Below, in pieces: positions 1 to 64,000 of a DNA stretch of 64,000 nucleotides. Every line of letters starts with the position of its first letter. Position 1 is the first letter of the stretch. The position numbers were made by a program, and so were the translations under genes. Origin of the DNA: Acetobacteraceae bacterium (GTDB lineage: Bacteria > Pseudomonadota > Alphaproteobacteria > Acetobacterales > Acetobacteraceae). The stretch covers positions 1 to 64,000 of the forward strand of contig PLSD01000089.1 of the NCBI GenBank assembly GCA_003164135.1. The letters are read 5' to 3'. Below the pieces are notes generated by a model. It did no database searches, was not told the origin of the DNA, and saw nothing but the letters and a program-made list of their open reading frames with translations.

Positions 1-61
1 AGATTAATTGCAACTGTAATGTTAGAGTACCGATCTGCCGCGAATCGTGCCGCGCGCCACC

Positions 62-1120
62 TCACTTGGCAACAATGCCGCCGCGCCGCGCAATTGCACT
101 TGTCTGGCGCATTATGCTGGGTGTCACGCCATAGCTGCGGCGGAACATGCGGACGAAGGTGGAGTGGTCGCCGAATCCGCTGCTGAAGGCGATTTCGCTA
201 AGCAGGACATCACTGCAGTTGGCTGAAAGCAGCATGTGCCGCGCATGTTCGATGCGGGCCGACCAGATGGCGGCGGCGACACCTGCAGATTGCTGGGCGA
301 AGGCGCGGTACAGCGCCGCGCGCGAGCAGCCAAGCGCCCAGGCTATATGCAGCGATGTCAGCTCCGGATTGGTGCATTCCTGCGCGATCAGCGCCAGGGC
401 CGCATGGTAGGTTCCGTTGGCGAAGTCTTCCGTCACGCCCCCGTCCATGGTCTGCGTCTGCAAAATCGACAAGGCCATGTCGCTGGCCGCGTTGATGGCG
501 ACGAGGCGCTGCGCCGAGAGCAGATGCGCCGCCTGCTCCATGGTCGCCCGCATATGCGAGCGCAGCAAGGCCGCCAGCCCATGCGTGGGCAATAGCCGTC
601 CCGCCAACAAGGCTGGTTCAGTGAAGACGGCACTGACCTTGGCGCGGGGGATGAACAGGCTGATGACCCGATGCCTGGCGCGGTTGATCTCCGCGGGCTG
701 GGCACAATCCACGACGATCAGGTCACCGTTCCGCAGCCGCCTTGTTCCGGCATGGGTGAGGCTGGCGCGGCTTGCCGCAACTACAAAATCGATGGCGATA
801 TCGTCATGGCCATCGCTGCGGCAACGCTGCGCGCTGCGTTGCGCCACCAGCGAATCGGCGCTGTGCTGCAGCATCTCCGCGCCCTCGCCCATGATGCGGA
901 CGAGGTGGCCCTGAAACGGCTTCGCGCCTGCCGGCCCGGCTTTGGTATTAAGGCGGCGCAGCACGGAATCGTGCCAGTACTCCATGCGCTGGGCGGGTGG
1001 AACGGTATCGGCGGAGAAGGTGGCGATTGATCCGGCAGCCCCGGACGCCGCGAGCGGAAGGCTTACAGGTGCAGGAGGCCCCGACGGCGGACAATGTGTC
1101 TCGTCAATAGCCGCAGTCAT
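62..1120 (-). CDS. AraC-family transcriptional regulator
   Basis: 352-residue DNA-binding regulator. The C-terminal ~105 residues (about 236-340) form a two-helix-turn-helix AraC domain, with the recognisable 'SEIAFSSGFGDHSTFVRMFR' second helix pair followed by 'YGVTPS'. The N-terminal part (about 40-215) resembles the AraC_binding_2 ligand domain found in many alphaproteobacterial regulators. It is transcribed away from the Hint-protein region, and its start faces a 229-bp spacer with several inverted repeats (1173-1308) that could be operators. Ligand and targets are not evident. Divergent orientation makes the stub and Hint genes candidate targets, but that is inference. Confidence 0.9.
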   Translation of the reverse strand: MTAAIDETHCPPSGPPAPVSLPLAASGAAGSIATFSADTVPPAQRMEYWHDSVLRRLNTKAGPAGAKPFQGHLVRIMGEGAEMLQHSADSLVAQRSAQRCRSDGHDDIAIDFVVAASRASLTHAGTRRLRNGDLIVVDCAQPAEINRARHRVISLFIPRAKVSAVFTEPALLAGRLLPTHGLAALLRSHMRATMEQAAHLLSAQRLVAINAASDMALSILQTQTMDGGVTEDFANGTYHAALALIAQECTNPELTSLHIAWALGCSRAALYRAFAQQSAGVAAAIWSARIEHARHMLLSANCSDVLLSEIAFSSGFGDHSTFVRMFRRSYGVTPSIMRQTSAIARRGGIVAK

Positions 1121-1172
1121 TCCTGCTTATCCTTGTCCGCTCCCTCCTGGGGGTACACGAGGGTCTTGGTGG

Positions 1173-1308
1173 CCGCAATTCACGTTGCGGTGTGAATGAG
1201 ACGCAAGGTCAATATGTTTAGCCGCAGGCGGAGACGCAGGGTCTAAAAGAATTCGGCCGGTATCATGTACAGACGATGAACAACTGCGACATGTTCGCAA
1301 CCGGTTGC
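1173..1308. promoter_or_regulatory. cluster of inverted repeats between araC-type gene and repeat-protein stub
   Basis: Two interleaved inverted repeats lie at 1173-1190 (CCGCAA, 6-nt gap, TTGCGG) and 1178-1197 (ATTCAC, 8-nt gap, GTGAAT). Another follows at 1285-1299 (TGCGA, CATGT, TCGCA), and a perfect palindrome GCAACCGGTTGC is at 1297-1308. They are 40-180 nt upstream of the GTG at 1350 and upstream of the divergent regulator. They may be operators; no binding protein can be named. Confidence 0.3.
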
Positions 1309-1349
1309 AGCTCTGTGCCGGGACCTGAGGTAGAAGGAAACGCGCGGCC

Positions 1350-1571
1350 GTGAGTAACACGCTTAACAGCTATACCGGCACCGGCATAAGCTCAACCAAT
1401 GGGGGCGCCTACCAGTCACCCTTCACGATCACCGTGGGTGGCACCGTCATGGCCGCATCGGGCACGGGGGTTTTCAGTAATATCGCTGCGCCAATCCTGC
1501 TGAACCAGGGCCTGGTTTTGGCGGCTTCAGGCATTGGCGTGGAATACACAGACGGCGGCCATCCGGCGTAA
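1350..1571 (+). pseudogene. truncated N-terminal stub of a repeat/Hint-type surface protein
   Basis: 73-codon reading frame with a GTG start and a good ribosome site (GAAGGA about 10 nt upstream). The product is Gly/Ala/Thr-rich, and its pattern (for example 'TVMAASGTGVF' then 'LVLAASGIG') matches the opening of the large neighbouring protein ('TYLSVSSTGAIY' then 'GLTITNAGK'). It stops at TAA 1569-1571 with no repeat modules or Hint domain. I read it as the 5' remnant of a paralogue that lost the rest of its gene. A genuine small expressed protein cannot be excluded because the start signals are intact. Confidence 0.45.
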
Positions 1572-1750
1572 GGCAAGCAGGCAGTTACCCAAAAAATCAA
1601 ACAATTAATGACAAGAATTCGCCCAATCTTGTCCGAGTTGAAAGCGGCGTTTCCGTGTATGGAACGTTACGGACCTCTCATGGTCGCTAAATCTATTGCA
1701 AGCTGTTTTCCGGGCGGAACTGTCTCGCACCAACCGCCTGGGGATAAAGT

Positions 1751-4700
1751 ATGACCGAGATCCAAGTCACCACGAAAACCACAACGCCGGTGACACTGAC
1801 GAGTGCTGGCAATACCTATCTGTCGGTCTCCAGCACGGGTGCGATCTATGCCACCCCCGCGGTCAACGCGGCGGTCGCCGGTGCAGGTCTTACAATCACC
1901 AATGCCGGTAAGATTATTGGCGGCCACGACTCACCGCACTACTATCTTGTGGGTTATAATTCCTGGGGGGCTCATAGCCTCTATGGCGTCGGCGCTGGCG
2001 TTATCATCCAAACCGGTGGCACGCTGACAAATTCTGGTACCATTATCGGCGGTTATGGGGGGGAGCGAACGACTGCACCCTTCGAGTACTACAACGCCGG
2101 CGCCACGGGCGCTGCCGTAGATGGGTTTGGCACGAATTCGGGGCTTATCGTCGGTGGCTATGGGGCGAATGGGCTTACGAACCCCACGAATGGCGGTGTT
2201 GGGCTAAGCCTGACGGGCGATCGTTTTGCCAATTCCGGCATCATTCTGGGTGGCAGCGGGGGCGGTGCGGCGGTGGGCTTCGCTAACGCTCATGGCGGCG
2301 CCGGGGGGGCTGGCGCCAATGTCAGCGGCGGTGCCACGCTGAGCAATACCGGCAGTATTGCTGGCGGCGCTGGCGGCGAGGTGGATGGATCAAATAGCAC
2401 CGGGGGCACCGGTGGGGCCGGCGTGTCTGTAAATAGCGGCACGCTGATCAATACCGGCAGCATTGCTGGCGGTATTGGCGGCCCGTTATTGGGCGCGAAT
2501 GGTACCATCGGGACCGGCGGTGCTGGCGTCTATATCAATAGCGGTGTGTTGATCACTTCCGGCACGATTTCCGGCGCGGAGGCGGTGCAGTTTGGAGCGA
2601 CCGCTGGGCGCCTGACGGTGGAGCAGGGCGCTGTGTTCCACGGCGCTGTTGTGGGCAATGGCGCCGTTGGCGATGTGCTGGAGCTGGCTTCCGGCGCGGT
2701 TGGTACCGGAAGCTACAGTTTTAGCGGCATTGGCAGCAGTGTTTCTGGGTTCAATACGATTGCCCTGGATGCCGGGCCGAGTTGGTTGCTGTCCGGCGCC
2801 TTGCTGGGCGAGACCATTACTGGTTTCAGCACGGCCGATACGCTCGATCTCACGAACGGCATTGCGAACGGCATTGCGAACGTCAACGGCGCGGTTGTGC
2901 TCTCCGAGGGCGGCGTCAATATCGGTACGATCCACCTTGCCAGCAATTTTTCACTCGCTTACCTCAACCTCGCATCCGACGGTAAGGGCGGAACGAATCT
3001 GGCATATGTTGCCAATGAGATCTCCGGCACGGTGGCCACGGGGATTACGCTTTCCAGCACCAGCACGACGATTTTAAGCAAGGGGCTGGTTGAAAATACG
3101 GCTGGTTCGGCGGTGGCGGAGCTGAGCCTGGCCAATCGTACATTGATTAATTATGGCCAGGTTACCGGCGGAAGCTTTGCCGGTGCCAGCTTCGCCAATG
3201 GCGGTCAGGTCATCAACGCGGTCTCCGGGACCATCAGCGGTGGCCAGAACGCCATCGTCATTGCCGGGAGTGCCGGCACGGTCAACAATGCGGGGACGAT
3301 CGCCGCAACCAGCGGGGATGCGGTTTTTGCCAGTGCTGGCGGGTTTGTCAGCAACAACAGCACCGGGCATATCTCCGGCGCTGCGAGCGGTGTCTTCATT
3401 CAGGGCGCGGCCGGTACGGTGGTTAATGCCGGGAGCATTTCCGGTACCACTGGTAATGCTGTGTATTTCAGTGCCGGCGGGAGTGTCAGCAACAGCGGCA
3501 ACATCAGCAGCGCCGATGGCGATGGCATCTTGCTCGGCAATGGCGGCACGGTGGCGAACACCGGCACGATCAACGGCAACAGGGCGGCGGTGAGTTTTGG
3601 CGGTGCCGGCAGCGATCTTTTGGCCATTGGCGCGGGCGCGGTGTTTGGCGGCAATGTCACGGCGAGCGGCACGGGCAACAGGCTGGAGCTGACCAATACC
3701 GGCAATGCCGCGACTCTTGCGGGGGTGGGCAGCAAGTATTCCGGATTTCAGACCATTGCGCTCGATGCCGGTGCCGACTGGACCATTGCCGGAGCGCTGC
3801 TCGGCGAGACCATCACCGGCTTCGATGGGTTTGATACGCTCGACCTCACCAATCTGGCCGTGGACAGCGCCAGCATCGCCGGTGGCGTGCTGACTTTGTC
3901 GGAGGCTGGCGTCGTGCTCGGCACGATGAATGTTTCGGGCTTTTCTCCGCCTGGCGAGATCGTACTCGGCAGTGACGGGCATGGCGGCACGGACATTCAA
4001 CTGGCCGGCATCGTCAGCGGCACATATGGCGCTGGAATCACGCTGCGCTATAAAACAACCACCATCACCAATACCGCCGCCATCAGCCAGAGCAACCACT
4101 ATGGCCGCAATAATGCCGTATATGGTGCCGGTGGCATGGCCTGGACCCTGACCAATGCCGGCAACATCGCCGGTAACTTTTCGGCTGTTTACATGAAAAG
4201 CGGCGGCAGCGTCTACAACGCCGTACAGGGCAAAATTTCGGCGAGTTATTATGGTGTCCTGATTTCGAATGGTTCAGGCACGCTCGTGAATGCCGGTACG
4301 ATCCTTGCCGCGAGAGTGGGGGTCGAATTATATGGTGCCAATGACAGTATCGTAAATACTGAAACCGGAACGATATCCGGTGGCGAGTATGGCATCATCA
4401 ATGGCGGCGCCGCCGGGACCGTGGTGAATGCCGGAACGATCACCGCCAATGGTAATGCCTATGGAAGTGTCGTTTTTTGGGATGGCGGGACCTTGGTTAA
4501 TAGCGGCAGCATTGGCGCCAATGCCATTGGTCGTTCCGTGGTTTTTGCGACCTCCTATTACACCAGTTCCAATAATCGTCTTGTCATCGACCCGGGCAGC
4601 AGGTTTGGCGGCGCGGTGATCGCCAAAGGTACTGGCAGCAACGTGCTGGAGCTTGGCTTTAGTGCCACCGCCAGCAGTATAAGTGGGATCGGCAGTGATT

Positions 4701-6349
4701 TCATCGGGTTCAATACAATCGCTATCGATCCTGGCAATGCCTGGCAGCTTTCCGGAGCGCTCACGGGGGAAACGATCACCGGCCTGCGTGACGGTGATAC
4801 GCTCGACTTCACGAATGTGGCCGCCGCCAACAGCTTCAGCTATACGGGCGGCGTGCTGACGCTGTTCGAAAATGGCGTTTCGGTCGGGACGGCTGCACTC
4901 TCCGGCGTGGCTGGTGCTGGCGATCTCAGCCTTAGTTCCGGCAGCGGCGGCGTGACGGTCGCCGTGGTGCCGCAAACCATTTCCAGCAACCTTACGAATG
5001 GCATTCTCCTCGACGCAAGCGTCACCACCATCGCGTCGGGCATCACGGTCTGCGGCGGCGGCAATTACGCGGTGTATGGGAACCAAAATCACACATGGCA
5101 GCTTATCAATTTCGGTACGATTTCAAATTTGCAGCAATATGGCGTCTATCTGCGCTCTGGTGAAGTGACCAACGCAGCTTCAGGCCAGATCTATGGAAGA
5201 GATAACGGCGTCAATGTCCTATATGGAACGGTCGTTAACGCTGGTACCATCAAGGGTGTGTATGGCGATGGGGTATTCACCACGGGCACCGTGATGAATT
5301 CCGGAACCATCATCAGCGTTCACAATGATGCTGTTTTCTTGCACGGAATCTACTCAAATCCTGTCCGCTTGATTGTCGATCCGGGAGCCGTGTTGGTTGG
5401 CAATGTCGTAGCTGACGGCGTAAGTAGAACACTCGAACTCGCTTCGACGAGCAGTGTGGGCACCATCACCGGCATCGGGTCCAGCTTCACCGGTTTTGGA
5501 ACGATCGACATCGATGCCGGAGCGGCGTGGACTCTCTCGGGCAATGCCGCCGGCCTGGCTTCTGGTGAAACCATCAACGGCTTCACCAGGCTGGATACCA
5601 TTGACCTCACGGGCATTGCCGCCACGTCGGAGAGTTTTTCCTCCGGTGTGCTCTCTCTCTATGGCGCCAGCGGCCTGCTCGCCACCCTTGATGTGACCGA
5701 GGGCAGCGGCATCACCAGCGCCGATTTTACCATTTCATCGGACCAAGGCGGCGGCACGGATATCACCTTGTGCTTTTACCCCGGTACGCAGCTCGCCGCC
5801 GAATTTGGCGCCGTTACGGTGGAGGACATCAAGCCCGGCACAATGCTGAGAATTGCATCTGGTGAGCTTATACCGGTCCGCTGGGTCGGGCAGTCGCATA
5901 TCAGCACTCGTTTTGCCGACCCGCTGCGGTCCTTGCCCATCCGCGTTAAAGCAGGGGCGCTCGGTGAGAACCTGCCCCAGCGTGATCTACTGGTCTCGCC
6001 GGATCACGCGCTGTTCATTGGCGGCGTGCTCATCCACGCTGGCGCGCTGGTGAACGGGATCAGCATCATCCGCGATGCGGGTGTGCCGGAGCAATTCACC
6101 TATTATCATGTGGAACTTGCCACCCATGAGTTGCTCCTGGCCGAAGGTGCTGCGACGGAAAGCTTCGTCGATAACGTGGACCGCATGAATTTTTTCAACT
6201 GGGCAGAGCATGAAGCGTTGGGTGACACGGCGCCGATCGAGGAGATGGCCTATCCGCGGGCGAAGGCGCATCGCCAAGTGCCTATGCACGTGCGCCGGAT
6301 GCTGGATGCCCGGGCGATGGCGTTCATGGTTGCCGAGGTGGCTGCCTGA
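1751..6349 (+). CDS. large beta-repeat protein with C-terminal Hint domain
   Basis: 1532 residues. The body is rich in Gly, Ser, Thr and Asn, with many short 'G(T/S)(I/L)xNxGxI' strands typical of right-handed beta-helix adhesins. Four copies of a longer module, of the form 'FNTIALDAG...GETITGF...DTLDLTN', begin near residues 334, 666, 987 and 1250. The C-terminus is a Hint_2-like domain opening with 'CFYPGTQL' (Cys1341, codon 5771-5773), then 'VEDIKPGT' and 'LLVSPDHALF', which carry the nucleophile Cys and conserved His of hedgehog/intein folds. No classical signal peptide is visible, so the export route is unknown. Such proteins are common in Acetobacteraceae and Rhodobacterales. Surface or secreted location and self-processing are inferred. 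Start chosen at ATG 1751 after GGGGATAAAGT. Confidence 0.85.
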   Translation: MTEIQVTTKTTTPVTLTSAGNTYLSVSSTGAIYATPAVNAAVAGAGLTITNAGKIIGGHDSPHYYLVGYNSWGAHSLYGVGAGVIIQTGGTLTNSGTIIGGYGGERTTAPFEYYNAGATGAAVDGFGTNSGLIVGGYGANGLTNPTNGGVGLSLTGDRFANSGIILGGSGGGAAVGFANAHGGAGGAGANVSGGATLSNTGSIAGGAGGEVDGSNSTGGTGGAGVSVNSGTLINTGSIAGGIGGPLLGANGTIGTGGAGVYINSGVLITSGTISGAEAVQFGATAGRLTVEQGAVFHGAVVGNGAVGDVLELASGAVGTGSYSFSGIGSSVSGFNTIALDAGPSWLLSGALLGETITGFSTADTLDLTNGIANGIANVNGAVVLSEGGVNIGTIHLASNFSLAYLNLASDGKGGTNLAYVANEISGTVATGITLSSTSTTILSKGLVENTAGSAVAELSLANRTLINYGQVTGGSFAGASFANGGQVINAVSGTISGGQNAIVIAGSAGTVNNAGTIAATSGDAVFASAGGFVSNNSTGHISGAASGVFIQGAAGTVVNAGSISGTTGNAVYFSAGGSVSNSGNISSADGDGILLGNGGTVANTGTINGNRAAVSFGGAGSDLLAIGAGAVFGGNVTASGTGNRLELTNTGNAATLAGVGSKYSGFQTIALDAGADWTIAGALLGETITGFDGFDTLDLTNLAVDSASIAGGVLTLSEAGVVLGTMNVSGFSPPGEIVLGSDGHGGTDIQLAGIVSGTYGAGITLRYKTTTITNTAAISQSNHYGRNNAVYGAGGMAWTLTNAGNIAGNFSAVYMKSGGSVYNAVQGKISASYYGVLISNGSGTLVNAGTILAARVGVELYGANDSIVNTETGTISGGEYGIINGGAAGTVVNAGTITANGNAYGSVVFWDGGTLVNSGSIGANAIGRSVVFATSYYTSSNNRLVIDPGSRFGGAVIAKGTGSNVLELGFSATASSISGIGSDFIGFNTIAIDPGNAWQLSGALTGETITGLRDGDTLDFTNVAAANSFSYTGGVLTLFENGVSVGTAALSGVAGAGDLSLSSGSGGVTVAVVPQTISSNLTNGILLDASVTTIASGITVCGGGNYAVYGNQNHTWQLINFGTISNLQQYGVYLRSGEVTNAASGQIYGRDNGVNVLYGTVVNAGTIKGVYGDGVFTTGTVMNSGTIISVHNDAVFLHGIYSNPVRLIVDPGAVLVGNVVADGVSRTLELASTSSVGTITGIGSSFTGFGTIDIDAGAAWTLSGNAAGLASGETINGFTRLDTIDLTGIAATSESFSSGVLSLYGASGLLATLDVTEGSGITSADFTISSDQGGGTDITLCFYPGTQLAAEFGAVTVEDIKPGTMLRIASGELIPVRWVGQSHISTRFADPLRSLPIRVKAGALGENLPQRDLLVSPDHALFIGGVLIHAGALVNGISIIRDAGVPEQFTYYHVELATHELLLAEGAATESFVDNVDRMNFFNWAEHEALGDTAPIEEMAYPRAKAHRQVPMHVRRMLDARAMAFMVAEVAA

Positions 6350-6767
6350 TACCGGTCGACGACCGGGTGAAACGGCCGATAAGGAGTTGTGGATAGCGGC
6401 ACAAGGACGCATCGCCGTGCTGGGGCAGGCCGATCACCGTCTTCCTATAACCACCAGAGCGGACACAACCCCGAAGTTCATGTTGCCGCTATCAAAGGGC
6501 TCTAAACCGTGTTCGGTATTAGGTGGTTGCGTTGGAACGTACGGCAGCGGATGTCTGTGCACCCTGCCGACGCGCCCACAGCCTCGCGGCAGGGTGCTCT
6601 CTCCCTGGCCCCTGCCGCCAGCCCCGTGCGCCGGGGGCGAGGGGAAGGGGTATGGCGGGAGCGGGCAGGATTGCCGCGTTAAAAAGTGTTACCCAATATG
6701 TTGCCCAGCGTCGCCCGGTATGTCAGGTTTGTTGACGGTTATTTAGGCCCTAAGTCATTGGTTTTGC
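6350..6767. other. 418-bp gene-free spacer with hairpins
   Basis: No convincing gene. It begins with a short palindrome just after the Hint gene stop (CCGGTC, GAC, GACCGG at 6352-6366). A perfect 11-bp stem follows at 6559-6569/6587-6597 (GCACCCTGCCG with its complement, 17-nt loop), then a C-rich/G-rich stretch at 6598-6650 that can also fold. No T-run follows any of these hairpins, so they are not clear intrinsic terminators. They could be a dispersed repeat family. Confidence 0.5.
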
Positions 6768-6842
6768 TGGTGGGCGCGACAGGGATTGAACCTGTGACCC
6801 TTCGCGTGTGAAGCGAATGCTCTACCGCTGAGCTACGCGCCC
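6768..6842 (-). tRNA. tRNA-Val (anticodon CAC)
   Basis: On the minus strand there is a 7-bp acceptor stem GGGCGCG/CGCGCCC with encoded CCA (6768-6770). The D-arm is GCTCAGCGGTAGAGC, and the anticodon arm is TTCGC-TTCACAC-GCGAA, giving anticodon CAC. The T-arm contains GGTTCAATCC. All stems pair. CAC reads the GUG valine codon, which is frequent in this GC-rich genome. Confidence 0.95.
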
Positions 6843-6936
6843 GGTGGGGCAGGGGATAGGACGTGGCGGCGGGGGCTGTCAAGGCGAGAGGGCCCCCCTT
6901 CTTCCGGCGCGGCGCGGAGGCTGCTAAACGGTACAA

Positions 6937-7686
6937 ATGGCTGGACATTCACATGCTAAGAACATCATGCACCGCAAGGGTGCGCAGGACGCCAAGCGCG
7001 CGCGCATTTATGCCAAACTCATCCGCGAGATCAGCGTGGCGGCGAAGGAGGGGTTGCCGGACCCCGCCTTCAACCCGCGCCTGCGCGCCGGTGTCGGCGC
7101 CGCGCTGAAGCAGAACATGACGCGCGACGCCATCGACCGCGCCATTAAGAAGGCCACGGGGGCTGGGGCGCAGGAGCATTACGAATCAGTGCGCTACGAG
7201 GGGTATGGCCCGGCGGGTGTGGCCGTCATCGTGGAGGCGCTGACGGATAACCGCAACCGCACCGCATCTGTCATCCGCGCCGCGTTCAACAAGTCCGGCG
7301 GGGCGCTGGGCGAGACCAACTCCGTCTCCTTCATGTTCAACCGCCTGGCCGCGATTCGCTATCCGGCAGCCACCGCCTCGGCCGATGCCATGCTGGAAGC
7401 TGCCATCGAGGCGGGGGCTGACGAGGTGGTGAGCGATGAGCATGGCCATGAGGTGCAGACCACGATCGAGAATTTTTTTGCCGTGCGCGATGCTCTGGTG
7501 GCGAAATTCGGTGATCCCGCCGAGGCGGGGGTGGAGTGGCAGCCCAACATGACCGTGACGCTGGACGAGGACAAAGCCGCCTCGGTGCTGAAATTGCTGG
7601 ATGTTCTGGAAGACGACGACGACGTCCAGAATGTCTACGCCAATTTCGAGGTGCCCGATGAGGTTCTGGCGAAACTTTCGGCTTGA
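6937..7686 (+). CDS. yebC: YebC/PmpR-family protein
   Basis: 249 residues with the family hallmark N-terminus '[20 protein letters not shown]' and full family length. YebC-type proteins are cytoplasmic. They have been described as transcriptional regulators and more recently as ribosome-associated factors that relieve stalling at difficult stretches such as polyproline. That is notable because tolA, 4 kb downstream, encodes long proline runs. It is the first gene of the ruv-tol cluster; its TGA stop overlaps the TTG start of ruvC. The Shine-Dalgarno upstream of ATG 6937 is weak. Confidence 0.95.
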
Positions 7687-8180
7687 CCCGCATCCTCGGG
7701 ATTGATCCGGGCTTGCGGTTTACGGGCTGGGGTGTTTTGGAGTCCGAGGGGAACAGGTTGCGGCATGTGGCGGATGGGGTGATCGCCACGGATAGCGACG
7801 AATCGGTGCCATTGCGGTTAAAAGCGCTGGATGACGCGCTGGCCGAAATCCTCGCCCGCTACGCTCCCGCCGAAGCCGCGGTGGAGGAGACTTATGTGAA
7901 CCGCAATGCCACCGCTACGCTGAAGCTGGGGTATGCGCGCGGGGTGGCGCTGCTGGCCCCGGCGCGGTTGGGGATTCCGGTGTTTGAATACGGGGCAAAA
8001 ACGGTAAAACTCTCGGTGGTGGGGACCGGCAATGCGGATAAGCTGCAGGTGGGGCTGATGGTGCGGCGGTTGCTGCCGGGGGCCGCAGCCAAGCGCGCGG
8101 ATGCTGCGGATGCGCTGGCGGTGGCGATTTGCCATGCGCACCGGCGGGCCAGCCAGGCGGCGTGGAGTGTGCCGGCATGA
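7683..8180 (+). CDS. ruvC: Holliday junction endonuclease RuvC
   Basis: 165 residues, normal length. RuvC resolves Holliday junctions by symmetric nicking after RuvAB branch migration. The N-terminal '[15 protein letters not shown]' carries the first catalytic Asp. '[18 protein letters not shown]' supplies the glutamates, and '[15 protein letters not shown]' the C-terminal catalytic acidic/His motif. Start TTG at 7683 overlaps the yebC stop (TTGA), so translation is probably coupled. It is followed by ruvA with an ATGA overlap at 8177-8180. Confidence 0.95.
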
Positions 8181-8770
8181 TCGCCAGGTTGCGCGGGATT
8201 GTGGATGGAATTGAGGACGGGCGCTGCATCATGGATGTGGGGGGCGTGGGGTATCTGGTGTTTTGCTCGTCGCGCACGTTGGGGGCGCTGCCGAATGCGG
8301 GGGTGGCGACGCTGCTGATCGAGACGCAGGTGCGCGAGGATGCGATTGCGCTGTACGGGTTTGCTACCTCGGCGGAGCGGGAATGGTTCCGGCTGCTGAC
8401 CACGGTGCAGGGGGTGGGGGCGAAGGTGGCGCTGGCGCTGCTCTCGGCGCTCTCGCCGGACCAGTTGATTGCGGCGATTGCCACAGGCGATAAGGCGGCG
8501 CTGACGCGCACGCCGGGGGTGGGGCCAAAGCTGGCGATACGGATTTGCACGGAATTGCGGGAGAAGGCGGGGGTGATGCCCGGCGGTACGACCCCGGCGG
8601 TGAGTTTTGCGCCAAAAGGGAACGCGGCGGACGCGCTCTCGGCGTTGACGAATCTGGGCTACCGGCGGGCCGAGGCGGAGGCGGCGCTGGCGCGGGCTAC
8701 CGAGGAGCATGGTGAGGCGGCGGCGCTGGATGTGCTGATCCGCGCCGGGCTGAAGGCGTTGGCGAAATGA
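8177..8770 (+). CDS. ruvA: Holliday junction DNA helicase subunit RuvA
   Basis: 197 residues. RuvA binds the four-way junction as a tetramer and loads RuvB. '[11 protein letters not shown]' is the typical start of the OB-fold domain I. The middle has two helix-hairpin-helix motifs ('[14 protein letters not shown]' and '[12 protein letters not shown]'). The C-terminal ~50 residues form the RuvB-contacting domain III ('[20 protein letters not shown]'). I use the ATG at 8177, which overlaps the ruvC stop. An in-frame ATG at 8129 would add residues unlike the family inside ruvC. Confidence 0.95.
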
Positions 8771-9810
8771 GTGACGATGATCGGATTACCTCCCCCGAGC
8801 GCCTGGCCGATGACGCGGGGGAGAATACGCTGCGGCCGCAATCTCTCGAAGATTTCACCGGGCAGAAAGCCAGCAGGGAGAATTTAAAGGTATTTATCGC
8901 TGCCGCGAAATCCCGTGGTGAGGCGCTTGATCATGTATTGCTGCACGGCCCGCCCGGATTGGGCAAAACAACGCTGGCCCAGATCGTCTCGCGCGAGCTG
9001 GGGGTGGGGTTCCGTGCGACGTCCGGCCCGGTCATTCAGAAATCCGGCGATCTGGCCGCGATTTTGACGAATCTGCAACCGCGTGACGTGCTGTTCATCG
9101 ACGAGATTCACCGGCTGCAGCCGGCGATCGAGGAAATACTTTACCCGGCGATGGAGGATTTTCAGCTCGATCTGATCATCGGCGAGGGGCCGGGGGCGCG
9201 CACGGTGCGGATTGATCTGCCGCCGTTCACGCTGGTGGGGGCGACGACACGCTCCGGGCTGCTGGCGACACCCTTGCGGGACCGGTTTGGCATTCCGCTG
9301 CGGCTGATTTTTTATACGCCTGAGGAGCTGACGAAGATTACCTCGCGGCTGGCCGGGAAGCTGGAGATGAATTTGACGCGCGAGGGGGCGGCGGAGATTG
9401 CCCGGCGTTCGCGCGGGACGCCGCGGGTGGCGGGGCGGTTGACCCGGCGGATCCGGGACTTTGCGCTGGTGGCGGGAGAAAAAATTATTGACCGCGAGGT
9501 GGCCGATGCGGCGTTGAGCCGGTTGGATGTGGACCATGTGGGGCTGGATGCGATGGATATCCGCTATTTGCGCCGCCTGGCCGAGCACCACAGCGGCGGG
9601 CCGGTGGGGGTGGAGACGCTGGCCGCGGCGCTGGCCGAGGCGCGCGATACGCTGGAGGATGTGGTGGAGCCTTACCTCATCCAGGAAGGGTTTTTGCTGC
9701 GCACCAGCCGGGGGCGGATGCTGGGCGAGGCCGGATGGCGTCATTTGGGTCTAAAACCGCCACAGAATCGCCCGGATCAGCCTGACTTATTAGCTGGTGA
9801 CGAAATTTGA
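8767..9810 (+). CDS. ruvB: Holliday junction helicase motor RuvB
   Basis: 347 residues, AAA+ ATPase that drives branch migration. Motifs seen: Walker A '[11 protein letters not shown]', Walker B '[10 protein letters not shown]', sensor I 'VGATTRSG' and an arginine-finger segment 'TPLRDRFGI'. The C-terminal winged-helix DNA-binding domain ends '[17 protein letters not shown]'. ATGA overlap with ruvA at 8767; its stop overlaps the TTG start of ybgC. The contiguous ruvC-ruvA-ruvB order and overlaps indicate one transcript. Confidence 0.97.
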
Positions 9811-10202
9811 AGCATTCCTACGAACTGCGCGTGTATTACCAGGACACCGATGCCGGGGGCATTGTGTATCACGCCAATTACCTCGCGTTTGCCGAGCGGG
9901 CGCGCACGGAGGCCCTGCGCGAGCGGGGTGCCCCGCATGCGATAATGGTGGGCGAGCATGGCGTTATGTTTGTGGTGCGGCGCGTCAATTTGCACTATCA
10001 GCGGCCCGCGCGGCTGGAGGATGTGATTCGGATCGAGACCGAATTTCACGAGGTCAGCGGCGCATCGGTAACGTTACTTCAACATTTCTGGCGAGACAGC
10101 GACTCGCTGGCCGTGCTGGAGCTTGGCCTGGGTTGCATTCGCGTGTCCGACGGCAGAGCCGCGCGGATACCGGCGGATTGGGCGAGAAAATTAAGGGCAT
10201 AA
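9807..10202 (+). CDS. ybgC: YbgC-type acyl-CoA thioesterase of the Tol-Pal cluster
   Basis: 131-residue hot-dog-fold thioesterase. The signature '[17 protein letters not shown]' contains the catalytic Asp and is diagnostic of the 4-hydroxybenzoyl-CoA thioesterase/YbgC subfamily. YbgC hydrolyses acyl-CoA and is almost always encoded just before tolQ, as here. Start TTG 9807 overlaps the ruvB stop (TTGA), giving a protein beginning '[12 protein letters not shown]', the expected N-terminus. Confidence 0.93.
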
Positions 10203-10214
10203 GGGGATAGAATT

Positions 10215-10931
10215 TTGGATCAAACGGTAGACACGGCGGCATTGGCCGCGCCCGCGTCGAATCTGTCGCTATGGGGGCTGTTCACGCAGGCCGATATCGT
10301 GGTGCAGCTGGTGATGCTGATCCTGCTGCTCGCCAGCGTGTGGGTTTGGGCGATCATCATCGAGAAAACGATCACCACCCGCCGCATTACGCGTGAGGCG
10401 AATGCCTTTGAGGACGCGTTCTGGTCCGGTGGCAGCCTGGATGACCTTTATACTGCCGAGGGGGCGGATCCGAGCAATCCGATCGCCGCCGTGTTTGGCG
10501 CCGCGATGAGCGAGTGGAAGCGCAGCGTGCGGATTTCCGGCGTGGATATCGGGCTGACCGCGGTTAAGGAACGGATCGACCGCGCCATGAACGTGACCAT
10601 TATGCGCGAGATGGACCGGCTGGAACGCTGGATGATCTTCCTCGCCTCCGTGGGTGCGACGGCGCCGTTCGTCGGTCTGTTTGGTACCGTTTGGGGTATT
10701 ATGCACTCGTTCTCGGCCATCGCCGCCATGCACAACACGGACCTTGCCGTGGTGGCGCCGGGCATTGCCGAGGCGCTGTTCGCCACTGCCATGGGCCTTG
10801 TCGCCGCTATTCCCGCGGTGCTGGCCTATAATAAGATCAGCAACGATCTTTCACGCTTTGCCAGCCGGCTGGAGGGGTTTGGTTCGGAGTTCTCCGCCAT
10901 TCTCTCGCGCCAGGCAGAGGAGCGTAAGTAA
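10215..10931 (+). CDS. tolQ: Tol-Pal system proton-channel subunit TolQ
   Basis: 238 residues, inner-membrane MotA/ExbB/TolQ family. With TolR it forms the proton-driven stator energising TolA, needed for outer-membrane constriction at division. Three hydrophobic segments are visible (about residues 28-48, 139-160 and 175-195), with the conserved 'GATAPFVGLFGTVWGIMHSF' between the last two. TTG start at 10215 after AAGGGGATAGAAT, a start region almost identical to that of tolA. tolR follows immediately. Confidence 0.96.
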   Translation: MDQTVDTAALAAPASNLSLWGLFTQADIVVQLVMLILLLASVWVWAIIIEKTITTRRITREANAFEDAFWSGGSLDDLYTAEGADPSNPIAAVFGAAMSEWKRSVRISGVDIGLTAVKERIDRAMNVTIMREMDRLERWMIFLASVGATAPFVGLFGTVWGIMHSFSAIAAMHNTDLAVVAPGIAEALFATAMGLVAAIPAVLAYNKISNDLSRFASRLEGFGSEFSAILSRQAEERK

Positions 10932-11366
10932 ATGGCCGGCGGCATGATCGGCCCCGGAAACGGCCGGCGACGTTACCGGCCGATGGCGGACATCAACGTC
11001 ACCCCGCTGGTGGACGTGATGCTGGTGCTGCTGATCGTGTTCATGATTACGGCGCCGATGATTACCTCGGCCGTGAACGTGAACCTGCCGCAGGCCAGCG
11101 CCAAGGCGGCGAGCAATGATTCCAAGCCGATTACCATCACCGTGAACGCGCAGGACCAGATTTTCCTGCAGAATTCGCAGGTGCAGTTGACCGGTCTGGT
11201 CGCAACCTTACAGCAGATTTCGCAGAATAATCCGGACGAGCGGATTTTTGTGCGCGGCGACAAGGACGTGAGCTACGGCGACATGCTGCAGGTGATGGCG
11301 ACCATTACCCAGGGCGGTTTCACCAAAGTGGCGCTGCTCGCCCAACAACCCACCACTGGCCAGTAA
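10932..11366 (+). CDS. tolR: Tol-Pal system protein TolR
   Basis: 144 residues, ExbD/TolR family. One transmembrane helix (about 25-45, 'PLVDVMLVLLIVFMITAPMI') contains the Asp that takes part in proton translocation. A periplasmic domain ('ITITVNAQDQIFLQN...VFVRGDK'-like) follows. It starts directly after the tolQ stop with SD GAGCGTAAG. The partner is TolQ; the pair energises TolA. Confidence 0.95.
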   Translation: MAGGMIGPGNGRRRYRPMADINVTPLVDVMLVLLIVFMITAPMITSAVNVNLPQASAKAASNDSKPITITVNAQDQIFLQNSQVQLTGLVATLQQISQNNPDERIFVRGDKDVSYGDMLQVMATITQGGFTKVALLAQQPTTGQ

Positions 11367-11392
11367 GCGGCGCGCGGAGAGGGGATAGCATT

Positions 11393-12345
<953 letters not shown>

Positions 12346-12349
<4 letters not shown>

Positions 12350-12555
12350 TCGCGAAATTGCAGGGTAGGGGTGATACTGTGGGCACGGTGCGTGCGGCCA
12401 AAGTGGAATCGCGCGACCAGGGCAGACTGGAGCAACCTATTTTTGCCGCTTTTGCCCAGCAAGCAGTCCAGGCGCTGCTGAACCCGAAATGCGCGACACC
12501 GCCGCTGCCTAAAGATATGCTGGGCACGCCCCGGACGCTTTATTTTGAATTTTGA
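12346..12555 (+). CDS. stand-alone copy of the TolA C-terminal domain end (69 aa)
   Basis: Starts at an ATG overlapping the tolA TGA (ATGA) and encodes 69 residues. From about residue 9 it aligns with the last ~60 residues of the adjacent TolA: 'DTVGTVRAAKV' versus 'DPTGTVRQAVV', 'QPIFAAFAQQAVQALLNPKCATPPLP' versus 'DPIFNAYANDAINAVMNVQCATLPLP', ending 'LYFEF' versus 'LFNF'. It has no signal or anchor and lacks the first half of the domain, including the partner cysteine. It looks like a partial tandem duplication of tolA kept as an open frame. It could be translated by coupling, be a decaying copy, or be reached by frameshift at the tolA end. Confidence 0.6.
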
Positions 12556-12576
12556 CTTTAGCTTTAAGAGGTACTC

Positions 12577-13980
12577 ATGACGCGTTTTAAAATTCAGCCC
12601 CTCTCCCGCCGTGGTATTCTTGGTGCTGGCGCTGCTACGTTCATAGCACCCAGAGCCTTTGCGCAGAGCGCCCTGGGTGGCGATGACACCACCGCCGCTC
12701 CCGCGCCGGCGGCTTCAGGCGGCAATAATGGTCCGGCGATCAGCGTCTCCGGCGCGCAGAGTGCGCCTATCCCTATCGCGGTGGCGCCGTTCACTGACCC
12801 GACCGGCAATCCCTCGCAGTATGGGGGCCAGATTACCGGGGTGCTGAGCGACGACCTTGGGCATTCCGGGCTGTTCCGGCCCATTGATCCCACGAGCTTT
12901 GTGCCAAATTCGGTCGCCAACGGTACGCCGGTGTGGCAGAATTGGAGCATTCTGGGCGCGCAGGCGCTGATTACCGGCGATGTTGCCGACCAGGGTGGCG
13001 GCCAGCTGCGGGTGGAGTTCCGGCTGTGGAACGTGGCGCAGCAGGCGCAGGTGCAGGGCACCGCTTATACTACCACGGTCGATAACTGGCGGCGGATCGC
13101 GCATATCATCGGCGATGTCGTGTATCAGCAGATGATCGGCGAGAAGGGGTATTTCGATTCGCGGGTTGCGTATATTTCGGAGGCCGGATCGACCACCAGC
13201 CCGGTGAAACGGCTGGCGGTGATGGATTATGACGGGGCGAATAACCAGTTCCTCACCGATGGGTCCTCGATGGCGCTGTCGCCGGAGTATAACCCGGCCC
13301 GCCAGCAGCTGGCCTTTGTGAGCTATCAGTCCAACAACCCGCGCGTCTATTTGTTCAACCTGCAAACGGGTTCGGAACGGCTGGTTGGTGGCTTTGGCGA
13401 CCTTAGCATTGGGCCGAAATTCTCGCCCGACGGGAATTCGCTGCTGATGTCGGTGTCGCGCAATGGCGGGGCGGCGATTGTGCGCATGAGCGCGGACGGC
13501 GGCGGGATGACCGAGCTGACTAACTATGCCTCGATCAATGTGTCGCCCAGCTTCTCGCCGGATGGTTCGCAGATTGTTTTCAACTCCGACCGTGACGGCA
13601 ACCAGCAGCTTTTTGTGATGAACGCGGATGGCTCGGGCGCCAAGCGGATCAGCTTTGGCGCCGGGCGCTATGCGGAGCCGGCGTGGTCGCCGCGCGGCGA
13701 CCTGATTTGCTACACCTTCTGGGGCAGCGATGTCGGCGGGTTTTCGATCGGTGTGATGGCGCCGGACGGCTCGGGCGAGCGGATTCTCAGCCAAGGGTTC
13801 CTGGTGGAAAGTGCCAGCTTTTGCCCGAACGGCCGGGTCATTATGTTCTACCGCCAGACGCCGACGCCCGATGGGCACAACTCCCGCCTGGTGACCATCG
13901 GAATCGACGGTTTCAATGAGCGGTTGGTAGATACGCCTTCCAACGCGTCCGATCCTTCATGGGGGCCGCTGCTGGCGTAA
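12577..13980 (+). CDS. tolB: Tol-Pal system periplasmic protein TolB
   Basis: 467 residues. The N-terminal 'LSRRGILGAGAATFIAPRAFA' has two arginines before a short hydrophobic stretch, a Tat-like export signal ending at 'AFA-Q'. A TolB N-domain (about 45-190) precedes a six-bladed WD40-like propeller with repeated 'SPxFSPDGSQIVFxSDRDG' blades. TolB shuttles between TolA, Pal and porins in the periplasm. It is the last tol gene here; pal, which normally follows, is absent. Start ATG 12577 after AAGAGG. Confidence 0.95.
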   Translation: MTRFKIQPLSRRGILGAGAATFIAPRAFAQSALGGDDTTAAPAPAASGGNNGPAISVSGAQSAPIPIAVAPFTDPTGNPSQYGGQITGVLSDDLGHSGLFRPIDPTSFVPNSVANGTPVWQNWSILGAQALITGDVADQGGGQLRVEFRLWNVAQQAQVQGTAYTTTVDNWRRIAHIIGDVVYQQMIGEKGYFDSRVAYISEAGSTTSPVKRLAVMDYDGANNQFLTDGSSMALSPEYNPARQQLAFVSYQSNNPRVYLFNLQTGSERLVGGFGDLSIGPKFSPDGNSLLMSVSRNGGAAIVRMSADGGGMTELTNYASINVSPSFSPDGSQIVFNSDRDGNQQLFVMNADGSGAKRISFGAGRYAEPAWSPRGDLICYTFWGSDVGGFSIGVMAPDGSGERILSQGFLVESASFCPNGRVIMFYRQTPTPDGHNSRLVTIGIDGFNERLVDTPSNASDPSWGPLLA

Positions 13981-14103
13981 ATGGCCGAGCGATTTTTTTA
14001 GGCGCTATTTTTCAGCGGGGGGCAGTGACACTGTCCCCCGCGGGCACGTTCAAGACTTATGGTGCACTGCGCATAGCCGGTCTGCGTTTCAGGGTTGGCT
14101 TAT

Positions 14104-14117
14104 TTGATCAATGTCAA
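14104..14117 (+). promoter_or_regulatory. FNR/FixK-type box upstream of ompW-like gene
   Basis: TTGATCAATGTCAA matches the TTGA-N6-TCAA consensus of CRP/FNR-family anaerobic regulators. Its centre is 41.5 nt before position 14152. With a class II geometry the -10 hexamer would be TATTCG (14140-14145), leaving a 27-nt leader with a GGGAGA ribosome site before ATG 14179. FNR control of ompW is known in E. coli. Confidence 0.6.
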
Positions 14118-14178
14118 ATTTCTTACGCGGGGGGCGGCGTATTCGAATCACGTCGTCAACAAAACTGGGAGACTAATT

Positions 14179-14847
14179 ATGACAACCTCATTCCGCCTCG
14201 GCTTGGCTGGCCTGCTGGCCGCGACAATGTTTAGCCCTGCCGTGGCGCAAAGCTATTTCTCCGGCCCGACCGGCTACCAGGCTGGCGACGTGCTGGTGCA
14301 TGCAAGCGTGATCGGCGTGATTCCGGAAGATTTCAACAGCCATGTGCGCGTGGGCCAAGGTGTTGTTTCGGGTGAGCATGTGAGCGTCAGCGCTGGCATT
14401 TCGCCGGAAGTCGACGGTTCGTATTTCTTCACGCCGAGCCTGTCGCTTGAAGTGATCGCCGCCACCACCCGCCACAATGTTAAGATCACCGGCCCGGCGA
14501 ACCTCAAGATTGGCAGCAGCTGGGTGCTGCCGCCGACCGTGACCCTGCAGTACCATCTGCCGATCATTGACGGCATTCGCCCGTATGCCGGCCTTGGCCT
14601 GACGGTTGCGTTCTTCTACGACCCGCATGCCGCTGCAGGCTGGTCGAAGGTTGGTGGTTTCTCAACCGGCATTGGCCCGTCGCTGGACGCTGGTTTTGAC
14701 GTTCCCATCACCGGCAACTGGTTCGCCAATGTCGACGTGAAGCAGATCTTTATCGTGACCGGCACCCATGTGAACCACGGCTTTGCTGGCGCGGTTACCG
14801 AGCTTGACCCGACCGTTGTCGGCGCTGGCGTGGGCTACCTGTTCTAA
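14179..14847 (+). CDS. ompW: OmpW-family outer membrane protein
   Basis: 222 residues with a classical signal peptide ('FRLGLAGLLAATMFSPAVAQ') and an eight-stranded barrel pattern. 'GDVLVHASVIGVIPED' near the start, 'PPTVTLQYHLP...IRPYAGLGL' in the middle and a C-terminal 'VGAGVGYLF' ending in Phe are typical of OmpW. OmpW forms a small hydrophobic channel in the outer membrane. ATG 14179 is preferred over upstream in-frame codons because GGGAGA precedes it and the signal peptide starts there. It occupies the place where pal normally follows tolB. It has its own FNR-type box and terminator, so it is probably a single-gene unit. Confidence 0.88.
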   Translation: MTTSFRLGLAGLLAATMFSPAVAQSYFSGPTGYQAGDVLVHASVIGVIPEDFNSHVRVGQGVVSGEHVSVSAGISPEVDGSYFFTPSLSLEVIAATTRHNVKITGPANLKIGSSWVLPPTVTLQYHLPIIDGIRPYAGLGLTVAFFYDPHAAAGWSKVGGFSTGIGPSLDAGFDVPITGNWFANVDVKQIFIVTGTHVNHGFAGAVTELDPTVVGAGVGYLF

Positions 14848-14876
14848 GCCATTACGCGTAAGCTTGGCTGATAAGA

Positions 14877-14909
14877 GGGGTTGGACCGCAAGGTTCAGCC
14901 CCTTTTTTT
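14877..14909 (+). terminator. intrinsic terminator after ompW
   Basis: Eleven-pair stem GGGGTTGGACC / GGTTCAGCCCC (two G-U pairs) with a GCAA tetraloop, followed by seven T. Confidence 0.85.
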
Positions 14910-15017
14910 GTATGCCGCCTTGCAATTGGGCGGCTGATTTGCGATACGGCGCGCGTCGGCATAGTGCCGATAATTCACACGCAGGGCGCTTATCCTTGGG
15001 GGAACCCACGGTCCGGT

Positions 15018-15032
15018 GCTGAGAGGCTCAGC
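15018..15032 (+). promoter_or_regulatory. hairpin in rpsB leader
   Basis: Perfect 6-bp hairpin GCTGAG-AGG-CTCAGC about 40 nt upstream of the rpsB start. S2 autoregulates its operon in many bacteria through leader structures. Whether this hairpin does so is unknown. Confidence 0.25.
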
Positions 15033-15072
15033 CCTGCGGAGGTTTTAACCGGATTTTTGGAGAAGTTTTGCC

Positions 15073-15849
15073 ATGGCATTACCTGAAGTTTCACTGCGTC
15101 ACCTGCTCGAATCGGGCGTCCATTTCGGCCATCACACGCGCCGCTGGAACCCGCGCATGGCGCCGTACCTGTTTGGCGTGCGCAACCAGGTGCACATTAT
15201 TGACCTGCAGCAGACCGTACCGCTGCTTGAGCGCGCCCTTAAAGCCGTGCGCGACGTGACCGCTGGCGGTGGCCGCGTGCTGTTCGTTGGCACCAAGCGC
15301 GCCGCGGCTGACTATGTTGCAGAATCCGCGCAGCGTTGCGGCCAGTATTACGTGAACCACCGTTGGCTCGGCGGCATGCTGACCAACTGGAAGACCATCA
15401 CCGGTTCGATCAAGCGCCTGCGCCAGATGGACGAGCTGCTGGCCGGCGACGTCCATGGCCTGACCAAAAAGGAAATCCTGAACCTGACGCGCGACCGCGA
15501 GAAGCTGGAACGCGCTCTGGGCGGCATCAAGGACATGGGCGGCCTGCCGGACATCCTGTTCATCATCGACACCAACAAGGAGAAGCTCGCGGTTGAGGAA
15601 GCCACCAAGCTCGGCATTCCGGTCATCGCGATCCTCGACTCCAACTCCGACCCCACGGGCGTGACCTTCCCGGTTCCGGGCAATGACGACGCGATCCGCG
15701 CCATCACTTTGTACTGTGACCTGATCGCCGGCGCCGTGCTGGATGGCATCAGCGCCGAGCTGGGTTCTTCGGGAATCGACCATGGCGCTGCCGCCGAGCC
15801 GATCCTGGAAGCCCTGCCGGAACCCATTGAGTCTTCCGTTCAAGCCTAA
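15073..15849 (+). CDS. rpsB: 30S ribosomal protein S2
   Basis: 258 residues. '[28 protein letters not shown]' is the S2 N-terminal signature, and '[14 protein letters not shown]'-like and '[13 protein letters not shown]' segments follow. S2 sits on the back of the 30S subunit and is required for loading S1. ATG 15073 follows GGAGAAG. It is co-transcribed with tsf, 11 nt downstream, the standard rpsB-tsf operon. Confidence 0.98.
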
Positions 15850-15860
15850 GGAGCAGAAAC

Positions 15861-16766
15861 ATGGCTGAAATTACCGCGGCGCTGGTGAAAGACCTGCGCG
15901 AGACGACCGGCGCCGGCATGATGGATTGCAAGAAGGCGCTGGTGGAAAGCGATGGCGACATTCAGGGCGCCATCGACTGGCTGCGCAAGAAGGGGCTCTC
16001 TGCCGCCGCCAAGAAATCCGGCCGCGTGGCGTCCGAAGGTCTGGTTGGTGTCGCTCTGGCCCCCGGCAAGGCGGCGATGGTTGAAATCAACGCCGAGACG
16101 GACTTCGTTGCTCGCAACGAGGCGTTTCAGGAGTTTGTTGAGACCGTCGCCAAGCTGGCGCTGGAAACCGGTGAAGATGTGGAGGCCCTGAAGGCCGCCG
16201 CTTATCCAGGTACCGGCCGTACCGTTGCCGAGGAAATCGTGCATCTGGTTGCCACCATCGGCGAGAACATGACCGTGCGCCGTGTTGCCGTCATCGAAGT
16301 GCCGGGTGGCGTTGCTGCTGCCTATATCCACGGTGCGCTGAAGCCGGGCCTGGGCAAGATCGGCGTTATCGTCGGGCTTTCGGGCAAGGCGGATGAGGCG
16401 ATCGAGACGCTGGGCAAGCAGATCGGCATGCATGTGGCCGCGACTCGCCCCGACGCGCTTTCCATTACCGAGGTCGACCCGGCCACGCTGGAACGCGAGA
16501 AGGCCGTGCTCTCCGACCAGGCTCGCGCCTCCGGCAAGCCGGAAGCGATTATCGAGAAGATGGTCGAAGGCCGCGTGAAGAAGTTCTACGAGGACGTGGT
16601 ACTGCTTGAGCAGGTCTGGGTGCATGACGGCGAGAGCAAGGTGAAGGCTGTGGTCGAGAAGGCTGGCGCGAAGATTACCCGTTTCGTGCGCTTCCATCTC
16701 GGCGAGGGCATTGAGAAGGAAGTCACCGATTTCGCGGCGGAAGTTGCGGCGGCGGCTGGGGTTTAA
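15861..16766 (+). CDS. tsf: translation elongation factor Ts
   Basis: 301 residues, nucleotide-exchange factor for EF-Tu. The UBA-like N-terminus '[21 protein letters not shown]' and core motif '[17 protein letters not shown]' are present. AAGGAG ribosome site. It ends before a strong terminator (16791-16829), closing the rpsB-tsf operon. Confidence 0.98.
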
Positions 16767-16790
16767 GAGACTCCATAGCTAGGCTATGCA

Positions 16791-16829
16791 GGGGCGGTTC
16801 AGGCTAATGGCCTGAACCGCCCCTTTTCT
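16791..16829 (+). terminator. intrinsic terminator after tsf
   Basis: Perfect 14-bp stem GGGGCGGTTCAGGC with its complement, 5-nt loop TAATG, followed by TTTTCTTT. Confidence 0.9.
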
Positions 16830-16859
16830 TTAGAAGCCGCTCACCTGTATGGATGTTTC

Positions 16860-17588
16860 ATGACCTCGATTCCTCAATATAAGCGCGTGCTGCTCAAAGT
16901 CTCCGGCGAGGCCCTGATGGGTAAGCGGGAGTATGGCCTGGACAACGACACGGTGAACGCCATCGCCGCCGATGTCGGCGACGTGGTGGCCATGGGAGTG
17001 GAGGTTTCCCTGGTCATCGGCGGGGGCAATATTTTCCGCGGCGTGGCGGGGGCGGCCAGCGGGATGGACCGCGCGCAGGCGGATTACATGGGCATGCTGG
17101 CGACCGTGATGAACGCGCTGGCCATGCAGTCCGCGCTGGAGCGGCGCGGCGTGCCGACGCGGGTGCAGTCGGCGATTCCCATGGCTTCGGTCTGTGAACC
17201 CTATATCCGCCGGCGTGCCGAGCGGCATATGGAAAAGGGCAGGGTGGTGATTTTCGCCGCCGGCACCGGCAACCCGTTTTTCACCACCGACACCGCGGCG
17301 GCGCTGAGGGCGGCCGAGATGAAGTGCGATGCGCTGCTGAAGGGCACGCAAGTGGACGGCGTGTACTCCGCCGATCCGCGCAAAGTGCAAAATGCCGAAC
17401 GCTTCGAGACGCTGACGTATCTTGACGTATTGTCGCGGGATTTGAATGTGATGGATGCTTCGGCCATCAGCCTTTCACGCGAGAATAAACTGCCGATCGT
17501 TGTTTTTAACATCCATGCGCCAGGAGCTTTCGCCGCGGTGATGCGCGGCGAGGGGCTGTTCACCCGGATCGTGGAACCGAACCAGTAA
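16860..17588 (+). CDS. pyrH: UMP kinase
   Basis: 242 residues, amino-acid-kinase fold enzyme that phosphorylates UMP to UDP, unrelated to eukaryotic UMP/CMP kinase. Seen: '[14 protein letters not shown]' phosphate-binding start, '[10 protein letters not shown]', '[20 protein letters not shown]' and '[13 protein letters not shown]'. It starts 31 nt after the tsf terminator, so it begins a new unit with frr 10 nt downstream. Confidence 0.97.
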
Positions 17589-17598
17589 GGACGGACAC

Positions 17599-18165
17599 AT
17601 GCCTGCCGATATTTCCGCGCTCAAAACCGACCTCACCCGCCGCATGGATGGCGCGCTGGAAGCGCTCCGCCGTGAATTCGGCGGGTTGCGCACAGGGCGC
17701 GCCAGCCCGGCGCTGTTCGACCCCATCAAGGTAGATGCCTATGGCCAGATGATGCCGATTAACCAGGTTGCCACCATTGCCGTGCCGGAATCGCGCATGT
17801 TGACCGTGCAGGTGTGGGACCGCTCCATGGTCAACTCCGTGGTGGCCGCCATCCGCGACTGCGGGCTAGGGCTGAACCCGCAGCCGGACGGACAGATGGT
17901 GCGCGTGCCGCTGCCGATGCTGACCGAGGAACGCCGCAACGAGTTGGCAAAAACCGCCGCCAAATATGCCGAGAACGCGCGCATTGCCGTGCGCGGCGTG
18001 CGGCGCGACGGCATGGAGCAGACCAAGGCGCTGCAAAAGAAGCATGAGATCAGCGAGGACGACGAGCGCGACTGGCTGGAGCAGATCCAGAAGCTGACCG
18101 ATGAGTACATTAAACGCCTCGACGCCAACTTGGCCGAGAAGGAAAAGGACATCCGCCAGGTCTGA
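17599..18165 (+). CDS. frr: ribosome recycling factor
   Basis: 188 residues. RRF splits post-termination ribosomes together with EF-G. The typical 'GLRTGRASPALFDPIKVDAYG' and 'PMLTEERRNELAKTAAKYAENARIAVR' blocks and the long C-terminal helix are present. AAGGACGG ribosome site, ATG 17599. A perfect 12-bp inverted repeat starts inside its stop codon. Confidence 0.98.
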   Translation: MPADISALKTDLTRRMDGALEALRREFGGLRTGRASPALFDPIKVDAYGQMMPINQVATIAVPESRMLTVQVWDRSMVNSVVAAIRDCGLGLNPQPDGQMVRVPLPMLTEERRNELAKTAAKYAENARIAVRGVRRDGMEQTKALQKKHEISEDDERDWLEQIQKLTDEYIKRLDANLAEKEKDIRQV

Positions 18166-18194
18166 GCATGATTGTTTATTATCAATCATGCTCA
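18163..18194. repeat. 12-bp perfect inverted repeat at frr stop codon
   Basis: TGAGCATGATTG (18163-18174) and its exact complement (18183-18194) are separated by the AT-rich loop TTTATTAT. The first bases are the frr TGA. No T-run follows, so it is not a standard intrinsic terminator. A second hairpin (18227-18249, GTTGAACCG/CGGTTCAGC) follows before uppS. Confidence 0.6.
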
Positions 18195-18268
18195 GCTGAT
18201 ATTCTGGCGAGCAATTTCATGGCTCAGTTGAACCGCCCCACGGTTCAGCTTCAAGCCATATTGCTCTG

Positions 18269-18979
18269 ATGTCTGATATTTTACCCCGCCAGGTCCCACT
18301 GCATGTGGCGATCATCATGGATGGCAACGGGCGCTGGGCTGCCGCACGCGGGTTGCCGCGGGTGGCCGGCCATCGTGAGGGTGCCAAAGCGGTTCGCCGC
18401 ACCATTGAGGCTGCGATTGAGCAAGGGGTGCGTTACCTTACGCTGTTCGCGTTTTCATCGGAGAACTGGCAGCGCCCGCCGGGGGAAGTGGCCGACCTGA
18501 CGTTTTTGCTGAAGCACTACCTGCGCAGCGAGTTGAACGAGATGCACGAGCAGGGGGTTTGCCTGAAGATTATCGGTGAGCGGGAGCGGTTTGGCCCGAA
18601 CCTGACCGAGGAACTGGCAGCCGCCGAGGACAAGACGGTGGGTAATACCAAGCTGACGCTGGTGATGGCGCTCTCCTACGGCGGGCGCGCGGATATTGTG
18701 GCGGCGGCGCGCAAGGCGATTGCCGCCGGCATGGCGCCGGAGGAGCTGACCGAGCAGAATTTTGCGGCGCTGCTGGCAACTGATGGTATTCCTGACCCGG
18801 ACCTGCTGATCCGCACCAGCGGCGAGGAGCGGATTTCGAACTTTTTGCTTTGGCAGACGGCGTATTCGGAATTGTTGTTCACCGATGTGCTGTGGCCGGA
18901 TTTTGGTGCCGGTGATTTTGCCGCGGCACTCGACGAATTTGCCACCAGGGAGCGGCGCTTTGGCGCACGCCCGGTCTGA
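18269..18979 (+). CDS. uppS: undecaprenyl diphosphate synthase
   Basis: 236 residues, cis-prenyltransferase that makes the C55 carrier for peptidoglycan and O-antigen. 'HVAIIMDGNGRWA' carries the catalytic Asp, and 'LTLFAFSSENWQRP' and 'DLLIRTSGEERISNFLLWQ' are conserved substrate/Mg motifs. ATG 18269 has only a weak ribosome site. It leads directly (1 nt) into cdsA. Confidence 0.97.
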   Translation: MSDILPRQVPLHVAIIMDGNGRWAAARGLPRVAGHREGAKAVRRTIEAAIEQGVRYLTLFAFSSENWQRPPGEVADLTFLLKHYLRSELNEMHEQGVCLKIIGERERFGPNLTEELAAAEDKTVGNTKLTLVMALSYGGRADIVAAARKAIAAGMAPEELTEQNFAALLATDGIPDPDLLIRTSGEERISNFLLWQTAYSELLFTDVLWPDFGAGDFAAALDEFATRERRFGARPV

Positions 18980-18980
18980 G

Positions 18981-19784
18981 ATGACGGCGCGCAAGCCCAG
19001 CGGCAAGTGGTCGGATTTTAGTGTACGGCTGGCCTCGGCAGCGGTGCTGGGGCCGATTGCGCTGCTTTGCCTGTGGCAAGGCGGGTTGGCGTGGTCGTTG
19101 TTCATTGCCGCGGCCATTGCGGGCATGGGGTTCGAGTGGGCGAAGCTGGCTTTGCTGCCGCTTAAAAGCCCCGGCACCTGGCTTATTGTGGTGGGTCTGC
19201 TCGCTTCCCTCGCGCTGGGGCACAGCGGGCTGATTTTCGGGTTTGCCGGGTTGGCAGTGGCGGCCGGCGTGGTGGGAATTACCTACGGCTGGTTTCCCGC
19301 CGCTGGCATCCCTTATGCAGGTATCGGCGCGCTCTCGCTGCTCTGGCTGCGGCTGCAACCTGGCCATGGGCTTTATGACACAATGTTCCTGGTGGTTGTG
19401 ATCTGGAGCACGGATATCGGCGCTTATCTGGTTGGGCGGCTTATCGGCGGGCCAAAGCTGGCGCCTAAAATTTCGCCCGGCAAAACCTGGAGTGGGTCGA
19501 TCGGCGGATTGTTGATAAGTGGCCTTGCCGCGACGGTGCTCGCAGGCGGGCGGCATGGGTTTGATTTCGGTGCCCTGCCGGCGGCGTTTGCCTTGAGTAT
19601 TTTTGCCCAGGGCGGGGATTTGCTGGAAAGCTGGATCAAGCGCAAACTGGGGGTTAAGGATTCCGGACGAACCATCCCCGGTCATGGCGGGTTGTTTGAC
19701 CGGCTGGATGGGTTTCTGGCGGCCGCTCCGGTGGCGGCGATACTGGCGCTCAGCGTCCATGGAGGCTTGCCGTTATGGGGTTAA
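18981..19784 (+). CDS. cdsA: phosphatidate cytidylyltransferase
   Basis: 267 residues, polytopic inner-membrane CDP-diacylglycerol synthase. The C-terminal signature 'GGDLLESWIKRKLGVKDSG' followed by 'PGHGGLFDRLDG' is diagnostic. Several hydrophobic helices precede it. Start ATG 18981 is 1 nt after the uppS stop; an upstream in-frame start would lie inside uppS. Its last 10 nt overlap dxr. Confidence 0.95.
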   Translation: MTARKPSGKWSDFSVRLASAAVLGPIALLCLWQGGLAWSLFIAAAIAGMGFEWAKLALLPLKSPGTWLIVVGLLASLALGHSGLIFGFAGLAVAAGVVGITYGWFPAAGIPYAGIGALSLLWLRLQPGHGLYDTMFLVVVIWSTDIGAYLVGRLIGGPKLAPKISPGKTWSGSIGGLLISGLAATVLAGGRHGFDFGALPAAFALSIFAQGGDLLESWIKRKLGVKDSGRTIPGHGGLFDRLDGFLAAAPVAAILALSVHGGLPLWG

Positions 19785-20938
19785 AGATTTTGTCGGTGCT
19801 TGGCTCCACGGGGAGCGTCGGTACACAGACCCTTGATATTATAACTGAAAACCAAAATGGTTATCAGATCCGGGCACTCGTGGGCGGGCGCAATGTGGCG
19901 CTGTTGGCAGCACAGGCGAAGCAGTTCCGGCCGGAAATTACCGTGATCGCGGAAGAGTCGCTGCTGGCGGAGTTGCGGATGGCGTTGGCGGGTACCGGGC
20001 TGAAGTGTGCCGCCGGGCGCAGTGCCGTGCTGGAAGCCGCCGCGATGCATGTGGACTGGACGATGTCGGCTATTACCGGCGTGATTGGCCTGGAACCCAC
20101 GCTGGAGGCCGTGAAGCATGGCGGTACCATCGCGTTTGCCAACAAGGAGGCGCTGGTTTCCGCCGGAGACGTGTTTCTGCGCGCCGTGGCGGCTGCCAAT
20201 GCGACGCTGCTGCCCGTGGATTCCGAGCATAACGCCATTATGCAGGCGATGGCCGACGGTAACGCGAAATCCATCGACAAGATCATCCTCACTGCCTCGG
20301 GAGGGCCATTCCGTAACCATAAGTTTGAGGAGATGCGCGGCATTACCCCGGAAGCGGCGTTGCGGCATCCGGTGTGGTCGATGGGCGCGAAGATTTCCAT
20401 CGACAGCGCGACGATGATGAATAAAGGCCTGGAAGTTATTGAGGCTGCAAGATTATTTTCGCTGCCGTCGGAGAAGATCGAAGTGCTGGTGCATCCGCAG
20501 TCGGTGATTCATGGCATGGTTTGTTATTCGGACGGCTCGGTGCTGGCGCAGCTTGGTTCGCCGGATATGCGCATCCCCATTGCGCATACGTTGGCCTGGC
20601 CGGCGCGTATTGCCACCGCGGCGCCGCGGCTGGACCTTACCGCGGTTATGAAGTTGGAATTCGCCGCACCTGATGAAGTCCGTTTCCCGGCGCTGCGTCT
20701 GGCGCGCGAGGCGCTGGAAGCCGGGGCAGGGGCGCCGACCGTGCTGAATGCCGCCAACGAGATTGCGGTTGCCGCTTTCCTGGAGCGCAAGATTGGCTTC
20801 CTTGACATTGCCGGTATCGTTGCTCAGGTATTGGAACAGTTTGGCGCCCCGCCTGTGCCCGATCTGGCCGCTGTGCTGGCGCTGGATGCCGCTGCCCGCG
20901 CCGCCGCCAATGGGCTTGCAACAGCAAAGGCCGCTTGA
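19775..20938 (+). CDS. dxr: 1-deoxy-D-xylulose 5-phosphate reductoisomerase
   Basis: 387 residues, second step of the MEP isoprenoid pathway. The N-terminal NADPH-binding 'VLGSTGSVGTQTLDI', 'FANKEALVSAG', the metal/substrate loop 'LPVDSEHNAI' and 'ILTASGGPF' are all present, and the later 'SATMMNKGLEVIEA' is intact. It overlaps cdsA by 10 nt and ends with TGA sharing its A with the rseP ATG. It supplies precursors used by UppS two genes upstream. Confidence 0.97.
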   Translation: MGLKILSVLGSTGSVGTQTLDIITENQNGYQIRALVGGRNVALLAAQAKQFRPEITVIAEESLLAELRMALAGTGLKCAAGRSAVLEAAAMHVDWTMSAITGVIGLEPTLEAVKHGGTIAFANKEALVSAGDVFLRAVAAANATLLPVDSEHNAIMQAMADGNAKSIDKIILTASGGPFRNHKFEEMRGITPEAALRHPVWSMGAKISIDSATMMNKGLEVIEAARLFSLPSEKIEVLVHPQSVIHGMVCYSDGSVLAQLGSPDMRIPIAHTLAWPARIATAAPRLDLTAVMKLEFAAPDEVRFPALRLAREALEAGAGAPTVLNAANEIAVAAFLERKIGFLDIAGIVAQVLEQFGAPPVPDLAAVLALDAAARAAANGLATAKAA

Positions 20939-22020
20939 TGTTTGATACACTGCGTTCGATTTTGACCTACGTCTTTGTGCTGGGCGTGCTCGTGTTCTTC
21001 CATGAGCTTGGCCACTATCTGGCGGCGCGTTCACGCGGCGTGGTGGTGGAGGTGTTCTCCGTCGGCTTTGGCCCGGCGCTGGTCTCCTGGCGGGCCAAAT
21101 CGGGAACGTTGTGGAAAATCTCGGTGCTGCCGCTGGGCGGCTACGTGAAGATGCAGGGCTGGGGCGAGCCGAATGATCCGGCACCCGCGGTTCCCGGCTC
21201 GTTTGCGGGTGCCTCGCTGGGGTCCAAAGCCTTCATTGTTGCCGCCGGGCCGCTGGCTAATCTGCTTCTCGCATTTGTGCTGTTCAGCGGATTGTTCATG
21301 ACGGTTGGGCGAGTCGTGGTGCAGCCGGTGCTCAGTACCATTCAACCGAACTCGCCTGCTGCCGCCGCCGGTTTGCTGACGGGTGACCGGGTTATGCGCA
21401 TCGATGGCACGAATATAAGAGATTTCAGCCAGTTACAGAGCATTGTCAGCCTCCATCCGGATGTCGAGATGGACTTTACGTTGCTTCGCCAGGGCAAAGT
21501 CATCGACCAGGAGGTGGCGCTGGGCGACGTGAGCATGGACGGTGAGAAAATCGGCCATCTGGGCGTTGTTGGCACGATGTCCAGTATTCAGCATTTTTCG
21601 CCCCCCGCGGCGGTGGCCGCCGCGGGCCGGGAAACCTGGAACGATGCCAGCGGCATGCTCGCCGGGCTGTATGGGCTTGTGGTGCATCGCCAGGGGTTGG
21701 GGCAGCTTGCCGGTCCGCTGGGTATCGCCCAGATCACCGGCCAGGTCGCCGCCATGGGGTTCATCAGTGTCATCAGCTTCATCGCCTTCCTGTCGATCAA
21801 TCTCGGGCTGGTTAATCTGATCCCCATTCCCATTCTCGACGGGGGGCATCTGCTGTTCTACGCGGCGGAGGTTATCTACGGCCGGCCGGTTCCGCCGCGC
21901 GCCCTGGATATCGGGCTGCGTTTTGGCGCCGCAGTCATCATCTCGTTGTTTTTTATAACAACTTTTAACGATTTGACCCGGATGGGAGCCGTTAGTTGGG
22001 TCATGCATCTGTTCGGTTAG
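20938..22020 (+). CDS. rseP: site-2 intramembrane metalloprotease RseP
   Basis: 360 residues, M50 family. The zinc-binding 'FFHELGHYLAAR' lies in the first transmembrane helix. A central PDZ domain (about 125-200, 'PNSPAAAAGLLTGDRV') follows, and 'IPIPILDGGHLLFYAAE' supplies the third metal ligand. It cleaves anti-sigma factors and signal-peptide remnants within the membrane. ATG 20938 overlaps the dxr stop; a TTG one codon upstream is possible. It sits just before bamA, the usual arrangement. Confidence 0.95.
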   Translation: MFDTLRSILTYVFVLGVLVFFHELGHYLAARSRGVVVEVFSVGFGPALVSWRAKSGTLWKISVLPLGGYVKMQGWGEPNDPAPAVPGSFAGASLGSKAFIVAAGPLANLLLAFVLFSGLFMTVGRVVVQPVLSTIQPNSPAAAAGLLTGDRVMRIDGTNIRDFSQLQSIVSLHPDVEMDFTLLRQGKVIDQEVALGDVSMDGEKIGHLGVVGTMSSIQHFSPPAAVAAAGRETWNDASGMLAGLYGLVVHRQGLGQLAGPLGIAQITGQVAAMGFISVISFIAFLSINLGLVNLIPIPILDGGHLLFYAAEVIYGRPVPPRALDIGLRFGAAVIISLFFITTFNDLTRMGAVSWVMHLFG

Positions 22021-22141
22021 CTGGCTTTTGGGCTGCGGCTGCAAGCGATTGACCTTGCCGATAAGCCCAGCACGTGCCAAACGCGCCACAGCGAAAACAC
22101 TCCGGCGCGCCGGAGGCCTGTATGGTTTGGGAGATTATCTG

Positions 22142-24541
22142 TTGCTTAAGCCGCGCTCGGTCCTTTTGGCCTCCGTCTGTCTTCTGCCGGCTTTGCTGGT
22201 CTGTGGCCCTCATGGTGCCGCCTACGCCCAACCTGCGCCAGCGCTCGTGGCGCAGCCGGTGGCTTCCGGCGGTTTGATCGCGGGAATCGTGGTCAGTGGC
22301 AACCGCCGCATAGAATCCGACACCATCACCTCCTACATGGTGGTGCAGCCGGGTTCCCCGTTTGACCCACAGCGTATCAACGAATCGCTGAAGACGCTTT
22401 ACGCGACCGGGCTGTTCTCATCGGTCACGATCACCCGCGACGGCAACAATCTGGACGTCGCGGTGGTGGAAAACCCGACCGTCGATCAGGTGTTATTCTC
22501 CGGCAACAAGGCGGTCGCTGACAAAGACGCGCAGGTAGCCGTGTCGCTGAAATCGCGCTCCGTGTTCACCCCCGCCGCAGCGGAGGCGGACCGCCGCGCG
22601 CTGCTCGAAGCCTATGCGAAAAAGGGCTATTTCAACGCCTCGGTGAAAGTAAATTACGTCCAGCTGCCCGACAACCGCGTGAATGTGGTGTTCCAGTGCA
22701 GCGATGGGGTGCAGACCGAGATCAGCCGCATCTCGTTCATAGGTAACGCCCATTTCAGCCAGTCCGCGCTGCGCCAGGTGGTTTCCACCCGCGAGTCCGC
22801 GTGGTTTCGTTTTCTTTCCAGCGCCGACCAGTACAATCCTGACCGCATTGAGTACGACGAATATCTTCTGCGCAAGTTCTACCTGCACAAGGGCTACGTC
22901 GACTTCAACGTCATCAGCGCCAATGCTGAGCTGAGCCCCGACCGTAAATCCTTCTACCTCACCTACGACATTTATGAGGGCCCGCGTTACCGCGTGAGTA
23001 GCCTGAAAATCGTCTCGGGCATCCGTACGCTTACCGACAAGGACCTGCGCGGCCTTGTGCCGCTTTCCGCCGGTGACTGGTTTGACGGCGACGCGTTGGT
23101 GGACGGCGTGACCGCGCTGAATACCCGCGCGCTCAACCTTGGCTATGCTTTCGCCCAGGTGAACCCGCAGGTGCAGACCGACCCGGTGCATAAAACCGTC
23201 GCCATTACGCTGAATGTCATTGATGGGCCGCGCGTTTATATCCAGCGCATCGACATTACGGGCAATACGCGCACCGAGGACAAGGTGATCCGCCGCGAAC
23301 TGACCGTTGCCGAGGGCGATGGCTACAACCAGGCGAAGATCGACGACTCCACCAAGCACCTGAAAGACCTTGGCTTCTTCAAGGACGAGAAGATCACCTC
23401 CTCCCCCGGCTCGACGCCGCAGCAGGTGATCCTCAACACGGCGGTGACTGAGCAGGCGACCGGCCAGTTCTCGCTGGGCGGCGGTTATTCCAGCAGCCTC
23501 GGCGCGCTGATCAATACCGGGCTGAGCCAGAACAACTTCCTGGGTACGGGCGTGAACACCTCGATCAATGCCTTGCTGGCGCAGCGCGGCACGCAGGTAA
23601 ACCTGGGTGTGACCGACCCGTATTTCCTCGACCGTAACCTGATCGCCGGCGCGGATATGTTCCGCTCGTCGACGAATTCCTATACGGCCTCCGCGGCGAG
23701 CTACGCTTATTCGGAGAGCGATATTGGCGCCGATGTGCGACTTGGCTACCGGTTCAACGACCATGTGCGGCAGTCGTTCAGTTATACATTGAGCCAGCGC
23801 GATGTTTACAATATCCCGACCGGCGCGAGTATCTACATTACGAGCGAAAAGGGCATTTCCAGCCTCAGCCAGATCAGCCAGACGATGACTTTCGACTATG
23901 TCGACGATGATCTGTCGCCGACCAGCGGTTTGCTGGTGGATTTGACGACGGATTTCGCCGGCGCCGGCGGCACTGCTAAATTTGTCCGCATCAGTCCGGA
24001 TGTCACCTATTATGTCCCGCTGGAGCGGGTTTTTGGTTCCAAGGACTGGGTGCTGAAGTTTGCCGCCACCGGCGGCGATCTCATCCCGGTGTTCGGCTAT
24101 CATGACCGCATCGAGGATCGCTTCTTTCTTGGTGGTGACTCGCTTCGCGGCTTTGCCGACGGTGGTGTTGGACCGTCGACGCAACAAACCCTTCAGGACG
24201 CCAAAGCAGGTGTGAACTATGGCGGCCAGTCGGTTGGCGGCCGGGTCATGTGGTCGGAGTCGACGGAGGTGAAGTTTCCGTTGCCGGTTTCACCTGACCT
24301 CGGGCTCAGCGGCTTTGCCTTTGTTGATGTTGGCTCGCTCTTTGGGGCGCGGCAGATATCGGGCGGCCCGTATGGCACGCAGCCGCTGAATCACACCACC
24401 GCCCCGCGCGTGGGTGCAGGTGTTGGCCTGTCCTGGAACACGCCGTTCGGACTTATCAATCTGTCGCTGGCTGATCCTGTTGTGAAGCAGAAGGGCGACC
24501 AGACTCAACAATTCCGCGTTTCTTTTGGTACGAGGTTCTAA
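22142..24541 (+). CDS. bamA: outer membrane protein assembly factor BamA
   Basis: 799 residues. Five POTRA domains (about 45-390; for example 'SGNRRIESDTITSYMVVQPG', 'ITGNTRTEDKVIRRELTVAEGD') precede a 16-stranded barrel ending 'QFRVSFGTRF'. It inserts beta-barrel proteins such as OmpW into the outer membrane. I choose TTG 22142: GGGAGA is 7 nt upstream and the product starts with a good signal peptide ('LKPRSVLLASVCLLPALLV' to 'AYAQ'). The longer frame from 22028 would place 38 hydrophilic residues ahead of the signal. skp follows directly. Confidence 0.95.
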   Translation: MLKPRSVLLASVCLLPALLVCGPHGAAYAQPAPALVAQPVASGGLIAGIVVSGNRRIESDTITSYMVVQPGSPFDPQRINESLKTLYATGLFSSVTITRDGNNLDVAVVENPTVDQVLFSGNKAVADKDAQVAVSLKSRSVFTPAAAEADRRALLEAYAKKGYFNASVKVNYVQLPDNRVNVVFQCSDGVQTEISRISFIGNAHFSQSALRQVVSTRESAWFRFLSSADQYNPDRIEYDEYLLRKFYLHKGYVDFNVISANAELSPDRKSFYLTYDIYEGPRYRVSSLKIVSGIRTLTDKDLRGLVPLSAGDWFDGDALVDGVTALNTRALNLGYAFAQVNPQVQTDPVHKTVAITLNVIDGPRVYIQRIDITGNTRTEDKVIRRELTVAEGDGYNQAKIDDSTKHLKDLGFFKDEKITSSPGSTPQQVILNTAVTEQATGQFSLGGGYSSSLGALINTGLSQNNFLGTGVNTSINALLAQRGTQVNLGVTDPYFLDRNLIAGADMFRSSTNSYTASAASYAYSESDIGADVRLGYRFNDHVRQSFSYTLSQRDVYNIPTGASIYITSEKGISSLSQISQTMTFDYVDDDLSPTSGLLVDLTTDFAGAGGTAKFVRISPDVTYYVPLERVFGSKDWVLKFAATGGDLIPVFGYHDRIEDRFFLGGDSLRGFADGGVGPSTQQTLQDAKAGVNYGGQSVGGRVMWSESTEVKFPLPVSPDLGLSGFAFVDVGSLFGARQISGGPYGTQPLNHTTAPRVGAGVGLSWNTPFGLINLSLADPVVKQKGDQTQQFRVSFGTRF

Positions 24542-25318
24542 GTGAAATTTTTCTCCCGTTTCTCTCCTATTATCGTAGCTGCCGTCGCTCTGGCCGTGGC
24601 GCCTGCCGCTTTTGCGCAGTCCTCGCCTGGTTACTTCATGCCGCCGAGCCAGACTGCCGCTCCGGCCGCCGCACCTGTGCATGCGTCCGCTCCGGCCCCC
24701 CAAGCTCCGGTGCAGGCCCAGGCACAGCAGCAGGCTCCGGCCATTCCGCAATTGCCGGCCTTACCCAAAGGTGTGGCGCCGCCGGTTGCCGTGATTGGTG
24801 TCCTCAGCGTACCCGAGGTGATGCAGAAATCCACCGCGGCGCAGGGTGTGCAGGCGGTGATCCGCCAGCGCCAGGATGCACTCGGCACGGAAGCTCAGGC
24901 CGCGCGGACGAAAATCCAGGCCGAACAGGCCCAGATTGTTGCCGACCGCTCGACCATGACCGATGCTCAGCTGGAAGCGAAGGAGCAGGCGCTGCGTAAT
25001 GAAATTGCTGCGACGCAGACCAAGTTCCAGGAGCGCAACCAGGCGATCCAGAATTCCGGGCAGGCCGCCTTGGCACAGATTGAATCCGAGCTGATCGCCA
25101 TCATCCGCCAGGAAGCAGAGGCGCGCGGCATGAACCTTGTGCTGCACCGTGAGCAGGTGGCGCTGAACGTGGACGCGTTTGATATTACCAGCGACGTGGT
25201 CGCGCAGCTCAACAAGCTGCTGCCCTCAGTGACCGTGCCGCCCAGCGTGGTGACCCCCGGCATGGCGGTTAACGCGCCGGACCAGGGCGACCAGGGTGAC
25301 CAAGGCAACGGCCAGTAG
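24542..25318 (+). CDS. skp: OmpH/Skp-family periplasmic chaperone
   Basis: 258 residues, longer than E. coli Skp because of a Pro/Ala/Gln-rich insert (about 28-78) after the signal peptide ('IIVAAVALAVAPAAFAQ'). 'VAVIGVLSVPEVMQKSTAAQG' is the OmpH start, followed by a ~75-residue coiled coil and a C-terminal beta segment. The tail carries a small repeat 'DQGDQGDQG'. Skp keeps unfolded outer-membrane proteins soluble for BamA. GTG start directly after the bamA stop. Confidence 0.88.
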   Translation: MKFFSRFSPIIVAAVALAVAPAAFAQSSPGYFMPPSQTAAPAAAPVHASAPAPQAPVQAQAQQQAPAIPQLPALPKGVAPPVAVIGVLSVPEVMQKSTAAQGVQAVIRQRQDALGTEAQAARTKIQAEQAQIVADRSTMTDAQLEAKEQALRNEIAATQTKFQERNQAIQNSGQAALAQIESELIAIIRQEAEARGMNLVLHREQVALNVDAFDITSDVVAQLNKLLPSVTVPPSVVTPGMAVNAPDQGDQGDQGNGQ

Positions 25319-25323
25319 TCTCA

Positions 25324-26382
25324 ATGGCTGATGTCGCAAAACCCGGTGATGGCCGTTTTTTCGGGCGCACCGGGCCGCATACCGTGCAAACGCTTGCCGC
25401 CTTGCTCGGCATTGAAACGCAGGCCCCAGAACGGTTGATTTCAGGGGTGGCGCCGCTGCAAACCGCCGGGCCGCAGGATGTGAGCTTTTTGGATAACCGG
25501 CGCTATGCGGATATGCTGCCGGACACCAAGGCAGGTGCTGTGATTGTGCACCCCGACTTTGCCGCCCGCGTGCCGGAGGGGACGATTGCCCTTGTCACGC
25601 GGGAACCCTATGTCGGCTGGGCGAAGGTCTCGGCCTTGTTCCATCCATTCCCACAGGCAAACGCCGGAATTCACCCAACGGCGGTTGTTGATCCGTCAGC
25701 CAGCATTGACGCCTCGTCCGAAATTGGTGCCGGTGCGGTTGTTGGCGCCCAGGTGGAAATTGGCGCCGGAACCATTGTTGGCCCGCTCACTTATATCGCC
25801 GATGGTGTGATCATTGGTGCTAATTGCCGTATCCATGCGCAGGTCACAGTCTCGCACGCCATTCTGGGTGACCGAGTCGTTCTTTTTCCCGGCGCGCGCA
25901 TCGGCCAGGATGGTTTTGGCTTTGCCATCGGGCCAACTGGCTTCACCCCGGTGCCGCAGCTTGGCCGCGTGCTGATTGGTGACGGCGCAGAAATTGGCGC
26001 GAATAGCTGCATAGACCGGGGGTCCGCGCAGGACACCGTGATCGGGCCGGGCGTGCATATCGATAACCTGGTGCAGATCGGCCATAATGTGAACATTGGC
26101 TTGCATACGGTCATCGTGGCGCAGGCGGGTATTTCCGGCTCCACGACGATTGGCCCACAGGTGATGGTCGCGGCGCAGGCGGGGCTTACCGGGCATTTGA
26201 CCATCGGCCAGGGTGCGCGCATCGGTGCGCAATCAGGCGTTATGACAGACATCCCCGCGGGTGAGGAAGTTCTCGGCTCCCCGTCGCAGAGCTCGAAAGC
26301 CTATTTCCGTGAGGTTCTGACCCTTCGTAAACTCGCCCAGTCCGGGCGTATTCCCAGAAAAGCAGGTGGTGGAAAACCATGA
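25324..26382 (+). CDS. lpxD: UDP-3-O-acylglucosamine N-acyltransferase
   Basis: 352 residues, third step of lipid A synthesis. An N-terminal uridine-binding domain ('GVAPLQTAGPQDVSFLDNRRY') is followed by a left-handed beta-helix of hexapeptide repeats from about residue 115 and the catalytic 'QIGHNVNIG' His. ATG 25324 is 5 nt after skp. Its TGA overlaps the fabZ ATG. Confidence 0.97.
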   Translation: MADVAKPGDGRFFGRTGPHTVQTLAALLGIETQAPERLISGVAPLQTAGPQDVSFLDNRRYADMLPDTKAGAVIVHPDFAARVPEGTIALVTREPYVGWAKVSALFHPFPQANAGIHPTAVVDPSASIDASSEIGAGAVVGAQVEIGAGTIVGPLTYIADGVIIGANCRIHAQVTVSHAILGDRVVLFPGARIGQDGFGFAIGPTGFTPVPQLGRVLIGDGAEIGANSCIDRGSAQDTVIGPGVHIDNLVQIGHNVNIGLHTVIVAQAGISGSTTIGPQVMVAAQAGLTGHLTIGQGARIGAQSGVMTDIPAGEEVLGSPSQSSKAYFREVLTLRKLAQSGRIPRKAGGGKP

Positions 26383-26870
26383 ACGACGTAACCCAGACTG
26401 AACTGCCGCCCGTGGACGTGACCCTTGTCGATGTGAAACAACTGCTGAAGTTGATCCCGCATCGCTATCCGTTCATGCTGCTCGACCGCATGGTCGACGT
26501 CCGCTATGGCCATTCCGCCACCGGGATCAAAAACGTCACGCTCAACGAGCCGTTTTTTCAGGGGCATTTCCCTGGTCACCCGGTTATGCCTGGAGTGTTG
26601 ATTATCGAGAGCATGGCGCAGACCGCGGCGGCGCTGGTTATCAGCGGCATGGGGCCGCAAACTGGTACGCCGCTTGTCTATTTCATGTCGATCGAGAACG
26701 CCAAATTCCGCAAGCCAGTTACTCCCGGCGACCAACTGCACCTGGAACTGGTGAAAGACCGTAAGCGTGGTAACGTCTGGCGCTTTAACGGCACGGCGCG
26801 CGTGGACGGCGTGGTGGTGGCCGAAGCCTCGATCACCGCCATGATCATGGACGAAGCCAAGACCCCATAA
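26379..26870 (+). CDS. fabZ: 3-hydroxyacyl-ACP dehydratase FabZ
   Basis: 163 residues, hot-dog fold dehydratase of fatty-acid synthesis that competes with LpxA/LpxD for hydroxyacyl-ACP. The catalytic His is in 'IPHRYPFMLLDR' and Glu in 'GHFPGHPVMPGVLIIESMAQ'. ATGA overlap with lpxD. Placement inside the lpx cluster is the common alphaproteobacterial order. Confidence 0.97.
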   Translation: MNDVTQTELPPVDVTLVDVKQLLKLIPHRYPFMLLDRMVDVRYGHSATGIKNVTLNEPFFQGHFPGHPVMPGVLIIESMAQTAAALVISGMGPQTGTPLVYFMSIENAKFRKPVTPGDQLHLELVKDRKRGNVWRFNGTARVDGVVVAEASITAMIMDEAKTP

Positions 26871-26980
26871 TCCCGCATATTGAGCAGCTTATACGCGGAC
26901 ACGGATGGAAACAATGATTGACTGGCGGGACGCTCACCGCCGCTCTAGAGCAAACGGCGCAATGAAAGTCGGACCAAAAA

Positions 26981-27808
26981 ATGTTAAAGCCGGTGCATGA
27001 GATGATCCACCCCACCGCCATTATCGCTGAGGGTGCCGTGATCGGCGCGGGCGTGAAAATTGGTCCTTTTTGCACTGTCGGCCATCAGGTGGTGCTGGAG
27101 GATGGCGCTGAACTGGTCTCCCACGTCGCCGTGGATGGTAAGACGCGCATTGGCGCCGGGGCCAAACTGTTCCCCTTTTGCACAGTTGGTCTGGCGCCGC
27201 AGGATCTCAAGTATAATGGCGAGGAGACCGAGACCAGCATCGGCCCGCGCACGCAAATACGCGAACATTGTTCGATCCATCGCGGCACTGTCACTGGCAC
27301 CGGCATTACCAAAATCGGTGCGGACTGCCTGCTGATGGCGGTGGTGCATGTCGCGCATGATTGCGATATTGGCGATGGCGTGGTGATTTCCAACAACGTC
27401 GTCATGGGCGGGCATGTCGAGGTCGGGAATCGTGCGGTCATCGGCGGGGCGGCGGCCATTTTGCAGTTCGTGCGCATTGGTGCCGGGGCGATGATCGGCG
27501 GCTTGACCGGCGTACCGAGCGACGTGACGCCGTATTGCTTCGTGTTTGGCCCGCGCGCGCAGATGGTCGGGCTGAACATCGTCGGTCTGCGCCGGCGTGG
27601 GCTGACCAAGGCGCAGCTGCATGAAATTCGGGCGGCACATAAGTTCATCTTCTCCGGCCCTGGTGTGTTTGCCGAACGTGTTGCCGCTGCCCGTGGTGAA
27701 TACGGTGAAAATGTTTATGTGGCGGAAATGCTTGACTTTATTGCCAATCCCGGCCGCCACGGAATTCTTACCAACGTGGCGCGCGCGACTGGGCAGAGCG
27801 ACGAGTAG
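26981..27808 (+). CDS. lpxA: UDP-N-acetylglucosamine acyltransferase
   Basis: 275 residues, first committed step of lipid A. The beta-helix of hexapeptides starts 'HPTAIIAEGAVIGAGVKIGPFC', the catalytic His is in 'VVHVAHDCDIGD', and the C-terminal helical domain includes 'VGLNIVGLRRRGLTKAQLHEIRAA'. A 110-nt gap separates it from fabZ, so an internal promoter is possible. ATG 26981 has no clear ribosome site; the in-frame ATG 27002 ('MIHPTA') is equally plausible. Confidence 0.96.
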   Translation: MLKPVHEMIHPTAIIAEGAVIGAGVKIGPFCTVGHQVVLEDGAELVSHVAVDGKTRIGAGAKLFPFCTVGLAPQDLKYNGEETETSIGPRTQIREHCSIHRGTVTGTGITKIGADCLLMAVVHVAHDCDIGDGVVISNNVVMGGHVEVGNRAVIGGAAAILQFVRIGAGAMIGGLTGVPSDVTPYCFVFGPRAQMVGLNIVGLRRRGLTKAQLHEIRAAHKFIFSGPGVFAERVAAARGEYGENVYVAEMLDFIANPGRHGILTNVARATGQSDE

Positions 27809-27823
27809 GCAAGGGGCGGGGGC

Positions 27824-28645
27824 ATGACTGCGGCGCCTCTGGGCATAATTGCTGGCGGCGGGGCGCTGCCGGGCCAGGTTGCCGCCGCCGCGCAAGCTTC
27901 TGGCCGGCCCGTGTTTATCGTGGCACTTGAAGGGTACGCGGAGCCGGAGGTTATCGCGCCTTATCCGCATCAGGTTTTCCGTTTGGATGCCGTGGGTGCC
28001 ATCCGTCAGGCCTTGCGCGCGCACGCCTGTACCGATCTTGTGATTATTGGCCCGGTTAAACGCCCCTCGATCTTTTCCCTGCGGCCGGATGCCGAGGGGG
28101 TAAAACTTCTCGCCAAAATCGGCCGCGCGGCTTTTGCCGGGGATGACGGGTTGCTGGCAGCGGTGTTGCGGGTGCTCGGCGAGGAGGGGTTCAACCTGCT
28201 TGGCGCGCACGACATTTTGGGCGATGCGCTGGCGCCACCCGGCCTGCTGACCACCCGCGCGCCAGACACGGCGGCGATGGCGGATATCGAGCGTGGTATC
28301 GCGGTGCTGAAAATCATCGGCGCGGCGGATATTGGCCAGGCCTGCGTGGTGCAGCAGGGCATTGTGCTGGCGGTGGAGGCGGTGGAGGGAACCGATGCCA
28401 TGCTGGCGCGCATTCCGGCGGTTACGCGCCCGGGTCCGGCTGGGGTGCTGGTAAAGCTGGCCAAACCGGGGCAGGAACGCCGGGCCGATATGCCGACAAT
28501 CGGCGTGGCAACCATCCGCCATGCGCGGGAAGCCGGGCTGCAAGGTGTAGCATTTGAGGCGGGTGGGACTATCTTGGCGGACAGGAAGTCAATGATTGAG
28601 GCTGCCGACGCGGCGGGGATGTTCCTGCTGGGCGTGCAGCCCTAA
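27824..28645 (+). CDS. lpxI: UDP-2,3-diacylglucosamine pyrophosphatase LpxI
   Basis: 273 residues of the DUF1009/LpxI family, which replaces LpxH in alphaproteobacteria to make lipid X. 'LGIIAGGGALPGQVA' at the N-terminus, 'DLVIIGPVKRPS' and the C-terminal 'GVATIRHAREAGLQGVAFEA' are family blocks. GGGGCGGGGGC precedes ATG 27824. lpxB, normally next, is not in the window. Confidence 0.93.
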   Translation: MTAAPLGIIAGGGALPGQVAAAAQASGRPVFIVALEGYAEPEVIAPYPHQVFRLDAVGAIRQALRAHACTDLVIIGPVKRPSIFSLRPDAEGVKLLAKIGRAAFAGDDGLLAAVLRVLGEEGFNLLGAHDILGDALAPPGLLTTRAPDTAAMADIERGIAVLKIIGAADIGQACVVQQGIVLAVEAVEGTDAMLARIPAVTRPGPAGVLVKLAKPGQERRADMPTIGVATIRHAREAGLQGVAFEAGGTILADRKSMIEAADAAGMFLLGVQP

Positions 28646-28660
28646 CCGAAAGGCCCGGCC

Positions 28661-29062
28661 ATGAGTGAAAATTTCTCGTATCTGCATACCATGCTGCGGG
28701 TTGGCGACCTGGAAGCCAGCGTGAAGTTTTACACCAGCCTGCTAGGGATGCGCGAATTGCGGCGGACGGAAGTGCCGGCCGGGAAGTATACGCTGGTGTT
28801 CGTCGGCTACGGTGATGAGAAGACGCACACCGTGCTGGAACTGACCTATAATTGGGGCGTTTCCTCGTACGAGATGGGTACCGCCTTTGGACATCTGGCC
28901 CTTGGGGTACCGGATATTTACGCGACCTGCGAGAAGCTGCGCGCGGCCGGGACGAAAATTGCCCGCGAGCCGGGGCCGGTGAAATTCGGCACCACGGTTA
29001 TCGCGTTTATCGAGGACCCGGACGGGTATAAAATCGAGCTGATCGAGCGCAAACCGCATTAA
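28661..29062 (+). CDS. gloA: lactoylglutathione lyase (glyoxalase I)
   Basis: 133 residues, vicinal-oxygen-chelate fold. It isomerises the methylglyoxal-glutathione hemithioacetal. Metal ligands expected from the family are visible: His in '[10 protein letters not shown]', Glu in 'TVLELTYN', His in 'FGHLALGV' and Glu in 'KIELIER'. It follows lpxI by 15 nt in the slot usually held by lpxB. Confidence 0.93.
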
Positions 29063-29065
29063 GGG

Positions 29066-29404
29066 ATGGTCGCACTGTACCGCGCTTTAAGCTTGGGTTT
29101 TAGCGCCGCCGGTGCCTTGGTGCCGCGCAACTGGCAGGTGATTTACTCGGCGCCACGGCCCGTGGATTTTGACCCTGTGAAAGACAAGCGCGCCCGCGCC
29201 GTGGACCGGCAGTTGCGGATTTTTGCCGGGTTGGCGCCGGGGTTCACCGAACTGCATCCGATTTCGGCGGACAGCCTACAGGAATGCACCGAAATTACCG
29301 CGCATGCGCCGTATTCGTTGGAGACATTCAAGCTCAGCCCGGCGGCGGTGCAAAAACGGTTCGCTGCCTATGTGAGCCAGTACTGCGCCGCGGGCGGGGC
29401 GTGA
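29066..29404 (+). CDS. hypothetical protein (112 aa)
   Basis: I do not recognise this family. The product has a mildly hydrophobic first 20 residues, then a charged middle ('DPVKDKRARAVDRQLRIF') and two cysteines (in 'LQECTE' and 'SQYCAA'). It starts 3 nt after gloA with AAGGG just ahead of the ATG, and its TGA overlaps the GTG start of the next glycosyltransferase, so it is almost certainly translated with its neighbours. A role in glycan or envelope assembly is suggested only by position. Confidence 0.6.
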   Translation: MVALYRALSLGFSAAGALVPRNWQVIYSAPRPVDFDPVKDKRARAVDRQLRIFAGLAPGFTELHPISADSLQECTEITAHAPYSLETFKLSPAAVQKRFAAYVSQYCAAGGA

Positions 29405-30606
29405 GCAAACGCTTCATGCTCAAGGTGGCGATCGCGGCTTGGCGGCTGCTGCCGCCGGCTTTCCGGCGTACGGCCATGACCGGGATTGCGGCCCGCATCG
29501 CGCGTAAGCCGGACCAGCCGCCACCGGTAGCCAGCCGGGGTATTGTGATTGCCGGAGACGTTGAAGGGGCGAACGGCCTGGCCGAAAGTGCGCGGATTAT
29601 GCATGCGGTCATCGCGGGGCAGGGGCTGGCGCGGGGATTTATTCCGCTTGGGCTGCCCAGCGTGGTGCCGGTCAACCGGGTATCCGTGCCACGGGATGCG
29701 GCGTTGCTCGCTGTTGTTAATGCGCCGATCCTGCCGGCCAGCTTGTTGCGCCTGAAGCGCGATTTCATCGCCGGCCGGCGGGTGATTGGCCTTTGGGCCT
29801 GGGAACTGCCGGTGGTGCCGGAATCCTGGCATGAAGGTGCGCGGTTTGTGCATGAGGTGTGGGCGCCCTCGCAATTCGCCGCCGAGGCTTTCGAGCCGCT
29901 GTTGCCGGGACGCGTGAAGGTGGTGCCGCATCCGTTAGCGGCGGTGGAGTTGCCGGTGGAAGGTGACCGCGCCAGCCTGGGCCTGCCAGAGGATGCGCTG
30001 ATCGTGCTGACCACGTTTAATCTGGCCTCCAGCCTGGTGCGCAAGAACCCGTTTGGCGCGATCGCCGCTTTCAAGGCAGCTTTTGGCACCAGCCGCGCGC
30101 ATTTATTCGTGCTCAAGCTTTCCGGCACCGAGGCTTACCCTGACGACCTGCGCCTGATACGGGCCGCTATCGGTGATGCGCCGAATATACGGCTGCTTAC
30201 CCACGCGCTACCGGAGGCGCAGCTGCGCGGGCTTATTGCCGCCAGCGATATCGTGCTGTCGCTGCATCGCTCGGAAGGCTTTGGCTTGATTCCGGCGACT
30301 GCCATGCTGCTGGGGCGGGCGGTTGCCGCCACCGGCTGGTCGGGTAATCTTACCTTCATGACACCAGAAACCTCGGCACTCGTATCCTACCGGCTGGTGC
30401 CCGCCGTTGACCCGCGCGGGATTTATGCGCTGCCGGGCGCGTTTTGGGCGGAGCCGGATATTGATGACGCCGCAGCCTGGCTGCGTACGCTGGCCGCTGA
30501 CGCCGGTGCCCGCCAGACCATGGCGCTGGCGGGCCAGATGCATGCGCGCAAAACACTTGGGGCGGAGCCGGTTCTGGCCGCGCTGGCTGCCAGCGGCATT
30601 GCATGA
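29401..30606 (+). CDS. GT4-like glycosyltransferase
   Basis: 401 residues. The C-terminal half has the GT-B nucleotide-sugar motif region ('LIAASDIVLSLHRSEGFGLIPATAMLLGRAVAATGWSGN'-type, with E-x7-E spacing in 'SEGFGLIPATAM') characteristic of glycosyl transferases group 1. The N-terminal half includes 'GLWAWELPVVPESWH' and 'EVWAPSQFAAEAF', seen in polysaccharide glycosyltransferases of this type. I use GTG 29401, which overlaps the preceding stop (GTGA). Sugar specificity is unknown. Likely in LPS or capsule core synthesis. Confidence 0.85.
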   Translation: MSKRFMLKVAIAAWRLLPPAFRRTAMTGIAARIARKPDQPPPVASRGIVIAGDVEGANGLAESARIMHAVIAGQGLARGFIPLGLPSVVPVNRVSVPRDAALLAVVNAPILPASLLRLKRDFIAGRRVIGLWAWELPVVPESWHEGARFVHEVWAPSQFAAEAFEPLLPGRVKVVPHPLAAVELPVEGDRASLGLPEDALIVLTTFNLASSLVRKNPFGAIAAFKAAFGTSRAHLFVLKLSGTEAYPDDLRLIRAAIGDAPNIRLLTHALPEAQLRGLIAASDIVLSLHRSEGFGLIPATAMLLGRAVAATGWSGNLTFMTPETSALVSYRLVPAVDPRGIYALPGAFWAEPDIDDAAAWLRTLAADAGARQTMALAGQMHARKTLGAEPVLAALAASGIA

Positions 30607-31688
30607 AGCTTTTGGTGTGGCATTGGGGGCGGCGGGGCGGCGGCCCGCTGTTTGCGCTACGCCTGGCGGCTGCCTTGCGGGAGATCCCCGGCCAGACCGT
30701 GCGCCTCTCCCTGGCTGGCGGGGCGGAAATCCTGGCGGGGCCGGACGCGGCTTCCTGTAGCTGGCGCGAGCCGACCTATAACAACGCGCTTGGCTATGCG
30801 GTGCAGCGCCTCACAGGGGCATTGGCGCGCGGCCGAGTCGCCCGCCGCCTTGCCGAGGACCGGCCCGATTTTGCCATCTGCGCGATGCCCGCCTTGCTGG
30901 ACGGGCGCATGACCACGGCACTACGTGGCGCGGGGATTCCCTATGCGGTGATCGTCCATGACGCGGTGGGGCATCCAGGCGAGATGCTGAACTTCCAGAT
31001 CATGGGGCAATACCGCTTGCTCCGGCATGCGCAGGTGCTGTTTGCGCTGAGCCAGCATGTGGAAACCGCCCTGCGCCGCCAGGGGTTTGGCGAGAAGACG
31101 CAGCGCGTGGTCAAGCTCTGGCACCCGCCGATCCGCTTTGGCGGCACCGCGCCGGTGATGGCGCATGGCGGGCTGGTGCGGTTGCTCTATTTTGGGCGAT
31201 TGCTGTCGTATAAGGGGCTCGATCTGCTGGCTGACGCGATGCAGCGCCTGGGACCTGACATTCCCTTCCAACTGCGTGTCTGTGGCGATGGCCCGGATTC
31301 GTCCAGTTTGGCGCGGTTGCGTGTACTCCCGCACGTTACTGTCGAGCAGCGCTGGGTCGGCGAGGATGAACTGCCAGGACTGCTCGGCTGGGCGGATGCG
31401 GTGGTGTTGCCTTACCGGGAGGCTAGCCAGTCAGGCGTTGCTGCTTTGGCCATAGCGGCGGGACGCCATGTGCTGGCAACGAACGTGGGTGGCCTGCCCG
31501 AACAACTCGCCGGTGTGCCGGGTGCTCGCCTGTGCGCGCCCACCGCCGCAGCCATTGCCGATGGTATGCTGAAACTGGTGGCGGATTTGGCGGCGACGCC
31601 CCCCCTGCAGGATGGTACGGCGCGGGTAGACGCGGCGGTGGACTGGCCAGCCATGGCGCTGGCCATGCTGGCTGCGCTAAAGCCGTAG
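30603..31688 (+). CDS. GT4-like glycosyltransferase
   Basis: 361 residues, second GT-B enzyme. 'LLYFGRLLSYKGLDLLADAM', 'LRVCGDGPDSSSL' and the donor-binding 'VVLPYREASQSGVAALAIAAGRHVLATNVGGLPEQL' are classical group 1 motifs. ATGA overlap with the previous glycosyltransferase. The product probably adds a sugar to a lipid-linked or LPS glycan; substrate not deducible. Confidence 0.88.
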   Translation: MKLLVWHWGRRGGGPLFALRLAAALREIPGQTVRLSLAGGAEILAGPDAASCSWREPTYNNALGYAVQRLTGALARGRVARRLAEDRPDFAICAMPALLDGRMTTALRGAGIPYAVIVHDAVGHPGEMLNFQIMGQYRLLRHAQVLFALSQHVETALRRQGFGEKTQRVVKLWHPPIRFGGTAPVMAHGGLVRLLYFGRLLSYKGLDLLADAMQRLGPDIPFQLRVCGDGPDSSSLARLRVLPHVTVEQRWVGEDELPGLLGWADAVVLPYREASQSGVAALAIAAGRHVLATNVGGLPEQLAGVPGARLCAPTAAAIADGMLKLVADLAATPPLQDGTARVDAAVDWPAMALAMLAALKP

Positions 31689-31858
31689 GTGGTTGTTGGC
31701 GTGTTCGCGCCTTGGCCGCGTGACGTGATGTCACTGTGGGATTTGTAAGGCATCAAACTCTATTTATTTTGTAGAATTTTTTCCGAAAGGGCTTGCACTT
31801 CACGGAAATCGGGGCATCTTGGCGCGAAATACGCGGAAACACACGAAGGAGCCATCGC

Positions 31859-32773
31859 ATGAAAGCCAGCAGCGTTCTCGAAACCATCGGCAATACCCCG
31901 CATATCCGTCTGGCGCGGCTGTTTCCTGGCGCGGAAGTCTGGGTGAAGTCCGAGCGCACCAATCCCGGCGGATCGATCAAAGACCGTATCGCGCTGGCCA
32001 TGGTGGAGGCAGCGGAGGCTTCGGGCGCGTTGAAGCCCGGCGGCCTGATTATCGAGCCGACGTCGGGCAATACCGGCATTGGTCTGGCGCTGGTGGCGGC
32101 GGTGAAGGGCTACAAGCTGATCCTGGTCATGCCGGAGTCCATGTCTGTTGAGCGCCGGCGCCTGATGCAGGCTTATGGCGCGACGTTCGACCTCACGCCC
32201 AAGGAGCTGGGCATGAAGGGGGCTATTGCCCGCGCCACGGTGCTGGCGGCCGAAAACCCGGGTTCCTGGATTCCGCAGCAGTTTGAAAACCCAGCAAATA
32301 TCGAGGTGCATGCCCGCACCACCGCGCAGGAAATTCTGGCTGATTTCCCCGAGGGGCTAGACGTGCTGATTACCGGCGTGGGTACCGGCGGGCATATCAC
32401 CGGCTGCGCCGAAACCCTGAAGAAGCACTGGCCGAACCTGAAGGTCTTCGCCGTGGAGCCGGCACTCTCGCCGGTGATTTCCGGCGGGGCGCCCGGTCCG
32501 CATCCCATCCAGGGCATTGGCGCCGGGTTCATCCCCGTTAACCTGCACATGGCGGTACTGGATGGTGTGATCCAGGTGGATGCCGAGGAGGCGCGGGAGT
32601 ACGCCCGCCGTTCGGCGAGGTTGGAGGGCCTGCTGGTTGGCGTCTCCTCCGGCGCCACGCTGGCGGCGATTGCCAAGAAGCTGCCGGAACTGCCCGCAGG
32701 CGCCAAAATCCTTGGCTTCAACTACGATACCGGCGAGCGTTACCTTTCGGTGCCGGACTTCCTGCCAGCCTGA
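31859..32773 (+). CDS. cysK: cysteine synthase A
   Basis: 304 residues, PLP enzyme that makes cysteine from O-acetylserine and sulfide. Lys41 in '[11 protein letters not shown]' binds PLP, with '[12 protein letters not shown]' and '[10 protein letters not shown]' forming the substrate and phosphate loops. ATG 31859 follows GAAGGAG; in-frame upstream codons lack a site. A 170-nt spacer upstream holds its promoter. A structured hairpin follows the gene. Confidence 0.96.
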
Positions 32774-32788
32774 CCGTGGAATTGCGCA

Positions 32789-32831
32789 AAGCCGGTAATG
32801 AGGGCCTGCGAGTTGCCTTTAGTACCGGCTT
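32789..32831 (+). other. stem-loop after cysK
   Basis: Perfect 9-bp stem AAGCCGGTA (32789-32797) / TACCGGCTT (32823-32831), with a partial inner stem AGGGC/GCCTT in the loop. No T-run follows, so it may be a 3'-end stabiliser or a weak terminator between cysK and hemN. Confidence 0.4.
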
Positions 32832-32848
32832 CGCCCGGATTCCCCGCT

Positions 32849-32862
32849 TTGACCTGAATCAA
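32849..32862 (+). promoter_or_regulatory. FNR/FixK-type box upstream of hemN
   Basis: TTGACCTGAATCAA matches TTGA-N6-TCAA. Its centre is 41.5 nt before 32897, which is the hemN start codon itself. A class II promoter would therefore give a leaderless message. Alternatively TATCGG (32867-32872) is the -10 and the box overlaps the promoter. hemN is a classic FNR/ANR target. Confidence 0.6.
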
Positions 32863-32896
32863 TGAGTATCGGGCTGCATCCGTCCAAAAGAAGCGG

Positions 32897-34261
32897 ATGA
32901 TAACCGATGCCGAACTCATTGCCCGCTACGATGGCCGCGTACCGCGCTACACGAGCTATCCGACCGCGCCGCATTTTACCCCTGCGATTGGGGGGGAAAC
33001 TTATGCCTCCTGGCTGGCCAATCTGCCGGCAGGGGAGCCGGTTTCGTTGTATCTGCATGTGCCGTTCTGTGACCGGCTTTGCCTGTACTGCGGCTGCAAT
33101 ACCTCCGTGGTGCATTTGGAACGGCCCAAGCGGAGCTACGCGGCAACGCTGGCACGTGAAATATCCCTGGTAGCGGCGACCATTGGCCGCCGGCTGGAAG
33201 TTTCCCACGTGCACTGGGGCGGTGGCACCCCTACAGTTCTTCCACCCGATTGCCTGACCAGTTTGATGGATGATATTCGCAGCCATTTCACGCTGCTGCC
33301 GGGCGCCGAAATTGCCATCGAAATCGACCCGACCTCGCTGACGCCGGAGCGGCTGGCGGCGCTGGCCCGCATGGGGGTTAACCGCGCCAGCCTTGGCGTG
33401 CAGGATTTTGACCAGCAGGTGCAGGACGCGATTGGCCGCCAGCAAAGCTTTGAGGAAACCCAGGCCTGCACCCATGCGCTACGCGGCATTGGTATAACCT
33501 CGCTCAATCTGGACCTCATTTACGGCCTGCCGCACCAGACCGAGGCATCGTTGGAGCGCACCTCGCGCCTGGCGCTTAGCCTGCGCGCGGACCGTGTTGC
33601 CGTGTTTGGCTACGCGCATGTGCCGTGGATGAAAAAGCACCAGTCACTGATCCCGGAAGCATCGCTGCCGGGCGCGCAGGCCCGTTTTGCCCAGGCGAAG
33701 GTGGTTCGCCGCGTGCTGGAGCGGGAAGGGGGGTACGTCCCGGTCGGGCTCGACCATTTTGCCCGGCCTGGGGATGCCATGGCTGATGCGGCTTTGGCGA
33801 AAAACCTGCACCGCAGCTTCCAGGGCTACACCACGGATGCCGCGCCCGTGCTCATCGGCCTGGGGGCGAGTGCCATCGGCAGCCTGCCGCAGGGTTATGT
33901 GCAGAATGCTTCGGCCGTGCCTGCGTACACTGCCGCCATCACCAAGGACCATCTGGCTACCAGCCGTGGCGTTGCCCTGAGTGCGGACGACAGGCTTCGC
34001 CGCGCCGTGATCGAGAGCATTATGTGCGAGCTGGAAGTAGACTTAGCGGCCCAGGCCGGGGTTTTTGGCGCCGATCCGGCACCACTGCTGGCCGACGCGC
34101 AAGCCTTGGCGGGTTTCCAGGCTGATGGTTTGGTGACCTGGGACGGCACGCGCATTGAGGTTACCGAAGCCGGCCGGCCGTTTGTGCGCAATGTCGCGGC
34201 GCTGTTCGATAGCTACCTGAAGCAGCAGACGGAAATGCCGCGCCACGCCGTTGCGGTTTAG
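32897..34261 (+). CDS. hemN: oxygen-independent coproporphyrinogen III oxidase
   Basis: 454 residues, radical-SAM enzyme that decarboxylates coproporphyrinogen III to protoporphyrinogen IX without oxygen. The cluster-binding 'FCDRLCLYCGC' (CxxxCxxC) follows 'SLYLHVP'. The N-terminal 'RVPRYTSYPTAPHF' is the true HemN signature rather than HemW, and the 'DLIYGLPHQT' and 'ARPGD' regions are present. AGAAG lies 4 nt ahead of ATG 32897. An FNR-type box 35 nt upstream fits low-oxygen induction. Confidence 0.96.
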   Translation: MITDAELIARYDGRVPRYTSYPTAPHFTPAIGGETYASWLANLPAGEPVSLYLHVPFCDRLCLYCGCNTSVVHLERPKRSYAATLAREISLVAATIGRRLEVSHVHWGGGTPTVLPPDCLTSLMDDIRSHFTLLPGAEIAIEIDPTSLTPERLAALARMGVNRASLGVQDFDQQVQDAIGRQQSFEETQACTHALRGIGITSLNLDLIYGLPHQTEASLERTSRLALSLRADRVAVFGYAHVPWMKKHQSLIPEASLPGAQARFAQAKVVRRVLEREGGYVPVGLDHFARPGDAMADAALAKNLHRSFQGYTTDAAPVLIGLGASAIGSLPQGYVQNASAVPAYTAAITKDHLATSRGVALSADDRLRRAVIESIMCELEVDLAAQAGVFGADPAPLLADAQALAGFQADGLVTWDGTRIEVTEAGRPFVRNVAALFDSYLKQQTEMPRHAVAV

Positions 34262-34440
34262 CGGCGATAATTGTTTTAACAGCCTGTTTGCAGTTTGCGT
34301 TCACAGGCCAGCGCATTTGCAGGTGTAATTTTTTGGGTGCGTCCCGCCGTTGGCGTGCCGCGCATTCGCAATGCGAAACATTCGCAGATATCAAGAAAAA
34401 TCCAATGTCGAATAGAACTGCTCGAAAACATGCCGGGCAC

Positions 34441-34476
34441 AAAAAAAAGCCCCGCGCGCATTTCTGCGGCAGGGCC
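34441..34476 (-). terminator. intrinsic terminator, minus strand
   Basis: GCCCTGCCGCA / TGCG-C-GCGGGGC stem (11 pairs, one bulge, one G-U) with a GNRA-type GAAA loop and eight T. It ends the candidate small RNA and may also end read-through from the CBS-BON gene. Confidence 0.8.
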
Positions 34477-34504
34477 AGTGTGGGGAGTGTATCCGCTTTC
34501 GGAT
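34441..34504 (-). ncRNA. candidate FNR-controlled small RNA (64 nt)
   Basis: Read on the minus strand. If the FNR box at 34539-34552 acts at -41.5, the start point is 34504 and the -10 is TTAAGT (34516-34511). The transcript would begin exactly at a 5' hairpin ATCCG-AAAG-CGGAT (nt 1-14). A single-stranded stretch containing CTCCCC (nt 19-23) follows and could pair with Shine-Dalgarno sequences. Nt 30-56 form an 11-bp stem with one bulged C and a GAAA loop, ended by eight T. Promoter box, start, hairpin and terminator fit together without adjustment, but the -10 is weak. The terminator could instead serve the upstream CBS-BON message. Confidence 0.55.
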
Positions 34505-34538
34505 AAACAGACTTAACCCTGAATTTTGGGTCTGGTCG

Positions 34539-34552
34539 TTGATTTGAATCAA
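34539..34552 (-). promoter_or_regulatory. consensus FNR box in the hemN / CBS-BON spacer
   Basis: TTGATTTGAATCAA is a perfect TTGAT-N4-ATCAA FNR consensus. It lies downstream of both flanking genes, so it does not serve either as a promoter. On the minus strand it is spaced for the candidate RNA at 34441-34504. Confidence 0.7.
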
Positions 34553-34584
34553 AGTTTGCTGTTTTTTTGTGTAAAAAAAGTAAT

Positions 34585-35286
34585 TTACTTGGCGGACGGC
34601 GCCAGTTTGAATCTCGAATCCGTTAGTTCCAGGCGATCCACAACCATGTTCACGCCGCGCGTGTTTTCCGCCAGCACCCTGGCTGCCCGGCGTTCGTCCT
34701 CGCTGTAGACCATGCCCTCCAAGTACACGGTCGTGCCGGTCACCTGCACGCGAAGGCCAGATTTTGGCGCCCAAAGTTCGCGCGCCAGCGCCGCCAGGAT
34801 CGTTTCCTGAATTTCCTGTTCGCCAACTTCCTCGGTGGCGGGAATGAGTTTCGGCGCCAGGGCGGTCAGTAGGTCGAACCGGCTGATTACGCCGACCAGC
34901 GTTTCACCTTGCAGTACCGGCAGGCGTTTCACGCGCTTGTGCTGCATCAGCTCCGCGGCTTTCGCAAGGCTGGTCTCCGGGCGCACGAATACGGGGTTGC
35001 GGCTCATCACATCACTCACGTGGCGGCTGTGCGTATGCACATATTCCGCGGCCAGACTCGCGGGATTGATGAGGGCTTTCATCCACGCGGCCCGGCGTCC
35101 CTCGGTCCCGAGTTCGGGCCGGCGCAGCAGGTCGCCTTCCGTTAAAATCCCCACCAGATGGCCGGATTTGTCAATTACAGGTAACCCGCTCACCCGGTGC
35201 CGCAACATGGACTGAGCGGCCTCCGCGATACTGCTTTCAGGCTGCACCGTTACAATGTCCCGGCACATCAGCTCGGCGACGATCAT
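34585..35286 (-). CDS. CBS-CBS-BON domain protein
   Basis: 233 residues. There are two CBS motifs (about 7-60, 'MCRDIVTVQPESSIAEAAQSM', and about 93-148, 'MSRNPVFVRPETSLAKAAELM') and a C-terminal BON domain (about 160-225, 'LRVQVTGTTVYLEGMVYSEDERRAA'). CBS pairs bind adenine nucleotides; BON domains bind membranes or phospholipids. Such proteins are frequent members of oxygen-limitation regulons in alphaproteobacteria. AAGGAG precedes the ATG. An FNR-type box 58 nt upstream gives a predicted 23-nt leader. No partner enzyme is adjacent, so the function is inferred as a nucleotide-sensing envelope protein. Confidence 0.9.
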   Translation of the reverse strand: MIVAELMCRDIVTVQPESSIAEAAQSMLRHRVSGLPVIDKSGHLVGILTEGDLLRRPELGTEGRRAAWMKALINPASLAAEYVHTHSRHVSDVMSRNPVFVRPETSLAKAAELMQHKRVKRLPVLQGETLVGVISRFDLLTALAPKLIPATEEVGEQEIQETILAALARELWAPKSGLRVQVTGTTVYLEGMVYSEDERRAARVLAENTRGVNMVVDRLELTDSRFKLAPSAK

Positions 35287-35343
35287 GCGGCCACTCCTTA
35301 TTCATGCTGTTGCCACTATGATTGTTGCAGCGCGGCATTGTCC

Positions 35344-35357
35344 TTGATCCAGGTCAA
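35344..35357 (-). promoter_or_regulatory. FNR/FixK-type box upstream of CBS-BON gene
   Basis: TTGATCCAGGTCAA matches TTGA-N6-TCAA. Toward the minus strand the class II start would be 35309, with TCATAG as -10, just ahead of the AAGGAG of the CBS-BON gene. Toward the plus-strand CoA-transferase the -10 position is GAGGGC, which is unsuitable. Confidence 0.6.
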
Positions 35358-35431
35358 ACCCTGTTCCCCGGCACTTTGCGAGGGCGGTTTCCAGGATTAC
35401 ACAGCCGGGAGATACGAGTAGGAGACTTCCA

Positions 35432-36625
35432 TTGAGCGATGCCATCCATGCCGTCTGGGCGCAGGATGATCTGCCGGCCACTGGTCCGCTGCGCGGCGTG
35501 CGGGTGCTGGATTTCACCACCGTACTCATGGGCCCCTCGGCAACGCAGATTTTGGGCGACCTCGGGGCCGATGTGGTGAAGGTGGAGGCGGCGGCGGGTG
35601 ACGCCATGCGCTGGATCGGCCCGTGGCGGCACGAGGGCATGGGGCCGCTGTTTCTGTGGGCCAACCGCAACAAGCGCGGGCTGGTGCTGGACCTTAAAAC
35701 GCCGGAGGGCAAAGCCGCCGCTTTGGCGCTGGCGGCGTCGGCCGATGTGCTGGTCTCCAACGTCCGCCCGCACGGTATGGCCCGCCTGGGCCTGGACTAT
35801 GAGAGCATCCAGGCCGCCAACCCCGGCATCATCTACTGCGCCGCCGTGGGTTATGGCTCGGGCGGGCCGCAATCTGGGCAGCCGGTGTACGACGACCTGA
35901 TGCAGGCAGCCTCGGGCATTGCTGGTCTGTTCGGCCGCATGGACGGCACACCCCGCTACACGCCGGTGAACATTTGCGACCGTATCGTCGGGCTGTATGT
36001 GGTCAACGCCATCACCAGCGCCTTGTACCACCGGGCGATGACGGGGGAGGGGCAGGAGATCGAGGTGCCAATGTTCGAGAGCATGACGCAGTTTGTCCTC
36101 TCGGACCACATTGGCGGCGAGGCGTTTGCCCCGCCGGAGGGTGCGATGGGCTACAAGCGCCTGCTCTCCACCACCCGTGGCCCGTACGCCACGGCTGATG
36201 GGTATTTAAGCGTGGTCGTCTATACCAACCGGCATTGGCAATCATTCTGCGCGCTTGTGGGCGCACCAGACCTTACCGCCACCGACCCGCGGTTTAAAAC
36301 TCAGGAATCGCGCACGCAGTATGCGCTGGAAATCGGTGAATTTCTGGCCAGGCATTTTGCCACGCGCAAGACGCAGGAATGGGTAGAACTGCTGCGCGGA
36401 ATTGATGTGCCGGCCAGTCAGGTTAACACCATGGAAGACCTGATGACCGACCCGCATTTGCGCGCGTCCGGGTTTTTTGAGGAAATGGAACACCCGACCG
36501 AGGGCAAGCTGCGCGTCGCACGGCATCCGGTGCGCTACAGCAAAACCCCCGCGAGCTTGCGCCGGCTGGCGCCTAATCTGGGCGAGCATAATCCAGATTT
36601 TTTAAAACCAGGCGACGGTGCTTAA
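35432..36625 (+). CDS. class III CoA-transferase (CaiB/BaiF family)
   Basis: 397 residues, family III CoA transferase moving CoA between carboxylic acids through an aspartyl-CoA anhydride. 'GVRVLDFTTVLMGPSATQILGDLGADVVKVE' is the typical start, and 'QPVYDDLMQAASG' contains the catalytic Asp. 'CDRIVGLYVVNAITSALYHR' and 'NTMEDLMTDPHL' are also family blocks. TTG start 35432 with AGGAG 8 nt upstream. Substrate unknown; no neighbouring dehydrogenase indicates a pathway. Confidence 0.9.
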   Translation: MSDAIHAVWAQDDLPATGPLRGVRVLDFTTVLMGPSATQILGDLGADVVKVEAAAGDAMRWIGPWRHEGMGPLFLWANRNKRGLVLDLKTPEGKAAALALAASADVLVSNVRPHGMARLGLDYESIQAANPGIIYCAAVGYGSGGPQSGQPVYDDLMQAASGIAGLFGRMDGTPRYTPVNICDRIVGLYVVNAITSALYHRAMTGEGQEIEVPMFESMTQFVLSDHIGGEAFAPPEGAMGYKRLLSTTRGPYATADGYLSVVVYTNRHWQSFCALVGAPDLTATDPRFKTQESRTQYALEIGEFLARHFATRKTQEWVELLRGIDVPASQVNTMEDLMTDPHLRASGFFEEMEHPTEGKLRVARHPVRYSKTPASLRRLAPNLGEHNPDFLKPGDGA

Positions 36626-36654
36626 CAGGAAAAGCCAAAAGCTTCCGGTTCTGG

Positions 36655-37569
36655 TCACGGCCCAGGTGCGGCTAAGTCATGTGCCGGTAAAATAACTTTG
36701 CCCATGTCCGCAGGTGGGACAACGACCTTGCGGTATAAATGCCAGGTTGTGTGACCAAGCACGGGCAGCACCACAACCAGCCCGATGAAGCAGGGCAGGG
36801 TGCCCAGGAACAGGCTGATGGCTACTATGAGGCTCCAGGCGGCCAGCGGTCCTGGGTTGCGGCGCAGGGCCAGCGCCGAGGTGGAAATCGCCGTGGCAAA
36901 GCCAACCTGCCGGTCCAGCATTAATGGAAACGAGACGACGCTGATCGCCAGCACGCCCAATCCGAACAGCACTCCAGCGAAAAGGCCCAAGCCGATCATC
37001 ACCCAGCCAGCCGGAGTGGTGAATACGCTTTGGGCAAATTGCCATATGGAGGCGGGTGGCAGGGGGCCTAGGGTAAAGTCGTAAATTACCTGCGCGACCG
37101 CCAGCCATGCCAGATACAGGCCGATCAGCAGCAGTCCCAGCCCGGTAATGGCCCCGATCGAGGGGGAGCGGATGACTTTGAAGGTGTCGAGCCAGCTGAT
37201 TTTTCCGGTCAGTTCGCGTTGCCGGCTCATCTCGTACAGCCCAACCGCGGCGAGCGGGCCGATGAGGACAAAACCGGCTGCCGTGGGCAGCAGTAATGGC
37301 AGCAGGCGGCCGTGCGCCTCCGCCATGGCGATGAATATCCCAACCAGTGGGTAGATCAGGCAGAGGAAAATAACATCGGTGCGTGCGGCCGCGAAATCAC
37401 GCAGTCCTTCACGGATGGCTTCCCGCAGTTCGGCAAGGGTGATTTTGCGGACTACAGGCATCCCGGCACCGGCGGTGACCGGCCAATATTCAGCCGGAGT
37501 CGCACTGCCGATGACGTTGGTTGTATCGATCTGGCCTGCCACCCACTCCATAGGATTGCGTATATGCAT
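36655..37569 (-). CDS. DUF2189 integral membrane protein
   Basis: 304 residues with about six hydrophobic helices and the DUF2189 pattern ('DVIFLCLIYPLVGIFIA', 'GPLAAVGLYEMSRQRE', 'SFPLMLDRQVGFATAISTS'). Function of the family is not known. ATG 37569 has a strong AGGAGG 9 nt upstream. It stands alone, tail to tail with the CoA-transferase and divergent from infC. Confidence 0.85.
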   Translation of the reverse strand: MHIRNPMEWVAGQIDTTNVIGSATPAEYWPVTAGAGMPVVRKITLAELREAIREGLRDFAAARTDVIFLCLIYPLVGIFIAMAEAHGRLLPLLLPTAAGFVLIGPLAAVGLYEMSRQRELTGKISWLDTFKVIRSPSIGAITGLGLLLIGLYLAWLAVAQVIYDFTLGPLPPASIWQFAQSVFTTPAGWVMIGLGLFAGVLFGLGVLAISVVSFPLMLDRQVGFATAISTSALALRRNPGPLAAWSLIVAISLFLGTLPCFIGLVVVLPVLGHTTWHLYRKVVVPPADMGKVILPAHDLAAPGP

Positions 37570-37754
37570 AATTCATATCCTCCTGGCGCTGCCCGTGTGC
37601 TCCGGGCGTAATGCAGAAGTGGTAGCTTTTGCGCGGAAAACCAGCGGGAAATTCGGGAATCTTTGTTAATCTCCCGGGGGCGCCGCGGAGGAGATTGCAT
37701 TTGTTGGCCATTTTGCACTAAGCCGGTGTCCCGTAACCCTTACAGGAGACTTCC

Positions 37755-38294
37755 ATAGCCAGACCGCCAGCGCCACCCACCCCTCCCTCGCGTGAAGGGC
37801 CCCGGGTCAACGACGAAATTAGAATTCCGCAGGTACGTCTCATCGACCAAAATGGTGAAATGCAGGGGGTGCTGAGCACCCGCGACGCCATTGCACGTGC
37901 TTTTGCCGTCGGTCTCGACCTGGTTGAGATCAGCCCGAACGCCGAACCGCCAGTCGCCAAAATCCTCGACTACGGCAAGTTCAAGTACGAGCAGCAGAAA
38001 AAGCGCAACGAAGCCCGCAAGAAGCAGAAGATCGTTGAAATTAAGGAAGTCAAAGTCCGTCCGAATATCGACGAGAATGACTACCAGGTGAAGCTGCGCG
38101 CCATGAAGAGCTTTATAGGCGAGGGCGACAAGGTGAAGGTGACCCTGCGTTTTCGTGGCCGTGAAATGGCGCATCAGGAGCTGGGCGTGAAAGTTCTGGA
38201 GCGGATTCGCGCCGACATGGACGTCGAGACCAAGGTTGAGCAGATGCCGAAGATGGAAAACCGGCAGATGGTTATGGTGCTCACCCCGCGCTAA
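37755..38294 (+). CDS. infC: translation initiation factor IF-3 (ATA start)
   Basis: 179 residues from an ATA codon at 37755, preceded by AGGAG at 6 nt. The frame from ATA gives the complete IF3 N-domain ('[19 protein letters not shown]'). The first ATG (37860) would remove 35 residues including that block. The linker and C-domain ('[20 protein letters not shown]', '[10 protein letters not shown]') are intact. IF3 keeps subunits apart and discriminates against non-standard start codons, so a rare start on its own gene gives negative feedback, as known for E. coli infC (AUU). It ends in a bidirectional terminator. Confidence 0.9.
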
Positions 38295-38318
38295 GGGGCT
38301 CAAGTGAGTTAAGGCATT

Positions 38319-38355
38319 AAAAAAACCCACCAGGAGCGATCCTGGTGGGTTTTTT
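38319..38355. terminator. bidirectional terminator between infC and DUF4167 gene
   Basis: ACCCACCAGGA-GCGA-TCCTGGTGGGT stem with an A-run on the left (38319-38325) and a T-run on the right, able to stop transcripts from both sides of this convergent pair. Confidence 0.9.
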
Positions 38356-38359
38356 GTGG

Positions 38360-39250
38360 TTACTCTTCCACCTTCGCCGCTTCGGGCTTTATCAGCCTTG
38401 GCCGGCCACGGGGGCGGGGCACACGCGGCGCCTCGACCGGGGTCAGCACCAAAGGCGGGGCCTCGGCGACGATGGGGATCGGCTTGGGTTCCGGGGCAGG
38501 GGCCACCGCGGGGACGGGAGCCGGTTTCACGGTCACGGCCACCGGCACGATGACCGGCTGTGCGCCCATGCCGGGGTGTTCGCCCGCAGCGGCTGCGAGT
38601 TCGGCTTCCAGCGCGGAGCTGATGTCGATGCGCATATCAACCACCGGTTCAGCGCGGGGCTGGCGTTCCGGGCGGTCCTGGCGGTCTTGCCGCTCGGGGC
38701 GGTCCTGACGGTCCTGGCGCTGGAATTCCGGCTTCTGGCGCTGCTCGTAGGGGCGTTGCTCAAAGCGGCGCGGCTCCTGCTGGCGGACTTCCTGCTGGCG
38801 GTTTTCCTGGCGCGGTTCCATCTGCTGCTCGCCCTCGGAGGAGTCGCGGCGCTGGTATTCGCCCTGGTTGCCTTGCTGCGGCTGGTAATTGCCCCGCTCC
38901 TGGCCCTGGCCGGGTTGCTGCCCGCCTTGCGTCTGCGGGGGCTGCGTATTGGGCAGGCCCTGCGCCTGGTTGATGGCGCTGATGATGCGGAAATAATGCT
39001 CGGCGTGCTGGTAATAGGCTTCGCCCAGCACCCGGTCGCCATTGCTGGAGACATCGCGCGCCATCTGCTGGTACTTCTCGTAGAGCTGTTGCGCCGTGCC
39101 CCGCACCCGCATTTCGGGCCCGGAACTGTCAAAGACATGATTGCGGTTCAGCGGAATTCCGTTCTGCTGGTTGCGGAACCCGCCGCTACCACTGCCACCG
39201 CCGCCGCCATTCGGGCGATGGTTGCGGCCACGCATGCGCTTCATATTCAT
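38360..39250 (-). CDS. DUF4167 protein
   Basis: 296 residues. The N-terminal ~110 residues are the DUF4167 domain of alphaproteobacteria ('MRGRNHRPNGGGGG', 'NRNHVFDSSGPEMRVRGTAQQLYEKYQQMARD', 'AEHYFRIISAIN'). The rest is low-complexity: Gln/Arg/Glu/Pro-rich with repeats 'RQDRPERQ', then Pro/Val/Ala-rich. The charged RGG-like and repeat tail suggests nucleic-acid binding, but no function is established. It is the first of a long minus-strand series and is convergent with infC. Confidence 0.88.
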   Translation of the reverse strand: MNMKRMRGRNHRPNGGGGGSGSGGFRNQQNGIPLNRNHVFDSSGPEMRVRGTAQQLYEKYQQMARDVSSNGDRVLGEAYYQHAEHYFRIISAINQAQGLPNTQPPQTQGGQQPGQGQERGNYQPQQGNQGEYQRRDSSEGEQQMEPRQENRQQEVRQQEPRRFEQRPYEQRQKPEFQRQDRQDRPERQDRQDRPERQPRAEPVVDMRIDISSALEAELAAAAGEHPGMGAQPVIVPVAVTVKPAPVPAVAPAPEPKPIPIVAEAPPLVLTPVEAPRVPRPRGRPRLIKPEAAKVEE

Positions 39251-39398
39251 ATGCTCTCGTCTATCCTCGTAAGATTGCTTGCACGGCTGGGCGCGTTAGC
39301 ACCACCAAACCCAAAGCGGCCTCGTAAATCACCGAGACTCGAGGCCAATCAGCCCGCGCGCCCCGTGCTTAGCCTTATCCGCGCATAATGCCAAATGT

Positions 39399-40223
39399 TT
39401 ATTTGCACCGCGTCAAAATAATGGCGCGTTCCACGCCGCCGAGATCGGCCCGAGTCGTGGTGGTAAAACCAGCCCGTTCCGCCAGCACGGCTACATCTGG
39501 GGCCTGCCCCACCCCAAGTTCAAGCACCGCCGCGCCATTTTCGGCGAGCAGGCGGGGCAGGTCTGCTAGTATCTTTCGGTAGGCAGCCAAGCCGTCCGCG
39601 CCGCCATCCAGCGCGCTGCTGGGCTCGAAACCCGCGACTTCGGGCATCAAATGCGGAATATCGGCACCGGGAATATAGGGTGGATTGCTCAACACCAGGT
39701 CGAATGTGCCATCCAGCGCTGCCGCCCAGTCGCCCACGCAAAATGCGGCGCGGCCGGCCAGCCCCAGGGCTTGGGCGTTGCCTGCTGCCAGGGCGGCCGC
39801 CTCGGGGGAAATATCCACGCCCACGCCAAAGGCTGCCGGAAATTCACTTAGAACCGCCAGCAGCAGACAGCCGGTGCCGGTGCCCAGGTCCAGCACGCGG
39901 GCGGGCGCGGTACCGAGCGCCAGCACGGCTTCCACCAGGGTCTCGGTGTCGGGCCGGGGGATCAGCGTGGCGGGGGAGACGGTGAAATTCAGCCCCCAGA
40001 ACTCCTTGCGCCCGAGAATATAGGCCAGCGGCTCACGCGCCGCGCGGCGGGCAACCAGTGGTTCGAAACGCGCCCGGTCCACTTCATCCAGCAGCAACAG
40101 CCCGGCCGCGTTTACCCCCTGGGCGGCGGCCAGCAGCAAACGTGCCTCACGCCTGGGTTCCTCGATGCCCGCCTCGGTGAGCCGGGAAGTGATCGAGGCC
40201 AGCGCTTCGGCGGTGGCGATCAC
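39399..40223 (-). CDS. prmC: peptide chain release factor N5-glutamine methyltransferase
   Basis: 274 residues, SAM-dependent enzyme that methylates the Gln of the GGQ motif in release factors. '[16 protein letters not shown]' is the SAM loop and '[14 protein letters not shown]' the catalytic NPPY. The N-terminal helical domain includes '[18 protein letters not shown]'. Its ATG overlaps the stop of prfA, its substrate's gene, the standard pairing. Confidence 0.97.
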
Positions 40224-41278
40224 TGGTTGTCAGCCGCCAGCCGCGCGGCCTGGTCCTCGGCGATCAGCGCGTCGATGATGTCGTCCATTTCGCCCTGCAT
40301 GATCCGGTCGATCTTGTGCAGGGTGAGGTTGATGCGGTGGTCGGTGACGCGGCCCTGCGGGAAGTTATAGGTGCGGATGCGCTCGGAGCGGTCCCCGGTG
40401 CCGACCTGGGACTTGCGGTCGGCGGCGCGCGTGGCGTGCAGGCTGGAGCGCTGCTGCTCGTACATGCGGGCGCGCAGGATTTTCATCGCCTTGGCTTTGT
40501 TTTTGTGCTGGCTGCGCTCCTCCTGCATGGCCACCACAATGCCGGTGGGAAGATGCGTGATGCGCACCGCGGATTCGGTTTTGTTCACATGCTGCCCGCC
40601 AGCGCCGGAGGCCCGGTAGACGTCGATACGCAGATCGCCGTCGTTGACCTCCACATCCACTTCCTCGGCTTCCGGCAGCACTGCCACGGTAACAGTGGAG
40701 GTATGGATGCGCCCTTGTGTTTCGGTTGCCGGCACGCGTTGCACGCGGTGCACGCCGGATTCGAACTTCAGCTTGGAGAACACGGATTTACCGGTGATTT
40801 CGGCTATGCCTTCCTTCAACCCGCCCAGCTCGTTCTCGACATACTCCATGACCTCGAATTTATAACCGTGCAGGCCGGAATATTTCTGGTAGGCCTGGAA
40901 GAGTTCGGCGGCGAACAGTCCCGCTTCGTCGCCGCCGGCCGCGGGCCGGATTTCCAGAATGGCGGAGCGGTCGTCCATTTCGTCCTTGGGCAAAAGCGCC
41001 AGGCGCAGGGACATTTCCAGCTCGGGGATCTGCTGCTTCAAGTCTTCCAGCTCAGCCGAGGCCAGATCCTTCATTTCCGGGTCGGCCAGCATCATTTGAG
41101 CCTCGGCCTGCGCCTTTTCAGCGGCGCGCAACTCAGCAATCCGCTCCTCGATCGGCGTCAGCTCGGAAAGCTCTTTCGAGGCTTTTACAAAGGCATCCCC
41201 GGCCAGCGCGCCGGAAAGCATGAAGCGCAGTTCCTCGGTGCGGGAGAGAATGCGGTCGAGTTTGTGGTCAAAACTCAT
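40220..41278 (-). CDS. prfA: peptide chain release factor 1
   Basis: 352 residues, terminates at UAA/UAG. '[24 protein letters not shown]' has the GGQ catalytic loop. The long N-terminal helical domain and the '[16 protein letters not shown]' C-terminus are complete. It overlaps prmC at its end and hisS at its start by ATGA-type junctions, so the three are co-translated. Confidence 0.97.
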
Positions 41279-42498
41279 GAACGCAGAAACCCTGGGAGAT
41301 CGGAGAACAGCACGTCTTGCTGCGAACCATCCTCCAGATTTTTCAACTTGATGTCCTCGCTCACCAGGATGGCAAACTTTGCGCCGGATTTGTTCGCGCG
41401 CTCAAGCCGTTTTTTGGCATTGCCGGCGTAGGCAATCTCGGCGGGAATACCGATGTCACGGAGGGATTTCAGGATGTTCAAAGCCGTGCCGTGGGCTTCC
41501 TCGTTCATGGGAATGATCGCCGCCGGGCGGTGCGGCACCGGCGGGGGGGCGATGAGCATGGAGAGCCGCTCAATCCCCGCCGCCCAGCCCACGCCGGGCA
41601 CGCTCGGTCCGCCCATCTGTTCGACCAGGCCGTCGTAACGCCCACCAGCCAGCACGGTGCCTTGCGCGCCGAGCGCTGTGGTCACGAACTCGAAGGCGGT
41701 GTGGTTGTAATAATCCAGCCCGCGCACAATGCGGGGGTTTTCGGTGAAGGGCACGTCGAACGTTGTCAGCACCGCTTTCAAGCCGTTGTAGAACACAGCG
41801 GCGGCTTCCGAGAGGTGGTCGTAGATCAGCGGTGCGTTGGCCACCAATTTCTGGTCGCCCTCGTCTTTGGAGTCCAGAATACGCAGCGGGTTTTTCTCCA
41901 GCCGCGTTTTGCTGTCAGCGGAGAGTGCAGATGCATGCTCGGTAAAATATTTCACTAGGGCAGCGCGATAATTGTCGCGCGATTCAGCATCGCCCAGCGT
42001 GTTGATGTGTAGTTCCACATTGTCCGCGATGCCCAGCTCGTTCAGAATCTGCCAGCCGGCGGCAATGACTTCAGCGTCGGCCAGCGGCGTGCTGGGGCCG
42101 AGCAGTTCCACGCCGATCTGGTGAAACTGCCGGTAGCGGCCTTTCTGTGGGCGCTCGTAACGGAACATCGGCCCGGCGTAGAAGACCTTTTGCGGCAGTG
42201 TCTGCGTCAGCCCGGCGGTGATCAACGCGCGGCACACACCTGCCGTGCCTTCCGGCCGCAGCGTCACGGAATCCCCGCCGCGATCCTCGAACGTATACAT
42301 TTCCTTGGTCACGACATCGGAAGTTTCCCCCAGTGTGCGGGAAAAAACTTTGGTGTCCTCGAATATCGGCGTCTGCCACTCGGCAAAACCATACAGCGCG
42401 GTAACGCGCCGCGCGGTTTCCACGACATGGGTGTGGCGCGCGGCGTCGTCGCCGATGAGATCGCGCGTGCCACGGACGGGTTGCAGGGGAGGGGCCAT
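41275..42498 (-). CDS. hisS: histidyl-tRNA synthetase
   Basis: 407 residues, class II aminoacyl-tRNA synthetase. '[13 protein letters not shown]' is the start, '[20 protein letters not shown]' is motif 2, and '[15 protein letters not shown]' and '[13 protein letters not shown]' are HisRS-specific histidine-binding blocks. An anticodon-binding domain follows from about residue 320. It lies between ispG (upstream, separated by a terminator) and prfA. Confidence 0.96.
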
Positions 42499-42520
42499 GA
42501 TTTTTAAACCAACCTAAAAA

Positions 42521-42549
42521 CAAAAAATGCCGGAGCCATCAGGCTCCGG
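42521..42549 (-). terminator. intrinsic terminator after ispG
   Basis: Minus-strand stem CCGGAGCC-TGAT-GGCTCCGG followed by CA and six T, located between the ispG stop and the hisS start. Confidence 0.85.
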
Positions 42550-42575
42550 TTAAAACAGTCTCGCGGAAACGTTAG

Positions 42576-43700
42576 CTACTGCGCCGCGAGTTTGGCGGCT
42601 TTCAGTTCCGCTTCCACCACCGCTGCCCTGGCTTCCACCAGTTCGACGATGTGGTTCACCATGTCGCCGCCGTCGATCGTGTGGTCGGTTTTGCCCGCCG
42701 CGTAAATCATGTGCTTGCCGTTGCCGCCGCCGGTCAGGCCGAGGTCGGTCATCAACGCCTCGCCAGGCCCGTTCACCACGCAACCGATGATGGAAAGCGT
42801 GATCGGCGTCTGGATGTGCGCTAGGCGTTCTTCGAGCGTTTCCACGGTCTTGATGACGTTAAAACCCTGCCGCGCGCAGGAGGGGCAGGAAATGATGCGC
42901 ACGCCGCGATGGCGGATGCCGAGCGATTTGAGAATATCCCAGCCGACCAGCACTTCTTCCTCCGGCACCGCGGAGAGCGAGACGCGCATGGTATCGCCGA
43001 TGCCCGCCCACAGCAGCGAGCCGAGACCAATGGAGGATTTTACGGTCCCGGCGCGTTTGCTGCCAGCCTCGGTGATGCCGATGTGCAGCGGGTGGTCGCA
43101 CACTTCAGCCAGTTGCTGATACGCCGCCACGGCCATGAACACGTCGGACGCCTTCACGGAAATTTTGAACTCGTGGAAGTCGTGGTCCTGCAAAATCTTC
43201 GCGTGTTCCAAAGCGGATTCCACCAGCGCCTCGGGGTTGGGCTCGCCGTATTTCTCCAGCAGGTGGCGCTCCAGCGAACCCGCATTCACGCCGATGCGCA
43301 TCGAGCAGTTATAATCGCGTGCGGCCTTGATCACATCGCGCACGCGCTCCGGGCTGCCGATATTGCCGGGGTTAATGCGCAAACATGCCGCACCGGCCTG
43401 CGCCGCCTCTATCCCTCGTTTGTAGTGGAAGTGGATGTCCGCGACGATTGGCACATTCACCTGCGGCACAATGTGCTTCAGCGCCGCCGTGCTCTCTTCA
43501 TCCGGGCAGCTCACGCGCACAATGTCCACGCCTGCTGCCTCGGCGCGCAGAATTTGCGCCACCGTGCCGTCAATGTCAGTGGTCAACGTGTTGGTCATGG
43601 TCTGTACGGAAATCGGCGCGTCGCCGCCGACTTTCACGTTGCCGACGCTAATCTGCCGGGACTTACGGCGGGTGATCTGCTGGTATTCGCGGTAGTTCAT
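42576..43700 (-). CDS. ispG: 4-hydroxy-3-methylbut-2-enyl diphosphate synthase
   Basis: 374 residues, 4Fe-4S enzyme of the MEP pathway, downstream of Dxr (encoded at 19.8 kb). '[17 protein letters not shown]'-type start, 'RINPGNIG', '[10 protein letters not shown]' and '[12 protein letters not shown]' provide the cluster cysteines. Start ATG 43700 ('[14 protein letters not shown]') has GAGGGA upstream; a longer in-frame frame into rodZ is not family-like. Confidence 0.96.
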
Positions 43701-43710
43701 AACAATTCCC

Positions 43711-44631
43711 TCAGTTGGCGGCAGGCGGCGTGGCAGGTTTTGCCGCGGGCGGTGTGAGCGCATAATTGTGCAGCACGGCGCCCATGGCCCCCAGGGGCGC
43801 GCCTGCCTTGCCGTTAATGGCAATCTCGGTTCCGCCGGCATTACCGGCGGTCATGGTCAATCCGGCTTCATCGGGCACGGGCCAGCTATCTCCGGCATGC
43901 AACACTTTGCTGAAGAGTATGTTGCCCGTGGCATCGTTCACTTCAACCCAGCTATCGCCGGTGGCGACGATCATCTGGCCGGTATCACCGGTCGCCACCG
44001 GGGCCGCGGCGGGCTGCGGAGCGGAGGAAGTACCAAGGGTGGCCGCTGACAGCGCAGGCGCAGCGGCGTTGGCTGCAACCGGGGCTGGCGCCGGTTTTTG
44101 CGCGGCGGCCTGCACGGGAACAGGCGGCGGTGTAGGGGGTTTGGGCGGTACGGCAAGTGGTGCCAGTTCCACGGGCACGCTGGGTATGGCAGCGGCCAAA
44201 CGGCGCTCTTTTTCAGTATGCAGATACCAAAGCCCATAGCCCACCAGCACCAGCAGCACGCCGAGCAACGCAATCGCCCCGGTTGGTACGCCTCGGTCCG
44301 GCACGGGGGCGAGAAATTTCAACTCCGCCTTGGGCAGGCTGCCCATGCTGCCGGCCTCGCGGAAGCGGCGCAAAATTTCCTCCGGGTCCAGGCCCAGGCT
44401 CTGCGCGTAGGTACGAATAAACCCGGTCTGATACGCGGGGCCGGGCAACGCATCAATGTCGCCGCGCTCGATGGCCTCCAGATATGATAGGCGGATGCGT
44501 AACCCCTCGGCGACCTCGGGCAATTTCCAGCCCAGCCGTTCGCGCACATTACGTAGGCCAGCACCTATCTGGGCGGCTCCCTGCGGCTGGTCGGATTCCG
44601 TCATATCGATCCCGGCAATAGCGTTTGGCAT
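43711..44631 (-). CDS. RodZ-like helix-turn-helix membrane protein
   Basis: 306 residues. A cytoplasmic HTH_25 domain (about 25-90, '[26 protein letters not shown]') is followed by one transmembrane helix (about 118-140), a Pro/Ala-rich linker and a periplasmic DUF4115 domain (about 222-292, '[27 protein letters not shown]'). RodZ links MreB to the wall-elongation machinery in rods. It is placed directly before ispG, as in many proteobacteria. ATG 44631 or the in-frame ATG 44604 ('MTESDQ', with GGGA upstream) may be the true start. Confidence 0.85.
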
Positions 44632-44686
44632 TCTGCGCCGCTTTGTATACCGCCCCGCCGCTTTACGCTACCGCATCCCACGCAGA

Positions 44687-46951
44687 TCAAACCGGCAGGT
44701 TATGCTCGCGCGCCCAGGCGGTCAGCGGCTCCCGGATACTCCCGCCCGCCGCCCCTGAGCGCCGCAACTCGCGCAGCACCGGCCGCAGTGCGCCGAGGTC
44801 AGCCTCCACCAGCAGGGCCTTCACCGGCAGAATGGCGTTGCCGGACATCGAGAGTGTGCGCACACCCAGAGCGGCAAAGGCTAGCGCGTCCAGTGGGCGG
44901 CCGGCCGCTTCGCCGCAGACGGAAAGTGGCACACCCGCCTCGTTGCAGGCCGCCACCAGGCGCTCCAGCATTTCCAGCACGGGGGCGGAGAGGGTGTCGT
45001 AGCGTTCCGCCAGTTCCGGCGTGCCGCGATCGGCCGCGAACAGGAACTGCATCAAATCATTGGTGCCCACCGAGACGAAGTCCGTCTCGGCCAGCAGCCC
45101 CGGCAGTTGGAACAGCAATGCGGGCACCTCGATCATGGTCCCGGCCTCCAGTTTCTCCGGCACCGGGCGAATGCGCGCGGCCTCTGCCTCCAGCAGATCG
45201 CGCGCGGCGCGGAACTCCTCCACCGTGGCAACCATCGGGAACATGACCGCGAGCGGCCGCCCCTGCGCACCCAGCAGCAGCGCACGTAACTGGCGGCGCA
45301 AAATCGCCGGGCGGTCCAGCCCCACGCGCAGACTGCGCCAGCCCATGGCCGGATTTTCCTCGCCGCCGCCCACTTCGCCGGGGAGCAGCTTGTCCGCGCC
45401 CAGGTCCAGCGTGCGAAACTGTACCCGCCGGCCTTTTGCACGGTCCATTACCCGGCCGTATTCCGCCGCCTGACCCGCGACATCCGGGATGCCGCCCGCC
45501 GCCAATACTGCAATTTCAGTGCGATACAGGCCGATTCCGTCGGCGCCGGTGCGTTCCAGCTGGTCCAGCTCCAGCGCTAGGCCGACATTGAGCATCAGGC
45601 TGATCTGCGTGCCGTCCTTGGTGATCGCCGGTAAATCCCGGTATCCCGAAAGTGCTGCCGCGCGCACTGTGCGGGCTGCCAGGGCGCGGTCGTAAACCTG
45701 CACCACTTCGGGCTCGGGTCGCAGGATCAGCGTGGCGCCTTCCGCATCCAGCAGGGCGTCGTCACCCTCCTGCGCTGCTTCCACCGCGCCGCGTTCCACC
45801 GCCAGCGCGGGCAGCCCCAAAGCGCGGGCCAGAATCGCGGCATGACCGGAGGCGCTGGCCTCCTCGATCGCCACCCCGGCGATGCCGCGCGCATGCCAAT
45901 CCAATAAATCGGCGGGCCCCAACCGGCGTACCAGCAGCAGCATCCCGTCCGCGCGCTCGGGCTTGGGCGCTTTGCCGCCCAGCGCCACCATCAGCCGGCC
46001 GATCATGTCCTCTATGTCGGCCAGCCGCTCCCGCAGGTATGGATCGGCAATCCGGCGCATCCGTTCGCGCAAATTCTGCGCCACCTTGTCCACAGCCGTC
46101 TCGGCGGTCAGCCCGTCGCCGATGGCTTGGCGCACCTGCGTCAGCCAACCGGCTGATTGCGTGACCATGCGGTAGGCGTCCAGCACATCGCGCGAGGTGT
46201 TGCCGCCGGGCAGGGAGGAAGCAATCAGCCCGTCCAGACTCTTGTTTGCTATCTCCACGCCCTTTTCCAACCGCAGTAATTCGGCGGCGGGGTCGTCGGT
46301 CAGCAGCTTGGCAATCGGCTGTGCCGCGCCATAGGGCAGGATTTTGCCTCGCGCGATCCCTGGCGAGAGGATATGCCCGGCGTAACGCCGTGGCAGCCGC
46401 TCGGAAAAGCCTTCCTCGGATAAATCGGTTGCCCCGGCGCGGGCCAGAATTTCGGCGAGCAGCATGGCCACGGTGGCCACCACCTCTACCTCAACCCGTG
46501 CAAACACCCGCGCCTCGCGCGACATCACCGAAATGACACCCAGAATTCGCCCCGCCCGCTTCACCGGCGTTGCCAGCATGGAAGCAAACGCCTCCTCGCC
46601 GAGTTCAGCCCGGTACACGTAACGTGGATGGTTCTGTGCATCGGCAAGGTTCAACGCGTCGCCGGAAGCCGCAACCATGCCGATGATGCCTTCGCCGATG
46701 CGCAGGCGCGTGTGCCCCACGGCACTCACATTCAGCCCGTAGGTCGCCGCCAGTTCCAGGAACTCCCCAGCGCGGGCAACGTAGATCACACAGGCATCGG
46801 CCGGGAGTTCCTGTGCCAAAAGCTCGGCGATATCGGGCAGGCTCGCGGTCCCGGAGGCAAGTGCTGCCCGCAGCCGGGCAAACAACTGCCTGGTGTCGCC
46901 AAATTTCGGCTTTCTGCGCCGATGCTGTCGCGGAGGAGATTCGCTCGTCAT
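44687..46951 (-). CDS. ptsP: phosphoenolpyruvate-protein phosphotransferase, nitrogen-PTS enzyme I
   Basis: 754 residues: an N-terminal GAF domain (about 20-165), the EI N-domain, a swivelling phosphohistidine domain with 'SGHAAILARALGLPAL' carrying the active His, and the PEP-binding TIM barrel ('GLYRTEIAVL', 'FRTLDLGADKL', 'FVSVGTNDLMQFLFAADR', 'VCGEAAG'). It phosphorylates NPr (ptsO) and then EIIANtr, linking nitrogen and carbon status to potassium and envelope regulation. ptsO and ptsN are not in the window, although rpoN and hpf, often next to ptsN, are at 58.7-60.8 kb. Confidence 0.95.
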   Translation of the reverse strand: MTSESPPRQHRRRKPKFGDTRQLFARLRAALASGTASLPDIAELLAQELPADACVIYVARAGEFLELAATYGLNVSAVGHTRLRIGEGIIGMVAASGDALNLADAQNHPRYVYRAELGEEAFASMLATPVKRAGRILGVISVMSREARVFARVEVEVVATVAMLLAEILARAGATDLSEEGFSERLPRRYAGHILSPGIARGKILPYGAAQPIAKLLTDDPAAELLRLEKGVEIANKSLDGLIASSLPGGNTSRDVLDAYRMVTQSAGWLTQVRQAIGDGLTAETAVDKVAQNLRERMRRIADPYLRERLADIEDMIGRLMVALGGKAPKPERADGMLLLVRRLGPADLLDWHARGIAGVAIEEASASGHAAILARALGLPALAVERGAVEAAQEGDDALLDAEGATLILRPEPEVVQVYDRALAARTVRAAALSGYRDLPAITKDGTQISLMLNVGLALELDQLERTGADGIGLYRTEIAVLAAGGIPDVAGQAAEYGRVMDRAKGRRVQFRTLDLGADKLLPGEVGGGEENPAMGWRSLRVGLDRPAILRRQLRALLLGAQGRPLAVMFPMVATVEEFRAARDLLEAEAARIRPVPEKLEAGTMIEVPALLFQLPGLLAETDFVSVGTNDLMQFLFAADRGTPELAERYDTLSAPVLEMLERLVAACNEAGVPLSVCGEAAGRPLDALAFAALGVRTLSMSGNAILPVKALLVEADLGALRPVLRELRRSGAAGGSIREPLTAWAREHNLPV

Positions 46952-47016
46952 GCGGTTACTTTGCCATGTATTGAAGGCAAAAATCAGCCCCGATCAGAAG
47001 ATTAGGTGGTAATTTC

Positions 47017-47048
47017 TCCCTGGATTGAATTTTAATTCAACCCAGGGA
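47017..47048 (-). repeat. long inverted repeat between ptsP and nitronate monooxygenase genes
   Basis: TCCCTGGATTGAAT (47017-47030), loop TTTA, ATTCAACCCAGGGA (47035-47048): 13 of 14 pairs. It lies 15 nt after the end of the minus-strand monooxygenase gene. No T-run follows, so it is either a Rho-aided 3' structure or an operator ahead of ptsP. Confidence 0.5.
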
Positions 47049-47063
47049 TCCCACGTCCCGCTC

Positions 47064-48098
47064 TCATGCCTTTTGCGCGCGCGCCACCAGGGCCGCTATC
47101 GCCTGTGCCCGAAGGTCTTCGAGAATTTCCTTCACCGGCTGAATCGCCGTGACCATGCCGACAGACTGCCCGGCCATCACCGAGCCGTTCTCCACATCAC
47201 CCTCGATCACCGCACGCCGCAGCGCACCGGCCCAGAAATGCTCGATCTCCAACTGCGCCGCGTTCTTGTCCAACTCGCCGTCCTGGAACTTCTTCAGCAC
47301 CTCCGCCTGGTGCCGCATGAACTTCTTGGTTCCCTCGTTCACCAGTCCACGTACCGGGATTACCGGGAAGCGCTCGTCGATCTGCATCGAGGGCAGTGCG
47401 TCGCGCGCATTGGCTTTGAGGAACGCCCGCTTGAAGTTGGGGTGCGCGATGCTCTCGGTGGCCGCCGCGAACCGGGTGCCAAGCTGCGCTCCCGCGGCGC
47501 CCATTTCCAGGAAACCGAGAATCGCCTCGCCGCGCGCGATGCCGCCCGCTACGAACACCGGCACTTCGCGGATATGCGGCAGGATTTCCTGTGCCAGCAC
47601 GGTCAGCGACACCGGACCGATATGCCCGCCCGCCTCTGAACCCTCTATTATGAGCGCGTCGACGCCTGATTTCACGAAACGCTTGGCCAGCACCAGGGCC
47701 GGGGCGAAGGCCACAACCTTCGCGCCGCCATCCTTGGCCGCGCGGATTGCCGGACCGGGGGGGATTCCGCCCGCGAACACGATATGCGTTACCTTTGCGC
47801 GCAGGCAGATCTGGACCAGCTCATCGAGCTGCGGATGCATGGTGATCAGGTTCACGCCAAACGGCTTGTCAGTCATCGCCTGGGTGGCGGCGATTTCCGC
47901 CTCCAGCAGGGCCGGCGGCATCGCGCCGCAGGCAATCACGCCAAACCCGCCGGCGTTGGATATGGCCGAAACCAGATGGCGCTCGCTCACCCAGCTCATC
48001 GCCCCGGCCATTATGGCATGTTCGGTGCCAAGGAACGCGGCGCCGCGAGCCTGCAGCGCGGCGTATTCAGCTTTTGCGTCGTGGGTACAATTAAGCAT
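47064..48098 (-). CDS. nitronate monooxygenase family protein
   Basis: 344 residues, FMN-dependent TIM-barrel oxidoreductase of the 2-nitropropane dioxygenase family. 'HAIMAGAMSWVSERHLVSAISNAGGFGVIA', 'ALIIEGSEAGGHIG', 'VFVAGGIARGEAI' and 'GAAGAQLGTRFAAATES' are the flavin-site blocks. It may detoxify propionate 3-nitronate or act as an enoyl reductase-like enzyme. ATG 48098 overlaps the lysC end by 8 nt; ATG 48107 is an alternative. Co-transcribed with lysC. Confidence 0.88.
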   Translation of the reverse strand: MLNCTHDAKAEYAALQARGAAFLGTEHAIMAGAMSWVSERHLVSAISNAGGFGVIACGAMPPALLEAEIAATQAMTDKPFGVNLITMHPQLDELVQICLRAKVTHIVFAGGIPPGPAIRAAKDGGAKVVAFAPALVLAKRFVKSGVDALIIEGSEAGGHIGPVSLTVLAQEILPHIREVPVFVAGGIARGEAILGFLEMGAAGAQLGTRFAAATESIAHPNFKRAFLKANARDALPSMQIDERFPVIPVRGLVNEGTKKFMRHQAEVLKKFQDGELDKNAAQLEIEHFWAGALRRAVIEGDVENGSVMAGQSVGMVTAIQPVKEILEDLRAQAIAALVARAQKA

Positions 48099-49305
48099 CG
48101 AGTTCATACGCCGTATGCAGGGCGCGCACGGCCAACTCGGTGTATTCCGAGGCCACGAGCACGCTGACTTTGATTTCACTGGTGGAGATCACCTGGATAT
48201 TAATGCCCCGCGCCGCCAGGGTACGGAACATGGTGCCCGCCACACCGGCATGGCTGCGCATGCCAACCCCTACCACGGAGATCTTCGCCACGTTCGGGTC
48301 GCTGGAAATCTCGGCATAACCGATGTCCTGGCGGGCTTCCTCCAGCACTGCGGTCGCGCGCGGCAGGTCGGTTTTGCCGACGGTGAAGGTCATGTCCGTA
48401 GTGCCGTCGGCGGAGACGTTCTGCACGATCATATCCACGTTGATATGCGCCTCGGCTAGCGGCACGAAAATCGCGGCGGCGATGCCGGGGCGGTCCGGCA
48501 CGCGGCGCACTGTTACCTTGGCTTCATCGCGCGAATAGGCGATCCCTGCGACTATTTCCTGTTCCACAACTTCATCCTCATCAACAACCATGGTGCCGGG
48601 TGCGTCCGTAAAGCTGGAGAGCACCTGCACCCGCACATGCTCTTTCATCGCCAGTTCCACCGAGCGGGTCTGCAGCACTTTTGCACCCACCGAGGCCAGT
48701 TCCAGCATTTCCTCGTAGGTGATTTTGGCAAGCTTACGCGCAGTGGGAACGATTCGCGGGTCGGTCGTATAAACCCCGTCCACATCCGTATAAATATCGC
48801 AGCGGTCGGCTTTAAGCGCCGCAGCCAGAGCGACCGCCGAGGTGTCGGAGCCGCCGCGGCCCAGGGTTGTCACGCGGTTATCCGGGCCAATGCCCTGAAA
48901 CCCGGCGACCACGGGGATTTGCCCGCCCTGCATGCGCTCGACCAGTTCATCAGCCTCGATGGAGTTGATCCGCGCCTTGCCATGCTGGCCGTCGGTTTCC
49001 ACCGCAATCTGCCAACCCATCCAGCTGCGGGCGTCCAGCCCCAGGTCTTGCAGCGCAATCGCGGTCAGCCCAGCGGTTACCTGCTCGCCGGTCGCCACCA
49101 CGGCGTCATACTCACGCGCGTCAAACAGCGGCGAGAGATTCTGGCACCACTCCACCAACTGGTTGGTCGTGCCCGACATGGCAGACACCACCACGGCGAC
49201 CTCATTGCCCCGGTCGATCTCCGCCTTCACCCGCTGGGCGACATTGCGGATACGGTCCAGATCGGCGACCGAGGTGCCTCCGAATTTCATCACGATACGC
49301 GCCAT
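48091..49305 (-). CDS. lysC: aspartate kinase
   Basis: 404 residues, first step of the Lys/Thr/Met pathway. 'MKFGGTSVADLDRIRNVAQRVK', 'VVVSAMSGTTN', 'GRGGSDTSAVALAAAL' and 'YTDVDGVYTTDPR' form the kinase site. Two C-terminal ACT domains (from about 260) give feedback inhibition. It is divergent from ubiG across a 62-nt gap, the usual lysC-ubiG arrangement in alphaproteobacteria. Confidence 0.97.
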   Translation of the reverse strand: MARIVMKFGGTSVADLDRIRNVAQRVKAEIDRGNEVAVVVSAMSGTTNQLVEWCQNLSPLFDAREYDAVVATGEQVTAGLTAIALQDLGLDARSWMGWQIAVETDGQHGKARINSIEADELVERMQGGQIPVVAGFQGIGPDNRVTTLGRGGSDTSAVALAAALKADRCDIYTDVDGVYTTDPRIVPTARKLAKITYEEMLELASVGAKVLQTRSVELAMKEHVRVQVLSSFTDAPGTMVVDEDEVVEQEIVAGIAYSRDEAKVTVRRVPDRPGIAAAIFVPLAEAHINVDMIVQNVSADGTTDMTFTVGKTDLPRATAVLEEARQDIGYAEISSDPNVAKISVVGVGMRSHAGVAGTMFRTLAARGINIQVISTSEIKVSVLVASEYTELAVRALHTAYELDA

Positions 49306-49367
49306 ACATAAGTCCCTTGTGGAAAACCGGCCGGGGCGTCACATACCGGCCACAGGAGAGTTCGGCA

Positions 49368-50075
49368 ATGCAGCGCAGTTCAGTCAGACCGGAAGAAATC
49401 GCCCTTTTCGACGATTTGGCGTCACGCTGGTGGGATGCAACCGGCCCGATGCGTCCGTTGCACATGATGAACCCGCCGCGCGCGGATTGGGTGCTGGAGC
49501 GGGTGCGCCGGTATTTTCCTGGCCCGGTGCGTATCCTCGATGTTGGCTGCGGGGCTGGTTTACTCTCGGAATCGCTTGCCGAGGCGGGGCATGAGGTGCT
49601 TGGGCTGGACGCAGGAGCGGATGTCATCGCCGCCGCGCAGGCGCATGCGGCCGGGCAGGGGCTCAACCTCACCTATCGCAACGATACCGCCGAAAACCTG
49701 GTGGCCGAGGGGCAAAAATTCCCGGTCATCACGGCGCTGGAGGTGATCGAGCACGTAACGGACCCGGCTGAGTTCATCGCCAGCCTGGCATCGCTGCTGG
49801 AGCCGGGCGGGCTGCTGTTCCTCTCCACGCTTAACCGGAGCAAGCGCTCCTTCCTGGTCGCCAAGCTCGGCGCCGAATACCTGCTCCGCCTGCTCCCCGT
49901 GGGGACGCACAACTGGAACCAGTTCATCACCCCGGTGGAACTGGGCAACCTTTGCCGAGGTGCTGGCCTGCGCATGAGCGACACGGCGGGTATTTCCTAC
50001 GCGCCGATGGCGGTAAAATTTCGCATTTCACGTGATACCGCGATCAACTACATCGCCATGGCGCAAGCGGGCTAA
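49368..50075 (+). CDS. ubiG: ubiquinone O-methyltransferase UbiG
   Basis: 235 residues, catalyses both O-methylations of ubiquinone synthesis. 'EIALFDDLASRWWDATGPMRPLHMMNP' is the family start, 'ILDVGCGAGLLSESLAEAGHEVLGLDA' the SAM site, and 'GTHNWNQFITPVEL' the UbiG-specific loop. ATG 49368 has AGGAG at 11 nt; the longer frame from 49317 begins in the promoter gap. Confidence 0.95.
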   Translation: MQRSSVRPEEIALFDDLASRWWDATGPMRPLHMMNPPRADWVLERVRRYFPGPVRILDVGCGAGLLSESLAEAGHEVLGLDAGADVIAAAQAHAAGQGLNLTYRNDTAENLVAEGQKFPVITALEVIEHVTDPAEFIASLASLLEPGGLLFLSTLNRSKRSFLVAKLGAEYLLRLLPVGTHNWNQFITPVELGNLCRGAGLRMSDTAGISYAPMAVKFRISRDTAINYIAMAQAG

Positions 50076-50139
50076 GCTTTACCTATTCACGGACCAATGC
50101 TGGGCTTCTGTTTGCCGCGGCACAGGCATCATGGCCCGC

Positions 50140-50922
50140 TCAAATGTAGGTGTACCGCCTGAATATATACACGCCATAGGCTTTCACGCGCCGTAGTGCG
50201 ATCCGCAACCGCCGCCGTGGAGACATGGGTCGTCCGAGGCTTTTTTGCTCCAACGGCTGCACGCCATCCAGTGCGCGAAGCCACGAATCATCGGGTTCGT
50301 AACCGAATTCGACCAGCCGGCGGCACATGCCGGAAAAGGCTGAAAACTGCGCCTTTATCCGCGGCAGATGCTGGTGCCAGTTACCGATACTTTGCATACT
50401 CACCTGCCGCGGTCTGGCCGGCCGCGCCGCGTTCTGCGGCACATGGTCAGAATATTGCGAAAACGGTGCGGTGGTTTTCAGGAAACTCATCCGTGCCGCC
50501 AGCTCGCGCTGCACCTTGTCCGGGTCGCGCACGAGATCCTCGTAACGAACCACAATAAAGCGCGGGTGATTCTTCAACTGGTCGTAGATCGCCGCCGCCT
50601 GACGCCACGACTGCAAATCACTCCAATAGCGCCCTGGTGCAGCAATATGCTCACTCACCACCACGTCACGCGGGTCTCGTAACATAAAGATAAACCAAAG
50701 CTGATGGTCCAAAGGCAGGAGGACGGGGGCAAGTCTTTCCTCGCCAGGGCATTTGGTCACCAGTACGGCCTCGCCGCGGGGCATCCGCTTCCACAGCCGC
50801 GTCTCATTGGAGACGAATTCACCAACGTCAAAGCAGGCTGAAATCATCGCGACCATCAGAGTTGTACCTGAGCGTGGCGCGCCGACAACGTGAATACGCT
50901 GGGTTTTCTCGTGGTTGGGCAT
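50140..50922 (-). CDS. sulfotransferase-family protein
   Basis: 260 residues. 'IHVVGAPRSGTTLMVAMI' is the 5'-phosphosulfate loop and 'MLRDPRDVVVSEH' the 3'-phosphate motif of PAPS-dependent sulfotransferases. 'VVRYEDLVRDPDKVQREL' is also typical. The C-terminus is Arg-rich. The acceptor is unknown, but the adjacent acyltransferase, barrel and WecG-type glycosyltransferase suggest a surface polysaccharide. A GTG at 50949 could add nine residues. Confidence 0.82.
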   Translation of the reverse strand: MPNHEKTQRIHVVGAPRSGTTLMVAMISACFDVGEFVSNETRLWKRMPRGEAVLVTKCPGEERLAPVLLPLDHQLWFIFMLRDPRDVVVSEHIAAPGRYWSDLQSWRQAAAIYDQLKNHPRFIVVRYEDLVRDPDKVQRELAARMSFLKTTAPFSQYSDHVPQNAARPARPRQVSMQSIGNWHQHLPRIKAQFSAFSGMCRRLVEFGYEPDDSWLRALDGVQPLEQKSLGRPMSPRRRLRIALRRVKAYGVYIFRRYTYI

Positions 50923-51013
50923 CTCTTGCGTGTAACAAAAATGCAACACGTATTCAAGGTTTAATGCCTTTTTATACGGACAATCATATATAAAAAAACT
51001 AAGTAGGCAGCTG

Positions 51014-52009
51014 TTAATCTGTCAGCTGGTCCAGCACTTTCACCCGCCGGAACACAATTCGCTTGAGCGTCATGGGGCCCAACACCCCCGCTAGCATCAA
51101 CGTCAACGCGAAGGGCAGGAAGTTTGTGCCGTCCCATGCGTAAAAATGCAGCAGCACGCCTTTGGTGAAGCCGATGAACAGCGTGTTGAACAAATAAATC
51201 ATGAAACTATACCGCCCGAGGATAAGGAGAAGCTTCGGCGATGACGCGGCGTAGAATCTCAACCAACCATGAATTGCAGGCATGGAAAGCGCGCCCACGG
51301 GGAGCAAAACCAACGCCTCATTCCAATGCACGCCAAAGAACACAATCGCCGTGAGGCAAGCCGCGAACACCAGCAGCAACCAGCGCCACCAGCGATCCAT
51401 GAATACGTCCCAGCGCGCGCCCAGCATGCCGGCCCCGGCGCCAAGCCCAAAAAATATGGCATAGTGCCCCACGCGGTCGAGATACACATAGGCGGGCAGA
51501 GGCAGCGCATAGAGCAGCAACAGCCCTCCCAGCAGCCAGGGCAGCCGCCTGGTTTGTCCATCCAAAATCACCATGCTGCCCAGGCTGACCACGAACAGCA
51601 CGAACAAATACCAGACCGAAAGTGCCGGGCTATGCAGGGTATGCCACACGAGCGCACTCAACCCGCTGAGCAGACCGGCTGGGGCGTTGTCCACGAACAT
51701 CACATGTGAAGCGGGCAGTTTGCCCAGCACGGTGAGTACGCCGAGCCCCAAAAACGGCACCAGCAGCCGCTTCGCCCGCGCCCGTGCCACTTTGGGCCAT
51801 GCCATGCGCGGCGCCAGCAATGTGCCGGAGAGCACCGCGACCAATCCGCTCAGATACAGGAACAGCGGCATGTGGAAGGCATAAACCGCCCGGCGCAGCG
51901 GCTCGTACCAATCCACCCCCGCCGGGTCCGTCCGCGCTACCAGGTGCCCGAACACCACCAGCAGGATGGCCAGCCCTTTGGTCAGATCGATATCGTCCCG
52001 CCGCTGCAT
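51014..52009 (-). CDS. acyltransferase 3 family membrane protein
   Basis: 331 residues with about ten hydrophobic helices. 'DIDLTKGLAILLVVFGHLV' carries the conserved His, and 'RRAVYAFHMPLFLYLSGLVA' and 'AKRLLVPFLGLGVL' are Acyl_transf_3 blocks, as in OafA/ExoZ-type enzymes that acetylate polysaccharides. It is divergent from the beta-barrel gene across 75 nt. Probable modifier of exopolysaccharide or O-antigen. Confidence 0.9.
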   Translation of the reverse strand: MQRRDDIDLTKGLAILLVVFGHLVARTDPAGVDWYEPLRRAVYAFHMPLFLYLSGLVAVLSGTLLAPRMAWPKVARARAKRLLVPFLGLGVLTVLGKLPASHVMFVDNAPAGLLSGLSALVWHTLHSPALSVWYLFVLFVVSLGSMVILDGQTRRLPWLLGGLLLLYALPLPAYVYLDRVGHYAIFFGLGAGAGMLGARWDVFMDRWWRWLLLVFAACLTAIVFFGVHWNEALVLLPVGALSMPAIHGWLRFYAASSPKLLLILGRYSFMIYLFNTLFIGFTKGVLLHFYAWDGTNFLPFALTLMLAGVLGPMTLKRIVFRRVKVLDQLTD

Positions 52010-52084
52010 ATTACCTCAACCAAAGATTGTGTTTTAGCTCAACTAAACGCAATAGTTGTAATGTGGAAATGCTGAACAACTATT

Positions 52085-53272
52085 GTGCGTAAAATTCTCG
52101 CCGGCCTGTTCACCCTGTGCGCGCTCCCCGCCTGCGCGCAGGAGATGGACGCCGTGTTACCCACGGCAATCCCCGGCTACGGAACGCCGTTTGCGGTGAC
52201 CGGGGAGCACAAGCCGCCCCGCCCGGAACCAACCGGGTTTACCTGGAATGGCCTGGGTATCGCCCCCGCCCTGGCTTTGGCTGGTGGTTACGACTCCGCG
52301 CCCAACGGTGCTGCCGCCTCTTCCCTGTTCACCGCCGCGCCGAGCCTGTTGCTTACGGACCCTCTGTTCGGATTCGGCGCTTTCGCCACCGCCAATGCCG
52401 CCCTCTACCCAAGCAACCGCGCGCAAAATACCTCAGGCGTTGCGCTCGGTGCCGGGGAGCGTGCGGTGCTGGCGCGCGAGACCATCACGGTCTCCGCCGC
52501 GTATTTGCGCACGCAGGAAACTGGTTTTGCCTTGGACACGCTATCCATCACCCGGCCTGTCAGCTTCACCGTGCGGGATTTCCGGGCGAACGACGATGTT
52601 TCCCTGGGCATGTTCACCCTCACGCCCGAAGCCTCGGCCACGTCCTACAGCTTCCCCAGCCTGACGGCGCAGAACCGCACGGACACGCGCGAGTCGTTGA
52701 CCACCACGTATCTCCCGCCCGGCCCGTTGCAGTTTTTGCTCCGCCTGCGCGCCACGCAGTCCAATTATGAGACCCCGGCATTCAACGCCTCGACCAACCA
52801 GATACTCGCAGGGTTGGTGGACACGGCCTCCGGTCTGTGGACCTTCAGCGCGCTGGCAGGTGCTGCCCAGCGCCAGCCGCGCCTTGGCCCCGCGCTCACC
52901 GCCCCGGTGCTGGAGGCGGCATTGGACTGGATACCCTCGGACCTCGATAAACTCCGCCTCACCCTGGCGCGCGAAATCGACGACCCGGACGAAGTCAGCG
53001 CCGCCGCCTATACGCTGACCGAGGCAAAACTCTCATTCAGCCATGAATATCTGCGTACGCTCAGCCTCAAAATTTCCGGCGAGGCCGCCAACGCCGCTTA
53101 TTTTCACAGTTTCAAGCGCGAAACACTGTTCAGCACCACCGCGGGTGCCTCCTGGCAACTCGGTCCCAACCTCGCCCTCACCGGCGATTACGCCTTCAAC
53201 GACCGCCAGGCCAATTATCTCCCCGCTGCCAACGAGCATATTTTCACTTTGGGCATGACATGGACACCCTGA
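52085..53272 (+). CDS. outer membrane beta-barrel protein
   Basis: 395 residues. The signal peptide 'KILAGLFTLCALPACAQ' (its 'ALPAC' could be read as a lipobox) is followed by many alternating strands with aromatic girdles, ending 'HIFTLGMTWTP'. It resembles barrels encoded in Acetobacteraceae exopolysaccharide clusters ('GLGIAPALALAGGYDSAPNG', 'ERETLFSTTAGASWQLGPNLALTGDY'-like blocks). GTG start. It overlaps the next gene by 13 nt. A role as export porin or surface organiser of a polysaccharide is inferred from neighbours. Confidence 0.75.
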   Translation: MRKILAGLFTLCALPACAQEMDAVLPTAIPGYGTPFAVTGEHKPPRPEPTGFTWNGLGIAPALALAGGYDSAPNGAAASSLFTAAPSLLLTDPLFGFGAFATANAALYPSNRAQNTSGVALGAGERAVLARETITVSAAYLRTQETGFALDTLSITRPVSFTVRDFRANDDVSLGMFTLTPEASATSYSFPSLTAQNRTDTRESLTTTYLPPGPLQFLLRLRATQSNYETPAFNASTNQILAGLVDTASGLWTFSALAGAAQRQPRLGPALTAPVLEAALDWIPSDLDKLRLTLAREIDDPDEVSAAAYTLTEAKLSFSHEYLRTLSLKISGEAANAAYFHSFKRETLFSTTAGASWQLGPNLALTGDYAFNDRQANYLPAANEHIFTLGMTWTP

Positions 53273-54030
53273 CCCCCCGCACCACCCCTGGCACCGTCCC
53301 GCTACTCGGCGTCACCTTTCACGACACCCCGTTGGAGGATATGACCGCCGCACTCCTGGCACGGCCGCCGGGCGCTCCCTTCGCTTATGTCGTCACGCCA
53401 AATGCGGACCATATTGTGAGGTTGAAACGAGTGCCTGAGCTGCTGCCGGTCTATCGGGCCGCGCATTATTGTCTGCTGGATTCGCAATTTATCGCCAGGG
53501 CGGCGTGCTGGCTCGGGCTGGCGCACCCGGCGGTGGTGCCCGGAGCGGACCTTACGGCCGCGCTGCTGCACCGGATGCATGGGGCGCGCATCGCCGTCAT
53601 CGGCATGCAGCCGCACGCTTTCGCTGCCCTGGCCGCGCGCTATCCTGGCAATACCTTCCTACATCACGCCCCACCCATGGGCTTGCGCGAGAATCTTCCC
53701 GCCTTTGCCGCCGCGCGGGATTTCGGCCGTGCCGCGCAGGCGGATTTCACCTTCATCGCTCTCGGTTCACCGCTACAGGAATATCTGGCCCACGCCATCG
53801 CCACCCACGGCGGCGCCACCGGCACCGGGCTTTGCATCGGTTCGGGCCTGGATTTTTGCGCAGGCACCGCGCGCCGCGCACCATTATGGATGCGCCGGAA
53901 TGGTCTGGAATGGCTCTATCGCCTTAACCAGGAGCCATTCCGATTGGCCCGGCGCTACCTGCGTGACGACCCGCAAATCCTGCGGGACCTGCTTACCGCG
54001 GCTTGGGCTCGAAGAGCGCCGCGATCTTAG
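53260..54030 (+). CDS. WecG/TagA/CpsF-family glycosyltransferase
   Basis: 256 residues, GT26 family. 'AYVVTPNADHIVRL' (catalytic Asp region), 'DSQFIARAACWLG', 'FIALGSPLQEYLA' and the C-terminal 'RRAPLWMRRNGLEWLYRLNQEPFRLARRYL' are diagnostic. These enzymes add N-acetylmannosamine(-uronate) or similar sugars to undecaprenyl-linked intermediates of cell-surface glycans. It overlaps the barrel gene start to end, so it is in the same operon. Its last 38 nt overlap the convergent hydrolase gene. Confidence 0.92.
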   Translation: MDTLTPRTTPGTVPLLGVTFHDTPLEDMTAALLARPPGAPFAYVVTPNADHIVRLKRVPELLPVYRAAHYCLLDSQFIARAACWLGLAHPAVVPGADLTAALLHRMHGARIAVIGMQPHAFAALAARYPGNTFLHHAPPMGLRENLPAFAAARDFGRAAQADFTFIALGSPLQEYLAHAIATHGGATGTGLCIGSGLDFCAGTARRAPLWMRRNGLEWLYRLNQEPFRLARRYLRDDPQILRDLLTAAWARRAPRS

Positions 54031-55003
54031 CCGGGTCCACTTCCTCAAGCAGCGGCGGCTGCCATTTCGGCGCCTTGTCCTTGTCGATCAACAAGGCGCG
54101 CACGCCCTCGATAAACTCCCCACTCATCGCGATCTGGCACACCAGAGCGAATTCCGAGGCTAGGCAATCAGCCAGATCCTGCGCCGCGCCCCGGCGGATG
54201 ATCTCGAAGCTCCAATGCACCGAGCTTGGCGAATGCCCGCGCAACTGCGCCAACGTCGCCTTCGCAAAATCGCTGCCGTCGTCCTCCAGCGTCGAGACGA
54301 TCCCGGTGACCGTATCCTGACCAAAAGCCCAGTCGATCAGTTCCCGCTCGTTGGCCAGGGTGAACGGGGGCAGGGGGGCGGCAAATTCGGCAATCGCGGT
54401 CACGCCGTCACGCACAATCGCCGCACTCAGGGCGGGTATCCGCTCACTGGGCACAAAATGCGTGGCAAAGCCCGTATGCACCGCATCAGCGCCGGTCACG
54501 CGCGCCCCGGTGAGGCCGAGGTACATACCAAGCGAGCCTGGCATGCGCGGTAGCACGTAGCTTGCCCCCACGTCTGGGAATAGCGCGATCCCGGTTTCCG
54601 GCATCGCGAACAGCGCCCGCTCGGTGGCGATGCGGTGGCTGCCGTGCACGGAAATCCCCACGCCGCCGCCCATGCACAGCCCGTCGATGATGGCGATATA
54701 TGGCTTGCGCAACTCCGCGATCGCCTGGTTCATCGCATATTCAATGCCGAAGAAAGTCTCCGCGATGCTCGAGTCGCCCGCCACCGCGCCGGCCTGGAGA
54801 ATCCGCACGTCGCCGCCGGCGCAGAACCAGCGCTCCAGCGTATCCAGCAGGATGACATGCACAGTCGGGTCGGCGCCAAATTCGTCCACGGCGGCCCGGA
54901 TCGTCTTTACCATGTCCAAATTAAGGGCATTGAACGACTTAGGTCTGTTCAACCTGATGCGTCCTGCTCTACCCTCACGCCAGACCTGAACCTCACGATC
55001 CAT
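53993..55003 (-). CDS. 3-hydroxyisobutyryl-CoA hydrolase-like enoyl-CoA hydratase family enzyme
   Basis: 336 residues, crotonase fold. 'RWFCAGGDVRIL', 'YIAIIDGLCMGGGVGISVHGSHRIATE' (oxyanion holes) and 'MPETGIALFPDVGASYVLPRMPGSLGMYLGLTG' are typical of HIBYL-CoA hydrolase, which releases 3-hydroxyisobutyrate in valine breakdown. The extended C-terminal helical part also fits. ATG 55003 follows GGAG at 9 nt; a longer frame reaches into the divergent neighbour and is rejected. Confidence 0.88.
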   Translation of the reverse strand: MDREVQVWREGRAGRIRLNRPKSFNALNLDMVKTIRAAVDEFGADPTVHVILLDTLERWFCAGGDVRILQAGAVAGDSSIAETFFGIEYAMNQAIAELRKPYIAIIDGLCMGGGVGISVHGSHRIATERALFAMPETGIALFPDVGASYVLPRMPGSLGMYLGLTGARVTGADAVHTGFATHFVPSERIPALSAAIVRDGVTAIAEFAAPLPPFTLANERELIDWAFGQDTVTGIVSTLEDDGSDFAKATLAQLRGHSPSSVHWSFEIIRRGAAQDLADCLASEFALVCQIAMSGEFIEGVRALLIDKDKAPKWQPPLLEEVDPAKIAALFEPKPR

Positions 55004-55070
55004 TCTTCGATCTCCAAAAACAAATTTGGCGGAGAAGTACAGAATGTTTCGTCCAAGACAAGGGGACGCG

Positions 55071-55355
55071 ATGGCGGAGTTGATCTCTGACGAGCGCAAA
55101 AGCCCGGAAAGCTCGCTGTGGGCCGTGGTGGCGATGACGGGGCGGGTGATCCGCATCGCCGAGGTTTACGCCAGCCGCAGCGCCGCTTTGGCGGATAAAA
55201 CCTGGCGCGAGTCGCAAGTACGCGCCTATGCCGGGTTTTTAGAGTCATCGGCCCAGCCGATCCCCATATATGCGGTGAAACCGATCCGCCGCACCGATTT
55301 ACCCCGCCGGTGGAAACCACTTCCCGCTCTTGGTTTCCTCAATGGAAGATTTTAA
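55071..55355 (+). CDS. hypothetical protein (94 aa)
   Basis: I do not recognise a named family. The product is basic towards its C-terminus ('[20 protein letters not shown]'). ATG 55071 follows AGGGGA; a TTG at 55026 could lengthen it by 15 residues. It lies between a divergent hydrolase gene and fumC, ending 1 nt before the fumC ATG, so it is probably co-translated with fumarase. Confidence 0.55.
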
Positions 55356-55356
55356 A

Positions 55357-56772
55357 ATGAATGAGTTCCGAATTGAACATGACAGCTTGGGTGAGGTTGC
55401 GGTTGAAGCCACAAAGCTCTGGGGCGCGCAAACTCAACGAAGCATCGAAAATTTTCCCATTGGGCGGGGCAATTATATTTGGGGCAGGGAGGTCGTCTGT
55501 GGTTTCGGTATCCTGAAAAAAGCCTGTGCGCTGGCTAATCAGGCTCTCGGCCAACTCCCGGCGGAAAAAGCGGCTCTCATTGTGCAGGCGGCGGAAGAGG
55601 TCATCGCTGGCACCTGGGACGCGCAGTTCCCCCTCGTGGTGTTCCAGACCGGCTCCGGCACGCAGAGCAACATGAACGCCAACGAGGTCATCGCCAATCG
55701 CGCCATCCAGCTCGCCGGCGGGGTGCTCGGCAGCAAAACGCCGATCGACCCCAATGACGACGTCAACCACTCGCAATCCTCCAACGACACCTTTCCCACC
55801 GTGATGCACATCGCGGCGGTGGAGGTGCTGGAGAATCTGCTCCTCCCCGCCGTGGAGGCCCTGCTGGATACATTTGAGGCGAAATCCCTGGCCTTTACCG
55901 ACGTGGTGATGACCGGCCGCACGCATTTGCAGGACGCAACGCCGATCACCCTGGGTCAGGTCATCTCCGGCTGGGCGGCGCAATTAGAGGCGGCGCTGGC
56001 CGGTATCCGCGCCACGCTGCCCGGCCTGTATGAACTCGCCATTGGAGGCACCGCGGTTGGCACGGGCTTGAACGCCCACCCCAATTTTGGCGCCACGGCG
56101 GCGGAATTCATCGCGTTGGAGACCGGCAAGCCATTTCGCACCGCGCCCAACAAATTCGCGGCCCTCTCGGCGCATGACGCGCTGGTCGCGGCCTCCGGTG
56201 CCTTGCGCGTGCTGGCGGGTGCTGCGATGAAAATCGCCAACGATGTTCGCTGGTATGCCTCCGGACCGCGCACCGGTATCGGCGAGCTGCTGATCCCCGA
56301 AAACGAGCCCGGCTCCTCCATTATGCCCGGCAAGATCAACCCGACCCAATGCGAGGCCCTGACGATGGTGGCGGTGCAGGTGTTCGGCAACGACCACGCG
56401 GTCGCGTTCGCCGGCTCCCAGGGCAATTTCCAGCTCAACGTGTTCAAGCCGGTAATGCTGCACAATTTCCTCGACTCCGCCCGCCTGCTGGCCGAGTCGC
56501 TTACCGCCTTCAACACGCATTGCGCCCTGGGCATCGAGCCCGCCTATGGGAAGATCGCCGAGAATCTGGCGATAAACCTCATGCTCGTCACCGCCCTCAA
56601 CCCGCACATCGGCTACGCGGCAGCGGCGAAGGTTGCACATAAAGCCCACCACGAGGGTCTGTCGCTCCGTGATGCCGCCCTGGCCTTGGACGTGACGACG
56701 GCGGAGGAATTCGACGCCTGGGTGAAACCCGAGGAAATGACCCGGCCGCTGCGGATTGAATCGGAGCGGTAG
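55357..56772 (+). CDS. fumC: class II fumarate hydratase
   Basis: 471 residues, iron-free fumarase of the TCA cycle. '[21 protein letters not shown]', '[15 protein letters not shown]' and the signature '[16 protein letters not shown]' are intact. ATG 55357 ('[14 protein letters not shown]') has GGAAG 8 nt upstream and is preferred to 55342. Lacking the oxygen-sensitive cluster of FumA, it suits aerobic growth. A 148-bp inverted repeat follows 5 nt after its stop. Confidence 0.96.
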
Positions 56773-56776
56773 CGTC

Positions 56777-56924
56777 TTAGAGACTGTTTAAAAAGTCACT
56801 TTGGTGAGTCGTATAGGGGAGATTTTTGAGCACCGGAGCGCAGCGTACTCAAGGTACGTGAGCACCGGAGCACAAAAAATCGCCGCTAGACGGCCGCCGG
56901 AGTGACTTTTTAAGCAGTCTCTTA
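56777..56924. repeat. 148-bp MITE-like inverted-repeat element
   Basis: Terminal inverted repeats of 24 nt (56777-56800 and 56901-56924), matching at 22 positions around AGAGACTG(T/C)TTAAAAAGTCACT. Inside are a direct repeat GAGCACCGGAGC (56828-56839 and 56859-56870) and a small palindrome around GTACTCAAGGTAC. No coding frame. The layout suggests a non-autonomous mobile element or a dispersed extragenic repeat. Its right end supplies the TAA stop of the convergent cheB-like gene, and its stems may stop transcription from both sides. Confidence 0.75.
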
Positions 56925-57557
56925 ACCCTTCAGGGGCAGCCCTGGCGTTGCCATGGGATTACTGCCGCGCGCATCCGGCGCTGACGCGGCGCGGATGATT
57001 TCCCGCGCGATATTCTCCGGCGACAGCACAAAGTCGATGCAGCCGGTTGCGATGGCACTTTCCGGCATATCGGGGTGCTGGGCGGTGTCCAGTTTTTGAG
57101 CGATGGTAATGCCGCCAACCGCCCTGATCCCGCATAAAGCGTCCGCGCCGTCGCCATCATAGCCCGAGACGATCACCGCGATTAGTTTGCCGTGCCAATG
57201 CTCGGTGAGTGACCGCAAGAATACCGTAATCACGTCGGGCCATCCATGGGGTTTTGAGATCGGTTCAAGCTGGAACATGCCATTGCGCACATGCAGATCG
57301 GATTTTTCGGGAATAATAAAGACGTGATCGGGCTGGAGCGCCATGCCTTCGGTAATCAAATTCACTGGCATTTTTGTGTAATTCGGCAGTATCTCGTGCA
57401 ACATGGTGGCGACATGCCGCAGATGGTTGACGATGATGATCGCCACGCCCATGTCGGTCGGCAGATTTTCCAGCAGTCGCTTATACGCATCAAGCCCGCC
57501 AGCCGAACCGCCAACGCACACAATGGGGAAATCCTGCTCAGGAGTATCGTCTTGCAT
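56922..57557 (-). CDS. stand-alone CheB-type methylesterase domain
   Basis: 211 residues. 'IVCVGGSAGGLDAYKRLLENLP' has the nucleophile Ser, the His is in 'IIIVNHLRHVATML', and the Asp in 'VSGYDGDGADALCGIRAVGG'. There is no receiver domain and no chemotaxis gene nearby, so it is not classical CheB. Such lone domains occur in two-component or methyl-switch systems with CheR-like proteins. Its stop codon lies in the terminal repeat of the adjacent element, so the tail after 'SAPDARGSNP' may have been altered by that insertion. Confidence 0.85.
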   Translation of the reverse strand: MQDDTPEQDFPIVCVGGSAGGLDAYKRLLENLPTDMGVAIIIVNHLRHVATMLHEILPNYTKMPVNLITEGMALQPDHVFIIPEKSDLHVRNGMFQLEPISKPHGWPDVITVFLRSLTEHWHGKLIAVIVSGYDGDGADALCGIRAVGGITIAQKLDTAQHPDMPESAIATGCIDFVLSPENIAREIIRAASAPDARGSNPMATPGLPLKG

Positions 57558-57794
57558 ATTGCGCTGCCCTTAACCCTCTACCGCCGGCCACTAAGTTTCA
57601 CTTTAGTATCTGTGCCTCCCGTGCCACATCGCCAGCTTCGGAATCTACCTAAAAACTTCATTCTCTGCCGGTGCGGGCTTGAGGCAGTGGGGATATTATC
57701 AGCAGGGAACTCTTGCGTAGACCGGCGGCATCTGCATCTAGTAGTGCATAAAACAGACGCTCTTGGGGCGTTTGGACCTTAAAGAAAGATTATT
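57558..57794. other. spacer between cheB-like gene and map
   Basis: 237 bp holding divergent promoters for the minus-strand cheB-like gene and plus-strand map. I see no conserved boxes, hairpins or small frames with a ribosome site. Confidence 0.4.
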
Positions 57795-58598
57795 ATGATG
57801 GATGGCGGCGCCGAATCGCGGCGGATAACGATACACCGGCCCGAGGATTTTACCCCGATGCGTGCGGCTGGCCTGCTGGCGGCGCAAGCGTTGGACATGA
57901 TCGGTCCGCATGTGGTTCCCGGTGTGACCACCGAGGAACTGAACACCATTTGCCATGATTTTATCCTGGCGCACGGGGCTATTCCGGCGCCCTTGAACTA
58001 TCGCGGCTTTCCTAAATCTATCTGTACCTCGATCAACCATGTCGTCTGCCACGGCATTCCGGGTGAGAAGAAGCTGCTGGAAGGCGACATCGTCAACATC
58101 GACGTCACCGTGATCCTGAACGGCTGGTACGGCGATTCCAGCCGCATGTATGTCGCGGGCACCCCCAGCACCCGCGCCCGGCGGCTCATCGAGGTCACCT
58201 ATGAGTCCCTGATGCGCGGTATCGCCGTGGTCAAACCCGGCGCCACCTTTGGCGACATCGGATACGCGATCCAGTCCTACGTCGAAGCCCAGCGCTTCTC
58301 CGTGGTGCGCGATTTCTGCGGCCATGGCATCGGCACCAATTTCCACGAGCCGCCGAACGTGCTGCATTTTGGCCGGAAAGGTGACGGGCCGGTGCTCAAG
58401 GCTGGCATGTTCTTCACCATCGAACCCATGGTCAACGCCGGCCGGCCAGAGGTGAAAGTGCTGGACGACGGCTGGACAGCCGTGACCCGCGACCGCTCCC
58501 TCTCCGCCCAGTTTGAGCATATGATCGGCGTGACTGAAACCGGCCACGAGATTTTTACCCTTTCGCCCGCCGGGTACACCGTTCCTCCCTACGTCTGA
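57795..58598 (+). CDS. map: methionine aminopeptidase type I
   Basis: 267 residues. It removes N-terminal Met from nascent proteins. The five metal ligands are visible: Asp in 'VNIDVTVIL', Asp in 'YGDSSRMY', His in 'GHGIGTNFHE', Glu in 'FTIEPMVN' and Glu in 'AQFEHM'. The catalytic His is in 'SINHVVCHGIPG'. ATG 57795 or 57798. It ends at a bidirectional terminator. Confidence 0.97.
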   Translation: MMDGGAESRRITIHRPEDFTPMRAAGLLAAQALDMIGPHVVPGVTTEELNTICHDFILAHGAIPAPLNYRGFPKSICTSINHVVCHGIPGEKKLLEGDIVNIDVTVILNGWYGDSSRMYVAGTPSTRARRLIEVTYESLMRGIAVVKPGATFGDIGYAIQSYVEAQRFSVVRDFCGHGIGTNFHEPPNVLHFGRKGDGPVLKAGMFFTIEPMVNAGRPEVKVLDDGWTAVTRDRSLSAQFEHMIGVTETGHEIFTLSPAGYTVPPYV

Positions 58599-58613
58599 TA
58601 AAAAGGGCTCTAA

Positions 58614-58649
58614 TAAAAAAGGCCAGGGGTTTTATTCCCTGGCCTTTTT
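58614..58649. terminator. bidirectional terminator between map and hpf
   Basis: GGCCAGGG (58621-58628) / CCCTGGCC (58637-58644) stem, 8-nt loop, with six A before and five T after, serving both convergent genes. Confidence 0.9.
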
Positions 58650-58657
58650 CGCGGCGT

Positions 58658-59251
58658 TTACGCGCCCGCGGGGTCAATCCATCCCACATGCCCATCGGGC
58701 CGGCGGTAGATCACATTCAGGTGCCCGTTCTTGGAGTTGCGGAACATCAGCACCTGCTGAAACGCCAGATCCATGCGCATTACCGCATCGCGCACGGTCA
58801 AAGTCTCGATCGAGGCATCGGATTCCGCGATAATGGTCGCGTGCAGCGCCTCGGCCTCGGTCTTGGCTTCTGCTGGTTTTTCTACCTCCGGCACCGCCTC
58901 GGCCTGCAGCACATATTGCCGGCCGCCCTCAGGTTTGGCGCGGCCGTTCGCATCGCGCGCATGGTCCGAAACCCGGCGCCGGTAGCGGCGCAGCCGGGTC
59001 GCGATATGCTCGGCCGCATCGTCGAACGCAGCATGCGCGTCCGCGGCCTCGCCTTCGCCGCGCACGGTCATCCCGCGCCCGGCATGCACGTTGATGTCGC
59101 AGGTAAAGAAACTTCGCGCCTTACTGAAAGTAACGTGCGCCTCCAGCGCCTGGTCAAAATATTTATGGGTAATGACATCCAGATGCGTCGCCACATGCGT
59201 GCGCAGAGCATCAGAGAGATCAACTTGTTTGCCAGAGACCGTCAATTGCAT
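58658..59251 (-). CDS. hpf: long-form ribosome hibernation promoting factor
   Basis: 197 residues. The N-terminal ~105 residues are the S30AE domain ('MQLTVSGKQVDLSDALRTHV', 'DINVHAGRGMTVRGEGEAADAHAAFDDAA'). A linker and a C-terminal dimerisation domain ('DLAFQQVLMFRNSKNGHLNVIYRRPDGHVGWIDP') make it the long form that joins two 70S ribosomes. ATG 59251 has GGGAGAAG upstream; the longer frame starts in the spacer. It follows rpoN, the common rpoN-hpf order, but ptsN is not present. Confidence 0.95.
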   Translation of the reverse strand: MQLTVSGKQVDLSDALRTHVATHLDVITHKYFDQALEAHVTFSKARSFFTCDINVHAGRGMTVRGEGEAADAHAAFDDAAEHIATRLRRYRRRVSDHARDANGRAKPEGGRQYVLQAEAVPEVEKPAEAKTEAEALHATIIAESDASIETLTVRDAVMRMDLAFQQVLMFRNSKNGHLNVIYRRPDGHVGWIDPAGA

Positions 59252-59306
59252 GGTCTTCTCCCGAACCAAATCAGACTCGTAGTCCAGCGGGCCACCCATT
59301 AACCCG

Positions 59307-60803
59307 CTAGGCGGGCATTTTCTCCCGCTTACGCTGCGCCGAGCCAGGTATACGCAACGCGTCCCGGTATTTGGCCACGGTCCGCCGTGCTATGTCTATG
59401 CCTTCTTTTTGTAATATTGCCGCCACGGCATCGTCGGACAAAATATTTTTCGGGCTCTCACCCGAAATCAGCGCCTGCACGCGGTGGCGGACCGTCTCCG
59501 CACTATGTGTTTGGCCGTTTGCGCCCTGCAAGGCAGTGGTGAAGAAAAATTTCAACTCAAATATCCCGCGCGGCGTGGCGATGGATTTATTTGAGGTCAC
59601 GCGGCTCACCGTACTCTCGTGCAACTCCACCTCGGCGGCGACATCGCGCAGCGTGAGCGGGCGCAAATGGCTGATGCCATGGGTGAAAAACCCTTCCTGC
59701 CGGCGCACGATTTCGGCTGAGACCCGCAAAATGGTCTGTGCGCGCGACTCCAGCGCCTTTACCAGCCAGGTTGCGCCCTGCAACTGCTCGGTCAGGAAGG
59801 ACTTTGTCTCGCGCGACGCCGATGCCGCCATCCGGGCATGAAAACCCCGGCGGATCAGCAGCCTGGACATGGTCTCGGGGTTTATCTCCAGCATCCAGTC
59901 GTTCACGCCATCTGCCGTCACCGGCAGCGGACGCATCAGCACATCGGGGATCAGCGGGCGCAGCGGCTCGGCCTCAAACCGCGCGCCGGGTTTTGGGTCA
60001 AGGCGCTTTAACTCGGCAACCATATCGGCCAGGTCCTCGCCGTCCACCCCGCAAACCGCTTGCAGCCCCCGCATGTCCCGCCTGGCCAGCATTTCCAGGT
60101 TGGCGAGTAGTGCCACCATCGCCGGGTCCAGGCGGTTTTTCTCGGCCAGTTGCACGCTCAGGCACTCCACCAGGTCTCGGGCAAACACGCCAACCGGCTC
60201 AAAATACAGCATTTTGGCGCGCACCGCCTCAACCTGTTCCAGCGGCACCCCCAACGTGTGGGCAATCAGCTCCGGCGGATCGGAAATCCGCCCGGCAGCG
60301 TCCAGTGCCGCGATCAGCGCCGCCGCGATCACCCGTTCTCCAGTGGAGGAAAACGCCAATCTTGCCTGTTGCTCCAAATGCTCGCGCAGGTTCGGGCCTT
60401 TGGCACCCAGTCCCTCTATCGCGTTCCAGTCCTCATCGCCGTCATGCCCGCCACCACCAAAGGCGCCGTCCGCGCCGGTTCCGGCGTCGTAGGTATTGCT
60501 CACATCTATATCCAGCGGCGCATCTTCAGCCCCCGGCATCATGCCGGAGCTGGCGAAGCTGGTGGCATCGGGGAGTTCAGCCGCCACGGGTACGGGTAAA
60601 TCCGCCTCGATCGCGGTGACGGTTTCAGGTCCGTCAACCCGCTCAAGCAGCGGATTTTTCAGCAATTCATCCTCAATGAACTGGCTTGCCTCGATATTCG
60701 AATATTGCAGCAACTGAATGGCCTGACGCAGCTGCGGCGTCATCACCAGTGATTGCGATTGCCGCAGATTGAGTTGCGGCGCAAAGGAGGGGCCAAGTGC
60801 CAT
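59307..60803 (-). CDS. rpoN: RNA polymerase sigma-54 factor
   Basis: 498 residues. Region I is 'LNLRQSQSLVMTPQLRQAIQLLQYSN' and is followed by an acidic region II. The core-binding and HTH parts follow, and the C-terminal RpoN box 'ARRTVAKYRDAL' recognises the -24 element. It needs an AAA+ activator, none of which is encoded in the window. Upstream spacer 60804-60948 is divergent to the mltB-like gene. Confidence 0.97.
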   Translation of the reverse strand: MALGPSFAPQLNLRQSQSLVMTPQLRQAIQLLQYSNIEASQFIEDELLKNPLLERVDGPETVTAIEADLPVPVAAELPDATSFASSGMMPGAEDAPLDIDVSNTYDAGTGADGAFGGGGHDGDEDWNAIEGLGAKGPNLREHLEQQARLAFSSTGERVIAAALIAALDAAGRISDPPELIAHTLGVPLEQVEAVRAKMLYFEPVGVFARDLVECLSVQLAEKNRLDPAMVALLANLEMLARRDMRGLQAVCGVDGEDLADMVAELKRLDPKPGARFEAEPLRPLIPDVLMRPLPVTADGVNDWMLEINPETMSRLLIRRGFHARMAASASRETKSFLTEQLQGATWLVKALESRAQTILRVSAEIVRRQEGFFTHGISHLRPLTLRDVAAEVELHESTVSRVTSNKSIATPRGIFELKFFFTTALQGANGQTHSAETVRHRVQALISGESPKNILSDDAVAAILQKEGIDIARRTVAKYRDALRIPGSAQRKREKMPA

Positions 60804-60948
60804 GCGCTGAGGTTAACTTAAATTTACGCCCGTTCCAAGTTTTTTTGGCACAAAAAATGCATGGAATTGTTACGCAGGCCGTTTCACCGGTCGTTACAAT
60901 TTCGCATGGCGGTTGCGGCGCCACGGCCCGGCGTGGCACAATCGCGGC

Positions 60949-61908
60949 ATGGATAGGCGCGCGTTACTGACCGGCATTTCTCTCTCTCTGGCGCTACCGG
61001 GCATTGCCAGTGCACGGGATTTTTTTGCTTTTCTCAAGGCGCTCCAGGCGCGTGCCCTGGCGGCCGGAATCCCCCCGGCGATTGTGACGCAGACGACGCG
61101 GCATCTGGTTCCCAATGCCACCGTGCTGAAGCTGGACCACCACCAGGCGGAGTTTACCGAGACCTGGGCTGAGTATTCATCGCATGTGCTGAGCCAGACG
61201 CGAATCCAGGCCGGTGCCGCAAAGGCAGCCGCCTCACGCAGTCTACTCGCTGCAGTGACCAGCCGCTTTGGCGTCGGTGCCGAACCACTGCTCGGGATTT
61301 GGGGTATCGAGACCAATTACGGCGCCAGCCAGGGCAATTTCGACGTCATCGACGCACTGACCACCCTGGCCTGGGACCGCAACAGCAGCTTCTTCGGCGG
61401 GCAGGTCATCGCCGCCATGCGCATTGTCGCCAATGGCGATGCCCCGGCGCAACAGCTCATAGGCTCCTACGCGGGCGCCATGGGCCAGCCGCAATTCATG
61501 CCCAGCGTCTACCTATCCACCGCGATTTCGTTTTCAGGCACCGGCCGGCCGGACATCTGGAATTCCGACGCCGACAGCCTGGCCTCGATGGCCAATTACC
61601 TGGTGAAATACGGCTGGCAGCCGGGCCTGCCGTCCTCCGAGCCGGTATTCGCCCCCGGACTGGACCCAGCGCAGACGGGCCGGGATGTCGTGCGCAGCCT
61701 TGACGACTGGCGCCAAGCCGGGGTGCAGCGCCTGCCCGGCGCGATTGAGCTGCCGGGCAATACGCCCGCCGCCGTGCTATTCCCCGATAGCACCGGGGGC
61801 GAAGCCTTTCTGGTCTACGGGAATTTTCATGTGATAAGGCGCTACAACCCCTCTGATTTTTACGCGCTGGCCGTCGGCGCATTGGGGCGAATGGTGCGGA
61901 GCGCATGA
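60949..61908 (+). CDS. MltB-family lytic murein transglycosylase
   Basis: 319 residues. 'MDRRALLTGISLSLALPGIASA' is a Tat-like signal. The GH103 catalytic Glu is in 'LLGIWGIETNYGASQGNFDVI', followed by 'AMGQPQFMPSVY' and 'SDADSLASMANYLVKYGWQPG'. It cleaves peptidoglycan glycan strands to 1,6-anhydro ends. ATG 60949 is preferred over 60913 because the signal starts there. ATGA overlap with the rlpA-like gene, so both are one unit. Confidence 0.92.
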   Translation: MDRRALLTGISLSLALPGIASARDFFAFLKALQARALAAGIPPAIVTQTTRHLVPNATVLKLDHHQAEFTETWAEYSSHVLSQTRIQAGAAKAAASRSLLAAVTSRFGVGAEPLLGIWGIETNYGASQGNFDVIDALTTLAWDRNSSFFGGQVIAAMRIVANGDAPAQQLIGSYAGAMGQPQFMPSVYLSTAISFSGTGRPDIWNSDADSLASMANYLVKYGWQPGLPSSEPVFAPGLDPAQTGRDVVRSLDDWRQAGVQRLPGAIELPGNTPAAVLFPDSTGGEAFLVYGNFHVIRRYNPSDFYALAVGALGRMVRSA

Positions 61909-62771
61909 TAAACCGTTATATTCTCGGCATTTTCGTGGGACTTTCCAGTTGTGTGCACCAGCCGGCCAGCCCGCCACCGGGGCCGGTGACCTTCACCATT
62001 GGCAATCCCTACCAGGCAGGTGCTGAATGGCGCTATCCACGCGATTACGACAATTACGACGTGACCGGCCTTTCCACGGTCATTGGCGACAATGCTCCGA
62101 CCGCCACCGCCGACAACGAGGCTTATGACCCCAACGCGCTAGCCGCCGCCAGCCCGGTGCTGCAATTGCCATGCATTGTCACCGTGACCAATCTGGTGAA
62201 TGGCAATTCGGTGGATGTAAGGGTGAACGACCGTGGCCCGAACATTCCCGGCCGCATCATTGCCGTCACCCCGCGCGTGGCAAAGCTGCTCAATTACCCT
62301 ATTGGCGGCGTGGTTGAGGTCGAGGTGACGCTAAAAGCACAGGAGAGCGCCGCGCTGGACGGCACGCTCGGGCAGGGACCGAAAATGACCGCCGCCCCGG
62401 TGGCGGAAATTACGGCGCAGAGCCTGGGTGCGCCCGGCAGTGCTGCCTCTGGCGCCGCGCAGAACCTGAACCCGGTGCAGACCAATGGCACCGGGGCTCC
62501 CGTTGCGCCGCTTACCGGCGCCATCACCGTGTCCCCCCCGTCGCCGGGGCCGCTTTTCGTGCAAATTCCAGGATTTGGCCGGCCGTGGGATGCATATCAG
62601 GTGATGCAACGCCTTGGCGGGATGCCCGCACGTGTTGCCCCGGAATTCGGCGGCGACCGCACACTTTATGCTGTAAACGTAGGGCCTTATCACTCAGTCG
62701 AGGATGCCGATGCGGCGTTGAAGCAGATACTCAGCCTGGGTATCGCGGACCCTGAGATCATCGTGCGATGA
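61905..62771 (+). CDS. rlpA: RlpA-like septal ring lytic transglycosylase with SPOR domain
   Basis: 288 residues. A lipoprotein-like start ('ILGIFVGLSSC', lipobox LSSC) is followed by a double-psi beta-barrel RlpA domain (about 45-145, 'AYDPNALAAASPVLQLPCIVTVTNLVNGNSVDVRVNDRGP' region). An Ala/Pro/Gly-rich linker and a C-terminal SPOR domain (about 215-288, 'VQIPGFGRPWDAYQVMQRLGG') follow. RlpA acts on denuded septal glycan bound through SPOR. Its TGA overlaps a tiny frame leading to tmk. Confidence 0.92.
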   Translation: MINRYILGIFVGLSSCVHQPASPPPGPVTFTIGNPYQAGAEWRYPRDYDNYDVTGLSTVIGDNAPTATADNEAYDPNALAAASPVLQLPCIVTVTNLVNGNSVDVRVNDRGPNIPGRIIAVTPRVAKLLNYPIGGVVEVEVTLKAQESAALDGTLGQGPKMTAAPVAEITAQSLGAPGSAASGAAQNLNPVQTNGTGAPVAPLTGAITVSPPSPGPLFVQIPGFGRPWDAYQVMQRLGGMPARVAPEFGGDRTLYAVNVGPYHSVEDADAALKQILSLGIADPEIIVR

Positions 62772-62821
62772 GCACGTCTGAGGGGAGTGCGATGAGCGCG
62801 GCAGAGATTATCCGCAGGTGA
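62768..62821 (+). CDS. possible 17-codon coupling peptide between rlpA and tmk
   Basis: ATG 62768 overlaps the rlpA stop (ATGA), and the frame of 17 codons ends at TGA 62819-62821, overlapping the tmk GTG (GTGA). A GAGGGGAG site inside it would also serve the in-frame ATG 62792, giving nine codons. The tmk GTG itself has no good ribosome site, so this frame may pass ribosomes from rlpA to tmk. It could equally be chance. Confidence 0.3.
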   Translation: MSTSEGSAMSAAEIIRR

Positions 62822-63444
62822 ACGAACGTCCGGGCGTTTTCATCACGCTGGAAGGCGGCGAGGGGGCGGGCAAATCCACTGCAGCCCTGCGCCTGACCGC
62901 GTTGCTGCGCGAGGCGGGGCAGGAAGTACTGGCAACGCGCGAGCCAGGTGGCACGCCAGGGGCCGAGGCGATCCGCGCGCTACTGCTCAGCTCCGACACA
63001 GCGCTGACCGCCATGACCCAGACAATGCTGCATTTTGCGGCCAGGGCAGATCACGTGGAACAAGTCATCCGCCCGGCACTGGCACGCGGCGCCGTGGTCA
63101 TCTGCGACCGCTACTCGGACTCCACCATGGCCTACCAGGCCTATGGCATGGGCGTGGACATTTCCGCCGTGGCGGCGCTGACCCGGCTGATTGGCCTCAC
63201 GCCGGATATTACCTTCGTGCTGGAAGTCCCTGAAGCCATTTCAAAAGCCCGGCTCAAATCACGCGGCGCCGCCAGCGATCGCTACGAGCAGATGGGCCGT
63301 GAAGTGATGGACCGCATCGCCCAAGGCTTCCGAGCCATCGCCGCCGCCGAACCCGCGCGCTGCGTGGTGCTGGACGGCACCGAGCCGGTGGAAACCGTAG
63401 TGGGCCGCATGCGAGATATTATCCTGGAACGGACCGGCCGCTGA
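62818..63444 (+). CDS. tmk: thymidylate kinase
   Basis: 208 residues, phosphorylates dTMP. P-loop 'ITLEGGEGAGKSTAALRL', the 'REPGGTPGAEAIR' DR(E)PG loop and 'VICDRYSDSTMAYQAYGMGV' are present. GTG start overlaps the stop of a short preceding frame. Its TGA overlaps the holB ATG (TGATG). The D-Ala-D-Ala carboxypeptidase gene often found between rlpA and tmk in alphaproteobacteria is missing. Confidence 0.96.
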   Translation: MNERPGVFITLEGGEGAGKSTAALRLTALLREAGQEVLATREPGGTPGAEAIRALLLSSDTALTAMTQTMLHFAARADHVEQVIRPALARGAVVICDRYSDSTMAYQAYGMGVDISAVAALTRLIGLTPDITFVLEVPEAISKARLKSRGAASDRYEQMGREVMDRIAQGFRAIAAAEPARCVVLDGTEPVETVVGRMRDIILERTGR

Positions 63445-64000
63445 TGACCGAACCTCGCGCCAACCCACATTTCCGGGGGCATGAGGCGGCGGTCGCCTCG
63501 CTCTACCATGCCGCCACATCCGGGAGGCTGCATCATGGCTGGTTGATCTCCGGTGCGCCCGGCATCGGCAAGGCCACGCTGGCGTTCCGTTTCGCCCGCT
63601 GGCTGCTGGCGGGCGGCACCACGCCAGACCTCTCGCTTCCTCCCACCGCCCCGGCATTCCGCCGGGTAGCAGCCGCCACGCACCCGGATTTGTTCACCGT
63701 GGAGCGGCGGATAAAAGACAAAACCGACAAGCTCCAATCCGTCATTGTCATCGAGACGGTGCGCGAAGCCATCCAGTTCATGCACCACACCCCCTCGGAA
63801 GGCGGCTGGCGCGTCGTCATCGTCGACGGTGCCGAGGACATGAACCCGCAGACGGCCAATGCGCTGCTGAAAATCCTGGAAGAACCGCCGGCACGCGCCA
63901 TTCTCCTGCTGGTCACCGCCGCACCTGGCCGCCTGCTGCCGACCATCCGCAGCCGCTGCCGCGCTTTGGCCCTCTCGGCGCTGCCGGATGCCGATGTGGC
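63444..64000 (+). CDS. holB: DNA polymerase III subunit delta' (partial, runs off the window)
   Basis: First 185 codons, open to the window end. 'LHHGWLISGAPGIGKATLAFRFARWLL' is the AAA+ P-loop region. 'WRVVIVDGAEDMNPQTANALLKILEEPP' and 'LLPTIRSRCRAL' are clamp-loader delta' blocks. ATG shares its A with the tmk stop; tmk-holB is a standard pair. The 3' end is missing because of the window, not truncation. Confidence 0.93.
   Translation, partial: MTEPRANPHFRGHEAAVASLYHAATSGRLHHGWLISGAPGIGKATLAFRFARWLLAGGTTPDLSLPPTAPAFRRVAAATHPDLFTVERRIKDKTDKLQSVIVIETVREAIQFMHHTPSEGGWRVVIVDGAEDMNPQTANALLKILEEPPARAILLLVTAAPGRLLPTIRSRCRALALSALPDADV

Follow-up and report, generated by a model that had tools for sequence, protein, structure and literature searches.

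What does a perfect FNR box control when it lies downstream of both of its neighbouring genes? The question arose in a stretch of 64,000 nucleotides (the window; contig PLSD01000089.1) from an Acetobacteraceae bacterium whose genus is probably Acidocella. An earlier note on this DNA had answered it with a candidate 64-nt small RNA (sRNA) read from the minus strand, placed between hemN and a gene for a CBS-BON protein. The parts of the locus and its surroundings are as follows.

34539..34552, minus strand: FNR/FnrL box TTGATTCAAATCAA, with its centre at -41.5 relative to the predicted start (from sequence; position kept across the loci of the genus)
34511..34516, minus strand: -10 element TTAAGT, weak here (from sequence)
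34441..34504, minus strand: predicted 64-nt small RNA (from the fold and the match to covariance model R1)
34491..34504, minus strand: 5' hairpin ATCCG-AAAG-CGGAT, from the predicted +1 (from the fold and covariation)
34477..34490, minus strand: single strand ACACTCCCCACACT holding the anti-Shine-Dalgarno-like CTCCCC (from the fold and conservation)
34441..34476, minus strand: intrinsic terminator, a GC stem with one bulge, a GAAA loop and a U8 tail (from the fold and covariation)
32897..34261, plus strand: hemN, oxygen-independent coproporphyrinogen III oxidase, convergent (TIGR00538, 437 bits, cut-off 325)
32849..32862, plus strand: FNR-like box TTGACCTGAATCAA upstream of hemN (relaxed-box scan)
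34585..35286, minus strand: CBS-CBS-BON protein gene, on the upstream side (next to the RNA in 6 of the 27 loci)
35344..35357, no strand assigned: FNR-like box TTGATCCAGGTCAA, flanked by the CBS-BON gene and a divergent one, either of which it could serve (relaxed-box scan)
35432..36625, plus strand: divergent CoA-transferase-like gene, sharing the box at 35344-35357 with the CBS-BON gene

The box is perfect and reads from 34552 to 34539 on the minus strand, as had been claimed, and placing its centre at -41.5 puts the predicted start on 34504, which is the first base of the 5' hairpin (34504-34491). In the predicted fold this 5-bp hairpin is followed by an open C-rich stretch, where the claimed CTCCCC (34487-34482) is single-stranded, and then by a 12-pair terminator with one bulge. 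The terminator had been described as a plain 11-bp stem; its start at 34476, the GNRA loop and the eight T at 34448-34441 were confirmed, whereas the stem has 12 pairs and one bulged C. This terminator is missing from the output of a consensus terminator scan. TTAAGT is a poor -10 element, a weakness that the note had itself pointed out, and a consensus sigma-70 scan gave no promoter; in the majority consensus of 23 related loci, ATAA occupies -11 to -8. With Rfam at curated thresholds, a tRNA was the only match in the window.

Relaxed boxes (TTGAY-N4-RTCAA) are in excess within the window, with 4 observed and 0.13 expected, and the genome holds 41 strict boxes as against 1 for the reversed pattern. 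Two of the relaxed boxes lie by hemN and by the CBS-BON and CoA-transferase-like genes, so that the neighbouring units, too, appear to be under FNR control, and an equivalent box was present upstream of hemN in all four relatives checked. The fourth relaxed box of the window, TTGATCAATGTCAA, is found at 14104-14117.

Conservation of box and RNA within Acidocella

A pattern search for the RNA core in GTDB contigs identified 19 stretches, including five from named Acidocella (aminolytica, aquatica, aromatica, facilis and KAb 2-4), three from metagenome-assembled genomes titled Acidocella sp. and eight from metagenome-assembled 'Proteobacteria' (seven assemblies). The remaining three came from unrelated bacteria (Sedimentisphaerales, Paenibacillus and Segatella), where 3.7 are expected by chance at even base composition. 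At the DNA level, a search of 147 relatives gave matches in 17 genomes; the window's own is one of them, and all belong to the same genus.

The covariance model R1 was built from the RNA of 16 sequences, with the box excluded, and scores 76.9 bits on the window RNA, which is one of those 16. It matches 26 of the 38 genomes of the genus (17 of the 23 high-quality ones) at 27 loci. Since the box lies outside R1, its position is an independent test: the box (TTGAY-N4-RTCAA) starts at -48 in 20 loci and at -47 in six, and is absent in one (L087). The chance of a box at -47 or -48 is about 1e-4 per locus, as calculated from the density of relaxed boxes in the window, with related species not being independent draws. 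There was no R1 match in 12 of the 38 genomes (6 of the 23 high-quality ones). In a thirteenth genome, G031, the box-less L087 is the sole match; we judged it, being without box and CUCCC, to be a chance match and not a genuine locus, and it is still counted in the 27. Taken together, the excess of boxes in window and genome and the box at -47/-48 in 26 of 27 loci that were found by the RNA alone argue that the layout of the sRNA gene is not due to chance.

Information content was determined from 23 of the 26 boxed loci, omitting L007, L009 and L013 as near-duplicates. The means per column are 1.63 bits for the box, 0.37 for the spacer and 0.77 for the region from -14 to -1, followed by 1.33 for the hairpin, 1.54 for the single strand and 1.14 for the terminator; in this alignment the box and the RNA are conserved, the intervening DNA is not. 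Covariation was also found, with both sides changed in 10 of 14 pairs against a mean of 2.9 in shuffles (0 of 500 reach 10), a comparison in which the structure was derived from the same sequences and the shuffles ignore relatedness; 94.3% of the cells in the 23-locus alignment pair. In the terminator stem, both sides change in 7 of 10 pairs. In the 5' hairpin they do so in 3 of 4 pairs, every time in no more than 1 or 2 of the 23 sequences, and the hairpin never varies among the 16 closer sequences, so that its covariation rests on a few divergent ones.

The hairpin could merely serve the upstream (CBS-BON) message as its terminator, or the RNA could be processed from a 3'-UTR, with the box being incidental. 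Indeed, 20 of the 27 loci have a co-directional gene whose end is 58-106 nt before +1, and a box also stands upstream of CBS-BON, and thus read-through into the same terminator is likely. Nevertheless, the upstream gene is not the same from species to species: it encodes the CBS-BON protein in six of these 20 loci, a sigma-54 regulator in seven, a DUF2189 protein in four and OmpW in three (family names taken from one representative each), and in two other loci, in G022 and G014, it points the opposite way, yet the box, the spacing and the RNA stay. Strong conservation of the box and, from +1 onward, of the RNA, with little in between, likewise speaks against a mere message end, and we consider this explanation very improbable. 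The earlier note had named two findings that would overturn it and that could be checked here, namely a terminator that is simply the CBS-BON 3' end and a lack of conservation in relatives. Instead, 14 of the 20 co-directional upstream genes are others, and box, hairpin and loop are kept (26 of 27 loci boxed at a fixed place), which supports the note's overall interpretation. Judged by its sequence pattern, the locus is almost certainly a real, conserved, FNR-wired sRNA gene.

A neighbour that does recur is hemN, which is convergent to the RNA in 23 of the 27 loci. The four loci without adjacent hemN are L011 (contig edge), L049 (G014, with hemN about 2.6 kb from the RNA), L084 (in G004, which is 83% complete and gave no hemN match at 1e-60) and the doubtful L087. 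At the same threshold, nine of the 12 genus genomes without an R1 match have no hemN match either, or 10 of 13 including G031; the co-occurrence of RNA and hemN has a Fisher p of 8e-6 (G030 omitted, where the contig ends), a value confounded by adjacency, descent and incomplete genomes. Such a linkage would be expected if the RNA acted in cis on hemN, as an antisense to its 3' end or as a transcription-collision block, and not in trans. However, the distance between +1 and hemN is not fixed (about 94 to 853 nt), the RNA persists in G014 far from hemN and in G004 with no match to it, and the nearly unchanging C-rich loop points to Shine-Dalgarno pairing. We therefore regard action in cis as improbable, and repression in trans through an anti-Shine-Dalgarno loop as likely. 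A frame between the RNA and hemN in G014 resembles an IS1595-like transposase by eye; it has no Pfam match, and the name is not kept.

Five Acidocella genomes (L054, L058, L019, L085 and L086) have an FnrL homologue (one protein cluster) some 0.9 kb upstream of the sRNA, and in three of these OmpW stands between, giving the order fnrL-ompW-sRNA-hemN. The homologue at L054 is 59% identical to the FnrL of the window genome. With its varied upstream genes and its linkage to hemN and fnrL, the RNA thus keeps company with low-oxygen genes rather than with CBS-BON.

Relation to alpha-r8 and to other FNR-linked RNAs

Several traits are shared with the alpha-r8 sRNAs (RF00519 suhB; MmgR of Sinorhizobium meliloti, SisA-D of Caulobacter), which according to the available parts of one paper are short and have a weak 5' hairpin, a single-stranded CUCCC anti-Shine-Dalgarno stretch and A-ACU followed by a Rho-independent terminator (PMC12559287). 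The same parts report that SisA represses its targets and that its sibling sRNAs have a common anti-Shine-Dalgarno signature. The window RNA shows this order of hairpin, anti-Shine-Dalgarno stretch and terminator, and RF00519 is its nearest Rfam family, with 20.1 bits and E 0.037 in a 201-base scan, below the gathering cut-off of 41. Among eight further loci of the genus scanned, only L015 is listed for RF00519 (21.5 bits), and among three other loci scanned by Rfam, none.

One alternative is an ordinary alpha-r8 sRNA that has an FNR box in its promoter by accident, a view favoured by the like order of parts, the 20.1 bits and the fact that R1 in turn matches alpha-r8 RNAs. When R1 was run over 34 RF00519 loci (102 kb), 32 of them had a single match (E up to 1), which in every case fell on the alpha-r8 RNA and never elsewhere; the scores are weak, 13.5-21.8 bits (best E 0.0033), and the shared terminator contributes to them. 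On the other hand, the RF00519 score is half of the gathering cut-off and the alpha-r8 10-mer UUUCCUCCCU occurs in none of the 23 aligned loci, which have the loop cores ACACUCCCCA (14 loci), ACUUUCCC (five), ACUUUCCUCC (two), ACACUCCCCU and ACACUCCCGG (the last two loci). Separate RF00519 copies over the cut-off are present in all 38 genomes of the genus and, among the matches listed, none coincides with the R1 place, and the five own-genome copies (three over the cut-off, two below) have no TTGAY-N4-RTCAA box within 90 bases upstream. The Acidocella RNA also differs from alpha-r8 in its FNR-box promoter and in its neighbours, hemN and CBS-BON taking the place of the N-formylglutamate amidohydrolase gene that is usual beside single-copy alpha-r8; in genomes with several copies the others need not adjoin that gene, as stated in the available parts of PMC12559287. 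An ordinary alpha-r8 sRNA is therefore unlikely. We consider the RNA core to be a diverged relative, or a close mimic, of the alpha-r8 (suhB/mmgR) sRNAs that would now be under FNR control, and descent from alpha-r8 is plausible but unproved. In appearance, the RNAs of G005 and G001 (GGACACUUUCCUCCAAACUUGG) fall between the window type and the alpha-r8 sequence of the own genome (GGACGUUUCCUCCCUAAACUUGG). On two contigs (G012:C189 and G021:C52) an RF00519 copy over the cut-off lies about 9-10 kb from the FNR-boxed sRNA.

Of the 28 genomes with an R1 match in a wider search, 14 are outside the genus, and in these no R1 match had an FNR box in the upstream bases examined (only 10 bases for L064), and none was accepted as this RNA. 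L059 and L066 are suhB over the Rfam cut-off, and L063 and L064 have a core like theirs by eye. L060, L065, L068 and L069 resemble by eye the own-genome L075, a sub-threshold RF00519 match, and RF00519 is absent from the Rfam matches listed for L060 and L069. The remaining six look like chance terminators.

FNR-controlled sRNAs are well known in enterobacteria, where FnrS is the example. The Acidocella RNA resembles FnrS in its predicted activation by FNR, with a box at class II distance from the predicted start that is kept in relatives and with a four-cysteine FnrL-like protein in the genome, and differs from it in the class of its host and its anti-Shine-Dalgarno type of loop. The earlier note had likened the architecture to FnrS or to the C-rich-loop RNAs of Alphaproteobacteria; by Rfam, alpha-r8/suhB is the nearest, and FnrS is not among the four matches of the window RNA. 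FnrS represses genes that are dispensable without oxygen (PMC8139620, available in part). In Rhodobacter sphaeroides, PcrZ and the FnrL-bound sRNA promoters RSs0019 and RSs2461 belong to the FnrL/PrrA oxygen circuit (PMC8139620 and PMC4263372, parts of both); they are like the Acidocella RNA in being alphaproteobacterial sRNAs of an oxygen circuit, a comparison made by description, and PcrZ differs in that it targets photosynthesis genes and its FnrL control may be indirect. In these parts, published alphaproteobacterial examples are few and their FnrL control is indirect or without a shown effect on expression. The literature searched, which leaves out most subscription journals and includes parts of PMC7143759, PMC8102297 and PMC7677001, held no description of this RNA, and the main text of a Gluconobacter RNA-seq paper (PMC5756330) mentions neither sRNA nor suhB, FNR or hemN.

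We also found FNR-boxed RNAs in other genera. Model R2, which includes the box and so favours boxed loci, matched 20 of 397 genomes of the family, 14 of them Acidocella and six from three other genera. All six of the latter loci are boxed, and five score 29.5-40.7 bits to RF00519, a box-free model, none reaching 41. In genus g156 (L278, L279 and L281, from G378, G415 and G398) the FNR box is followed by an RNA with CUCCUCCCC-AAACUUGG and a terminator, the RF00519 match is sub-threshold, and each of the three RNAs comes after a gltX-like frame, on its downstream side (recognised by HMM in L278, by eye in the others). In genus g152 (L280 and L282) the box is upstream of an RNA with the very alpha-r8 core UUUCCUCCCU and 40.7 bits to RF00519, and in genus g116 (L277) of an RNA with ACACCUCCCAC and no RF00519 match. 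Model R3, which again contains the box, found matches in 48 of the 385 genomes of the class; besides the window's own, 29 loci were examined, of which eight have a box at no more than one mismatch and most others look by eye like boxless alpha-r8. Three loci from other alphaproteobacterial families (L284, L286 and L289) have an FNR box, a C-rich RNA (CUCAUACCCUUCCCU or CUCAAAACCCUCCCU) and a terminator, with no Rfam family listed at E up to 1, and L284 and L289, two of the eight boxed loci, are downstream of hisI. In some of the eight, box and terminator may stand together by chance. It is conceivable, at a little under even odds, that the Alphaproteobacteria have an FnrS equivalent of their own, in which anti-Shine-Dalgarno sRNAs of alpha-r8 type were repeatedly put under FNR/FnrL; the Acidocella RNA would be one lineage, and the RNAs by gltX in g156, in g152, in g116 and by hisI in other families would be further ones.

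The FnrL-like regulator, the proposed mechanism and candidate targets

Searched with a Crp-type helix-turn-helix model, the genome shows 13 matches, six of them over the cut-off. Of six proteins examined, one has cysteines at 27, 30, 38 and 126, which we take to be the four cluster cysteines of oxygen-sensing FNR, and a fifth at 188. Of the models compared it fits FnrL best, with 155.6 bits where the FnrL cut-off is 300, and its own frame is preceded by a box at a distance of 28 bp. We examined the 40 strict boxes outside the window and scanned 30 nearby frames against protein families. Genes next to boxes include those for cytochrome bd subunit I, porphobilinogen synthase, hydroxylamine reductase, glycogen synthase (two), the F1 ATPase beta subunit, a small heat-shock-like protein and an OsmY-like protein. 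Eight of the 40 boxes are inside frames from a simple ORF caller, nine of the 30 scanned frames have no family match at the thresholds used, and not every box fits a low-oxygen regulon.

FNR class II promoters are established to be activated from -41.5. We propose on this ground that at low oxygen FnrL, a [4Fe-4S] regulator, would bind the box at -41.5 and activate RNA polymerase in the class II fashion, giving a 64-nt RNA from 34504 to 34441. The hairpin and the terminator would flank an exposed ACACUCCCCA, which, in view of the loop sequence and the alpha-r8 precedent, may pair with Shine-Dalgarno sequences of the GGGGAG type, probably on Hfq by way of the U8 tail, and translation of mRNAs that are unwanted without oxygen would be lowered. 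As an FNR box marks its start, the RNA probably silences messages when oxygen runs out. We give a probability of roughly 0.8 to this reading as a whole, that is, to an FnrL-activated, trans-acting anti-Shine-Dalgarno sRNA that is an FNR-wired offshoot of the alpha-r8 type. What can be read from the DNA itself comprises the elements, their fixed spacing, the covariation, the independence from any single upstream gene, the FnrL-like protein and the many further boxes.

Sites of the form GGGGAGTG-N1-11-ATG number 67 in six genomes against 26 for the reversed control, an excess that ordinary Shine-Dalgarno sequences would give. The 65 stretches examined cover 66 of the 67 sites (G000:C42:50-61 omitted) and hold 69 candidate starts, of which 38 open frames of 60 aa or more. 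Among those 38 only hmgA recurs between two species; a second recurring group consists of two own-genome aldehyde-dehydrogenase-like frames, named by eye. The hmgA product is homogentisate dioxygenase (454.8 bits on a 301-aa part; the whole-protein cut-off is 510.75), and its start region contains the loop-complementary GGGGAGTGT in the window species (G000:C75, L249) and in G009 (G009:C100, L218). Pairing with the 16-nt loop of the window RNA is predicted at -20.9 kcal/mol in the window species, -20.2 in G009, -15.9 in G025 and -13.1 in G004, values given without a shuffled control. Homogentisate dioxygenase uses oxygen, and hmgA would thus be a sensible target to switch off, although four species are too few; being present in only 4 of the 38 genus genomes, it can be a species-level target at most. 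The start-site scan of six genomes and the hmgA search of 38 gave no target conserved throughout the genus.

In conclusion, a short RNA that lies by hemN, and sometimes near fnrL, in named Acidocella strains makes oxygen control of translation directly testable in acidophiles. It also shows how a widespread type of anti-Shine-Dalgarno sRNA may be wired to a new signal.
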